Assembly: GCA_025360805.1 (NCBI GenBank)
Contig: JANYBK010000084.1
Location: forward strand, 1-36,093
From: Methanomicrobiales archaeon
Lineage (GTDB): Archaea > Halobacteriota > Methanomicrobia > Methanomicrobiales > Methanospirillaceae
Reading direction: 5' to 3'
Length of the DNA stretch: 36,093 nt
Below the pieces are notes generated by a model, which saw nothing but the letters and a program-made list of their open reading frames with translations, had not been told where the DNA came from and searched no databases. The position numbers and the translations under genes were made by a program. This document shows positions 1 to 36,093 of the stretch, one piece after another; the stretch's first letter is position 1; each line of letters begins with the position of its first letter.

Positions 1-41
1 GGTGCAGGCTGCTTTCGAGAGATCATCCTGTATATAGTATA

Positions 42-395
42 TTAATTTCTGAGATTTAAATCTAAGTTTTTTGGGGTGTTGCGCAAAAGGTTACGGTATG
101 AAATTAATGACACTTTTTGGAGGGGGTCGGGAATGGGAATGTACGGGATCCTGTGGCCCATTTTCTTTTTTGCATCGTGTCGCGAATCGGCGATATAACC
201 GCCTCCTGTGGGGGTTGCCCCGCCACCTTTTTTATAAGATATTCCAATGGCAGGACGGGGTTTACTGTTCCATAAAGCAATATTAATACAATCGTGGTTG
301 GGTGGCAGCCGGCACTCTGCGCAATGTTTTCCCCCACAGTACTGGCAGGAGAACGGGAGCACAACTTCATTTCCGCAGTGATCGCACCGGGTCAT
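42..395 (-). CDS. AN1-type zinc finger protein
   Basis: A 117-residue protein whose N-terminal ~36 residues form an AN1-like zinc finger: C4, C7, C17, C20, C25, C28, H34 and C36. Archaeal AN1 fingers usually read C-x2-H-R-L-P-x2-H-x-C at the end. Here the first His is a Cys (C28) while the R-L-P and final H-x-C are kept, so zinc binding is probably intact. The remaining ~80 residues are basic, glycine/proline-rich in the middle and show no recognised domain or membrane segment. AN1 fingers are protein- or nucleic-acid-interaction modules, so no specific partner can be named. The ATG at 395 is directly ahead of the finger. The gene is monocistronic; the next upstream gene on this strand ends about 100 bases away. 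Confidence 0.8.
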   Translation of the reverse strand: MTRCDHCGNEVVLPFSCQYCGGKHCAECRLPPNHDCINIALWNSKPRPAIGISYKKGGGATPTGGGYIADSRHDAKKKMGHRIPYIPIPDPLQKVSLISYRNLLRNTPKNLDLNLRN

Positions 396-435
396 TATTG
401 TTTTTAGTTGGATGCCTGAACATTAAGAATTCTGC

Positions 436-476
436 ATCAGGTGGCCCGGACACGGCCCGGGCACCTTACTCCTGAT
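436..476. other. GC-rich hairpin between two minus-strand genes
   Basis: GGTG (440-443) pairs with CACC (462-465) and CCCGG (445-449) with CCGGG (457-461), leaving one bulged G and a 7-base loop. An alternative outer pairing is ATCAGG (436-441) with CCTGAT (471-476). It lies just after the stop of the membrane-protein gene and before the AN1 gene, both on the minus strand. There is no T-run after it on either strand, so it is not a classical terminator. It could be a 3'-end structure or a protein-binding cruciform. Confidence 0.5.
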
Positions 477-495
477 ACTAAAAAAGAGGGGGTTG

Positions 496-1029
496 TTACA
501 GATGAATAAATGGCAACACACCCGCATGAGCAAAGGCGATGAATGCAAAAATGGCAAGGACGATGACAAAGAATCCGGTCGAGACTACGCTCTTGATCGC
601 CCGCGAGCGGTGTACTGCTTTGTGGAGTTCCTCCCATGCATGGGATTCAGAGAGATGGAGTAGGAGTGTGCAGAAAAGATAGGTTGCATAGATAGCAAGC
701 GCCACTCCGCAGACAAGCCCCCAGTTGAAGATTGCCGCAACAAGACCCCAGATGCCAATCGCAAGGTTTGCATATCCTACTTCGAGCTGGAATTCCTTGT
801 GCTCCTGCCGCCATCCCATCCGGATCTGATCGGACTCGTAACAGATGGAGTGCCGGACAAAACTGATGACTCCCACAACCCCGACAAGAACCGCTGCCGC
901 TATCCTGATTGAGATCTCAATGTTGATAAAAAGAAAGAAAATGCCAATAAATATCCCGATCATGGATATGGCCAGGGTCGCTCCCATCAGAAGCGAGGCC
1001 TCACGTGCTGTCGGTTGTGTTGCTTCCAT
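496..1029 (-). CDS. hypothetical multi-spanning membrane protein
   Basis: A 177-residue, strongly hydrophobic protein with four to five predicted membrane segments: two after residue 15, a long hydrophobic region in the middle that could be two helices, and one near the C-terminus. The centre carries polar stretches rich in His/Glu between helices. I chose the ATG at 1029 because GGGAG lies four bases upstream; an upstream in-frame start at 1068 would add 13 residues without a ribosome site. No family was recognised. The divergent neighbour is the PemK-like gene, about 110 bases away, and there is no sign of functional coupling. Confidence 0.7.
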   Translation of the reverse strand: MEATQPTAREASLLMGATLAISMIGIFIGIFFLFINIEISIRIAAAVLVGVVGVISFVRHSICYESDQIRMGWRQEHKEFQLEVGYANLAIGIWGLVAAIFNWGLVCGVALAIYATYLFCTLLLHLSESHAWEELHKAVHRSRAIKSVVSTGFFVIVLAIFAFIAFAHAGVLPFIHL

Positions 1030-1139
1030 AATACTCCCTGATATCGTTCTTGTAGGTGAATGAACCATACAGGGAGAAAAATCCTGCGTTTTTATGGGAT
1101 CAAACGGCTTATGTCCGATGGTGCCGGAATACTTAGCAC

Positions 1140-1505
1140 ATGGGGCGTTACAAGCCGGGCGATGTTATACTTGCACCAGTTGCTTTTGAAGAACGGAGCG
1201 GGGCAAAAACGCGCCCTGCCATTGTGATCTCTGCTGCTGAAAACGGGGATGTGCAGATCTGCCCAGTCAGCAGCCGGCCGCCAACCGACGCGCCCTGCAT
1301 CCCAATCTCACTCGATGATTTTTCTGAAGGAGGGCTTGACCTTTTTGCAGAGAGCTATGTGCTTATTACCAGGATCCGCACCATCCGGAGCGGTGATGTA
1401 GTTGGCAAACGAGGGAGGCTCACAGAGGAATGTACTGCTTTGGTTATTGCCCAAATGCCCGGGCAGAAGGCAAAAAGCACAGATACAAAAAAGAGATTCC
1501 GATAA
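1140..1505 (+). CDS. PemK/MazF-like (CcdB-fold) protein, no adjacent antitoxin
   Basis: A 121-residue protein with the PemK/MazF pattern: an opening 'G-D-V-I-L' strand, then S-G-x-K-x-R-P-A-I-V-I-S near residues 19-31, then a 'PVSS' strand. In the family this fold usually forms an mRNA interferase. The R-P-A motif and following Ser region correspond to the active-site area, although activity cannot be judged by eye. The basic C-terminal tail (Lys/Arg-rich, about 15 residues) extends past the usual end. No antitoxin-like ORF (short, AbrB/RHH-like) lies immediately up- or downstream: the left neighbour is a divergent membrane protein and the right one a convergent 171-residue protein. It may be an orphan toxin or a housekeeping relative. 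Confidence 0.75.
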   Translation: MGRYKPGDVILAPVAFEERSGAKTRPAIVISAAENGDVQICPVSSRPPTDAPCIPISLDDFSEGGLDLFAESYVLITRIRTIRSGDVVGKRGRLTEECTALVIAQMPGQKAKSTDTKKRFR

Positions 1506-1581
1506 ATTTTTCGCAGGGGATAATTCACAGTGAAACTGAGGGCTCTCATGAGTGATAAATTTAAAAAAACCAAATGACGCT

Positions 1582-2097
1582 TTATTCCCTGAGATAAAAA
1601 CGCCATTTGCAGAACAGTTCCTTGGGATGGGGATCGGGTGGGGCAAACACACATTTCACGCAGATGCGTTCATCGATCATCCGTGCAAAGCTCGTGAACT
1701 CTGCCCGGTGCATTTCGCGGCAGACATACTCACTCTCTCCCCGTTTAAGCCGTGCCTCCTGTGTTGGGCATGACGGTACGGTTATGATAACCTCATCTGC
1801 TTTTTCTTCAATGGAATAATCGACAATGATCGCCCAGGGGAAAAGACGGAGCGCTTTGACAAACCCGGAAAGTCCCTTTTCGGCAATGCCGAACCGCTGC
1901 ACGAGATCCTTTGCAGCCATCCCGCCGGCTTTTCCCCACACCTGCTCATTTATCTTCTCTGCAACAGGTTGGCCATAGTGTTCTGCAACATAGATGAACC
2001 AGAATGCGTCAACAACCCGGTAGTGCCATAGCAGGAACTCCAGGTACTTGCGTTTCTCTTCATCCGTCATATGGTCAAAGACTGCTGGGTTTGTCAT
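1582..2097 (-). CDS. conserved methanogen protein, DUF6125-like
   Basis: A 171-residue soluble protein. The N-terminal half is helical with conserved aromatic residues (L-W-H-Y-R, F-W-F-I); the C-terminal half has a cysteine-containing pattern ending C-V-K-C-x-F-A-P-P-D-P-H-P and C-x-W-x-F. This resembles the DUF6125 family common in methanogens and clostridia, whose function is not established. Cysteines near residues 123, 132, 149, 152 and 163 could bind a metal. The ATG at 2097 is the first in-frame start. It is divergent from the chorismate lyase/beta-RFAP synthase gene with 111 bases between them. The family call is tentative; the gene itself looks real from its composition and its conserved-looking cysteines. 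Confidence 0.65.
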
Positions 2098-2208
2098 AAT
2101 CTGTCAGTGAGAAGGGTTGCCCGGCAAGGTAAAAGAGTGTGCGGTGCCTTAAAAAAAACATAACCGGATTTCATTACGCTTATCAGTTCCCGCGATAAGG
2201 TTGTTGTG

Positions 2209-3741
2209 ATGGATATCTCGGGTAATATCAGGGATATTGAAGAGAATGTAGGACGGTTGTCACGGATACAGAAAATCCTGCTCGGTACAGATGGCTCTGT
2301 CACGCAACTGTTAGAGTCGATCACGGGAAATCCCGTTACAGTAAAGACACTCTTACAAGAGATTGTTCCTGCAGATGCACAAACGTCGGGCCGGGTGGAT
2401 GTCAGTTTGGGGGATCCGGTAAATCACCGGGTTGTCGAACTCCGGGATACCGTGACAAACGATGTGCTGATCTATGCCATATCCAAGACACCGGTCGAGC
2501 GGCTTTCCCCGTCATTTAAACAGGATCTCATGATGGCCGATATCCCGATCGGAAAGATCATAAAACAACACCATATTGAAGCACGGCGGGAGATCCTTTC
2601 TGCCCGCGTTACTGCTGCTACTATAGAAACGGGCCGGATTTTTTCTCTCTGCCCAAAAGAACCCGTGCTAAGCCGGCAGTACCAGATCATCCATAAGGAC
2701 AAGCCCCTGATATTTATCGAGGAGCAATTCCCGTACAACCAGTTTCTTGACGAGCGGCGGATCATAGTAAACACCCCCTCCCGAATCCATGTCAGCCTTA
2801 TCGACATGCATGGTGGTTCTGGCAGGGTGGATGGCGGGATTGGGATCGCGCTCGATGAACCGGGAGTGTTACTTGAAGTGCAGCAGAGCCCTGATATCCG
2901 CGTGACCGGTTGCGACATCGCTACACAGGAACGGGTGAGGGGTATCGCTTCAGAAGTACTCCGGCAGATCCATGCCGGAGCCGGAACTTCGATTCACATA
3001 CGGTCGCAATATCCGGCTCATACCGGTCTTGGAAGTGGCTCGCAGCTGGCCCTTGCCACTGCACGGGCGATATGCGAACTCTATGGTAAAAATATACCGG
3101 TGACAGAACTCGCCCGGTTTGTCGGTCGTGGAGGTACGTCCGGGATTGGTACTGCGGCCTTTGAACAGGGAGGCTTCATTATCGATGGCGGACACCGGTT
3201 CGGACCCGGTGGAGATAAGACAGATTTCCGGCCATCATCGGCATCACGGGAAGTATCTCCTCCCCCGGTTATCGCCCGCCACGACTTTCCTGCCGAATGG
3301 AAGATCCTGCTTGCCACGCCGGACGTACCCATGGGAGCAAGCGGGACTATGGAGGCCGACATCTTCCGGCGCCACTGCCCGGTCCCCCTCAGTGAGGTGC
3401 AGGCTCTCTGCCACGAGGTATTGATGCGGATGCTGCCAGGAATCGCAGAGCACGATCTCGATTTGTTCGGCTCATCGATCAACACAGTCCAGTCCCTCGG
3501 GTTCAAGAAAGTCGAACTGGGTCTCCAACCCCCGGAAGTAACCGGGCTCCTCAATGTGATGCGGGGTGCCGGGGCTGCCGGCGCGGGCATGAGTTCATTC
3601 GGTCCGACTGTATATGCGGTTGCTGACACCGGGGTAATGGAGATCGAACGAGCTGCACAATCCTTTATGCATGTGAATTGTGGGGGAACAACGCTCATCA
3701 CATCAGCCCGGAACAGCGGGGCGGTTGTCCGGGTAGCGTGA
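2209..3741 (+). CDS. chorismate lyase-like / beta-RFAP synthase fusion (methanopterin biosynthesis)
   Basis: A 510-residue two-domain enzyme. Residues ~15-180 resemble archaeal chorismate lyase (DUF98/MJ0807 type), with P-I-G-K-I-I near 113-118 and a late R-Q-Y...E-E-Q-F-P element. From ~185 onward it is a GHMP-fold protein with 'TPSRIHVSLIDMHG' and the GHMP loop P269-H271-T272-G273-L274-G275-S276-G277, matching beta-ribofuranosylaminobenzene 5'-phosphate synthase, which joins an aromatic acid to PRPP with loss of CO2 in methanopterin synthesis. Chorismate lyase supplies 4-hydroxybenzoate, which has been shown in methanogens to be the synthase's aromatic substrate, so the fusion joins consecutive steps. 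ATG 2209 is preferred over GTG 2206. Synthases are usually ~320-340 residues, so the N-terminal extension accounts for the extra length. Confidence 0.85.
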   Translation: MDISGNIRDIEENVGRLSRIQKILLGTDGSVTQLLESITGNPVTVKTLLQEIVPADAQTSGRVDVSLGDPVNHRVVELRDTVTNDVLIYAISKTPVERLSPSFKQDLMMADIPIGKIIKQHHIEARREILSARVTAATIETGRIFSLCPKEPVLSRQYQIIHKDKPLIFIEEQFPYNQFLDERRIIVNTPSRIHVSLIDMHGGSGRVDGGIGIALDEPGVLLEVQQSPDIRVTGCDIATQERVRGIASEVLRQIHAGAGTSIHIRSQYPAHTGLGSGSQLALATARAICELYGKNIPVTELARFVGRGGTSGIGTAAFEQGGFIIDGGHRFGPGGDKTDFRPSSASREVSPPPVIARHDFPAEWKILLATPDVPMGASGTMEADIFRRHCPVPLSEVQALCHEVLMRMLPGIAEHDLDLFGSSINTVQSLGFKKVELGLQPPEVTGLLNVMRGAGAAGAGMSSFGPTVYAVADTGVMEIERAAQSFMHVNCGGTTLITSARNSGAVVRVA

Positions 3742-3749
3742 CTAAGAAA

Positions 3750-3775
3750 AACCCAGTTGTTAAAATTAATGGGTT
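3750..3775. terminator. possible terminator hairpin between convergent genes
   Basis: AACCCA (3750-3755) is the exact reverse complement of TGGGTT (3770-3775), separated by a 14-base AT-rich loop. It lies in the 43-base gap between the stop codons of the convergent beta-RFAP synthase and ABC ATPase genes. It is not followed by a strong T-run, so this is only a candidate. Confidence 0.4.
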
Positions 3776-3784
3776 GTGATCTCC

Positions 3785-4675
3785 TTATTTCCCGATCTTG
3801 ACCAGCATCTCTTCAAGCGACGGGTACCGTGACTCGATCTTCTCGACTTTGCCCCCAGCTTCACCAATCAGCCCGGTACATTCATTGAGTTCAGTCATAC
3901 TCTCCGCATCACATACAAAGAGCCCCTCTTCCTGGCGGTAGGTTTTGGAATGACCGATAAGTGCCCCTGCATTCTCGATAGAGAAGAAGATCGCGTACGT
4001 AAGGGTGCCAAACTGCTCGCGGAGCTCCTTCATGGTGCCAAAGGCCAGCATCTTCCCGCGCCTTAAGATCATCACTTTATCACAGATCGCTTCGATCTGG
4101 TAGAGGTTATGCGCCGAGAGAACGATCGTCTTGCCCTCCTTTTTTAACGTGCGCAGGTAATCGGCAATGAACCGTGAGGTCATCGGGTCAAGGCCACTGG
4201 TCGCTTCATCATAGACTAAGAAGTTGGGTTCATGGATGAGCGACCGGGCGATCGCCGCTTTGCGCTTCATCCCTTTTGAGAACTCTCCGAGTTTTTTGCC
4301 GTCCGGTTCCAGCGAGAGTGCGGCGAAGAGCTGGTTGGACCGGACCCGGATTTCCTTTAGGGAGAGCCCGTAGATCTCCCCAAAGAACGCAAGATAATTC
4401 TCCACGGTCATCGTCTCGTAGAGCCGGGATTCTTCCGGGAGGTACCCCAGATTCTCTTTGAGCGCAACCGGATTTTTTACCACATCGATATCATTGATGA
4501 AAAGTTCCCCGGATGTGGGGGCAATCAGTCCTGAAATGATCTTGAGCAGCGTTGTCTTGCCTGCTCCATTGTGCCCGATAATCCCAAAGATCTCACCGTC
4601 TTCAAACTCGAAACTGACACCATCCAGTGCCATAAAACCATCAAAGTTTTTCGTGAGATTGCGGGCTTTTATCAT
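3785..4675 (-). CDS. ABC transporter ATP-binding protein (ABC-2 exporter type)
   Basis: A 296-residue nucleotide-binding subunit. Walker A is G-H-N-G-A-G-K-T (about residues 34-41), the Q-loop region 'LGYLPEE' follows near 95, the signature reads 'EFSKGMKRK' (S-K-G-M in place of S-G-G-Q) near 130, and Walker B is 'FLVYDEATSGLD' near 150; the H-loop is 'LSAHNLYQIE'. The ~80-residue C-terminal extension is typical of NatA/CcmA-like exporters. It should energise the two permeases encoded divergently downstream of 4999. The S-K-G-M-x-x-K signature is common in this subgroup and is not evidence of inactivity. The start at 4675 has a weak AAAGG upstream. The substrate is unknown. Confidence 0.93.
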   Translation of the reverse strand: MIKARNLTKNFDGFMALDGVSFEFEDGEIFGIIGHNGAGKTTLLKIISGLIAPTSGELFINDIDVVKNPVALKENLGYLPEESRLYETMTVENYLAFFGEIYGLSLKEIRVRSNQLFAALSLEPDGKKLGEFSKGMKRKAAIARSLIHEPNFLVYDEATSGLDPMTSRFIADYLRTLKKEGKTIVLSAHNLYQIEAICDKVMILRRGKMLAFGTMKELREQFGTLTYAIFFSIENAGALIGHSKTYRQEEGLFVCDAESMTELNECTGLIGEAGGKVEKIESRYPSLEEMLVKIGK

Positions 4676-4998
4676 AGTGATTGCCTTTCAATCAAATGTG
4701 GGTGGAATCAAAGATATAGATTGGGATGGGGGCACCTGCACGTGTAAACAATATCGTGCTGGAATAACCGTTTTTTCTTTGGAGAACTGCCGTTCTATGT
4801 CTACAGATGTTAAAAACCGATAGAACAACAGCATTTTTTCCTGCAATTTCACGTTTTTAATAAAAGGCGTCAACAGATCGTTTCTTGTCAGCACCGAGTA
4901 CTATTTGAACGATACCAAATACTACTCTGTACTACACTTCCGCAGGGTGAACGTCAAATCAATACATTGCGGCAGAACCAACAGGAGCCAGACATTTC
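4676..4998. promoter_or_regulatory. 323-base divergent intergenic region of the ABC locus
   Basis: This gap holds no convincing gene; a 68-codon reading frame on the minus strand lacks any recognisable feature. AT-rich stretches such as TTTTTAATA (about 4853-4861) could be TATA elements for the plus-strand permeases, which would leave a long leader of over 100 bases. No clear operator repeat was seen. It presumably contains both divergent promoters. Confidence 0.4.
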
Positions 4999-6804
4999 AT
5001 GGGCAGGCTAACCGACATCTCGACCATCGCGCGATGGGAAGTGAAGAAATCTTTCACCATGATGAGCCGGGATGTTCTGCCATTTGCTGTCATTCTTTTC
5101 GTGTTGCTTGTGGCAGTAACCGGATTTGCCGCACAGACGGGCATGCACCTCCAGGACGGCATGTATGAAGTGGGTGTGGATGATCCGCAGATAGCAGAGC
5201 TGATCGCAAGCGATGCCCGTTTCTCCGTTTACCAGATGGACGCGGCAACACTTGAGAGGAACCGGAACGCATTTGACCTGGTAATCATTCACGGGCAGGT
5301 GAACAGCAACCCGACCGAACGTGCAAAAGCGGCACAGAAAACTCTCGAACGCGACTATGCCAAATATGTCAACACGGTCTACAACCAGGAAACGGATCTC
5401 TTCGCTGCGTACCCGCTCTGGATCGATGTCCAGACTGTAAAAAGTGAACTCACCTTCTTATCCACACAGTCGGGCCAGTATGTTCAGGCTGCCCCCAGCC
5501 GCAAAGCACCGGTACCTGAAGGAGAGATAAGCAACGTCCCCACACCTTCACCCGCACTGGACTTTACCAAAGAGGAACTCCGGCAGGAACTGGTCAAAAC
5601 GAGTGCAAAGAATACCCAGATCTCACGCTACACAGAAGTCCTCTCTTCCGAAAGCACGATGGGCCGGTTCAAGACACCGTCTCAGCTCTCTCCCCCGCTT
5701 CCGTTTGATTCCATCATCCTTGTCTTTGTCTTCATCTTCCCACTGTATTTCACCTCGCAGTTCTTCATGATGAGTATCATGAACGAGCGCATTGAGCGCA
5801 AAGGGGAAGTCCTGCTTTCAACACCTGTGGGATCCTCCTCTATCATTATAGGGAAGATGCTTCCCTATTTCATCGGGATGGTTGCCATCTGCACCGCGCT
5901 CACGCTCTACGTACGGGCGCCCCTTATCATCATTCTGCCCCTTATACCGGTCATCGTCTTCTTCCTTGCCAATGCGCTCCTGATCGGCATGCTCTCGCGC
6001 AGTTTTAAAGAACTCTCGTTCATTTCGATCTTCTTTTCGACAGTTGCTACCTCGTACCTGTTCTTTCCCAGCATCTTTGCTAATGTGCATGTCATCTCCC
6101 TCATCTCTCCCCTGACGCTGATCGTCATCTCGATACAGGGAAACCCGTGGACGATCACCGACTACCTCTACTCCACTTCCCTCTTCTGGCTGACAGGGGC
6201 GGTGCTCTTCTATATCGGGATGAAAAATTTCAAAGAAGAACGGCTCTTCTCAGAAAAACCGCTCTTGCCACGGATCCGTGAGTTCCTTTCCGAGATCATG
6301 AGCCGCAGGCACCCGTTTATATCAGTATTTCTGCTCACCGGGTTCTCCATACCGTTTGTATTCATGGTGCAGCTGATGAGCCTCACGCTCTTTTTCAACC
6401 TGCCCATGCCGTATTCGCTGGTACTTCTCCTCATCTTTGCCGCACTGGTTGAGGAATGTGCAAAAGCGGTCGGGATCTATACCCTCTTTGCCCAGGATCC
6501 ATCCTTCCTCACATGGAAGAACCTGATCGCTGCCTGCGCCGCAACCGCGATAGGATTTCTTGTTGCCGAAAAACTGTTGCTCTTCATCACGCTTGCCCAG
6601 ATCACCGAATCGGTCTTTGGCAGTATTCTCTTCCTGTCGTTAGGAGTGCTCTGGATGCCGCTGCTCCTGCATTTTGTGGGAGTGCTGATCGTTGCTTGTT
6701 CGCTGAAGTTTTGGGGACGGAAAGGGTTGGTAGTCGGACTTGTGCTTGCCACTGTGGTTCACTGCCTGTATAACCTCTACTTTATCCTGGGGTGGATCGG
6801 ATGA
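4999..6804 (+). CDS. ABC-2 permease fused to a PrsW-type intramembrane protease domain
   Basis: A 601-residue membrane protein. Residues ~25-45 are the first membrane helix, followed by a ~200-residue extracytoplasmic region and then an ABC-2 permease membrane domain (residues ~235-415, containing 'NERIERKGEVLLSTPV'). After a short linker a second membrane module starts near 435 and carries the PrsW/CPBP-type residues E485-E486-x2-K489, E524, H558 and H588-x3-N592. These match the four conserved glutamate and histidine motifs of PrsW-like proteases. Its TGA overlaps the ATG of the next permease (ATGA), so the two are translationally coupled. The divergent ATPase is the probable partner. The protease domain may process a transported peptide or membrane protein, but this is inference. 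Confidence 0.85.
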   Translation: MGRLTDISTIARWEVKKSFTMMSRDVLPFAVILFVLLVAVTGFAAQTGMHLQDGMYEVGVDDPQIAELIASDARFSVYQMDAATLERNRNAFDLVIIHGQVNSNPTERAKAAQKTLERDYAKYVNTVYNQETDLFAAYPLWIDVQTVKSELTFLSTQSGQYVQAAPSRKAPVPEGEISNVPTPSPALDFTKEELRQELVKTSAKNTQISRYTEVLSSESTMGRFKTPSQLSPPLPFDSIILVFVFIFPLYFTSQFFMMSIMNERIERKGEVLLSTPVGSSSIIIGKMLPYFIGMVAICTALTLYVRAPLIIILPLIPVIVFFLANALLIGMLSRSFKELSFISIFFSTVATSYLFFPSIFANVHVISLISPLTLIVISIQGNPWTITDYLYSTSLFWLTGAVLFYIGMKNFKEERLFSEKPLLPRIREFLSEIMSRRHPFISVFLLTGFSIPFVFMVQLMSLTLFFNLPMPYSLVLLLIFAALVEECAKAVGIYTLFAQDPSFLTWKNLIAACAATAIGFLVAEKLLLFITLAQITESVFGSILFLSLGVLWMPLLLHFVGVLIVACSLKFWGRKGLVVGLVLATVVHCLYNLYFILGWIG

Positions 6805-7880
6805 AAGCACGTCACTTGTCAATCATAGCAAAGAAAGAGTTCAGAGGACTGTTCAATGAGCGCACGATTCTGCTTGCTGTCCTTCTCCAGCTTTTCATCG
6901 CCATGTTCTCATCGTTTCTCATGGTCGGGCTCACCTCCATGTATGACCCGTCCTCACTGTCGAAGTATTCCCGGTATAAGTACAACATCGCCTATGCAGG
7001 CAACGATTCAGCAGTGCTCGGATATCTCGAGAACAGCCTGGACTTCCGGGTCTACCCGATGGATCTCTCTACAGGGGTTGCCGCATTAAAAGAGCGAAAG
7101 CTTTCAGCGGTGATCTACGTACCTGACACTTCCCCCTCGGCAGATGAACCTGTAAAGATCACGCTCTATACGCTGACCAATGATCTCCAGAGTGCGATTG
7201 TCGATGTGAAACTCAAGGATATTTTCTTAAAATACGAAAAGGATCTGCGCCAGATACGGGTACACCGGCTCAGTGAACAACCTATTCCGATACAGGTTCC
7301 AAAAACAACCGGTGGTGGAGACTTCTACGAGTTCGTGTATGGGCTTTTGATTCCCCTTCTGGTCTTTATGCCGGCTATTATCGCTTCTGCGCTGGTCATC
7401 GATCTCATAACTGAAGAGTACCAGCACGAGACTTTAGAGACCCTGATCTCGACTCCAATCACTTTCTCAGAGATGGTCTGGGGTAAGGTTCTCGCCTGCG
7501 AGCTGCTGGTGCCGATCCAGGCGGGGGCGTGGCTGCTACTGCTCATGGTCAATGGCATTGCGATCGAAAATGCCGGGTTGATCCTGCTCCAGGTTGTAGT
7601 CACCTCACTCATTCTTATCCTGCTTGGCGCTCTCACTGCACTACACTACCGCGAGCGGACAGCGGCACAGTTCATTTTCTCAACGGCACTCGTAGTCGTG
7701 ATTCTCTTTGTTCTGGCACTACCTTCAAACCCGCTCAACCTCCTCACCCGGCTTGCAGTCGGTACTGCCGGTCCAGAGCAATGGCTGGTACTTGCGGCAA
7801 CCGGGGTGATAATAATCATTCTGGGGTTACTGACCCAGAAATATGCTGAAAGAGTCGGGAAATCACATCATACGGGATGA
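6801..7880 (+). CDS. ABC-2 type transporter permease
   Basis: A 359-residue permease with one N-terminal membrane helix (residues ~20-42), a ~135-residue extracytoplasmic region and five to six C-terminal helices. The characteristic cytoplasmic element 'EEYQHETLETLISTP' occurs near residue 205, parallel to the same element in the preceding permease. The ATG at 6801 overlaps the previous stop codon as ATGA, so I chose it over the in-frame GTG at 6792. With the upstream protease-fused permease and the divergent ATPase it would form a heterodimeric exporter. The substrate is unknown. The protein lacks the extra protease module of its partner. Confidence 0.9.
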   Translation: MKARHLSIIAKKEFRGLFNERTILLAVLLQLFIAMFSSFLMVGLTSMYDPSSLSKYSRYKYNIAYAGNDSAVLGYLENSLDFRVYPMDLSTGVAALKERKLSAVIYVPDTSPSADEPVKITLYTLTNDLQSAIVDVKLKDIFLKYEKDLRQIRVHRLSEQPIPIQVPKTTGGGDFYEFVYGLLIPLLVFMPAIIASALVIDLITEEYQHETLETLISTPITFSEMVWGKVLACELLVPIQAGAWLLLLMVNGIAIENAGLILLQVVVTSLILILLGALTALHYRERTAAQFIFSTALVVVILFVLALPSNPLNLLTRLAVGTAGPEQWLVLAATGVIIIILGLLTQKYAERVGKSHHTG

Positions 7881-7905
7881 TGATTAAAAGAGATTTAAAA
7901 TCATC
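7879..7905 (+). terminator. stem-loop overlapping the permease stop codon
   Basis: GATGATT (7879-7885) and AATCATC (7899-7905) are exact reverse complements with a 13-base AT-rich loop, starting within the TGA codon. The sequence after it is CTCTTAATG, only weakly T-rich. It is a candidate 3'-end structure of the ABC operon. Confidence 0.35.
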
Positions 7906-7997
7906 CTCTTAATGACGAGAAAAACATAGCCGGTTGGGAGTCAAAAAGTGGGTCTCTTTCCATTCATATCCGCTTCTACCGATTTAAAAAAGGTGAT

Positions 7998-8486
7998 TTA
8001 TATTGATAATGATGTGATCATCGGTTTATCGATAGCTTTGTAGGTTATTCCTGCGCTGGTCACAAAGACCTCGACCCGGTCATTTCCCCTGCTGCCCTGT
8101 ATCACCATCTCATCTCCGCGCCGGGGTTTTCGCTGCCCGTCATTCATGTACTGCTGTATGACCTGTCCATCAGAGCGGGTAACCTTCATCATAATATTCT
8201 GGACAAAGATCTCTCCTTTACCCCCATTATAGAGCAGGTGAAGGGAAAAGTCGGGACGCTCTTTTGTAAGCTGGAGGTCAACAAACTGCTCCGGCGGCAG
8301 AGTATCGATTGCGACTGGAGTTGATACAACAGTTGCTATGGAGGCCGTGACAATGGTGGATGGTACAGTAGTAATAATGGGTGTATCCACTGGTTTGATC
8401 TCTGCCTGCGCAGGGCTCGTGCAACCGGCTGAGAGCGCACAGAGCATGAGCACGAGAGCGGTCAGCTGGAACAGGGTGCTTTTCAT
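7998..8486 (-). CDS. putative lipoprotein with methanogen-specific C-terminal domain
   Basis: A 162-residue protein with a signal peptide and lipobox ending L-S-A-G-C22, so it is likely cut before Cys22 and lipid-anchored outside the cell. A Thr/Pro/Val-rich linker (~25-60) precedes a compact beta-rich domain (~70-162) with a 'G-N-D-R-V-E-V-F-V' strand. Small exported proteins of this style are numerous in Methanomicrobiales; no function is known to me. It lies convergent to the ABC permease, but a link is not shown. The upstream AT-rich box about 25 bases before the ATG and the lack of a ribosome site suggest a leaderless message. Confidence 0.75.
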   Translation of the reverse strand: MKSTLFQLTALVLMLCALSAGCTSPAQAEIKPVDTPIITTVPSTIVTASIATVVSTPVAIDTLPPEQFVDLQLTKERPDFSLHLLYNGGKGEIFVQNIMMKVTRSDGQVIQQYMNDGQRKPRRGDEMVIQGSRGNDRVEVFVTSAGITYKAIDKPMITSLSI

Positions 8487-8505
8487 GGTGATTGCTTTAA
8501 ATTTG

Positions 8506-8513
8506 TATATATT
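8506..8513 (-). promoter_or_regulatory. TATA-like box of the lipoprotein gene (leaderless)
   Basis: Read on the minus strand this is AATATATA, centred about 24 bases before the ATG at 8486. This is the usual archaeal TATA-to-start-site distance, so transcription would begin at or next to the start codon. No purine-rich ribosome site lies between the two. Confidence 0.45.
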
Positions 8514-8675
8514 TCTGATTTGTGCTCAGAAACGGTTCTGGTACAAACCTGGCCATACATTCATTGTTTTTCACATCGCAATGTTCGGGTTTGAAAAATG
8601 TATAAAATGACAGGAAAGAACAGTTAAATTAAAAAGGACACCCGGATTAACGTTATGTATCAGGAGTAACAGGGA

Positions 8676-9284
8676 ATGTTCTGTCCTAAATGTGGAAAAG
8701 AGACCGATGCATCGGGAAAATTCTGCCAGTGGTGCGGTGCAGACAACGCATCTCTCCCGGCAAAACCCGTCATCGTTCCGGAAGAGAATGAGGTGCCCGA
8801 GATCGGGGTTTATGCAGGTCTCGGGCGGCGTTTTATCGCGTTCATTGTTGATGTAATCCTCATCCTTCTAATTGGAATTGTCACTATCACGTTCTTCTCA
8901 ATGACAAACGGGATAAAATATGTATATTATCTAACTGCTCAGAGGGCGCCTATCTCTGAACTCACTGAGGCAGGTACGGCAGATGCGGCACTCGCTCCCA
9001 TAGTTGCAGCGCTCGGGATGCTCATCATTGTGATCCCCTGGCTGTACTTTGCCGGGTTTGAGTCCTCCCGCAGTCAGGCAACGCCCGGTAAAGTGCTGAT
9101 GCGCATCATGGTGACCGATATGGAGGGCAACAAACCCACATTTGCCCGGGTCACGCTTCGCCACTTTGGGAAATTTATCTCCGCTTTAATCATATTCATC
9201 GGGTTTTTGATGATAGGTTTTACAAAAAAGCGGCAGGGACTCCACGACAAGATTGGCAGATGCCTAGTACTCCTTGAGGACTGA
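8676..9284 (+). CDS. zinc-ribbon RDD-family membrane protein
   Basis: A 202-residue protein. An N-terminal zinc ribbon (C3, C6, C17, C20) is followed by an RDD membrane domain: 'GLGRRFIAFIVDVIL' near 48, where the second Arg and the Asp are the name-giving residues, a second helix near 115 and a third near 165. The element 'ATPGKVLMRIMVTD' is typical of the family. RDD proteins are poorly understood; some have been linked to ion transport. A GGAG element lies about 12 bases before ATG 8676 and a TTAAATTAAAAA promoter-like stretch ~50 bases upstream. The neighbours are divergent or convergent, so it is probably a single-gene unit. Confidence 0.85.
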   Translation: MFCPKCGKETDASGKFCQWCGADNASLPAKPVIVPEENEVPEIGVYAGLGRRFIAFIVDVILILLIGIVTITFFSMTNGIKYVYYLTAQRAPISELTEAGTADAALAPIVAALGMLIIVIPWLYFAGFESSRSQATPGKVLMRIMVTDMEGNKPTFARVTLRHFGKFISALIIFIGFLMIGFTKKRQGLHDKIGRCLVLLED

Positions 9285-9316
9285 ATCATTCCCCATCAGT
9301 ATCCAGTCATTTTTTT

Positions 9317-9337
9317 ACGGATAAAACCGTTTTTTTA
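9317..9337 (+). terminator. short hairpin with T-run
   Basis: ACGG (9317-9320) pairs with CCGT (9327-9330) around ATAAAA, followed by a run of seven T. It lies between the stop of the RDD gene and the convergent SemiSWEET gene, where a plus-strand transcript should end. Confidence 0.55.
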
Positions 9338-9373
9338 AGGCAATTTCTGATATCAGACCCTTATTAAAAAGAG

Positions 9374-9628
9374 TTATTTGTACCGGATCTTCAGTCCGAG
9401 CAGCACAAGTATCAGGACAAACGTGATCACGTTTGCCGCGATGATGGGCAGGGACTCTGTCCAGAACCCGTAACACGTCCAGAGAAGGATTCCGGCTGCA
9501 AATAAAATGAGCATGGCAAGCGAGAGATCCCGGGTCTCTTTAAGCTTCCATGCCCGTACTACCTGCGGGATAAACGAGATCGTGGTGAGGGTTCCTGCTA
9601 TGTAGCCGATTATGACGATAGTGTCCAT
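9374..9628 (-). CDS. SemiSWEET (PQ-loop) sugar transporter family protein
   Basis: An 84-residue protein with three membrane helices (residues ~4-24, 36-56 and 60-80) and the diagnostic PQ motif in helix 1: 'SFIPQVVRAW' near residues 18-27. This is the exact length and pattern of SemiSWEETs, three-helix half-transporters that dimerise to pass sugars such as sucrose or glucose across the cytoplasmic membrane. The actual substrate in a methanogen is uncertain. It starts at the ATG at 9628 and stands alone between a convergent and a same-strand gene. Confidence 0.88.
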   Translation of the reverse strand: MDTIVIIGYIAGTLTTISFIPQVVRAWKLKETRDLSLAMLILFAAGILLWTCYGFWTESLPIIAANVITFVLILVLLGLKIRYK

Positions 9629-9721
9629 GGAATATCTCCTTTTATCATTCTTCCCACGACCATTTATACCGGTCGCGTTTTCTTATCCGTAAGGTGTGCG
9701 GAAAAATGTGGGCTGAATGTG

Positions 9722-10129
9722 TCAGACCGCCCCCAACTCGGGTGAGAACTGGTCGGCAACAACCAGCCACTTCCGCCCCTCTTTTATGAGAAAGAACATG
9801 TCCCTGCCCTGCATGGTCATCTTCTGCCCGCCTATCGTAAACGTGATGGAGAAGAAGTACGTGACCACGGCACTTTTCCCGCTATTATAGAGCTGCACCT
9901 TATGATCGGTCTCTCGCCATTCATGGATGACTGCCGCATTACAAAAGGTCCGCCACCCGGCAACATAGGCATCCTGCCCTTCGAGCCGCCCGGGTGTTGT
10001 CGGGACAATTGCCACTGCATCAGGATGGATGTACTGCCGGAATTCCGGTTCGTTCCATGATGCAGTCCAGCAGTGGTTCATGGCCTTGAGGGTATCCACA
10101 ATTTTCCGGGTGCGTGTTGTGTTGTCCAT
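9722..10129 (-). CDS. SnoaL/NTF2-like domain protein
   Basis: A 135-residue single-domain protein with the cone-shaped NTF2-fold pattern: N-terminal helices with 'W-T-A-S-W-N-E-P-E-F', then 'YIHPDAVAIVP', 'G-Q-D-A-Y' and paired strands ending 'KWLVVADQFSP'. Proteins like this act as small-molecule binders, isomerases or detoxification enzymes; residues cannot decide which. I chose ATG 10129 because GGAG sits seven bases upstream; the longer frame would add eight residues. It is the third gene of a methyltransferase - flavoprotein - SnoaL set on the minus strand, with a 74-base gap from the flavoprotein. Confidence 0.75.
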   Translation of the reverse strand: MDNTTRTRKIVDTLKAMNHCWTASWNEPEFRQYIHPDAVAIVPTTPGRLEGQDAYVAGWRTFCNAAVIHEWRETDHKVQLYNSGKSAVVTYFFSITFTIGGQKMTMQGRDMFFLIKEGRKWLVVADQFSPELGAV

Positions 10130-10203
10130 AGTAACTCCAGTCCAATTACACAAGAGATCGGGTAAAAAGAGAAAGGTGCGTGGAGTGAAAGTATCCGTAA
10201 CAG

Positions 10204-10806
10204 TTAAAGGAAATCTCGTGGAAAGGTTTCCCGCACGCGTTTTCGTACCTCAACGAGCCATTCTTTCCGCTGCTCTTCTGTGCTGGTGACAACAACGCCA
10301 AACATCTTCCTGTAAAAGATCGGAACCCCACAGAATGAGACGATGCAGTCCTTCCAGATTCGTTCGAGTGGATCGCCAAAGATTTCCTGCTCCCGCACTG
10401 CAGGGGTGTTGGAGGTGTTAAAGACGATGACTGCTTTTGCCGCAAGGAGCCCGATTGGGATTCCTTCACCGGAATCCGAATCAGCAAACTGGTAGGCAAC
10501 TCCGGGCCGAAGGACCCGGTCGATCCAGCCTTTTAGGATAGCAGGTGGCATACCCCACCAGTTGGGGTGAACAATAACGATGCCATCCGCAGCAGCGATC
10601 TCCATACAATGCTCTGCGACAAGCGGAGGTAGTGCCGCATCGCGGGCAATCTCCAGGAGCGGCAGCAGGGGATCGAAATCCTCTGTATACAGATCATGCA
10701 CGGTAACCGAATGGCCATCCTTTCGGAGTGTTGCCGCAGCCATCTCCGTTATAGCGTGATTGAAACTCCTTTCATTGGGATGGGCAAGAATGACTGAGAT
10801 CTTCAT
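10204..10806 (-). CDS. NAD(P)H dehydrogenase (quinone)-type flavodoxin-fold protein
   Basis: A 200-residue flavoprotein of the KefF/MdaB/NQO family. The N-terminus 'ISVILAHPNERSFNHAI' is the family's FMN/FAD phosphate-binding strand and loop, and 'VHPNWWGMPPAILKGWIDRVLRPG' near residues 78-101 is the hallmark flavin/quinone pocket. It would reduce quinones or other electrophiles with NAD(P)H in the cytoplasm. The preferred start is ATG 10806 with GAGG five to six bases upstream. An alternative ATG at 10818 overlaps the upstream methyltransferase stop as ATGA. Either way the genes are coupled. Confidence 0.88.
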   Translation of the reverse strand: MKISVILAHPNERSFNHAITEMAAATLRKDGHSVTVHDLYTEDFDPLLPLLEIARDAALPPLVAEHCMEIAAADGIVIVHPNWWGMPPAILKGWIDRVLRPGVAYQFADSDSGEGIPIGLLAAKAVIVFNTSNTPAVREQEIFGDPLERIWKDCIVSFCGVPIFYRKMFGVVVTSTEEQRKEWLVEVRKRVRETFPRDFL

Positions 10807-10814
10807 CGTTTTCC

Positions 10815-11621
10815 TCATTTCCGTGCAGTGGCCTTGAAGAATGTGTAGCAGAAGACCCCGTCCGGCTCGGCAGTACGGTAGAGTGCTGCAACCCCCCGCT
10901 CCCATGCCTCCCGGCTCATAAGTCCCTGCTTTAGTACCTCATGACCGATCCCTTCGACCATGGCAGTAAACGTCAGTTTCGTAAAACCCTCAACAAGCCC
11001 GGGCCGCGAGGTATCGACATAGACCATCCGCGGCGAGACCCTGACATCTGCATATCCAGATCCGTCCACCAGCGGATAGAGCTGCCTCCCGATCAGGGCA
11101 TTTCCACCTGCTTGCTTCTGGAGATCCACAAGGCACTGTACCGCACATCGGGCATCCGTGTTCTCAGGATGGAAGAACGTGGATCCGTGATCCCCTTCAA
11201 TCACGGTGAGTGTTCCTCCTTCTTTAAGAAGTGGGCGGAGCTTTTCCAGTGCCCGCTGAGGCTCTGCCAGATGCTCCAGCACGAAACAGACAAAGATGTG
11301 ATCGAAGCTTGCCGGTTCGAATGGGAGCTGGAAGATATCCCCCTGCCGGAACGTCACGTTGGTGATACCTTCCTTACGGATTCTCTCCTCCGCCCGCTTT
11401 ACGGAGTCCTCTGAAATATCGAGCGATGTGATCAGGGCACCGGGACTATTTCGTGCCAGGATTACGGTCTGTGCACCTATTCCGCAACCGGCTTCAAGTA
11501 CCCGGGCGCCAGCAGGGTAGCGGGTGTCATCATGCAGGAGCCCAGTGAGAGTCTGTGCCTGGTCTGAGAGCCGCTCCGACTCGCGCGCTGAATAGCCATG
11601 AACATACTTGTGGTGTGCCAT
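10815..11621 (-). CDS. class I SAM-dependent methyltransferase
   Basis: A 268-residue protein. Motif I is 'VLEAGCGIGAQT' near residues 40-51, followed by the acidic strand end 'SLDIS' near 66, 'RQGDIFQLPF' near 92 and 'DHIFVCFVLEHL' near 107, which is the Methyltransf_11/31 pattern. The N-terminal 'HKYVHGYSARESERL' segment and the C-terminal 'FTFKAMV'-like region resemble small-molecule methyltransferases found widely in methanogens. The substrate is not predictable. It is the first gene of the set including the flavoprotein and SnoaL-like gene, which suggests modification of a small aromatic or quinone-like compound, though this is weakly supported. Confidence 0.88.
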   Translation of the reverse strand: MAHHKYVHGYSARESERLSDQAQTLTGLLHDDTRYPAGARVLEAGCGIGAQTVILARNSPGALITSLDISEDSVKRAEERIRKEGITNVTFRQGDIFQLPFEPASFDHIFVCFVLEHLAEPQRALEKLRPLLKEGGTLTVIEGDHGSTFFHPENTDARCAVQCLVDLQKQAGGNALIGRQLYPLVDGSGYADVRVSPRMVYVDTSRPGLVEGFTKLTFTAMVEGIGHEVLKQGLMSREAWERGVAALYRTAEPDGVFCYTFFKATARK

Positions 11622-11829
11622 TTTAGATTCCTGACAAGCCCCATTACAATCTGCAGGGACTTATGCCGAATATTGTACATTTCTGTTGGTTGTTGCACAA
11701 AAATGTACTGTAGTTCCGTGTAATGGGGCAAGGCACAAGAATTAAGAGTAAACATGTAACCCAGAATGTCATAGGATCGGGTATGAACGATTCAATATCT
11801 ATTAAAAGAAAAACCAAAAGAAAGGAAAA

Positions 11830-11902
11830 GGCCGGGGCCGAGATTCGAACCCGGGTCGGAGGATCCACAATCCTCTAGGATGACCAACTACCCCACCCCG
11901 GC
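11830..11902 (-). tRNA. tRNA-His (GTG)
   Basis: On the minus strand a seven-base acceptor stem GCCGGGG/CCCCGGC encloses a D-arm, an anticodon stem GAGGA/TCCTC with loop TTGTGGA (anticodon GTG), and a T-arm with TTCGAAT. The discriminator is C73 (position 11830), expected for archaeal tRNA-His; the base before G1 is T in the DNA, so the required G-1 must be added after transcription. There is no encoded CCA. A run of four T follows the 3' end. Confidence 0.95.
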
Positions 11903-12045
11903 AATTTGCCCTTTTACATTTGCACTTGGTTCAGATTAATGTATCCATATTTTGCTACGGGGTAATACCGGTAATTAAAACCACAGCAGGGGCACGGTTA
12001 CATACCGGTTTTGTAACTTCCAGCATGCATCAGAGAGCAAGGTGA

Positions 12046-12193
12046 CTATAAATAGGGTCGGACAACCATTACATATCAGGTGGCTCTGAACGGTATTCCT
12101 TAAAAGTATGGCGTGAGAACGCACATGCGTATACAGGAAGCGGGACTTTTTTCTCCCGTACATGAGCTAAAAAATAAAGGAAGGTGAGGGTAT
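12046..12193 (+). promoter_or_regulatory. infB promoter and ~115-base leader
   Basis: CTATAAATA (12046-12054) is the best TATA element in the ~290-base gap between tRNA-His and infB. It predicts transcription from about 12078 and therefore a leader of about 115 bases, unusually long beside the apparently leaderless genes nearby. The leader contains short GC-containing repeats but no riboswitch that I recognise. AAGGTGAGGG precedes the infB ATG as the ribosome site. The rest of the gap (11903-12045) shows no gene; it should include the tRNA-His promoter on the minus strand. Confidence 0.5.
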
Positions 12194-13972
12194 ATGGCGG
12201 GAAACCCGAAGATCAGGACACCGATTGTCTGCGTTATGGGGCACGTGGATCACGGTAAAACATCACTTCTTGACCGGATTCGTGGTTCTTCGGTTGTAAG
12301 CTCGGAGGTTGGTCAGATCACCCAGCATATCGGTGCTACGATCGTTCCCATTGAAGCAATCCGATCAATGAGCGGCACAATAGGAAAAATTCCCATCAAC
12401 ATCCCCGGACTGCTTTTCATCGATACACCGGGTCATCACGCATTCACAACACTCCGCGCACGTGGGGGTGCACTCGCGGACATGGCGATCCTTGTTGTTG
12501 ATATCAACCAGGGATTCCAACCACAAACGATCGAAGCGCTCCAGATCCTGCGCAACTGCAAGACACCGTTTGTGATCGCAGCAACTAAGACCGATCGTAT
12601 CCATGGCTGGAGAGTCTTTGAAAACGAGTCGTTCCTGTCATCCTTTGCTAAACAGAACGACCGGGTACAGGGAATTGTGGAGAACAAAACCTACGAGGTG
12701 GTCGGGAAGCTTTCCGAACTTGGTTTTTCCGCGGACCGGTTCGATCGCGTATCAGATTTCCAGCGCAACCTTGCAATCGTGCCTGTCAGCGCCCACACAG
12801 GTGAAGGGGTCTGCGACCTGCTGATGGTAATGATAGGGCTTGCCCAGCGTTACATGGGAGATGCGCTCACCCTCTCGGTCGAAGGCCCGGGTGCCGGAAC
12901 TGTTCTCGAAGTAAAAGAGGAGCGGGGACTGGGAACCACACTGGATGTGATCCTGTACGATGGAACGCTCTCAATAGGAGATGAGATCGCAGTTTCAACG
13001 CAAAGTGATGTGATCTTTACCAAAGTGCGGTCACTCTTAAAACCCCGACCTATGAAAGAGATCCTTGTTGAGGACCGGTTCGAGCGCGAGAAGACTGTAG
13101 TTGCAGCAGCAGGGGTCAAGGTCACAGCACCCGATCTTGAAGGGGTGATTGCGGGTTCTCCTTTCTTTGTAGTGCGGGGCAACCGTGATGAGATCCGGGC
13201 AAAGATCAAAAAGGAGATGACCGAGATCCACGTCAACCTTGCTGAAGAGGGGATCGTCATCAAGGCTGACACGATCGGGGCACTTGAAGCACTCTGCAAG
13301 GAGCTCGAAGGCAAAGAGATTGGTGTGATGCGTGCGGAAGTAGGGCCGGTGAGCCGGCACGATCTGATAGATACCGAGACCATAAAAAACCCGGTATTCC
13401 GGGTTCTTCTCTCGTTTAACACACCCCTGCTTCCTGATGTAGTTGAGATGATAAAAGATCCACTATATACACAGGTGAAAGTCTTTGAGGGGCGGGTGAT
13501 CTATCAGCTCATCGATCAGTACGTGGAATGGCGCGATGAGCAGAAACGCCTCTTGGACAAGCAGCGGTTCGAGCACGTGATCATGCCAGCCAAGATTCGT
13601 CTCATGCCTGACTGTGTATTCCGTCAGAGCAACCCTGCAGTTGTCGGAGTACGGATTCTTGGTGGGAAGCTGCGAAATGACGTCAACTTAATCAAGCTGG
13701 ATGGTAAGAAAGTGGGCCATCTCAAGAGTATGCAGCTCCGCCAGAAAAACATCCGTGAAGCAGATGCCGGACTTGAAGTTGCGATCTCGATTGAGGGTGC
13801 AACGATCGGGAGACAGTTAAACGTGGGAGATGACCTCTTTGTGGATGTGCCTGAGCGCCACGTGAAAGTGCTGGAGAAAGAGATGCTCAAGTCATTGAAC
13901 ACAAGCACGCAGGAGATATTAGAAGAGTACACGTCGATGCGAAGGAAAACCGAACCCTTCTGGGCGAAGTAA
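12194..13972 (+). CDS. infB: translation initiation factor aIF5B
   Basis: A 592-residue GTPase of normal length for archaeal aIF5B, which promotes joining of ribosomal subunits. G1 is G16-H-V-D-H-G-K-T23, G3 is 'IDTPGHH' near residue 76 and the G4 position reads T131-K-T-D134 where N-K-x-D is usual. Domain II follows around 225-340, then the helical linker and the C-terminal beta-barrel, ending 'EILEEYTSMRRKTEPFWAK'. Archaeal aIF5B lacks the long N-terminal domain of the eukaryotic factor, so the protein is complete. It stands ahead of rps6e on the same strand with a 158-base gap and a separate promoter. Confidence 0.97.
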   Translation: MAGNPKIRTPIVCVMGHVDHGKTSLLDRIRGSSVVSSEVGQITQHIGATIVPIEAIRSMSGTIGKIPINIPGLLFIDTPGHHAFTTLRARGGALADMAILVVDINQGFQPQTIEALQILRNCKTPFVIAATKTDRIHGWRVFENESFLSSFAKQNDRVQGIVENKTYEVVGKLSELGFSADRFDRVSDFQRNLAIVPVSAHTGEGVCDLLMVMIGLAQRYMGDALTLSVEGPGAGTVLEVKEERGLGTTLDVILYDGTLSIGDEIAVSTQSDVIFTKVRSLLKPRPMKEILVEDRFEREKTVVAAAGVKVTAPDLEGVIAGSPFFVVRGNRDEIRAKIKKEMTEIHVNLAEEGIVIKADTIGALEALCKELEGKEIGVMRAEVGPVSRHDLIDTETIKNPVFRVLLSFNTPLLPDVVEMIKDPLYTQVKVFEGRVIYQLIDQYVEWRDEQKRLLDKQRFEHVIMPAKIRLMPDCVFRQSNPAVVGVRILGGKLRNDVNLIKLDGKKVGHLKSMQLRQKNIREADAGLEVAISIEGATIGRQLNVGDDLFVDVPERHVKVLEKEMLKSLNTSTQEILEEYTSMRRKTEPFWAK

Positions 13973-14001
13973 AAACACGATTGTCCGGAATGACAAGAGG
14001 G

Positions 14002-14027
14002 TTTAATAGCGTATTAGTATAATAAAA
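14002..14027 (+). promoter_or_regulatory. AT-rich promoter element(s) of rps6e
   Basis: TTTAATA (14002-14008) and TATAATAAA (14019-14027) are two overlapping TATA candidates 105-130 bases before the rps6e ATG. Both would give a leader of about 80-100 bases, which contains the hairpin at 14074-14099. Confidence 0.4.
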
Positions 14028-14073
14028 TGGGTACTTCTCATGTGTAGGCGATTTTGCCGGCAGTTCGAGATGT

Positions 14074-14099
14074 GAAAAAATCCAGAAATCTGGTTTTTC
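14074..14099 (+). other. hairpin in the rps6e leader
   Basis: GAAAAA..CCAG (14074-14085) pairs with CTGGTTTTTC (14090-14099) around an AAAT loop, with a two-base bulge. The descending arm ends in five T, so it resembles an attenuator or terminator. It lies 15-20 bases ahead of the AAGGAGAG ribosome site of rps6e. It could be an autoregulatory leader structure, or the terminator of infB if transcription reads through. Confidence 0.45.
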
Positions 14100-14130
14100 T
14101 CCATAAAAAAACCAATAAGGAGAGATTTGA

Positions 14131-14562
14131 ATGGTGGACTTAAAAGTAGTATTATCAGACCCCAAGACCGGTCGCGCCTACAATGTCGATGCCAGCGGTG
14201 GCGCGGCAGGGTCGATCGTTGGTAAGCGTATTGGCGATGAATTCGATGCAGCCCCTATCGGACTTGCAGGATACAAGATCAAGATTACCGGTGCATCGGA
14301 CAGGACCGGCATCCCCGCAAAGAAGGGCATTCCAGGTGCAGGGCGCAGGAACCTGCTCCTTGCAGGCGGAATTGGGTTTCATCCGTCTATGGACGGGGAA
14401 CGCAGGAGAAAGACCGTCCGGTCCAGTGAGATCACCCAGGATTTTGTGCAGATAAATGCAAGCGTAACTGCCTATGGAGAGAAAACTCTCGACGAACTCT
14501 TCCCGAAAATTGAAGGGGAGAAGGCTGAAAAAGCTGCGGCAAAAGCCCGCGGCAAAAGATAA
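14131..14562 (+). CDS. rps6e: 30S ribosomal protein S6e
   Basis: A 143-residue protein matching archaeal S6e throughout: 'KVVLSDPKTGRAY' at the start, 'GKRIGDEFDA', 'GYKIKITGASDRTGIPAKKG' (residues ~48-67), 'GRRNLLLAGGIGFHP', 'GERRRKTVRSSEIT' and a basic tail. It is a structural protein of the small subunit. The ribosome site AAGGAGAG lies eight bases before the ATG, one of the strongest in the window. It follows infB, an arrangement common in archaea. A T-run and a stem-loop come right after its stop. Confidence 0.98.
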   Translation: MVDLKVVLSDPKTGRAYNVDASGGAAGSIVGKRIGDEFDAAPIGLAGYKIKITGASDRTGIPAKKGIPGAGRRNLLLAGGIGFHPSMDGERRRKTVRSSEITQDFVQINASVTAYGEKTLDELFPKIEGEKAEKAAAKARGKR

Positions 14563-14570
14563 GATACCAA

Positions 14571-14609
14571 TTCTTTTTTAAGATTTTATCAGAAAAATTA
14601 TATCTGATA
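14571..14609 (+). terminator. rps6e terminator region
   Basis: A run of six to seven T (about 14573-14579) is followed by a perfect seven-base stem TATCAGA (14587-14593)/TCTGATA (14603-14609). Archaeal transcripts commonly end in such T-runs, so S6e transcription most likely ends here. Confidence 0.5.
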
Positions 14610-14660
14610 GTTGATACTCAATTCGCCATACGCAGAAGTGTTCATGGCAGACATGAGTGA

Positions 14661-14915
14661 TTATCCATCCTTGTAGATTTCAAAGACAATCTCGTGGCGG
14701 GTAGAACCATCTTACTTGATGAACGTTTCTGGTACCTCTCCTGCAGGAGCATCGAGCGGGAAAAGGCGCTCACCGGAATTCCTTACCGTCACCATATCGC
14801 CGCTTATATCTTAGGTTCCGGCAAAGCTCTTTAGGTAATTCACCTTGTTGTAAAAACCGGTGCCCGGAATGGTGACGGTTGGGGCTTCTTTGATCGATTT
14901 CAGTTTTTTGTTTGT
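14661..14915 (-). pseudogene. decayed gene remnant with two in-frame TAA stops
   Basis: Directly after the TGA of the DUF2240 gene the same minus-strand frame continues for 84 codons, broken only by TAA at 14811-14813 and 14712-14714 and closed by TAA at 14661. The conceptual product is protein-like: 'APTVTIPGTGFYNKVNYL', then 'DMVTVRNSGERLFPLD', then 'RHEIVFEIYKDG'. This is the alternation of a beta-sandwich, as in exported proteins. No start codon or upstream part survives. Most simply it is the 3' end of a surface-protein gene that has lost its 5' part and gained two point-mutation stops. Because the stops are TAA, pyrrolysine or selenocysteine reading does not explain them. Confidence 0.6.
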
Positions 14916-15377
14916 TCAGCCTTTCTTTACGCTCTGCATTAGCGCATCAGATAAATCTTCAAAGTGTACCCCGTATTTTTTTGCGAGAAGAACGAGAGCG
15001 CCCGGTGGCAAAAGGTGATTGTCAAACCCGTCCCTGATCGTCTGGTTCATCTCTGCAACGATTTCGGTCTCCTGTAGAGAGGTGGTTTTTGCTATCCGCC
15101 CGATCAGAACCTGTGCCGGATCATTGCGCTCAAAAATGGCGGAGGTGGGTTTGAACCCGATAGGTATTGTAATCGCAGTAAGATCAAAACGGGGAGCATA
15201 CATCCCGTTTTCAAGGCTCATGAGTCCCTCTTCTTCGGCACGGCGCAGGATCTGGTTTGCCTGATCGGTACTCATCCATTTCCGGTCGAGTGCGTAATAG
15301 TAAACCAGCTCGTTTTTTCGCATGCTGCTCTTTCTGGAATGCTTAAACGGAGCAGCGACAGTAATTAGGAGTGTCAC
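14916..15377 (-). CDS. DUF2240 family archaeal protein
   Basis: A 153-residue archaea-specific protein. The N-terminus 'VAAPFKHSRK..MRKNELVYYYALDRKWMSTDQA' closely follows the DUF2240 pattern (V-A-A-P-F, then a Leu-Asp-Arg-x-W element and a D-Q-A helix), so the GTG at 15377 is chosen over the internal ATG at 15323, which would remove the conserved opening. That GTG overlaps the stop of the upstream gene as GTGA. The fold looks like a winged helix followed by a helical C-terminal half ('ALVLLAKKYGVHFEDLSDAL'). The function is unknown; a nucleic-acid role is a guess. Its frame runs into the degenerate sequence at 14661-14915. Confidence 0.85.
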   Translation of the reverse strand: MTLLITVAAPFKHSRKSSMRKNELVYYYALDRKWMSTDQANQILRRAEEEGLMSLENGMYAPRFDLTAITIPIGFKPTSAIFERNDPAQVLIGRIAKTTSLQETEIVAEMNQTIRDGFDNHLLPPGALVLLAKKYGVHFEDLSDALMQSVKKG

Positions 15378-15796
15378 TTATCAGTACCTAATAGAATATT
15401 TTTCATATCGAGCGCATCCAATCCTTCACCGCTGCCTTCTTTTGCAATATCGATGTCCGTGCGGGACACCTGATCGGTAAGGCGAAGATAGAAAATATCA
15501 TTTGCTATGGGAACTTTTCCCCCGCCACGCAGGGCTAGCGCGAGCACAGAACATTTCAGATCGACAGCTTCTGTGATTACACCAGGGCGTAAAACCTCAG
15601 GAGTGATATCACCAAACATTGCCCGGTCGAGAGCAATTTCTATCCGGGTCCTGACCCGGACCAGCTCTTTTCCGGTGGTTTTTGTGGACTCATGATTATC
15701 CAGATCGGCAATATACCTTAGCGTCTCGTTAAAAGGCATCCCCATTGCAAATGAGAGATCCACCCGCTGGGGGAAACGATAACAGATCCTTCGCAT
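15374..15796 (-). CDS. conserved hypothetical protein coupled to DUF2240 gene
   Basis: A 140-residue mixed alpha/beta protein that I do not recognise. It contains a Lys/Arg/Glu-rich central helix ('RVRTRIEIALDRAMFGD'), a 'VITEAVDLKCSVLALALRGGGK' stretch and an acidic end. There is no signal peptide or membrane helix. ATG 15796 is preferred to an upstream in-frame TTG at 15811. Its stop overlaps the GTG start of the DUF2240 gene by four bases, so the two are co-translated and presumably act together. The S8e gene is next on this strand, starting 422 bases downstream in the plus-strand numbering direction. Confidence 0.65.
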   Translation of the reverse strand: MRRICYRFPQRVDLSFAMGMPFNETLRYIADLDNHESTKTTGKELVRVRTRIEIALDRAMFGDITPEVLRPGVITEAVDLKCSVLALALRGGGKVPIANDIFYLRLTDQVSRTDIDIAKEGSGEGLDALDMKNILLGTDK

Positions 15797-15846
15797 AGCT
15801 AGAGTATGCAAGTCTGAAAGAAAAAAGATTGCTGGTCTGATATTGA

Positions 15847-16224
15847 TTATTCGAGCAACACTGCGTTGATAACGCCATCCTGACCCGGACGGCTTATAAT
15901 GCGGGCGTTTCCGATCTCGGTTTTGATAACCGCTCCCTTTGTGAGCAGGTTCCTCCGGACATAGTTCGGGTTTGCTTCGTTCTTCTCGACTTTTTCGATC
16001 TTCACTTTCTTGGTTTCGCCGTTTGTGGGGTTGGTCACATTTGCAGAGGCTGCCCTGAGCGCCCTGACTTTGTCGTTTCCACCATAAGTGCGGATGATCT
16101 TCCTGCGGTCTTCACCGATATGGGTGTCTGCCGGTGCAAGACCGATTTCTGCTCTCCGCTTCATCTGTGCCGGACGGCGCCTGCCGCCGGTTACCTTACG
16201 TACTGATTCTCCCTGCCATTGCAT
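15847..16224 (-). CDS. rps8e: 30S ribosomal protein S8e
   Basis: A 125-residue protein matching archaeal S8e: '[24 protein letters not shown]' is the diagnostic opening, followed by '[23 protein letters not shown]' (residues ~37-59), '[31 protein letters not shown]' and the final 'INAVLLE'. It is a component of the small ribosomal subunit. A minus-strand TATA-like stretch (GAATATATAG, about 16274-16283) lies ~55 bases ahead of the start. It precedes the 140-residue hypothetical gene and DUF2240, probably in one transcript. Confidence 0.97.
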
Positions 16225-16407
16225 AGTGTCACTCTCAAAGATATCTTCCTGGAATTGGCTTCCCGAAGATGGTGCTCTATATATTCCCTTCAGAATTATT
16301 TATAGTATTTCCCGATTGCATCTTTTTCTGATACCGGTCGGGTTAATGATGGCAAACGTACCTTTGTCGGGAATTCCGCTTCCGGAATTTGTGACAAAAC
16401 GCACAGT

Positions 16408-17055
16408 TTACGAAAGTATGCTGTCGAGTAATGCTGCAACGCCATCGCCGGTTTTTAAGTTTGTCCGGAACACGGGCATCGAAGGGTTGTAACGTTTGAT
16501 ATCTGATTGCATCCTGTCAAGGTTTGCACCAACGAGAGGAGCCAGATCGACTTTATTGATAACCCCTATTGTGCAGTCACGGAACATCATTGGGTGTTTG
16601 TTCACCACATCGTCTCCTTCTGTTGAACTCACTACAACGATCCGCTTCTCGGCACCTAACCGGAAATCTGTAGGGCAGACCATATTACCCACATTCTCGA
16701 TGAATAGCACATCGATATCATCTAGAGGAAGGTGGCTGATTGCGTGTTCAACCATATGGGCATCTAAGTGACATTCTTTGCCGGTATTTGCATTGAATGC
16801 CGGAATTCCCAGTGCGATAATTCTCTTAAAGTCGTCGTCTCCGTATACGTCACCGGCAATTGCGCCTGCCTTTAACCCTTTTTTATTGAGCAGCGGGACA
16901 AGGCGTTCTATTAGCGCGGTCTTACCTGAACCGATCGCCCCCAGCAGATCAAATGCCCGAACCCCGTGTGCCTTTAAGTGCAGTGCGTTCTGACTGGCGA
17001 GTGTGTTGTTGACGTCGTATACATCCTTCTCAATCCGGACGTCGATATGATGCAT
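16408..17055 (-). CDS. hypB: hydrogenase nickel incorporation GTPase HypB
   Basis: A 215-residue SIMIBI-class GTPase. The P-loop reads 'G-A-I-G-S-G-K-T' near residue 41, switch-like residues 'GDVYGDDDF', then 'IENVGNMVCPTDFRLGAEKRIVVVSSTEGDD', which is highly characteristic of HypB, and the base-recognition motif 'NKVDL' near 170. HypB loads nickel into [NiFe]-hydrogenases, fitting a hydrogenotrophic methanogen. The N-terminal His-rich nickel-storage stretch of some bacterial HypBs is absent, apart from M-H-H at the start, as usual in archaea. The ATG at 17055 is chosen because the promoter box at 17080-17088 sits ~27 bases upstream. No hypA is adjacent. Confidence 0.96.
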   Translation of the reverse strand: MHHIDVRIEKDVYDVNNTLASQNALHLKAHGVRAFDLLGAIGSGKTALIERLVPLLNKKGLKAGAIAGDVYGDDDFKRIIALGIPAFNANTGKECHLDAHMVEHAISHLPLDDIDVLFIENVGNMVCPTDFRLGAEKRIVVVSSTEGDDVVNKHPMMFRDCTIGVINKVDLAPLVGANLDRMQSDIKRYNPSMPVFRTNLKTGDGVAALLDSILS

Positions 17056-17079
17056 GTAAACTAAGTGGGAGCGTACACT

Positions 17080-17088
17080 GTTTATACC
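17080..17088. promoter_or_regulatory. single TATA-like box midway between hypB and srp19
   Basis: GTTTATACC on the plus strand (GGTATAAAC on the minus strand) is centred at ~17084. That is 29 bases from the hypB ATG (17055, minus) and 27 from the srp19 ATG (17111, plus). It is the only good TATA element in the 55-base gap, and neither gene has a ribosome site. The minus-strand version, preceded by CAAG, is the better match. The box probably drives hypB and possibly both genes. Confidence 0.5.
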
Positions 17089-17110
17089 TTGACCCACAAA
17101 CCCTCCTGCA

Positions 17111-17386
17111 ATGGTGGAAGGGGAGTGTATACTATATCCCTGCTATTTCAATGCAGGGTATTTGCGGAGTGAAGGCAGGAGGGTTCCGGACAGTCTGGCT
17201 GCCAAAGGACCGGTTCTTGCAGATATTGAACGCTCATTACGGAAGATTGGTGTAAAATACAGGGCCGAGGAGCACCACCACCCCGCTCACTGGGAACGGC
17301 ATGAAGGCCGTATTGTTGCCGAATGGACCGAGAAAAAAGAAGTACTTATAAAAAAAGTAGCTCAGAAAATGGATAAGGGACGGTAA
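17111..17386 (+). CDS. srp19: signal recognition particle subunit SRP19
   Basis: A 91-residue RNA-binding protein. The opening 'ILYPCYFNAGYLRSEGRRVP' contains the SRP19 signature (Y-P-x-Y, then S-E-G-R-R-V-P), followed by 'DIERSLRKIGVKYRAEEHHHPAHWERHEGRIV'. It binds helices 6 and 8 of 7S RNA and prepares the site for SRP54. Archaeal SRP19 is about 90-100 residues, so it is complete. There is no ribosome site before ATG 17111, and a leaderless message from the shared TATA box is likely. Only five bases separate it from the PHP-domain gene. Confidence 0.95.
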   Translation: MVEGECILYPCYFNAGYLRSEGRRVPDSLAAKGPVLADIERSLRKIGVKYRAEEHHHPAHWERHEGRIVAEWTEKKEVLIKKVAQKMDKGR

Positions 17387-17391
17387 ACGGC

Positions 17392-18036
17392 ATGTACGAT
17401 CTGCACACCCACACGATCCTGTCAGACGGGGAGATGCTTCCGATTGAATTAATACGGCGGATGGCTGTGATGGGTTATACCACAGTTGCGATCACTGATC
17501 ACGCTGATCATTCCAATACACAAGAGATACTTGCAACCTTGGTAAAGGTACGGGAATCTGCACAGATCTATGGTGTAAGACTGCTCTGCGGAGTTGAGCT
17601 AACCCATGTTCCACCCAGCCAGATAGCAAGCCTTGCGAAATCTGCAAAGGAACTGGGGGCAGACATTGTAATAGTCCACGGTGAAACAACGGTTGAGCCT
17701 GTGGCTCCCGGGACAAACCACGCTGCCTGCGGGTGCAGGTACGTAAACGTACTAGCCCACCCGGGACTCATCACGATTAAGGATGCACGGCTCGCTGCAA
17801 AAAATGGGATTGCCCTTGAGCTCACTTCACGCGGCGGACACAACCGGACGAATGGTCACGTAGCACAGATCGCGCTGGAAGCGGGCTGCCAGCTCGTTGT
17901 CGACTCTGACGCGCATGCACCCCACGATATTCTGGATGAACCGGCAAAATTTATCGTGGCAAAAGGGGCCGGACTAACCGATGCGCAGTGTAAAGAGGTT
18001 ATATCTTTAAATATTGACCAAATTCTCGGGTCCTAA
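17392..18036 (+). CDS. PHP-domain metal-dependent phosphoesterase
   Basis: A 214-residue PHP protein. The first metal motif 'DLHTHTILSDGE' is at residues 3-14, then 'TDHADHSN' near 37, 'CGVELTH' near 66, 'VHGETT' near 94, a 'VLAHPG' motif near 119 and 'VDSDAHAP' near 174. These supply the His/Asp/Glu ligands of a trinuclear metal centre. Archaeal proteins of this type are called histidinol-phosphatase-like or general phosphoesterases; the true substrate is unknown. It follows srp19 by five bases and is probably co-transcribed, a pairing without obvious logic. Confidence 0.9.
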   Translation: MYDLHTHTILSDGEMLPIELIRRMAVMGYTTVAITDHADHSNTQEILATLVKVRESAQIYGVRLLCGVELTHVPPSQIASLAKSAKELGADIVIVHGETTVEPVAPGTNHAACGCRYVNVLAHPGLITIKDARLAAKNGIALELTSRGGHNRTNGHVAQIALEAGCQLVVDSDAHAPHDILDEPAKFIVAKGAGLTDAQCKEVISLNIDQILGS

Positions 18037-18095
18037 AATTTCTATTTATACTTTCACGGAATATTTAAATACTGTTCTGTAGCATATATATAGAT

Positions 18096-18113
18096 TACTA
18101 AAAAGTTTTAGTA
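18096..18113. promoter_or_regulatory. 18-base perfect palindrome at the gar1 promoter
   Basis: TACTAAAA (18096-18103) and TTTTAGTA (18106-18113) are exact inverted repeats around AG. The AT-rich ATATATATAG (~18084-18093) lies just upstream, predicting a start site close to 18110, inside the palindrome. It lies 25 bases ahead of the gar1 ATG at 18139. As RNA the hairpin would be weak, so a protein-binding operator is more likely than a terminator, although either could serve the end of the PHP gene. Confidence 0.45.
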
Positions 18114-18138
18114 TTATTGTATTTGTGAGGTTGTTTAG

Positions 18139-18363
18139 ATGAAGGTTGTTGGTCGAGCGATGAGCACCGTTGGCAGTCGGATGCTCATTATCCAGTGCGA
18201 TGCCGGCCAGCTCCCTGCTTTATACAGCGAAGTAACTGACAAGCGTATGAAGCCGGTTGGAAAGATTCTTGATCTTTTCGGTAATGTAAAAGCACCATAC
18301 GCTGCGGTCCTCTGCCGGGAAAAATGCGCGGTTCTGCCCAATGAGAAACTCTTCGCAAAATAA
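18139..18363 (+). CDS. gar1: H/ACA ribonucleoprotein subunit Gar1
   Basis: A 74-residue small beta-barrel protein with the Gar1 core: 'VGRAMSTVGSRMLIIQC' at the start, 'DKRMKPVGKILDLFGNVKAPYAAVLC' (residues ~35-60) with the conserved G-x-I-x-D-x-F-G-x-V-x-x-P-Y element. It belongs to H/ACA particles that guide pseudouridine formation in rRNA and binds the catalytic subunit Cbf5. A GAGG element precedes the ATG by about a dozen bases. Archaeal Gar1 lacks the Gly/Arg-rich tails of the eukaryotic protein. TFB follows on the same strand, a pairing common in archaea. Confidence 0.95.
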   Translation: MKVVGRAMSTVGSRMLIIQCDAGQLPALYSEVTDKRMKPVGKILDLFGNVKAPYAAVLCREKCAVLPNEKLFAK

Positions 18364-18426
18364 GATCATATTAACACAAATACATTGGTTTTTGCCATCA
18401 GAAAAAATCAGTAACGGGGAATGTGG

Positions 18427-19431
18427 ATGACGGAATTAGAGAAGTTAAAAACCCTTCAGAATGAGAGGGAAGCGCTAAAAACGCGGACAAAGCAGAAAGA
18501 GACGGAAAAGAAAGCAGAGAACCATACCGAGACGGTATGTCCGGAGTGTGGCGGGCGGCAGCTTGTCCACGATTACGAACGGGCTGAACTTGTCTGCCAG
18601 AGCTGCGGGCTAGTTCTCGATGATGATTTCATAGACCGTGGTCCCGAGTGGCGTGCATTTGACCATGACCAGCGCATGAAGCGTTCAAGGGTCGGTGCAC
18701 CGATGACCTTTACGATCCACGACAAGGGTCTATCGACCATGATCGACTGGCGCAACCGTGACAGTTACGGCCGGGCAATCTCGTCCAAGAACCGGGCACA
18801 GCTCTACCGGCTCCGCAAGTGGCAGCGCCGTATCCGCGTGAGCAATGCAACCGAGCGCAACCTTGCATTTGCTCTTTCAGAACTTGACCGGATGGCATCG
18901 GCTCTCGGTCTCCCGCGAAACGTCCGTGAGACCGCAGCAGTGGTGTACCGCGACGCAGTGGACAAGAACCTTATCCGCGGGCGAAGTATCGAAGGTGTGG
19001 CAGCAGCTGCTCTCTATGCAGCCTGCCGGCAGTGCAATGTACCAAGAACCCTTGATGAGATTGCCGAAGTGTCGCGTGTGTCAAGAAAAGAGATCGGCAG
19101 AACATACCGTTTCATCTCCCGTGAACTGGGCTTAAAGCTCCTCCCGACTTCCCCCATCGATTACGTACCGCGCTTCTGCTCGGGACTGACGCTTAAAGGC
19201 GAGGTACAGAGCCGTGCCGTTGAGATTCTGCGACAGGCTGGCGAACGCGAGCTGACCAGTGGCAGGGGTCCGACTGGTGTGGCAGCGGCAGCAATTTACA
19301 TCTCCTCGATCCTTGGCGGAGAACGACGTACCCAGCGCGAGGTTGCAGAAGTTGCCGGGGTCACTGAGGTCACTATCCGGAACCGGTATAAGGAACTTGC
19401 AGAGAAACTTGACATCGAGATCATTCTCTGA
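18427..19431 (+). CDS. tfb: transcription initiation factor TFB
   Basis: A 334-residue TFIIB homologue that bridges TBP and RNA polymerase. The zinc ribbon uses C38, C41, C57 and C60; the B-reader/linker contains '[10 protein letters not shown]' near 75; two cyclin-fold repeats follow (~130-225 and ~230-330), the second ending with the helix-turn-helix '[23 protein letters not shown]'. ATG 18427 is preferred because GGGGA lies six bases upstream; ATG 18421 is immediately adjacent to it and too close. A charged, Lys/Glu-rich coil of about 35 residues precedes the zinc ribbon, longer than in many archaeal TFBs. It shares direction with gar1 at a 63-base distance. Confidence 0.97.
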
Positions 19432-19453
19432 TTCACATCTTTTTTCATATCAT

Positions 19454-19484
19454 CCCGTCTCCCGATGCTGTGACGGGCGTTTTT
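19454..19484 (+). terminator. hairpin plus T-run after tfb
   Basis: CCCGTC (19454-19459) pairs exactly with GACGGG (19472-19477), followed by five T at 19480-19484. A further T-run lies at ~19438-19445 immediately after the tfb stop. Together they should end the gar1-tfb transcript before the tRNA promoter at 19493. Confidence 0.6.
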
Positions 19485-19492
19485 GGGATAGC

Positions 19493-19538
19493 AACAACTA
19501 TATTCCCTGCGCTGGAAAATTGTATGCCACAAAAAGGC
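19493..19538 (+). promoter_or_regulatory. promoter and leader of tRNA-Ala(CGC)
   Basis: AACAACTATAT (19493-19503) contains the TATA element. A leader block reading GGAAAAT-x-GTATGCC-x-CAAA lies at about 19514-19532, where transcription should begin near GTATGCC, ~24 bases after the TATA. The same TATA block and an 18-of-22-identical leader block occur before the second tRNA-Ala gene. Confidence 0.6.
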
Positions 19539-19610
19539 GGGCTCGTAGATCAGGGGTAGATCGCTACGTTCGCAACGTAGAGGCCGCGGGTTCAAATCCC
19601 GCCGGGTCCA
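19539..19610 (+). tRNA. tRNA-Ala (CGC)
   Basis: A 72-base gene with acceptor GGGCTCG/CGGGTCC (including the G3-U70 pair that marks alanine tRNA), anticodon stem CTACG/CGTAG, loop TTCGCAA (anticodon CGC), T-arm GGG-TTCAAAT-CCC and discriminator A at 19610. No CCA is encoded; TTTTCC follows. It reads GCG codons. Confidence 0.96.
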
Positions 19611-19677
19611 TTTTCCTGTTAAAAATAAGTCTGAATATCTTTTATTCACCCATTCCTTTCACAGTATAAGCAGCTTG

Positions 19678-19697
19678 AAACCCGATTGGGGTTTTTT
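19678..19697 (+). terminator. perfect hairpin terminator between convergent genes
   Basis: AAACCC (19678-19683) and GGGTTT (19689-19694) are exact complements around GATTG and continue into three more T, making a six-T tail. It lies between tRNA-Ala(CGC) on the plus strand and the 61-residue gene on the minus strand and could serve the tRNA transcript. Confidence 0.6.
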
Positions 19698-19753
19698 GCG
19701 CGTTGGGCTTCATAGCTGGAGAGGTTACTGTACCGCAGAACCTTTCGTACGAA

Positions 19754-19939
19754 TCATTTCTTCGGTTGCATTGATGCGACTTCGCCTTCCAGCGCGGATT
19801 TAAGTTTCTCGACCGCTTCATTGAGATCGTTTGTGGTAGTGATGGTAAATGAGTTGTCGCTTTTTGGGTCATGATAGTTGACGACATATTCGATTTGACC
19901 GTCCTTTGCCTTCTTGGGTTCAATTATCAGCTTTGCCAT
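19754..19939 (-). CDS. small conserved-looking acidic/basic protein, function unknown
   Basis: A 61-residue protein located between the two tRNA-Ala genes on the opposite strand. It opens with a beta-hairpin-like pattern ('KLIIEPKKAKDGQIEYVVNY', 'NSFTITTTNDL') followed by a helix ('LNEAVEKLKSAL') and a Lys-rich tail. No cysteines, signal peptide or membrane segment. The balanced, strand-strand-helix composition and clean ATG at 19939 support a real gene rather than a chance frame. I do not recognise the family. A terminator-like hairpin lies beyond its stop. Confidence 0.6.
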   Translation of the reverse strand: MAKLIIEPKKAKDGQIEYVVNYHDPKSDNSFTITTTNDLNEAVEKLKSALEGEVASMQPKK

Positions 19940-19997
19940 AATGGTTCAGGAATATTTTATTTTTGTTCTTCATCTGCCTTGAGGAAACCTGATCAGT

Positions 19998-20048
19998 AAC
20001 AACTATATGGGATAGATGGGAAAATAGTATGCCGCAAATTAGATTGAA
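19998..20048 (+). promoter_or_regulatory. promoter and leader of tRNA-Ala(TGC)
   Basis: AACAACTATAT (19998-20008) and the leader GGGAAAAT-x-GTATGCC-x-CAAA (~20018-20037) repeat the arrangement seen before tRNA-Ala(CGC). The distance from the TATA block to the tRNA is 51 bases here versus 46 there. Confidence 0.6.
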
Positions 20049-20120
20049 GGGCTCGTAGATCAGGGGTAGATCGTCACGTTTGCAACGTGAAGGCCACGGG
20101 TTCAAATCCCGTCGAGTCCA
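20049..20120 (+). tRNA. tRNA-Ala (TGC)
   Basis: A 72-base gene with acceptor GGGCTCG/CGAGTCC (G3-U70 present), anticodon stem TCACG/CGTGA, loop TTTGCAA (anticodon TGC), T-arm around TTCAAAT and discriminator A at 20120. No encoded CCA. It differs from the CGC isoacceptor at eight to nine positions, mostly paired changes that keep the stems. Confidence 0.96.
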
Positions 20121-20307
20121 TCATTTTCTCTCAATTGTTTTTCCGATAGTTTGTTGCAAGCGCTATTCTGCACTTATTTCACGAACGCAGGTTGTGCCGA
20201 GAGACTATATGAGAGACGAAAAGATTCTTTTTGGGGTATTTGAGGTATTAACCACTGATGGGTCATTCTCGGGTTGAAAGAAAATCTCATAAAGAAAAGA
20301 TGCATAT

Positions 20308-20754
20308 TTAATCAATCCAGTCGAGCAGGTGGCTGGACTTATCCTGCCCGCCCTTCTGGATCAGCTTTGCTTTGACTTTTTTTACCGCTTCGATTGCAGG
20401 AGACTGCTGCTCGAACTGACCATAATCCATATAATCGCGGGAGATCCGGTCCTCTACTTCTACTGTAATCTCTCGTATGGGTGAATAATGCTCTTCTGAA
20501 ATCTCCAAAGAGGTTGATTCTTCCTCTCGGATATTCTGTTCCTGTGCCACGACCTGCGGGGTCTCCTGTATTATCATTGGAGCCATAACAGGAATCGCGC
20601 AAGGTGCTGTATTTAATACCTGTTGGTTTACCGTGGCAGGGCTGAACATACCTTGTGGTGAACCTGACCTGTAGAGTAAGAAATCCACAAAATCTTCAAC
20701 TTCCCTGCGCTGATCGGGCGACAATCGATCCAGTTTCCTTTCCAGTGATTCCAT
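20308..20754 (-). CDS. hypothetical protein with DUF2281-like N-terminus
   Basis: A 148-residue protein. The N-terminal ~30 residues ('LERKLDRLSPDQRREVEDFVDFLLYR') match the helical DUF2281 motif that occurs in small antitoxin-like proteins. The middle (~35-110) is low-complexity, rich in Gln, Glu, Pro and Val and probably unstructured; the C-terminal ~35 residues form an amphipathic Lys-rich helix and end 'HLLDWID'. There is no toxin-like neighbour, so an antitoxin role is not supported. It starts at ATG 20754 and lies downstream of thiL on the same strand with a 71-base gap. Confidence 0.7.
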   Translation of the reverse strand: MESLERKLDRLSPDQRREVEDFVDFLLYRSGSPQGMFSPATVNQQVLNTAPCAIPVMAPMIIQETPQVVAQEQNIREEESTSLEISEEHYSPIREITVEVEDRISRDYMDYGQFEQQSPAIEAVKKVKAKLIQKGGQDKSSHLLDWID

Positions 20755-20825
20755 ACAGTGCCAGTGTATTTGTAGAGAAATGTCTCGTGTTAATCGTATT
20801 TAATGCGCCGTGGTATTGGTAAATA

Positions 20826-21689
20826 TCATTCCCACCGGTGCTGGTACCCGCGTTTTGAAAGCGGTTTGCCATCGACAGTGACAGAATTTTCTGTCACAAC
20901 GGTCCCGATCACAGTTGAAGGTACTCCGTTAACAGGGAATTTGTCAGGAGAGATTGTGAAGATTAATTCGTAATCACCACCGCCATAAAGAGCGAGTTCT
21001 CGTGCCTGTTCAACGGGGATACCTGCAGCAAGGGGCAGTTTTTTCGTATCGATTGTAAACCCGCACCCGTTCACGCTCATCAGATCGTAGAGCGAGAGGG
21101 CAATCCCGTCACTGTCATCCATCATCGCACTTACGCCGGCCCGGCCGAGACGCTGGCCCTCCTCCACCCGGGGTTGCGGCTCGAAGAGCGCTTTCTCATA
21201 CTGGAGATACCCGTCAAGCCATGCCTGTGCCTGCCCGGGTATGCCAGTGATGCAGACGAGATCACCCGGTCGGGCCCCCCTCCTCCGCACAATAGAGTCT
21301 TTACCAACCAGTCCCAGTCCGGTTGTCACTACAGTGAGCTCCCCATGACGGTCGATATCGCCACCGATGATAGCCGCACCATATTTTTTGCAGCAATCCT
21401 GTGCACCCTGCATCACCCCGGACAGGGACTTCCAGTCATCCAACCCTACGGCAATCAGGAGATATTTTGGAGCCGCCCCCATGCTAGCAATATCTGAGAG
21501 GGTAACTGCTGCGCTCATCCAGCCTGCCTGCCAGTCGGTCATACCTTTTACAAAGTCCGTAGTCCGGTGGAGCATGTCGGTAGTCACTACCATGATCTGT
21601 TCACCACACGGCAGTTCTGCACAGTCATCAAGGCAGTTCTCCCGCCCGACTATGCCTGTCACTACGTTCAGGAGCTCGCGGTCATCCAC
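20826..21689 (-). CDS. thiL: thiamine-monophosphate kinase
   Basis: A 287-residue member of the PurM/ThiL family, which phosphorylates thiamine monophosphate to thiamine diphosphate. Recognisable elements are 'DDCAELPCG' near residue 20, the metal/ATP-binding 'TTDMLHRTTDF', 'AAVTLSDIASMGAAPKYLLIAVGL' (~61-84), 'GGDIDRHGELTVVTTGLG' and the C-terminal 'MDDSDGIALSLYDLM' and 'GGGDYELIFTI'. Length is slightly below the usual 300-330. The first ATG (21689) overlaps the end of the DUF460 gene by eight bases, so it is translated in the same operon as RIO2 and DUF460. Confidence 0.95.
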   Translation of the reverse strand: MDDRELLNVVTGIVGRENCLDDCAELPCGEQIMVVTTDMLHRTTDFVKGMTDWQAGWMSAAVTLSDIASMGAAPKYLLIAVGLDDWKSLSGVMQGAQDCCKKYGAAIIGGDIDRHGELTVVTTGLGLVGKDSIVRRRGARPGDLVCITGIPGQAQAWLDGYLQYEKALFEPQPRVEEGQRLGRAGVSAMMDDSDGIALSLYDLMSVNGCGFTIDTKKLPLAAGIPVEQARELALYGGGDYELIFTISPDKFPVNGVPSTVIGTVVTENSVTVDGKPLSKRGYQHRWE

Positions 21690-23649
21690 TTTTTTTCACT
21701 TCCTTACCCCTTTCGCTCTTGTACTCCTTGAAGATGTGCTCAATCATATCGGTTTGTTTCTCCCGCTCATGCCGGATCTGCACTCCCTGCCACTGGAGCA
21801 GAGCATGATCAAGCGCTTCCTTGCCGCAGAGTCCCTGCCTGCCCCGCACCTGGACCCGGGCCTCCTTATCGGAAAGGAGCGGCACACCGGCTTCACGAAA
21901 CACAGGGGTGAGCAGCGGATCGCTCCCGGCAAGAACAGCAGCGCCGGCAACGACTGCTTTAACACGTATTTCAGCGAGATCCTTGACAACGTTTCTTCCC
22001 CAGCCATCAATCCGGGTGACAAAAATAACGTCTCCTTCATCTATTCCCACATCCTCTGCGAGCTTGCGAAGACCCTCTTTTGTCAGCGCATCCATAACTT
22101 TTACCGGAACCACTTCGCCATCCATGGAGAGTTCCGCAAACTGTTTGATCCTTGCTAACCGTTTGGCAAGGTTACGGTTGTGGCGTTCCTCTTTTCGTAA
22201 ATGTTTTTTTAAGTTCTGAATAATCACATCCTTTTTTACCACTTCGGCATCCTTTGCCAGTTCGGAATCCCGGTTGGTCTGAACCTTCCGGATGCGTGCC
22301 TGCAGGCGTCGAATCTCAAACTCTTTTTCCTTTATCTCTTCTTGTAACTCGGCAACAAATGTGCGGAGTCGCTTTACCATCCCGTCCAGCACCCGCACCC
22401 GCTCATCGTGTTTTTCATCAACAAGGGCCGGAGGTGCTTCCCGTTGGGGATTGGGTGCTGCATCACCATTTATCTCTGCAAGAGCGTGCTCTAACGATTG
22501 CCCCCGGATTACCCGTGCCCGTACTTCATCGAGATCGTACCCCGGGGGAATCCGTTTTAACAGGTTCTGGAACTTGTGCCGGTACTGGCGGTATGCATCA
22601 AGGGCTGCCGAGAGCGCGTCCCGCTCGTGATCATTTTCATACGAAAAAGAGGCTGTAATCTCCAGTTTGGTCTCAACACTCACGTCCTGTTTTGGAGTAT
22701 ATGCAATCGCGCTGAATGCCCTGCGGATCTTCTCAACCGAAAAGGGCATTTCCCGAACATCGGATGCGATAATGAGAGGTTTTCCGATTTTGTAGAGTGA
22801 CTCGATCACATCCCCCATATTCATTTGACGGGAACTCTGGAGGTGCAGCAGGGTCCCGTCAAGATCGAGTACAGCAACAGCAGTAGTAGTCCCCGGGTCA
22901 ATCCCGATGATCAGATACCGCGGCTTTCCGGAGAGCGGGCGGTACTGGATCCGTTCGAGCCGTTTGCCATTGATCCTCACCTGGACATCGGAACCCCGGT
23001 AGGTGGAGACGGGTACCTGATCACGGGTAGTAAATACACGGAATACCACCCGGCTGCACCCGCCAAATGCCCGGATCTCCTTCTTCTCATACCTTAACCC
23101 GGCTGCAACGAGTGCCTGATCGATCTCCCGCCCTTTAAGTTGGACTGCCCCGTGAATCTTGCGCACGTACCGGTTCTGGCTCCACCCCCCCTTTCCTAAC
23201 GAGCGGTGTCGGCTGACTATGATCTCGCTCTCGTTTTCAAACGCGATTACTTCTGCGCCGGCACCAAGAGAAGCTACCTGTGCGCTGGTCCGGGCTTCAG
23301 CAAAAGGATCGAAACGGTTGAAACTGATGTTATACCTGGCTGCAACCTTACCAAGTGTCTCCTTATGTTCACCCCCGGTCACCTGTACGAGCCGGGTCTG
23401 CGGGGGGAGACCCTGTAAAAAAAAGTAGAGTTCACGCTGGTCAGCAGCAATCTCCTGCAGGCTGTCCACAGCAAGGATATCCGGTTGTTCCTCCCTGAGC
23501 ATGCGGAAAAGCCGGAACAGTGAGACTTCAGATTCGCTAACTATTGTCTGGCCTGACATCCGGACCAGAGCATAGAGTGGCCTGCGGGTACGCGACCTCA
23601 CCGATCCTTTGATGATATCGATGCCAAAGACGTTTAGCCGGTCACGCAT
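21682..23649 (-). CDS. DUF460 protein, predicted RNase H-like nuclease with coiled coil
   Basis: A 655-residue archaea-specific protein. The first ~200 residues hold a RuvC/RNase H-like fold ('VFGIDIIKGS'), the centre repeats such a fold ('LIIGIDPGTTTAVAVLDLDG', near 245-265) with the D-P-G-T-T-T nucleotide/metal loop, a long charged coiled coil follows (~430-520, Arg/Lys/Glu-rich), and a C-terminal domain (~525-655) ends the protein. The family is annotated as a predicted nuclease of the RuvC/YqgF superfamily; no biochemical role is known to me. It overlaps rio2 upstream (16 bases) and thiL downstream (8 bases), so coupling is strong and a role in rRNA processing next to RIO2 is plausible. 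Confidence 0.9.
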   Translation of the reverse strand: MRDRLNVFGIDIIKGSVRSRTRRPLYALVRMSGQTIVSESEVSLFRLFRMLREEQPDILAVDSLQEIAADQRELYFFLQGLPPQTRLVQVTGGEHKETLGKVAARYNISFNRFDPFAEARTSAQVASLGAGAEVIAFENESEIIVSRHRSLGKGGWSQNRYVRKIHGAVQLKGREIDQALVAAGLRYEKKEIRAFGGCSRVVFRVFTTRDQVPVSTYRGSDVQVRINGKRLERIQYRPLSGKPRYLIIGIDPGTTTAVAVLDLDGTLLHLQSSRQMNMGDVIESLYKIGKPLIIASDVREMPFSVEKIRRAFSAIAYTPKQDVSVETKLEITASFSYENDHERDALSAALDAYRQYRHKFQNLLKRIPPGYDLDEVRARVIRGQSLEHALAEINGDAAPNPQREAPPALVDEKHDERVRVLDGMVKRLRTFVAELQEEIKEKEFEIRRLQARIRKVQTNRDSELAKDAEVVKKDVIIQNLKKHLRKEERHNRNLAKRLARIKQFAELSMDGEVVPVKVMDALTKEGLRKLAEDVGIDEGDVIFVTRIDGWGRNVVKDLAEIRVKAVVAGAAVLAGSDPLLTPVFREAGVPLLSDKEARVQVRGRQGLCGKEALDHALLQWQGVQIRHEREKQTDMIEHIFKEYKSERGKEVKKSG

Positions 23650-24488
23650 TGAATCGCATCCTCACGGTCATACTTCAGTTTGTATTTCCGTTTAAAATAC
23701 GTGAGGATGTTATCAATATCACGGTTAATGGTGTATTCTGCGTTCGGGTGAGTGGTCTCTATCCATTGGGGCCAGTCGATGAGCACGCACCTGCCATCTT
23801 CTATGAGAATATTGTATTCCGAGAGATCGGCATGGATGAGACCTGCCTGATATGCTGTGCGGACGTTTGAGAGGATTTCATCGAGCACAGTAGCAGGAGC
23901 CTCCAGCAGGCAGCGGTTTAGGTTAGTCCCCTGGATCAGCGCCATAACCACTGTATGCCGGTTCTGCGCTATTGGGAGCGGAACACTGACCTTTGGGTGA
24001 AGAGTAACAAGCGCCTTGTACTCGCGTTCCGCTGAGAGCTTCGAGGCTATGAGCCATGGACAATGCCCATCTGTCATGTACTCCCGGTTGACCCGGGCCG
24101 AATTGAAGGATCGCCCCCCGACCCGGTGGAATTTGATGGCAACCGGCCCAAGACCAAGAGCTTCATAGACAACCGATTCCTTTCCTTCACCCAGCTGCGT
24201 TCCCAAGGCCGAGATGGTTCCTTTCCGGGTGAGACTTGCAAGTGCAAGCGTGTCATATCCCCCAAAAACAAGTGCATACCCATCGTAGGGTACCGGGTTG
24301 AACCGAACCATGCCCCATTCAATAAGGCGTGCCAGCCGGTAATTCACTTCAGATTCTGCAAACCCGGTACTGGTGATTAACTGTTCGAGAGGGACCCATG
24401 CATAGCGTGACATCTGGCGCTCAAGTACCGATAGAATGGTCTTTTCATATTTATGCAGGGTGCGGATATGTTCCGCAGAGACAGCCAT
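23634..24488 (-). CDS. rio2: RIO2-family serine/threonine protein kinase
   Basis: A 284-residue atypical kinase. Residues 1-90 form the winged helix that defines RIO2. The flexible loop reads 'LGTQLGEGKESVVYEA' (95-110), the ATP lysine is K119, the catalytic loop is H219-A-D221-L-S-E-Y-N, and the metal-binding aspartate is D238 in 'IDWPQWIETTHPNA'. RIO2 acts in late maturation of the small ribosomal subunit. The ATG at 24488 is chosen since it begins the winged helix; upstream minus-strand ATTTTATAG (~24514-24522) is ~30 bases away, consistent with a leaderless message. It is the first gene of a rio2 - DUF460 - thiL operon. Confidence 0.95.
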   Translation of the reverse strand: MAVSAEHIRTLHKYEKTILSVLERQMSRYAWVPLEQLITSTGFAESEVNYRLARLIEWGMVRFNPVPYDGYALVFGGYDTLALASLTRKGTISALGTQLGEGKESVVYEALGLGPVAIKFHRVGGRSFNSARVNREYMTDGHCPWLIASKLSAEREYKALVTLHPKVSVPLPIAQNRHTVVMALIQGTNLNRCLLEAPATVLDEILSNVRTAYQAGLIHADLSEYNILIEDGRCVLIDWPQWIETTHPNAEYTINRDIDNILTYFKRKYKLKYDREDAIQCVTG

Positions 24489-24601
24489 GATCGTTAAAGT
24501 GATGCTGTCCCGGACTATAAAATCACTCCTTAACGGTACCAAAGATCATTTTATCACAACCTTAAACATCTTTTATCCTCCAGAATAAAACAGGTAACAA
24601 T

Positions 24602-25492
24602 ATGCAGTGCAGCAGATGCCACCGGGATGAGATTTTTTTCCAGCCTTATTCGGGGCTTCATCTCTGCAGTCAGCATCTTATTGCAGATGTGGAAGCCAAG
24701 GCAAAAAAGATGATACGGGCACAAGGCTGGTTAAAAACCGGTGATCAAATAGCTGTACTTCTTTCAGGAAACCAAAATAGCAGCGCGCTCCTTTATTTTT
24801 TAAAAAAACTCACTGCAGAGCGCTGCGACATACGGATTAGCGCAATAACTGTAGCAGATTGTATTGGACTCCACAGCAACACTTCGCATGCGAAACGTAT
24901 CGCAGAGCGTCTGGATGCGGATTTAATTGAGGTTTCATTACCGGAAGAGTTCAGGATTGGGACGGATACAATTACAGGGAAAAAACAGGATATATCATCC
25001 CCGCAAATGTTACCGGCATCCCGCTCCATCATCGACATGATTGCACAGCAGCATGGGATCACAAAAATCGCATGGGGACTCTGCCTTGATGAGGCAGCGG
25101 GTGTGGTACTGGAATGCGTCATCCGTGGCGATGGGGAAAAACTGGTCAGGAGCAGCTCCCGTCAGGACGGACCCCTTCGAATCTGTCCGTTCATATCGGT
25201 AACAGCCACGGAAGTATCCCAGTATGCAGAACTATGCGGATGTGGCGATGAACCGATACCCCGTCCTGAACCGGGAGACGGGCTGCACAAGGATACGATC
25301 GCTATGCTGAACGGCTATACGAACAATCATCCTGAAACAAAATATGCACTCCTGAACCTTGGAGAAAACCTGTCGGGGTCTCCCGGGGGAATCGCAGGTC
25401 TCATCCATGCATGTGAATGGTACAGGGAATACCATTGTGGGTGCGGCAATGACGGCTCAATACAGATTGAGGTGAAAAATGGCGCAACCTAA
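24602..25492 (+). CDS. degenerate Ncs6/TtcA-like PP-loop protein
   Basis: A 296-residue relative of archaeal Ncs6/TtcA tRNA thiolases. The N-terminal zinc finger is kept (C3, C6, C22, H25, with 'PYSGLHLCSQH'). The PP-loop, normally S-G-G-x-D-S, reads S55-G-N-Q-N-S60, so the glycine and aspartate are lost. The usual C-x2-C pair before the 'T-K-I-A-x-G' strand is absent (residues ~131-150). 'AWGLCLDEAA' resembles the 'G-H-N-L-D-D-x-A' segment with altered residues. It is therefore likely unable to adenylate and thiolate tRNA in the ordinary way and may be a regulatory or scaffold paralogue. Its end overlaps the potassium-channel start by 14 bases, and nadE follows. Upstream lies the divergent rio2 operon. 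Confidence 0.8.
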   Translation: MQCSRCHRDEIFFQPYSGLHLCSQHLIADVEAKAKKMIRAQGWLKTGDQIAVLLSGNQNSSALLYFLKKLTAERCDIRISAITVADCIGLHSNTSHAKRIAERLDADLIEVSLPEEFRIGTDTITGKKQDISSPQMLPASRSIIDMIAQQHGITKIAWGLCLDEAAGVVLECVIRGDGEKLVRSSSRQDGPLRICPFISVTATEVSQYAELCGCGDEPIPRPEPGDGLHKDTIAMLNGYTNNHPETKYALLNLGENLSGSPGGIAGLIHACEWYREYHCGCGNDGSIQIEVKNGAT

Positions 25493-27188
25493 ACGGGGGC
25501 GGATATGGCGGGTGATCAGGAACTCGCCGGGCATCCAGATATCCATTTATTTTTTTGCGTTTGCCTTGCTCATCGCCCTCTACACGTACATATTCCATAC
25601 GGTATATCCTGTACTTGAGAACAAACCCATCGACTGGGCTCAGGCACTGCTGTTTGTAGTCGAATCGATGACCACCGTCGGATATGGCTGGCTGCTCCCG
25701 TTTTCCAATGATCTCACCATGCTCCTTGCGATCCAGATTATGCTGTCCGGCGTGATCATGATCTTCGTCGTCATCCCACTCCTCCTCGCCCCGTACCTCA
25801 CCACACTCCTTGCACCCGCCCCCCCGCGAAATACCCCGCATGTATTGTCAGGACATACCGTTGTGATGGGATATGATGAGCTCACCCGTTCGGTTATTGA
25901 CAGCCTTACGATCTCAGAACACGATGTCGTAATTATTGAACAGGACAAGGTAATTGCCCTTGAGATTGCCACGCATTACCGGAAACGCGCCTACGTGATC
26001 TGGGGGGATTATACAGATCCCTCAACGTGGGCGGCGGCACACCTTGATAAGGCCCGGAATATTGTTATCTGCAAAGATGAGCGGCAGACTGCCAGTATTG
26101 TTCTTGGCATTCGTGAACTGGTAAAAGGAAAGATCATTTCAGTAGTGGACAAGTTATCCTTTGAACGCTATCTCCGTTATGCGGGGGCAGATTACGTACT
26201 GTCCCCCAAACATGCAACCGGGAGAATTTTAGCGCGGCATGCCGTTCTCAACCCCAGCGGGGATGCAGAGCCGGATATTCCCGGGCTGGACAGGATCAAC
26301 ATCAATCTTGAACACACGGCAGAACAGGAGCTCCGGCTCATCAACATTCCGGTGGTTTTCGGATGCAGGGCGGCATTCAAGTCCCTTGCAGATCTCCAGC
26401 TTTTTGAGCGATTCGGTATTATAGTGCCATTCCTCTGGAAGGCCGGGAAATTCATTCCCCAACCCAGTGACGATATTATTGTCGACAACATGACATCACT
26501 CTTCCTTTTTGGCAGGGCTGAATCTATTGTCACTGCAATCCGGGAAGAGTTCAATACCGACGGGTGTGCAGATGCTTTCGCGGTTATCGCAGGATATGGG
26601 GATGTTGGTGCAGGTGCATACCAGGAACTCCGTGCATCCGGAGTCTCCTGTATTGTCGTGGACTCAAAACAACAGGCCGTGGAGCAGGTTGTTGGCAATG
26701 CCGAGGATGAAGCGGTGTTGAAAAAGGCCCGCATCGAAGAAGCACGGTTCTGTATTGTTGCCCTGAATGATGACGATCTGAACATATTTACCACCCTGAT
26801 GGCCCGGAATCTCAACCCGGTCATAAGGATCCTTGCCCGGGCCAATGAACCGGCAACTGTTGAGAAACTCTACCGTGCAGGTGCGGATAACGTGGCCCTC
26901 CTTCCCATGATCGGGGGGCAGACTATCGCAAGGATCATCCTGGCAGGTACTGCCACCATTCTTCTCGAACTGCCAAACGGAGACATTGTAATCCTGAAAC
27001 ATGCCAATAAAACCTATTCAAAACCCGTGAAATGGTTCATACGGAAAACCGGGGTCCGGATCATTGGAATCGAGAGCCAGAGCCGCTCGATCATTGCCCC
27101 GGAGGCAGAAGAGATCATTTTAGAAGGAGATGCCCTAATCGCAGTCGGGAATACCGAACAGTTGAAAAAGTTCATTCATCTGGTATAA
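25479..27188 (+). CDS. potassium channel with two RCK (TrkA-N/TrkA-C) domains
   Basis: A 569-residue membrane protein of the MthK/GsuK type. Helix 1 is at ~20-46, the pore has the selectivity filter T66-V-G-Y-G70, and helix 2 lies at ~80-112. Two cytoplasmic RCK units follow. The first TrkA-N has a degenerate Rossmann loop ('VVMGYDELT' near 130, in place of G-x-G-x-x-G); the second has the canonical 'GYGDVGAGA' near 370. Each is followed by a TrkA-C part. Such domains bind NAD(H), nucleotides or ions and gate the pore. The start overlaps the preceding gene by 14 bases, and nadE begins 10 bases after its stop. Confidence 0.93.
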   Translation: MAQPKRGRIWRVIRNSPGIQISIYFFAFALLIALYTYIFHTVYPVLENKPIDWAQALLFVVESMTTVGYGWLLPFSNDLTMLLAIQIMLSGVIMIFVVIPLLLAPYLTTLLAPAPPRNTPHVLSGHTVVMGYDELTRSVIDSLTISEHDVVIIEQDKVIALEIATHYRKRAYVIWGDYTDPSTWAAAHLDKARNIVICKDERQTASIVLGIRELVKGKIISVVDKLSFERYLRYAGADYVLSPKHATGRILARHAVLNPSGDAEPDIPGLDRININLEHTAEQELRLINIPVVFGCRAAFKSLADLQLFERFGIIVPFLWKAGKFIPQPSDDIIVDNMTSLFLFGRAESIVTAIREEFNTDGCADAFAVIAGYGDVGAGAYQELRASGVSCIVVDSKQQAVEQVVGNAEDEAVLKKARIEEARFCIVALNDDDLNIFTTLMARNLNPVIRILARANEPATVEKLYRAGADNVALLPMIGGQTIARIILAGTATILLELPNGDIVILKHANKTYSKPVKWFIRKTGVRIIGIESQSRSIIAPEAEEIILEGDALIAVGNTEQLKKFIHLV

Positions 27189-27197
27189 CAAAGAGAT

Positions 27198-27980
27198 ATG
27201 CGCATGGTAGCAGAGCTTGGGTGCAGATTGGGACAGATCGAACAGATGATAAGGTACGCCTACTGGAACAGCGGGTGTTTGGGGATTGTCATTGGCGTAA
27301 GCGGCGGGGTTGATTCTGCGGTAGCAGCAGCGTTCTGCTGTCGGGCAATCGGTCCTGAAAAGGTGCTTGGGCTATCTCTGCCTTCTGCAATAAGCAATCC
27401 TGAAGATTGTAAGGATGCGGCAACACTCTGTGCCCAGCTTGGCATAGAGCACAAAATAGTCAGCATAGAACCGATGCTTGAGGGTTTTAAATCCATACCG
27501 GATTATTCCCCCTCGCATTTCCTTTCGGGAAATCTCATGGCGCGTATCAGGATGGCAGTAATCTATTATCACGCAAACCGGGACAACCGGCTGGTCTGCG
27601 GCACATCCAACAGGAGCGAATATATGCTCGGTTACTGCACAAAATTCGGGGATAATGCAGCAGACGTCCAGCCGATCGTTCACATGTATAAGGATGAAGT
27701 CTATGAAGCTGCGAGGGAACTGGACATTCCGGATCCTATCATGAAAAAAGCACCTTCAGCAGGATTGTGGGAAGGCCAGAGTGACGAGAGCGAGATCGGG
27801 CTTTCTTATGCCGAGATCGATCTATCGTTACGGGCTCTTGAACTGAACAAGTGGAAGGCAATAACATCAACGGAAGAAAAGGTCCTCGCACTGGTGAAAA
27901 AAAGCGAGCATAAACGACTCCCCGCACCTAATCTTTTAGCAGTTCTGGAAAAATGCCGGGATACTGTTCCGGGAAATTGA
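27198..27980 (+). CDS. nadE: NH3-dependent NAD+ synthetase
   Basis: A 260-residue PP-loop enzyme completing NAD synthesis from deamido-NAD, ATP and ammonia. The P-loop is canonical, S35-G-G-V-D-S40. Further signatures are 'GLSLPS' near 60, 'NLMARIRMAVIYYHAN' (~112-127), 'GTSNRSEYMLGYCTKFGD' (~134-151) and 'KKAPSAGLWEGQSDESEIG'. It has no glutaminase domain, so it depends on free ammonia, as usual in methanogens. The gene is tightly linked to the channel (10-base gap). Its last 53 bases overlap the 3' end of the convergent pgi gene. Confidence 0.97.
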   Translation: MRMVAELGCRLGQIEQMIRYAYWNSGCLGIVIGVSGGVDSAVAAAFCCRAIGPEKVLGLSLPSAISNPEDCKDAATLCAQLGIEHKIVSIEPMLEGFKSIPDYSPSHFLSGNLMARIRMAVIYYHANRDNRLVCGTSNRSEYMLGYCTKFGDNAADVQPIVHMYKDEVYEAARELDIPDPIMKKAPSAGLWEGQSDESEIGLSYAEIDLSLRALELNKWKAITSTEEKVLALVKKSEHKRLPAPNLLAVLEKCRDTVPGN

Positions 27981-28635
27981 GGAACGTAAGCATGGTCTCA
28001 TTCCCGATAAGATTGTAGAGTGGCCCCTTACAGAGCCGGTGCATTGCAGATCTCCAGTGTGCGCCGGGAGATCTTACCTCCGGTATCTTTGGGTAATGGG
28101 GATTTTTCCGCAGGTTGCCATCACTCATCGCATAATATGCTGCACCATGGAGAGTCTCGTACTCCCCATATTCGCTCTCAAAAGCAGTAGATACGATGTT
28201 GGCCATTGTAAGGGTCTTTTCCACAGAAGGATTGATCGATATGTGCCCGTAATCCGGGGGGATAATTACAATATCACCGGCATGGGCTGAGATCATCACA
28301 ATATCATCCAGTCTACGCAACTGAAGCAGGTATTTTGCCTCGCCTTCTAAAACTTCATAGACTTCCGGATACCCGATACCGACAGGATTTTTCGGGTGAT
28401 AATGTCCCTTGGTCTTCACCCATTCGCCGCAGAGATTGCAAGGGGGAATAACTGTGATATCATAGCGCAGCTTGCGACTGTGCAACCATTGCCGGTCCGT
28501 GTCTGACTTTGCCAGATCGCGGTACATAAAATAAAGAGAGGTATTGCCGTTGCACGAATTGTCGGCAAGGACAGACCGCATCTCCTCAATTGTCCGGACT
28601 GAGGGCAAAGGGAGAGCCCCATCCCATCCACGCAT
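27928..28635 (-). CDS. pgi: cupin-type archaeal glucose-6-phosphate isomerase
   Basis: A 235-residue protein of the archaeal cupin PGI family, unrelated to the classical enzyme. The metal-binding cupin motif 1 reads 'TKGHYHPKNPVGIGYPEVYEVLEG' (around residues 76-99), giving two His and a Glu; the second histidine motif is 'PPDYGHISIN' (~129-138). It interconverts glucose- and fructose-6-phosphate. ATG 28635 shares its A with the stop of the upstream S-layer-like gene (TGATG), so it is translationally coupled; the in-frame GTG at 28638 is less likely. A C-terminal extension of ~50 residues follows the cupin core. Its 3' end overlaps nadE. Confidence 0.95.
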   Translation of the reverse strand: MRGWDGALPLPSVRTIEEMRSVLADNSCNGNTSLYFMYRDLAKSDTDRQWLHSRKLRYDITVIPPCNLCGEWVKTKGHYHPKNPVGIGYPEVYEVLEGEAKYLLQLRRLDDIVMISAHAGDIVIIPPDYGHISINPSVEKTLTMANIVSTAFESEYGEYETLHGAAYYAMSDGNLRKNPHYPKIPEVRSPGAHWRSAMHRLCKGPLYNLIGNETMLTFLNFPEQYPGIFPELLKD

Positions 28636-29924
28636 CACTTCTTCTTTCTCATTACAAGTAAATAATACCCGGCGCTGATGCCAATAATCACAATGAGAAC
28701 GAGTAGGGGGAGCATTGATGAAAGACCACTGGATTCAGGTTTTGGATCTATTAAAACAATTACTTTGAAGGTATCTGAGATCTGGCTGTTGTCGAGCGAA
28801 TCCCGGTAGCGTATATCAGCATCCAGCAGATAGGTCTTTATCTCTGCATCATCTCTGGCAGATATTTGATACCGGGCGGTGACATTTTCCCCGGGTTTTA
28901 TGTCCCCTATATAGGCAGTATCATCTGAACTTGTAAACGGATCAACTGCAGAGATCCGTGCCTGTGAATGATAGGCCGTGGTATCACCATTATTCCGGTA
29001 ATTAACGGTAATTACGTTGTCAGAACCCGGAATGACACGGGCCGGTGCTGAGGACACTGAAAAAGTAAGTTTTCCCCCAATGGGAATACCCACCGTATCT
29101 GTAGCAGATGTAACAATATCTCCTTCCCGGTTTTCATAAGTAACTGCAACATCAACAGGATAGGTCTGTTTTGCTGCATCTCCTGATACTGCCACCTTAT
29201 ACCTGCAGGAAACAGTGGCATTGCGCGGGAAGTCCCCGATAAAAACGCTGCTGTCGGTGGGGATGATTGGGCTCTGACCGCTACGAAGAATCTTTAATGT
29301 TGCTTTCTTCCCGTCTTCAAATCCGATATTTTGTATTTTCAGGTTGAGATATCCGCCACTCCCGACATTTAAGTTTTCAGGCACTGCTTCAATGACGTTA
29401 ATCTTAACCTGAGGTTTGATCTTTATTGTCAGAGGGAAGGTCTCACTGACTTTTCGGTAATGATTCTGAAGATATTCACCCGCATCATTGTTAGCAGATT
29501 CAAGGTAAGTGTATTGGATCGTGAGAGGGATCTGATATTCCCCCATAGAGGCGTTGGACAGGATTTTTGCCAGGATCGGGACTGTTACTAATCCCTGCGA
29601 CTTGATATCACCGATGTTTTTGGGATCGGATTTGATAACTACCGGTGCACTGCCTGCACCCAGTCCGACCATAACCATCTTAGCGGTTGTCGGGAGATCA
29701 TCGCGATCAATTGTCCCGATAGTAAGTTGTTTTATATCGTTCACTCCGCTGTTCCGTACAAGGACATTTACAGTAACATCCTGTCCCGGGGTGAATTCAT
29801 TGACACCCGAGATTGTTGCTGACATGTGAGGACTTGCCCCAACATAGGTGTCCACCCCCATCACTGGCATGATAGCGATAAGCGACAGTATGAGGAAGAT
29901 AAGAACTGATTTTGGATATTTCAT
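28635..29924 (-). CDS. S-layer-like (COG1361) exported protein with C-terminal anchor
   Basis: A 429-residue secreted, membrane-anchored protein. A signal peptide spans residues 1-~23 ('FLILSLIAIMPVMG'), three to four NEW3/CARDB-like beta-sandwich repeats follow, each with a 'F-T-P-G-Q-D-V-T-V-N-V-x-V-R-N-S-G' or 'G-x-x-N-x-x-V-x-Y-R-N-N-G' strand motif, and a membrane helix at ~405-425 is capped by the stop-transfer R-K-K-K. It would sit on the outside of the cell. The promoter TATA lies within the palindrome at 29942-29957, so it is probably controlled by the divergent TrmB-type regulator. The pgi gene is coupled downstream, a curious pairing. Confidence 0.85.
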   Translation of the reverse strand: MKYPKSVLIFLILSLIAIMPVMGVDTYVGASPHMSATISGVNEFTPGQDVTVNVLVRNSGVNDIKQLTIGTIDRDDLPTTAKMVMVGLGAGSAPVVIKSDPKNIGDIKSQGLVTVPILAKILSNASMGEYQIPLTIQYTYLESANNDAGEYLQNHYRKVSETFPLTIKIKPQVKINVIEAVPENLNVGSGGYLNLKIQNIGFEDGKKATLKILRSGQSPIIPTDSSVFIGDFPRNATVSCRYKVAVSGDAAKQTYPVDVAVTYENREGDIVTSATDTVGIPIGGKLTFSVSSAPARVIPGSDNVITVNYRNNGDTTAYHSQARISAVDPFTSSDDTAYIGDIKPGENVTARYQISARDDAEIKTYLLDADIRYRDSLDNSQISDTFKVIVLIDPKPESSGLSSMLPLLVLIVIIGISAGYYLLVMRKKK

Positions 29925-29941
29925 TGCCCATCACGTGTTGT

Positions 29942-29957
29942 TGTTGTTATAACAACA
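29942..29957. promoter_or_regulatory. 16-base perfect palindrome, candidate TrmB operator
   Basis: TGTTGTTATAACAACA is an exact palindrome in the 65-base gap between the divergent S-layer-like gene and trmB-like gene. Its centre, GTTATAAC, is the only TATA element at the right distance (~26 bases) from the S-layer gene start at 29924. It directly abuts the TATA of the trmB-like gene. A dimeric regulator bound here would block both promoters. Confidence 0.6.
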
Positions 29958-29966
29958 TTTAATATT
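29958..29966 (+). promoter_or_regulatory. TATA element of the trmB-like gene
   Basis: TTTAATATT is centred about 27 bases before the ATG at 29990, with no ribosome site between, so the message is probably leaderless. Confidence 0.5.
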
Positions 29967-29989
29967 GCAGGATATAAAGTCATGTTCCA

Positions 29990-30769
29990 ATGACACCCGC
30001 CCTCCCCGGCTCTGAAAGAGTTATTGAATGCCTCAAATCTCTTGGTTTGACAAAATATGAAGCGCTGGTGTATATTGCACTTTTAAAGGTGGTGAGCGCA
30101 ACCGCCACCGAGATCCATGAGATATCCACAGTTCCGCGCGCATCTGTATACCCGGTACTCGATCAACTTCACGAAAAAAAACTCATATCCATAGCCCGTT
30201 CAACCCCCAAGCGGTTTGCTGCTCTCTCTCCGGAGGAAGGGGTTGCAATAATGATGAGCATGATTGAACGCGATGCTGCAGATGCCCGTGAGATCCTTTC
30301 TGCAATCCACCGTGAACGAATCAGCCATGAACCGAGCAGTGAGGAGCTGATATGGAATGTCTATGGTATCGAAAATATTCAGAGAAAACTCACCGATCTC
30401 ATAACATCTGCCCGTCATGATATAAGGATCATCACCCATCCCCAGATAATTTCCCCTGAACTCAGAGAGATACTCGATGATAAGGCAGATAAAGTAGATG
30501 TTGAGATTGTCACTCACCAGTGGGAGGGTACCAATAAGGGAAAAATGCGAGTGTATGTAAAGAAGCATCCGGAGATGCCCCGCGAACTTGAAGGGGTCAA
30601 AGATATGATGGCCGGTGGCATCTGCATTGTCGATAACCGGCGCGTACTGGTTATTTTGGGAACCGACAAAGAGGATGCAGTGGCACTCTTCTCAGAATCA
30701 GAGGGTTTTGTCCGGTTCTTCTCACGGTATTACAACCTGATCGTGGACTGGGCAAAAAAGCCGGAATGA
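29990..30769 (+). CDS. TrmB-family transcriptional regulator
   Basis: A 259-residue protein. The N-terminal winged helix-turn-helix (residues ~8-80) has the TrmB pattern 'LTKYEALVYIALLK...TATEIHEISTVPRASVYPVLDQLHEKKLI'. A coiled segment (~85-112) precedes a C-terminal PLD-like sensor domain ('LIWNVYGIENIQRKLTDLITSARHDIRII', ~117-146). TrmB proteins control sugar and central metabolism genes in archaea. The recognition helix 'RASVYPVLDQL' fits DNA binding at a palindrome like that at 29942-29957, between this gene and the S-layer/pgi pair. Coupling with pgi suggests a sugar-linked signal. The ligand is unknown. Confidence 0.92.
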   Translation: MTPALPGSERVIECLKSLGLTKYEALVYIALLKVVSATATEIHEISTVPRASVYPVLDQLHEKKLISIARSTPKRFAALSPEEGVAIMMSMIERDAADAREILSAIHRERISHEPSSEELIWNVYGIENIQRKLTDLITSARHDIRIITHPQIISPELREILDDKADKVDVEIVTHQWEGTNKGKMRVYVKKHPEMPRELEGVKDMMAGGICIVDNRRVLVILGTDKEDAVALFSESEGFVRFFSRYYNLIVDWAKKPE

Positions 30770-30790
30770 AGAAACGTTCTCTCCACTTTT

Positions 30791-31555
30791 TTAATAATCC
30801 CTGATCTCGTCCATCTGCCGGATATCCATCAGGCCCTTCATTGCCTGTGTCTGAACCCAGCGTCCCCCTTCCCGGATTGCTGCCATTGGATTGGTGCCGC
30901 CAACCGCTGCAATAGCAACGTACTGCGGGCTCACGGGCACTCCGAGAAGTGACAGGTTCGGCATACCTACTTCAAGTATACCAGAATAGCTGCTGCTCGA
31001 AAGTTCATCGAGCACACTACCGACCAGAGGCTCTGCTTCCATGTGGAACTCACGGATATTTGCAAGGATGTTGCCACTCCCCCGCCGCATAACATTGGTT
31101 ACTGATGTAGTTTTCTGGGATATCAGTACTTGCAGCGGATCGATAGTAGTGTGCTCGTAAAGGATGATGTGCGTGAAGCGGATCGGGATCCGGTTCTCAA
31201 TCTCTACTACTCCTCCACCAATCGGATTGACCGGAATACCCCGCCTGATCAACAGTCCGTCAAAGGTGATGCTGCACATCGTACAGATACCGGTTAAGCC
31301 TTTTGGGATCACAAAATCTGCAACTTTTTCGCCAGAGGAATAAAATTTGACCATCCCACTCACGCTGACACCGGTTTTGTTCGCGTCTTTGAGTACGGAT
31401 ATCGCAAAATCAAGATCTTCGTTTTTTATCAACGAGAGATTGTACACCACATTTCCCTCTCCCGCAATAGGATCGAATGTTACCTGAATGGCAAAATCTT
31501 CGATATTATGGTTGACAAACTTCAGCGGGAGGGTCATTATACTAATCTCGGACAT
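30791..31555 (-). CDS. NrpR-family regulator lacking the DNA-binding domain (NrpRII type)
   Basis: A 254-residue protein consisting of one NROR (DUF128) domain. Characteristic segments are 'LPLKFVNHNIEDFAIQVTFDP' at the start, 'GSGNILANIREFHMEAEP' (~160-177) and the glycine-rich 'PNLSLLGVPVSP...IAAVGGTNPMAAIREGG'. NrpR is the 2-oxoglutarate-sensing nitrogen repressor of methanogens, which normally starts with an HTH followed by one or two NROR domains. Here the protein begins directly at the NROR domain, so it resembles NrpRII, which acts together with an HTH-bearing NrpRI. The ATG at 31555 lies ~22 bases from a TATA-like box, so it may be leaderless. The adjacent inverted repeat suggests self-regulation. 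Confidence 0.88.
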   Translation of the reverse strand: MSEISIMTLPLKFVNHNIEDFAIQVTFDPIAGEGNVVYNLSLIKNEDLDFAISVLKDANKTGVSVSGMVKFYSSGEKVADFVIPKGLTGICTMCSITFDGLLIRRGIPVNPIGGGVVEIENRIPIRFTHIILYEHTTIDPLQVLISQKTTSVTNVMRRGSGNILANIREFHMEAEPLVGSVLDELSSSSYSGILEVGMPNLSLLGVPVSPQYVAIAAVGGTNPMAAIREGGRWVQTQAMKGLMDIRQMDEIRDY

Positions 31556-31580
31556 AACAATAGAAAAATTGTTCTATAAG
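31556..31580. promoter_or_regulatory. inverted repeat and palindromic TATA in the nrpR divergent promoter
   Basis: AACAAT (31556-31561) and ATTGTT (31568-31573) are exact inverted repeats with a six-base spacer, touching the nrpR start codon. Immediately next to it CTATAAG (31574-31580) reads as CTTATAG on the other strand. Its centre (31577) is ~22 bases from the nrpR start and ~24 from ATG 31601 of the divergent gene, so one box may serve both. Confidence 0.5.
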
Positions 31581-31597
31581 TGTAGGGCAACTTATGT

Positions 31598-32560
31598 ATG
31601 ATGGAACACGATATGCGGGAAAAAGCCAAGAATGCGATGCGACTCATTCTTGAAGCGGCACGGTATGAAGTTGAAGAGGTTGATGACCCTCTTGACCTTT
31701 CTGCAGTGCGTGACGGCACCTGCCTGCTGGTGCTCTGCTCGAACGAGAAGGATCTCATCGGGCAGTTTGACAAGACCAATTACAGTCTCATGATCGATGA
31801 TCATGAGATGAACTGCAAGAAACTGTTGTTCACAATCGACAAAGCGATCACAACAGAAAACTGCATCCAGTGGGGTGTGGATGAATTTGTGCGGTATACC
31901 GGAGAGGCCGTTCTTGCAGATATCCTCGATCGCGAACTGGCACTGGATCTGACTCCAGCAAAAGCTAAAAAAGCAGCGGTAATCGCAGCTGCTGCCGCAG
32001 CCAAAGAAGAAGAAGAACCTTCAGGTATTACGATACCCCATCTCCCGGTAAAAATCACCGAACAGGCTGCGTTCCGCACCTCCGGGGTGCAGGGTGCAGC
32101 AAAACTTCGGTTTATCCCTCATTTCCTGTTCCACTATACGAGCAGCGGAGAGCAGGTGTACAAAGACCGCAGAATTCCCTTTGACGCAGACGGCTGGGGT
32201 GCGATCAATGCAATCAACGGGATAAAGATCGATCTTGACGGGAAGATGGTTGAAGAGACAGAGATTCCGAGAGGGGCTGAAGTCTGTGATTCGCATATCC
32301 GCAAGGATGAAGCCTCCGAGCGGATCATCACCGAATTGATCGAACGCCTCACCCAGAAGGTCCGGATCAAGCAGGAGAAGGGCGATGCGATCTTCTATGA
32401 AGAGAAGATCCTGAAACCCGACAGGAAAAATATCATCGTTGATTCCAAACAGATCTATATCCCTGTCTGGCAGATAAGGGGTAAGAAGATTGTTGAAGTG
32501 AATGCATTCACCGGAGAACTGCTATCAGAACCAATGGACGAAGGCTGCGAAGTCTTCTGA
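31598..32560 (+). CDS. conserved hypothetical protein divergent from nrpR
   Basis: A 320-residue soluble protein that I do not recognise. Residues 1-~115 are alpha/beta with 'EAARYEVEEVDDPLDLS...GTCLLVLCSNEKDL', reminiscent of a restriction-endonuclease-like core but not convincing. An Ala/Lys/Glu-rich linker (~125-145) leads to a second domain (~150-320) with 'FIPHFLFHYTSSG', 'DADGWGAINAINGIKID' and 'IYIPVWQIRGKKIVEVNAFTGE', the last like a C-terminal beta-hairpin capping a PepSY- or DUF-like sheet. No signal peptide. The start is ATG 31598 or 31601 (adjacent Met codons). It shares a 42-base promoter region with nrpR, so common regulation by nitrogen status is an inference. Confidence 0.75.
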   Translation: MMEHDMREKAKNAMRLILEAARYEVEEVDDPLDLSAVRDGTCLLVLCSNEKDLIGQFDKTNYSLMIDDHEMNCKKLLFTIDKAITTENCIQWGVDEFVRYTGEAVLADILDRELALDLTPAKAKKAAVIAAAAAAKEEEEPSGITIPHLPVKITEQAAFRTSGVQGAAKLRFIPHFLFHYTSSGEQVYKDRRIPFDADGWGAINAINGIKIDLDGKMVEETEIPRGAEVCDSHIRKDEASERIITELIERLTQKVRIKQEKGDAIFYEEKILKPDRKNIIVDSKQIYIPVWQIRGKKIVEVNAFTGELLSEPMDEGCEVF

Positions 32561-32645
32561 AGCAAGGACCTGAGCGGATCCCAATAGAAGAGATACTGCT
32601 CCCTATAAAAAATCAGATTTTTCTCTTTATGAGTAAGGAAATCCC

Positions 32646-33980
32646 ATGATCGTTGTTCTGGGGGGTGGCCCTGCTGGCAGGATCGCATCTATCCGGCTCG
32701 CATCCGCAGGACGAGAGGTAAGGCTTATCGAACGTGGGGGTATCGGGGGCCAGTGTCTCCATTTTGGCTGCATGCCTGTCAGTGCCATGAATGATGTGGC
32801 CCGCACCATCCATTCGGTCCGGGAATTCCAGCGTCTTGGTGTGTTCGATTCACCTCCAGCCATAAATTTTTCCAGCATGCTAAAAGAGATGCATGCAATC
32901 CAGACCAAGATAGCAGCTGTGCTCGATTCTGAAACCAAATCCGCAGGTGTTGATATTATCTACGGGAAGACCGGTCGACTTGAAGGAAAGACCGTCTTTC
33001 TGGATAATGAGAAGATTGAAGCGGATACAATAATTGCAGCTACTGGATCCCATCCCCAGATTCCCGATATAGAGGGAATCTTTTTACCGGGCATATTCAC
33101 CCCCCATACCCTGTATCAGCTAAAAAATGTCCCAAAGAAACTGGCCATTATAGGCGGGGGGGTGATGGCTGCGGAATGTGCGTATATTTTCAGCACATTC
33201 GGCAGCGAAGTGACCATCCTGAGCAGGAGCACATTTCTGAAAAAAATCGACAAACATCTACGTGCTCTGGCGATAAAGGAGCTCAAAACGGTGGAGATAC
33301 TGGAGAATACGCAGGTACAGTCAATTAGCACGGGTAGTGGCATTAAATCCCTCACTCTGGTAAGTGATGAAAAAATATTCATGCAAGATGCAGACGCGGT
33401 TTTGATTGCCGCAGGACTCGTTCCGCGTTCTGAAATGCTCAATGGTATCAATAAAGGACCCGCAGGCGAAATTATCGTTGATGAACACATGCAGACAAGT
33501 GTGAAGGACGTATATGCCTGTGGAGATGTGACAGGACCCCCTTATCTTACCCCGGTTGCCCGTTACCAGGGTATTGTTGCTGCTGACAACATTCTCGGTA
33601 TCCCCCGGACCATGGATTACCGTTTCATCCCGCAATCGATCAACCTCTCACAGGAACTGGCATTCTGTATCACCGAAACAGAAGGCATGGCATCCCTTGC
33701 GATCCCAGGACCTGCCGGTCCGGGCACGTTCTGGTCAGTGCCTTCCGGCACTACGGGACTTGCAAAACTCCTGATAGATCCAGACAATGGAGCGATCAGT
33801 GGCGTGTGCGCTGCGGGTCCGGGCGGAGGTCTCATAGCCGGATACATGGCGTTTCTTATGAGACGCCATTTTTCGGTCCATGATTTTGAAGAGTTCATTG
33901 AAGTCCACCCTTCAACCGATGGTGTTTACGGGCTGGCAAAATATGCATCAGGAATGCTCAAAAAGCGGAAAGGAGAATAA
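32646..33980 (+). CDS. FAD-dependent pyridine nucleotide-disulfide oxidoreductase (dihydrolipoyl dehydrogenase-like)
   Basis: A 444-residue flavoprotein. The FAD-binding Rossmann loop is G6-G-G-P-A-G11; the redox disulfide is C37-x4-C42 ('GGQCLHFGC'), correctly spaced for the dihydrolipoyl dehydrogenase/mercuric reductase group. The NAD(P) loop 'IIGGGVMAAECAYIF' lies near 175, and 'VYACGDVTGP' (~288-297) is the FAD ribityl motif. The C-terminal dimer domain has 'EVHPSTDGVYGLA', where the usual 'H-P-T-x-x-E' active-site partner is altered to H-P-S-T-D. Classic lipoyl substrates are rare in methanogens, so another disulfide or a quinone-like acceptor may be used. The ATG at 32646 opens directly on the FAD strand. 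lysS follows in the same direction. Confidence 0.9.
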   Translation: MIVVLGGGPAGRIASIRLASAGREVRLIERGGIGGQCLHFGCMPVSAMNDVARTIHSVREFQRLGVFDSPPAINFSSMLKEMHAIQTKIAAVLDSETKSAGVDIIYGKTGRLEGKTVFLDNEKIEADTIIAATGSHPQIPDIEGIFLPGIFTPHTLYQLKNVPKKLAIIGGGVMAAECAYIFSTFGSEVTILSRSTFLKKIDKHLRALAIKELKTVEILENTQVQSISTGSGIKSLTLVSDEKIFMQDADAVLIAAGLVPRSEMLNGINKGPAGEIIVDEHMQTSVKDVYACGDVTGPPYLTPVARYQGIVAADNILGIPRTMDYRFIPQSINLSQELAFCITETEGMASLAIPGPAGPGTFWSVPSGTTGLAKLLIDPDNGAISGVCAAGPGGGLIAGYMAFLMRRHFSVHDFEEFIEVHPSTDGVYGLAKYASGMLKKRKGE

Positions 33981-34133
33981 TCAGACTTTTTAAATTATTT
34001 GTTCCCTCATCAAGGATTATTGGAATAAGAAACATTTCGTTTTTTTTTGAAGAATGATAAAAAAAAGGTATTATTACTCCCGGACTCGCATATTTACGAT
34101 ACATATCATCGTACTCACCGTGGTGCTTTCAAG

Positions 34134-35660
34134 ATGACAGGTCCCCTAGAAAACGTTCCATTTGAAATAACAAGGCTTGATAAAATCAATACTCTTCAGG
34201 AAAAAGGGGTTACTGTCTTTCCCCCCACGTTCGATCGTAAGGATACGATTTCTGATATTAAAACCCGGTACGCTGATATAACTCACGACAAGAGTGAAGA
34301 TAGTGTCACGACCGCAGGCAGGATCTATATTGTACGGAATCACGGCAAGACTGTATTTGCCGATCTTGGGGATGAGTCAGGCAAGATCCAGCTCTACATA
34401 CGGAAAAACGATCTGGGAGAAGAGCAGTTCGAGATTTTCAGCCAGTTCATTGAGCGTGGGGATATCATCGGGGTTTCCGGTCATGTCTTCCGGACAAAAC
34501 TCGGTGAGATCACCATCTGGGTAGATACGTTTACCATCCTTTGCAAAGCAGTCTGCTCCCTTCCGGAGAAGTTCCACGGGCTTACTGACGTGGAGAAACG
34601 ATATCGTCACCGATACGTGGATCTCATCACCAATGAAGAGAGCAGGCAGACATTCCGGGACCGGAGCCGGATTGTCGCCCTGATACGCCGTTTCCTCGAT
34701 GACAATGGGTTCTTAGAGTTCGAGACCCCAATTCTCCAGCCGGTATACGGTGGTGCAAATGCCCGTCCGTTCACAACCTTTCACCACTTCCTCGACCAGA
34801 AACTCTTCCTGCGGATTGCTCCCGAACTCTATCTCAAGCGTCTAGTAGTGGGGGGATTTGAGAAGGTTTTTGAGATCGCACGGAACTTCCGGAACGAGGG
34901 TGTTGATACCAACCACAACCCCGAGTTCACCATGGTTGAAATCTACTGGGTTTACCACGACTTCAACGATATGATGGGCTTTACTGAAGATATCGTATCT
35001 TCGATAGTTAACACAGTCCACGGGAAGTTCGAGATACCCTATGGCGAGACCCCCTTAAATTTTGCCAAACCGTGGAAGAAACTCTCCATGGCAGACGCGG
35101 TAAAGGAGTATGCAGGCATCGATATCTTTGCTAAAAGTGTCGAAGATCTCCGCTCACTGGCACTGCACCACAAGCTGCCGGAATCCGGAAAGCCGCAGTC
35201 GCAGCGGGAATTTCTCGTCTTCTTCTTTGAGGGGCTTGTCGAAGAGAAACTCATGCAGCCCACGTTTGTCTATGATTTCCCGGTCGAGAACTCGCCACTT
35301 GCAAAACGGCACAGGACTAAAGAGGGGTTCACGGAGCGGTTCGAACTCTTCATCCATGGGATGGAGGTAGCAAACGGGTTCTCGGAATTAAACGATCCTG
35401 TCGATCAGAAGGCACGGTTCGAAGCCCAGGATGAGAAGCGGAGAATGGGCGATGTCGAAGCCCAGATGATCGATTACGATTTCATCAATGCTCTTGGGTA
35501 CGGTATGCCGCCCACGGGGGGAGTCGGGATCGGTATCGACCGGCTCGTGATGCTTCTCACCAATAACAATTCTATCAAGGAAGTTATCCTGTTCCCCTCA
35601 ATGAAGACGATGCAGCCCGGTGAGGAAGCAGAAGTGGAAACGCCGGAAGCAGGGAACTAG
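34134..35660 (+). CDS. lysS: class II lysyl-tRNA synthetase (bacterial type)
   Basis: A 508-residue enzyme. An N-terminal OB-fold anticodon-binding domain (~60-165) contains 'AGRIYIVRNHGKTVFADL'; the class II catalytic core has motif 1 ('FLDDNGFLEFETPIL'), motif 2 ('FEIARNFRNEGVD...HNPEFTMVEIY') and motif 3 ('GVGIGIDRLVML'), all typical of LysS. ATG 34134 gives the normal family length; an upstream TTG at 34047 would add 29 residues without family resemblance. Most euryarchaea use the unrelated class I enzyme, and Methanosarcina species carry both, so this gene probably came from bacteria by transfer. Whether a class I enzyme also exists in this genome cannot be seen here. Confidence 0.95.
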   Translation: MTGPLENVPFEITRLDKINTLQEKGVTVFPPTFDRKDTISDIKTRYADITHDKSEDSVTTAGRIYIVRNHGKTVFADLGDESGKIQLYIRKNDLGEEQFEIFSQFIERGDIIGVSGHVFRTKLGEITIWVDTFTILCKAVCSLPEKFHGLTDVEKRYRHRYVDLITNEESRQTFRDRSRIVALIRRFLDDNGFLEFETPILQPVYGGANARPFTTFHHFLDQKLFLRIAPELYLKRLVVGGFEKVFEIARNFRNEGVDTNHNPEFTMVEIYWVYHDFNDMMGFTEDIVSSIVNTVHGKFEIPYGETPLNFAKPWKKLSMADAVKEYAGIDIFAKSVEDLRSLALHHKLPESGKPQSQREFLVFFFEGLVEEKLMQPTFVYDFPVENSPLAKRHRTKEGFTERFELFIHGMEVANGFSELNDPVDQKARFEAQDEKRRMGDVEAQMIDYDFINALGYGMPPTGGVGIGIDRLVMLLTNNNSIKEVILFPSMKTMQPGEEAEVETPEAGN

Positions 35661-35779
35661 AGTTACCGGCTCCTCACACTCTTATACGGAATTCAACACG
35701 CCAAAAAACTCTCCTTGGTCAACAGTTCGCCACGCGTGCAAGTGACTGCCCGCAACACTTATTACCCAACTCTGCGCAT

Positions 35780-35787
35780 ATTATAAA
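35780..35787 (+). promoter_or_regulatory. TATA element upstream of tRNA-Ser
   Basis: ATTATAAA (35780-35787) is the best promoter box in the ~190-base gap after lysS. It predicts a start near 35808, giving a ~40-base leader before tRNA-Ser at 35851. Nothing else was recognised in the gap. Confidence 0.4.
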
Positions 35788-35850
35788 GCACCATTCATGG
35801 AGCAGTGATTATCCACTGCGAGTGTCTGTTACAAGATGCGAGATTCCTCT

Positions 35851-35935
35851 GTTGAGGTAGCCAAGCCTGGTATGGCGCAGGTTTGCTAAACCTGTGTCCC
35901 CTTGGGACTCGGGAGTTCAAATCTCCCCCTCAGCG
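35851..35935 (+). tRNA. tRNA-Ser (GCT)
   Basis: An 85-base class II tRNA. Acceptor GTTGAGG pairs with CCTCAGC, the anticodon stem CAGGT/ACCTG frames the loop TTGCTAA (anticodon GCT), a long variable arm (GTCCC...GGGAC) follows, and the T-arm is GGGAG-TTCAAAT-CTCCC. The discriminator is G (35935). No CCA is encoded. It reads AGC/AGT codons. Confidence 0.95.
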
Positions 35936-35970
35936 CTAAAAGAGACAATCTCACCAATCGAGGGGATTGG

Positions 35971-36093
35971 ATGGCTCAGGAAAACGATATAAAATACTTT
36001 GTAAGGGTTGGAACCACCGATCTCGATGGTACCAAATCCGTGAGGGTTGCCCTCACCGGCATCAAGGGTGTCGGCAGGCATACCTCCACGGTT
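35971..36093 (+). CDS. rps13: 30S ribosomal protein S13, 3' truncated by window end
   Basis: The first 41 codons of S13 are present, running off the right edge. The N-terminus '[33 protein letters not shown]' is the archaeal S13 opening, including the helix-two-turn-helix start ('[11 protein letters not shown]'). S13 lies in the head of the small ribosomal subunit and contacts the P-site tRNA. GAGGGGAT just upstream of ATG 35971 is the ribosome site. tRNA-Ser is 35 bases upstream and may share the transcript. In archaea S13 usually begins an operon with S4, S11 and RNA polymerase subunit D, which would lie beyond the window. Confidence 0.95.

Follow-up and report, generated by a model that had tools for sequence, protein, structure and literature searches.

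A disabled tRNA thiolase gene, a GsuK-type potassium channel gene and nadE in an old gene neighbourhood of the Methanomicrobiales

The locus and its three genes

The window, by which we mean the whole stretch of 36,093 nucleotides analysed here, belongs to a Methanoregula-like member of the Methanomicrobiales, as seen from the closest related contigs and from genomes of the same genus. Three consecutive genes on one strand are the subject of this study, and they lie among oppositely oriented neighbours (Table 1). An earlier note on this DNA had described the three reading frames with an overlap of 14 bases between the first two and a gap of 10 bases before the third; the reading frames and the overlap were confirmed, while the gap measures 9 nt. 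Given this spacing, the three genes are probably co-transcribed, as that note had proposed. A Shine-Dalgarno-like GAGGTGA for the channel ATG sits within gene 1, which suggests that the translation of the channel may be coupled to that of gene 1. No riboswitch or other structured RNA was found upstream, and the Rfam matches in the window are four tRNAs only. The convergent GPI-like cupin gene overlaps nadE by 53 nt.

Table 1. Positions in the window of the three genes and of the conserved genes around them
Feature	Position	Strand	Description
655-aa protein gene	21682..23649	-	Adjoins RIO2; conserved block
RIO2 kinase gene	23634..24542	-	Divergent from the trio; ATG start at about 24488; conserved block
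Gene 1	24602..25492	+	Degenerate in-locus NcsA, relic of a tRNA U34 2-thiolase; 296 aa
Gene 2	25479..27188	+	GsuK-type potassium channel; 569 aa
Gene 3 (nadE)	27198..27980	+	NH3-dependent NAD+ synthetase; 260 aa
GPI-like cupin gene	27928..28638	-	Convergent to nadE
CARDB/NEW3-domain protein gene	28635..29924	-	C-terminal TM segment; conserved block
TrmB-like regulator gene	29990..30769	+	Distal end of the conserved block

The assignment of gene 3 as an NAD synthetase holds: its score of 265 bits exceeds the NCBIfam cutoff of 255 bits for NAD+ synthase, the SGGVDS loop is present, and the protein is a full-length homologue of the NH3-dependent NAD+ synthetase NadE (PDB 2e18) with no notable difference. 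No other NAD synthetase was found in the window genome, which is 87.8% complete.

Gene 2 aligns with GsuK over its whole length (4gx5, E = 3e-45), has two RCK domains and carries the Pfam domains Ion_trans_2 and TrkA_N. The 2TM pore has an intact K+ selectivity filter, TVGYG followed by W (TTVGYGW); the filter is lost in some relatives. RCK1 has a degenerate Rossmann motif and RCK2 keeps its nucleotide motif (G372-Y-G-D-V-G377 and D395), a GxGxxG...D pattern that is present in nearly all channels compared. The architecture, the K+ filter and the RCK2 motif are thus common to the window channel and to GsuK of Geobacter sulfurreducens (PDB 4gx0-4gx5; PMC3510474) at approximately 30% identity in the phmmer alignment, and the earlier description of the gene as GsuK-like stands. 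In contrast to GsuK, which has D after the filter, the window channel has W there, and its cation sites differ. When the residues of GsuK were mapped onto the window channel, all 10 published Ca and Zn ligands were recovered at a constant offset, and only one of the six ligands of the inter-subunit Ca2+ site is identical (T183/N210/T214/E449/N450/Q453 read T/S/G/A/T/K), while the Zn ligands H359/C364/C388/H391 are lost. GsuK is activated by NAD+ and ADP through RCK2, whereas NADH, ATP and AMP have no activating effect, and it is inhibited by Ca2+ (PMC3510474). Judging from the motif, the probable ligand of RCK2 in the window channel is an adenine nucleotide (ADP or NAD+), and gating by NAD+ or ADP is plausible by analogy with GsuK. 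Of the earlier expectation that the RCK domains respond to NAD/NADH and to cations, the nucleotide part is consistent with the retained motif, while NADH is without effect in GsuK and the window channel lacks the Ca and Zn sites of GsuK.

Gene 1 is far more divergent. Only its N-terminal LIM/zinc domain passes the Pfam cutoff (TtuA_LIM_N, 28.4 versus 27 bits), and it scores 55.7 bits with the NcsA model, whereas an intact homologue from the same syntenic position reaches 204 bits. The N-terminal zinc site is kept (CxxC...CxxH, as C3-X2-C6...C22-X2-H25), the PP-loop SGGKDS has become SGNQNS, all three [4Fe-4S] cysteines (CxxC and the C of CPY) are lost, with PQML and PRPE in these columns, and the C-terminal zinc site is lost as well (CEWY/GNDG). 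The predicted structure has NcsA (6scy) as its best PDB match with a TM score of 0.73, the best 17 Foldseek matches are all NcsA or TtuA, and the confidence is low exactly at the former Fe-S region. Together with the synteny with intact copies, the predicted fold argues that gene 1 keeps the NcsA fold and shares common descent with NcsA/TtuA. Like NcsA of M. maripaludis (PDB 6scy; PMC10067955) and TtuA, it has the N-terminal zinc site, but it lacks the PP-loop, the three Fe-S cysteines and the C-terminal zinc site of these enzymes, whose full active site is found in syntenic homologues of gene 1. Our literature search found nothing relevant on a link between Methanoregula and TtuA.

Conservation of the neighbourhood

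A survey of gene neighbourhoods, as the earlier note had recommended, found the three-gene order throughout the Methanomicrobiales, down to 33 to 40% channel identity, so that it is not unique to the window genome and is far from chance. However, the oppositely oriented flanking genes (the 655-aa gene, RIO2, GPI and CARDB) and TrmB recur along with the trio across the order, and conservation of gene order alone therefore does not single out the three genes. This old Methanomicrobiales neighbourhood reads 655-aa gene (-), RIO2 (-), ncsA (+), channel (+), nadE (+), GPI (-), CARDB (-) and TrmB (+), with the channel and nadE as optional members.

This conserved block is kept with or without the channel. 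The channel is missing and genes 1 and 3 are still adjacent in eight genomes (G012, G013, G016, G018, G024, G028, G030 and G033), and the same is true of most members of two families, f4 and f6. In three further genomes (G011, G014 and G015) the channel is visibly decaying at the locus, and these remnants indicate recent loss. On the tree of RIO2 and its neighbour, which has long branches, channel presence needs 12 changes. nadE is absent beside the channel in two genomes (G037 and G279), gene 1 alone remains of the trio in family f5, and gene 1 is kept where the channel, or both the channel and nadE, are gone. The nadE-GPI neighbourhood predates the order; that the pair might be specific to channel-bearing genomes was rejected, as it also occurs without the channel.

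Since the channel or nadE can be missing while the others stay, the three genes are separate constituents of an old neighbourhood, each of them dispensable independently of the rest. The proposal that they form one energy- or redox-responsive potassium system fails on the many genomes where they occur apart and on the wider conserved block in which they lie: the trio is not a dedicated potassium-control system, and the channel is an optional gene. The case of the channel also shows that, in archaea, a conserved gene order may give a false impression when flanking genes are not used as a control.

The link between the channel and nadE

In a distant, small class of the same phylum, all four channel-bearing genomes have the channel linked to nadE, three of them (G083, G113 and G118) as kch-nadE with gaps of 1 to 4 nt and the fourth (G129) as kch-adkA-nadE, with an adenylate kinase gene in between, so that the adjacency at the window locus also exists outside the order. 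These loci likewise end in a convergent GPI gene. Sampling of 16 further GsuK-like loci from the phylum turned up none with nadE within about 5 kb. By a rough estimate of ours, a same-strand neighbour match over approximately 15 families would arise by chance in near 1% of cases. On the channel tree, the distant-class channels are placed apart from those of the order, and the candidate explanation that both sets of nadE-linked channels belong to one clade was rejected on this ground; the pairing is thus either ancient or arose twice. The distant class lends modest support to the link, and because the adjacency exists in a second class, the pairing can be argued not to be purely neutral. The adenylate kinase in the one arrangement would fit a ligand of the ADP/NAD type. 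Nothing relevant to a link between nadE and a channel was found in the literature.

It is possible, without being probable, that kch and nadE belong together functionally, the GsuK-like channel being gated by NAD+ or ADP and co-expressed with the NAD synthetase so that K+ flux is tied to the nicotinamide and adenylate state of the cell, with gene 1 as a passenger. The nucleotides that open GsuK, the conserved RCK2 motif, the consistent linkage in the distant class, its great age or double origin and the absence of nadE from the other sampled loci all point in this direction. However, the channel has been lost many times with nadE kept and occurs without adjacent nadE in two genomes, and the channel could have settled into a position that was already stable, given the greater age of the nadE-GPI neighbourhood. 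In addition, the window channel departs from GsuK at the Ca and Zn sites. The arrangements in the distant class nevertheless provide a specific reason to test the channel for gating by NAD+ or ADP.

Probable displacement of the resident thiolase

The main result is a probably displaced thiolase, within known enzyme families. Aligned across the order, the in-locus copies have lost their motifs by degrees. Most outgroups have a full NcsA active site in the locus (SGGKDS, CxYC, LDDEAQS, CPY and the C-terminal zinc site), the loss is partial in some Methanoregula copies and complete in the window genome, and further copies have internal deletions down to 183 to 226 aa. The N-terminal zinc motif is kept in nearly all in-locus copies, including those of 183 aa; one (G042) has a single C-to-D change in it.

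This decay goes together with the presence of a second, intact NcsA gene elsewhere in the genome. Where the in-locus NcsA is the sole one, 24 copies across the order are intact and 3 are degenerate, and in genomes with a second NcsA the in-locus copy is degenerate in 46 of 50 and intact in 4 (Fisher P = 9e-13, ignoring relatedness). The starred branches provide four pairs that are independent, of which an average of 3.6 go the predicted way and none goes the opposite way; a sign test on these four supported pairs (P = 0.125) is suggestive and not significant alone. Decay beside a second NcsA has happened four to six times. The three degenerate copies for which no second NcsA was found are in draft genomes of 78% (G025), 77% (G032) and 91% (G052) completeness. 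Another genome, G054, has a second NcsA and a damaged in-locus loop, SGDGDS, the start of decay, and it alone combines the two among those in-locus copies of its genus for which motifs were read. No correlation was found between the decay of gene 1 and the presence of the channel.

The second NcsA copies form a clade of their own (99*), and the in-locus copies fall outside it, together with other NcsA of the Halobacteriota. Gene 1 is a vertically inherited tRNA U34 thiolase NcsA that is now disabled. Directly upstream of the second NcsA, an open reading frame of 63 to 110 aa ending in GG was present in all 36 cases examined, and those tested match Pfam ThiS/SAMP2; no such carrier frame precedes the 16 outgroup or the 5 in-locus NcsA copies. 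An association of ThiS-family genes with genes for NcsA/MesJ-type PP-loop ATPases in archaea (arCOG0042) is described in the passages of Makarova and Koonin (2010; PMC2948915) that were searched, a pairing that the carrier-linked second NcsA repeats; displacement of a resident NcsA was not found in those passages.

The account that we favour, and consider probable as a whole, is as follows. Gene 1 would at first have been the native tRNA U34 thiolase of the organism, encoded in the old neighbourhood. With a second NcsA directly behind a ThiS/SAMP2-like sulfur carrier present in the Methanoregula lineage and several others, the newcomer would have taken over thiolation, and the in-locus copy would then have lost ATP and Fe-S catalysis. 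Its product would still be a protein that folds and that selection maintains mainly for the N-terminal zinc domain. Gene 2 would be an independently dispensable K+ channel, its RCK2 probably binding ADP or NAD+, which lies ahead of nadE so that the two are expressed together; a metabolic connection with NAD or the energy state is plausible, though of secondary weight. The genomes represent natural stages (an intact copy alone, an intact copy with a second one, the start of decay, long degenerate and short degenerate) in which the displacement of a tRNA-modifying enzyme, and what survives it, can be followed.

We consider it unlikely that gene 1 is a decaying relic whose sole remaining role is to provide a promoter and translational coupling for the genes downstream. 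It overlaps the channel start, the in-locus copy shortens gradually across lineages, and in the close clade its overall dN/dS of 0.335 is three- to fourfold above that of its neighbours (0.08 to 0.13; channel, 0.08; nadE, 0.12). However, dN/dS varies along the gene, from 0.14 in residues 1 to 50 to 0.61 in residues 101 to 150, the former Fe-S site, and 0.23 in residues 226 to 258, with normal synonymous rates throughout, and this indicates that the zinc domain is selected as protein and not as DNA. The persistence of the zinc motif in even the shortest copies and the retention of gene 1 where the channel, or the channel and nadE, are gone are further arguments against such a relic. With the same low dN/dS in residues 1 to 50, the normal dS and the predicted folds, a pseudogene was rejected as the sole account.

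Another reading keeps the displacement and gives the displaced protein a new role, as a noncatalytic partner of the carrier-linked second NcsA, parallel to eukaryotic Ctu2/Ncs2 with Ctu1/Ncs6. Decay is seen almost only where an active NcsA coexists, gene 1 keeps its predicted fold and an N-terminal zinc site under selection, and the short forms are still predicted to fold (pLDDT 82 for one of 226 aa). NcsA is a homodimer, and Ctu2 likewise has zinc fingers and no Fe-S cysteines (PMC10067955); like gene 1, it is a catalytically dead family member with a zinc site kept, beside an active one. In contrast to Ctu2/Ncs2, gene 1 arose separately, as a resident copy decaying beside an active NcsA of another clade, and it is known here from its sequence and predicted fold. 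The window protein and many others lack the C-terminal zinc site, the in-locus lengths are highly variable (183 to 298 aa), and in one genome of 96% completeness (G029) the second NcsA stands alone, with nothing that matches the in-locus gene, while Ctu2 is essential for thiolation in eukaryotes. We therefore regard this role as doubtful, and equally so the wider analogy, by which a resident thiolase turned zinc-domain partner of the newcomer would represent an independent, repeated archaeal split of the Ctu1/Ctu2 kind caught at successive stages. The decay series in itself bears on how the eukaryotic heterodimer arose.

That gene 1 serves as an adenylate or NAD sensor in a three-part potassium system, as the earlier note had suggested from its PP-loop ancestry and co-location, is highly improbable, with the ATP-binding loop destroyed, decay that is uncorrelated with the channel, homologues that are thiolases at the same place where no channel exists, and a history as a displaced tRNA thiolase.

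As for the surroundings of the second-NcsA cassette, an E1-like ThiF gene adjoins it in G045, G050 and G054 and lies within about 5 kb in several Methanoregula, and in one genome (G000) the cassette is flanked by NadA and FdhD.

Filter changes in the channel

Among the homologous channels compared, the K+ filter is absent or changed in at least three lineages, the sequences read being TTT-GSL, TTVGYDLxTFFP and TTVGSG. The RCK2 nucleotide motif is unbroken in nearly all of these proteins. They may work as channels that lack ion selectivity, or as nucleotide sensors bound to the membrane. At three loci, L121 (G014), L122 (G015) and L137 (G011), the channel gene is deleted or decaying, with leftovers between intact gene 1 and nadE.

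Neighbors of nadE

The window nadE overlaps the convergent GPI-like cupin gene by 53 nt, and outside the order this convergent pair is also found in two family f9 genomes. The adenylate kinase gene adkA lies between kch and nadE in G129, from a small distant class; G074, G092 and G099 retain adkA-nadE without the channel.

NcsA copies

A ThiS/SAMP2-like sulfur carrier gene lies directly upstream of the second NcsA in every case (L145 and 35 further loci), and E1-like ThiF is close by in many; in G000, NadA and FdhD flank the pair. The 395-aa in-locus NcsA of G049 carries a repeat-like insertion at the C-terminal zinc finger and is otherwise intact.

Coordinates and loci of the features discussed
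Feature	Locus	Genome or family
nadE/GPI-like overlap	27928-27980	window
kch-adkA-nadE	L176:5154-8148	G129
Lost/altered filter	L017, L019	G003, G010
Lost/altered filter	L142, L026, L027, L141	f2
Lost/altered filter	L139	G002
Second NcsA behind sulfur carrier gene	L145:1491-2624	G000:C231
In-locus NcsA with insertion	L129:4760-5947	G049
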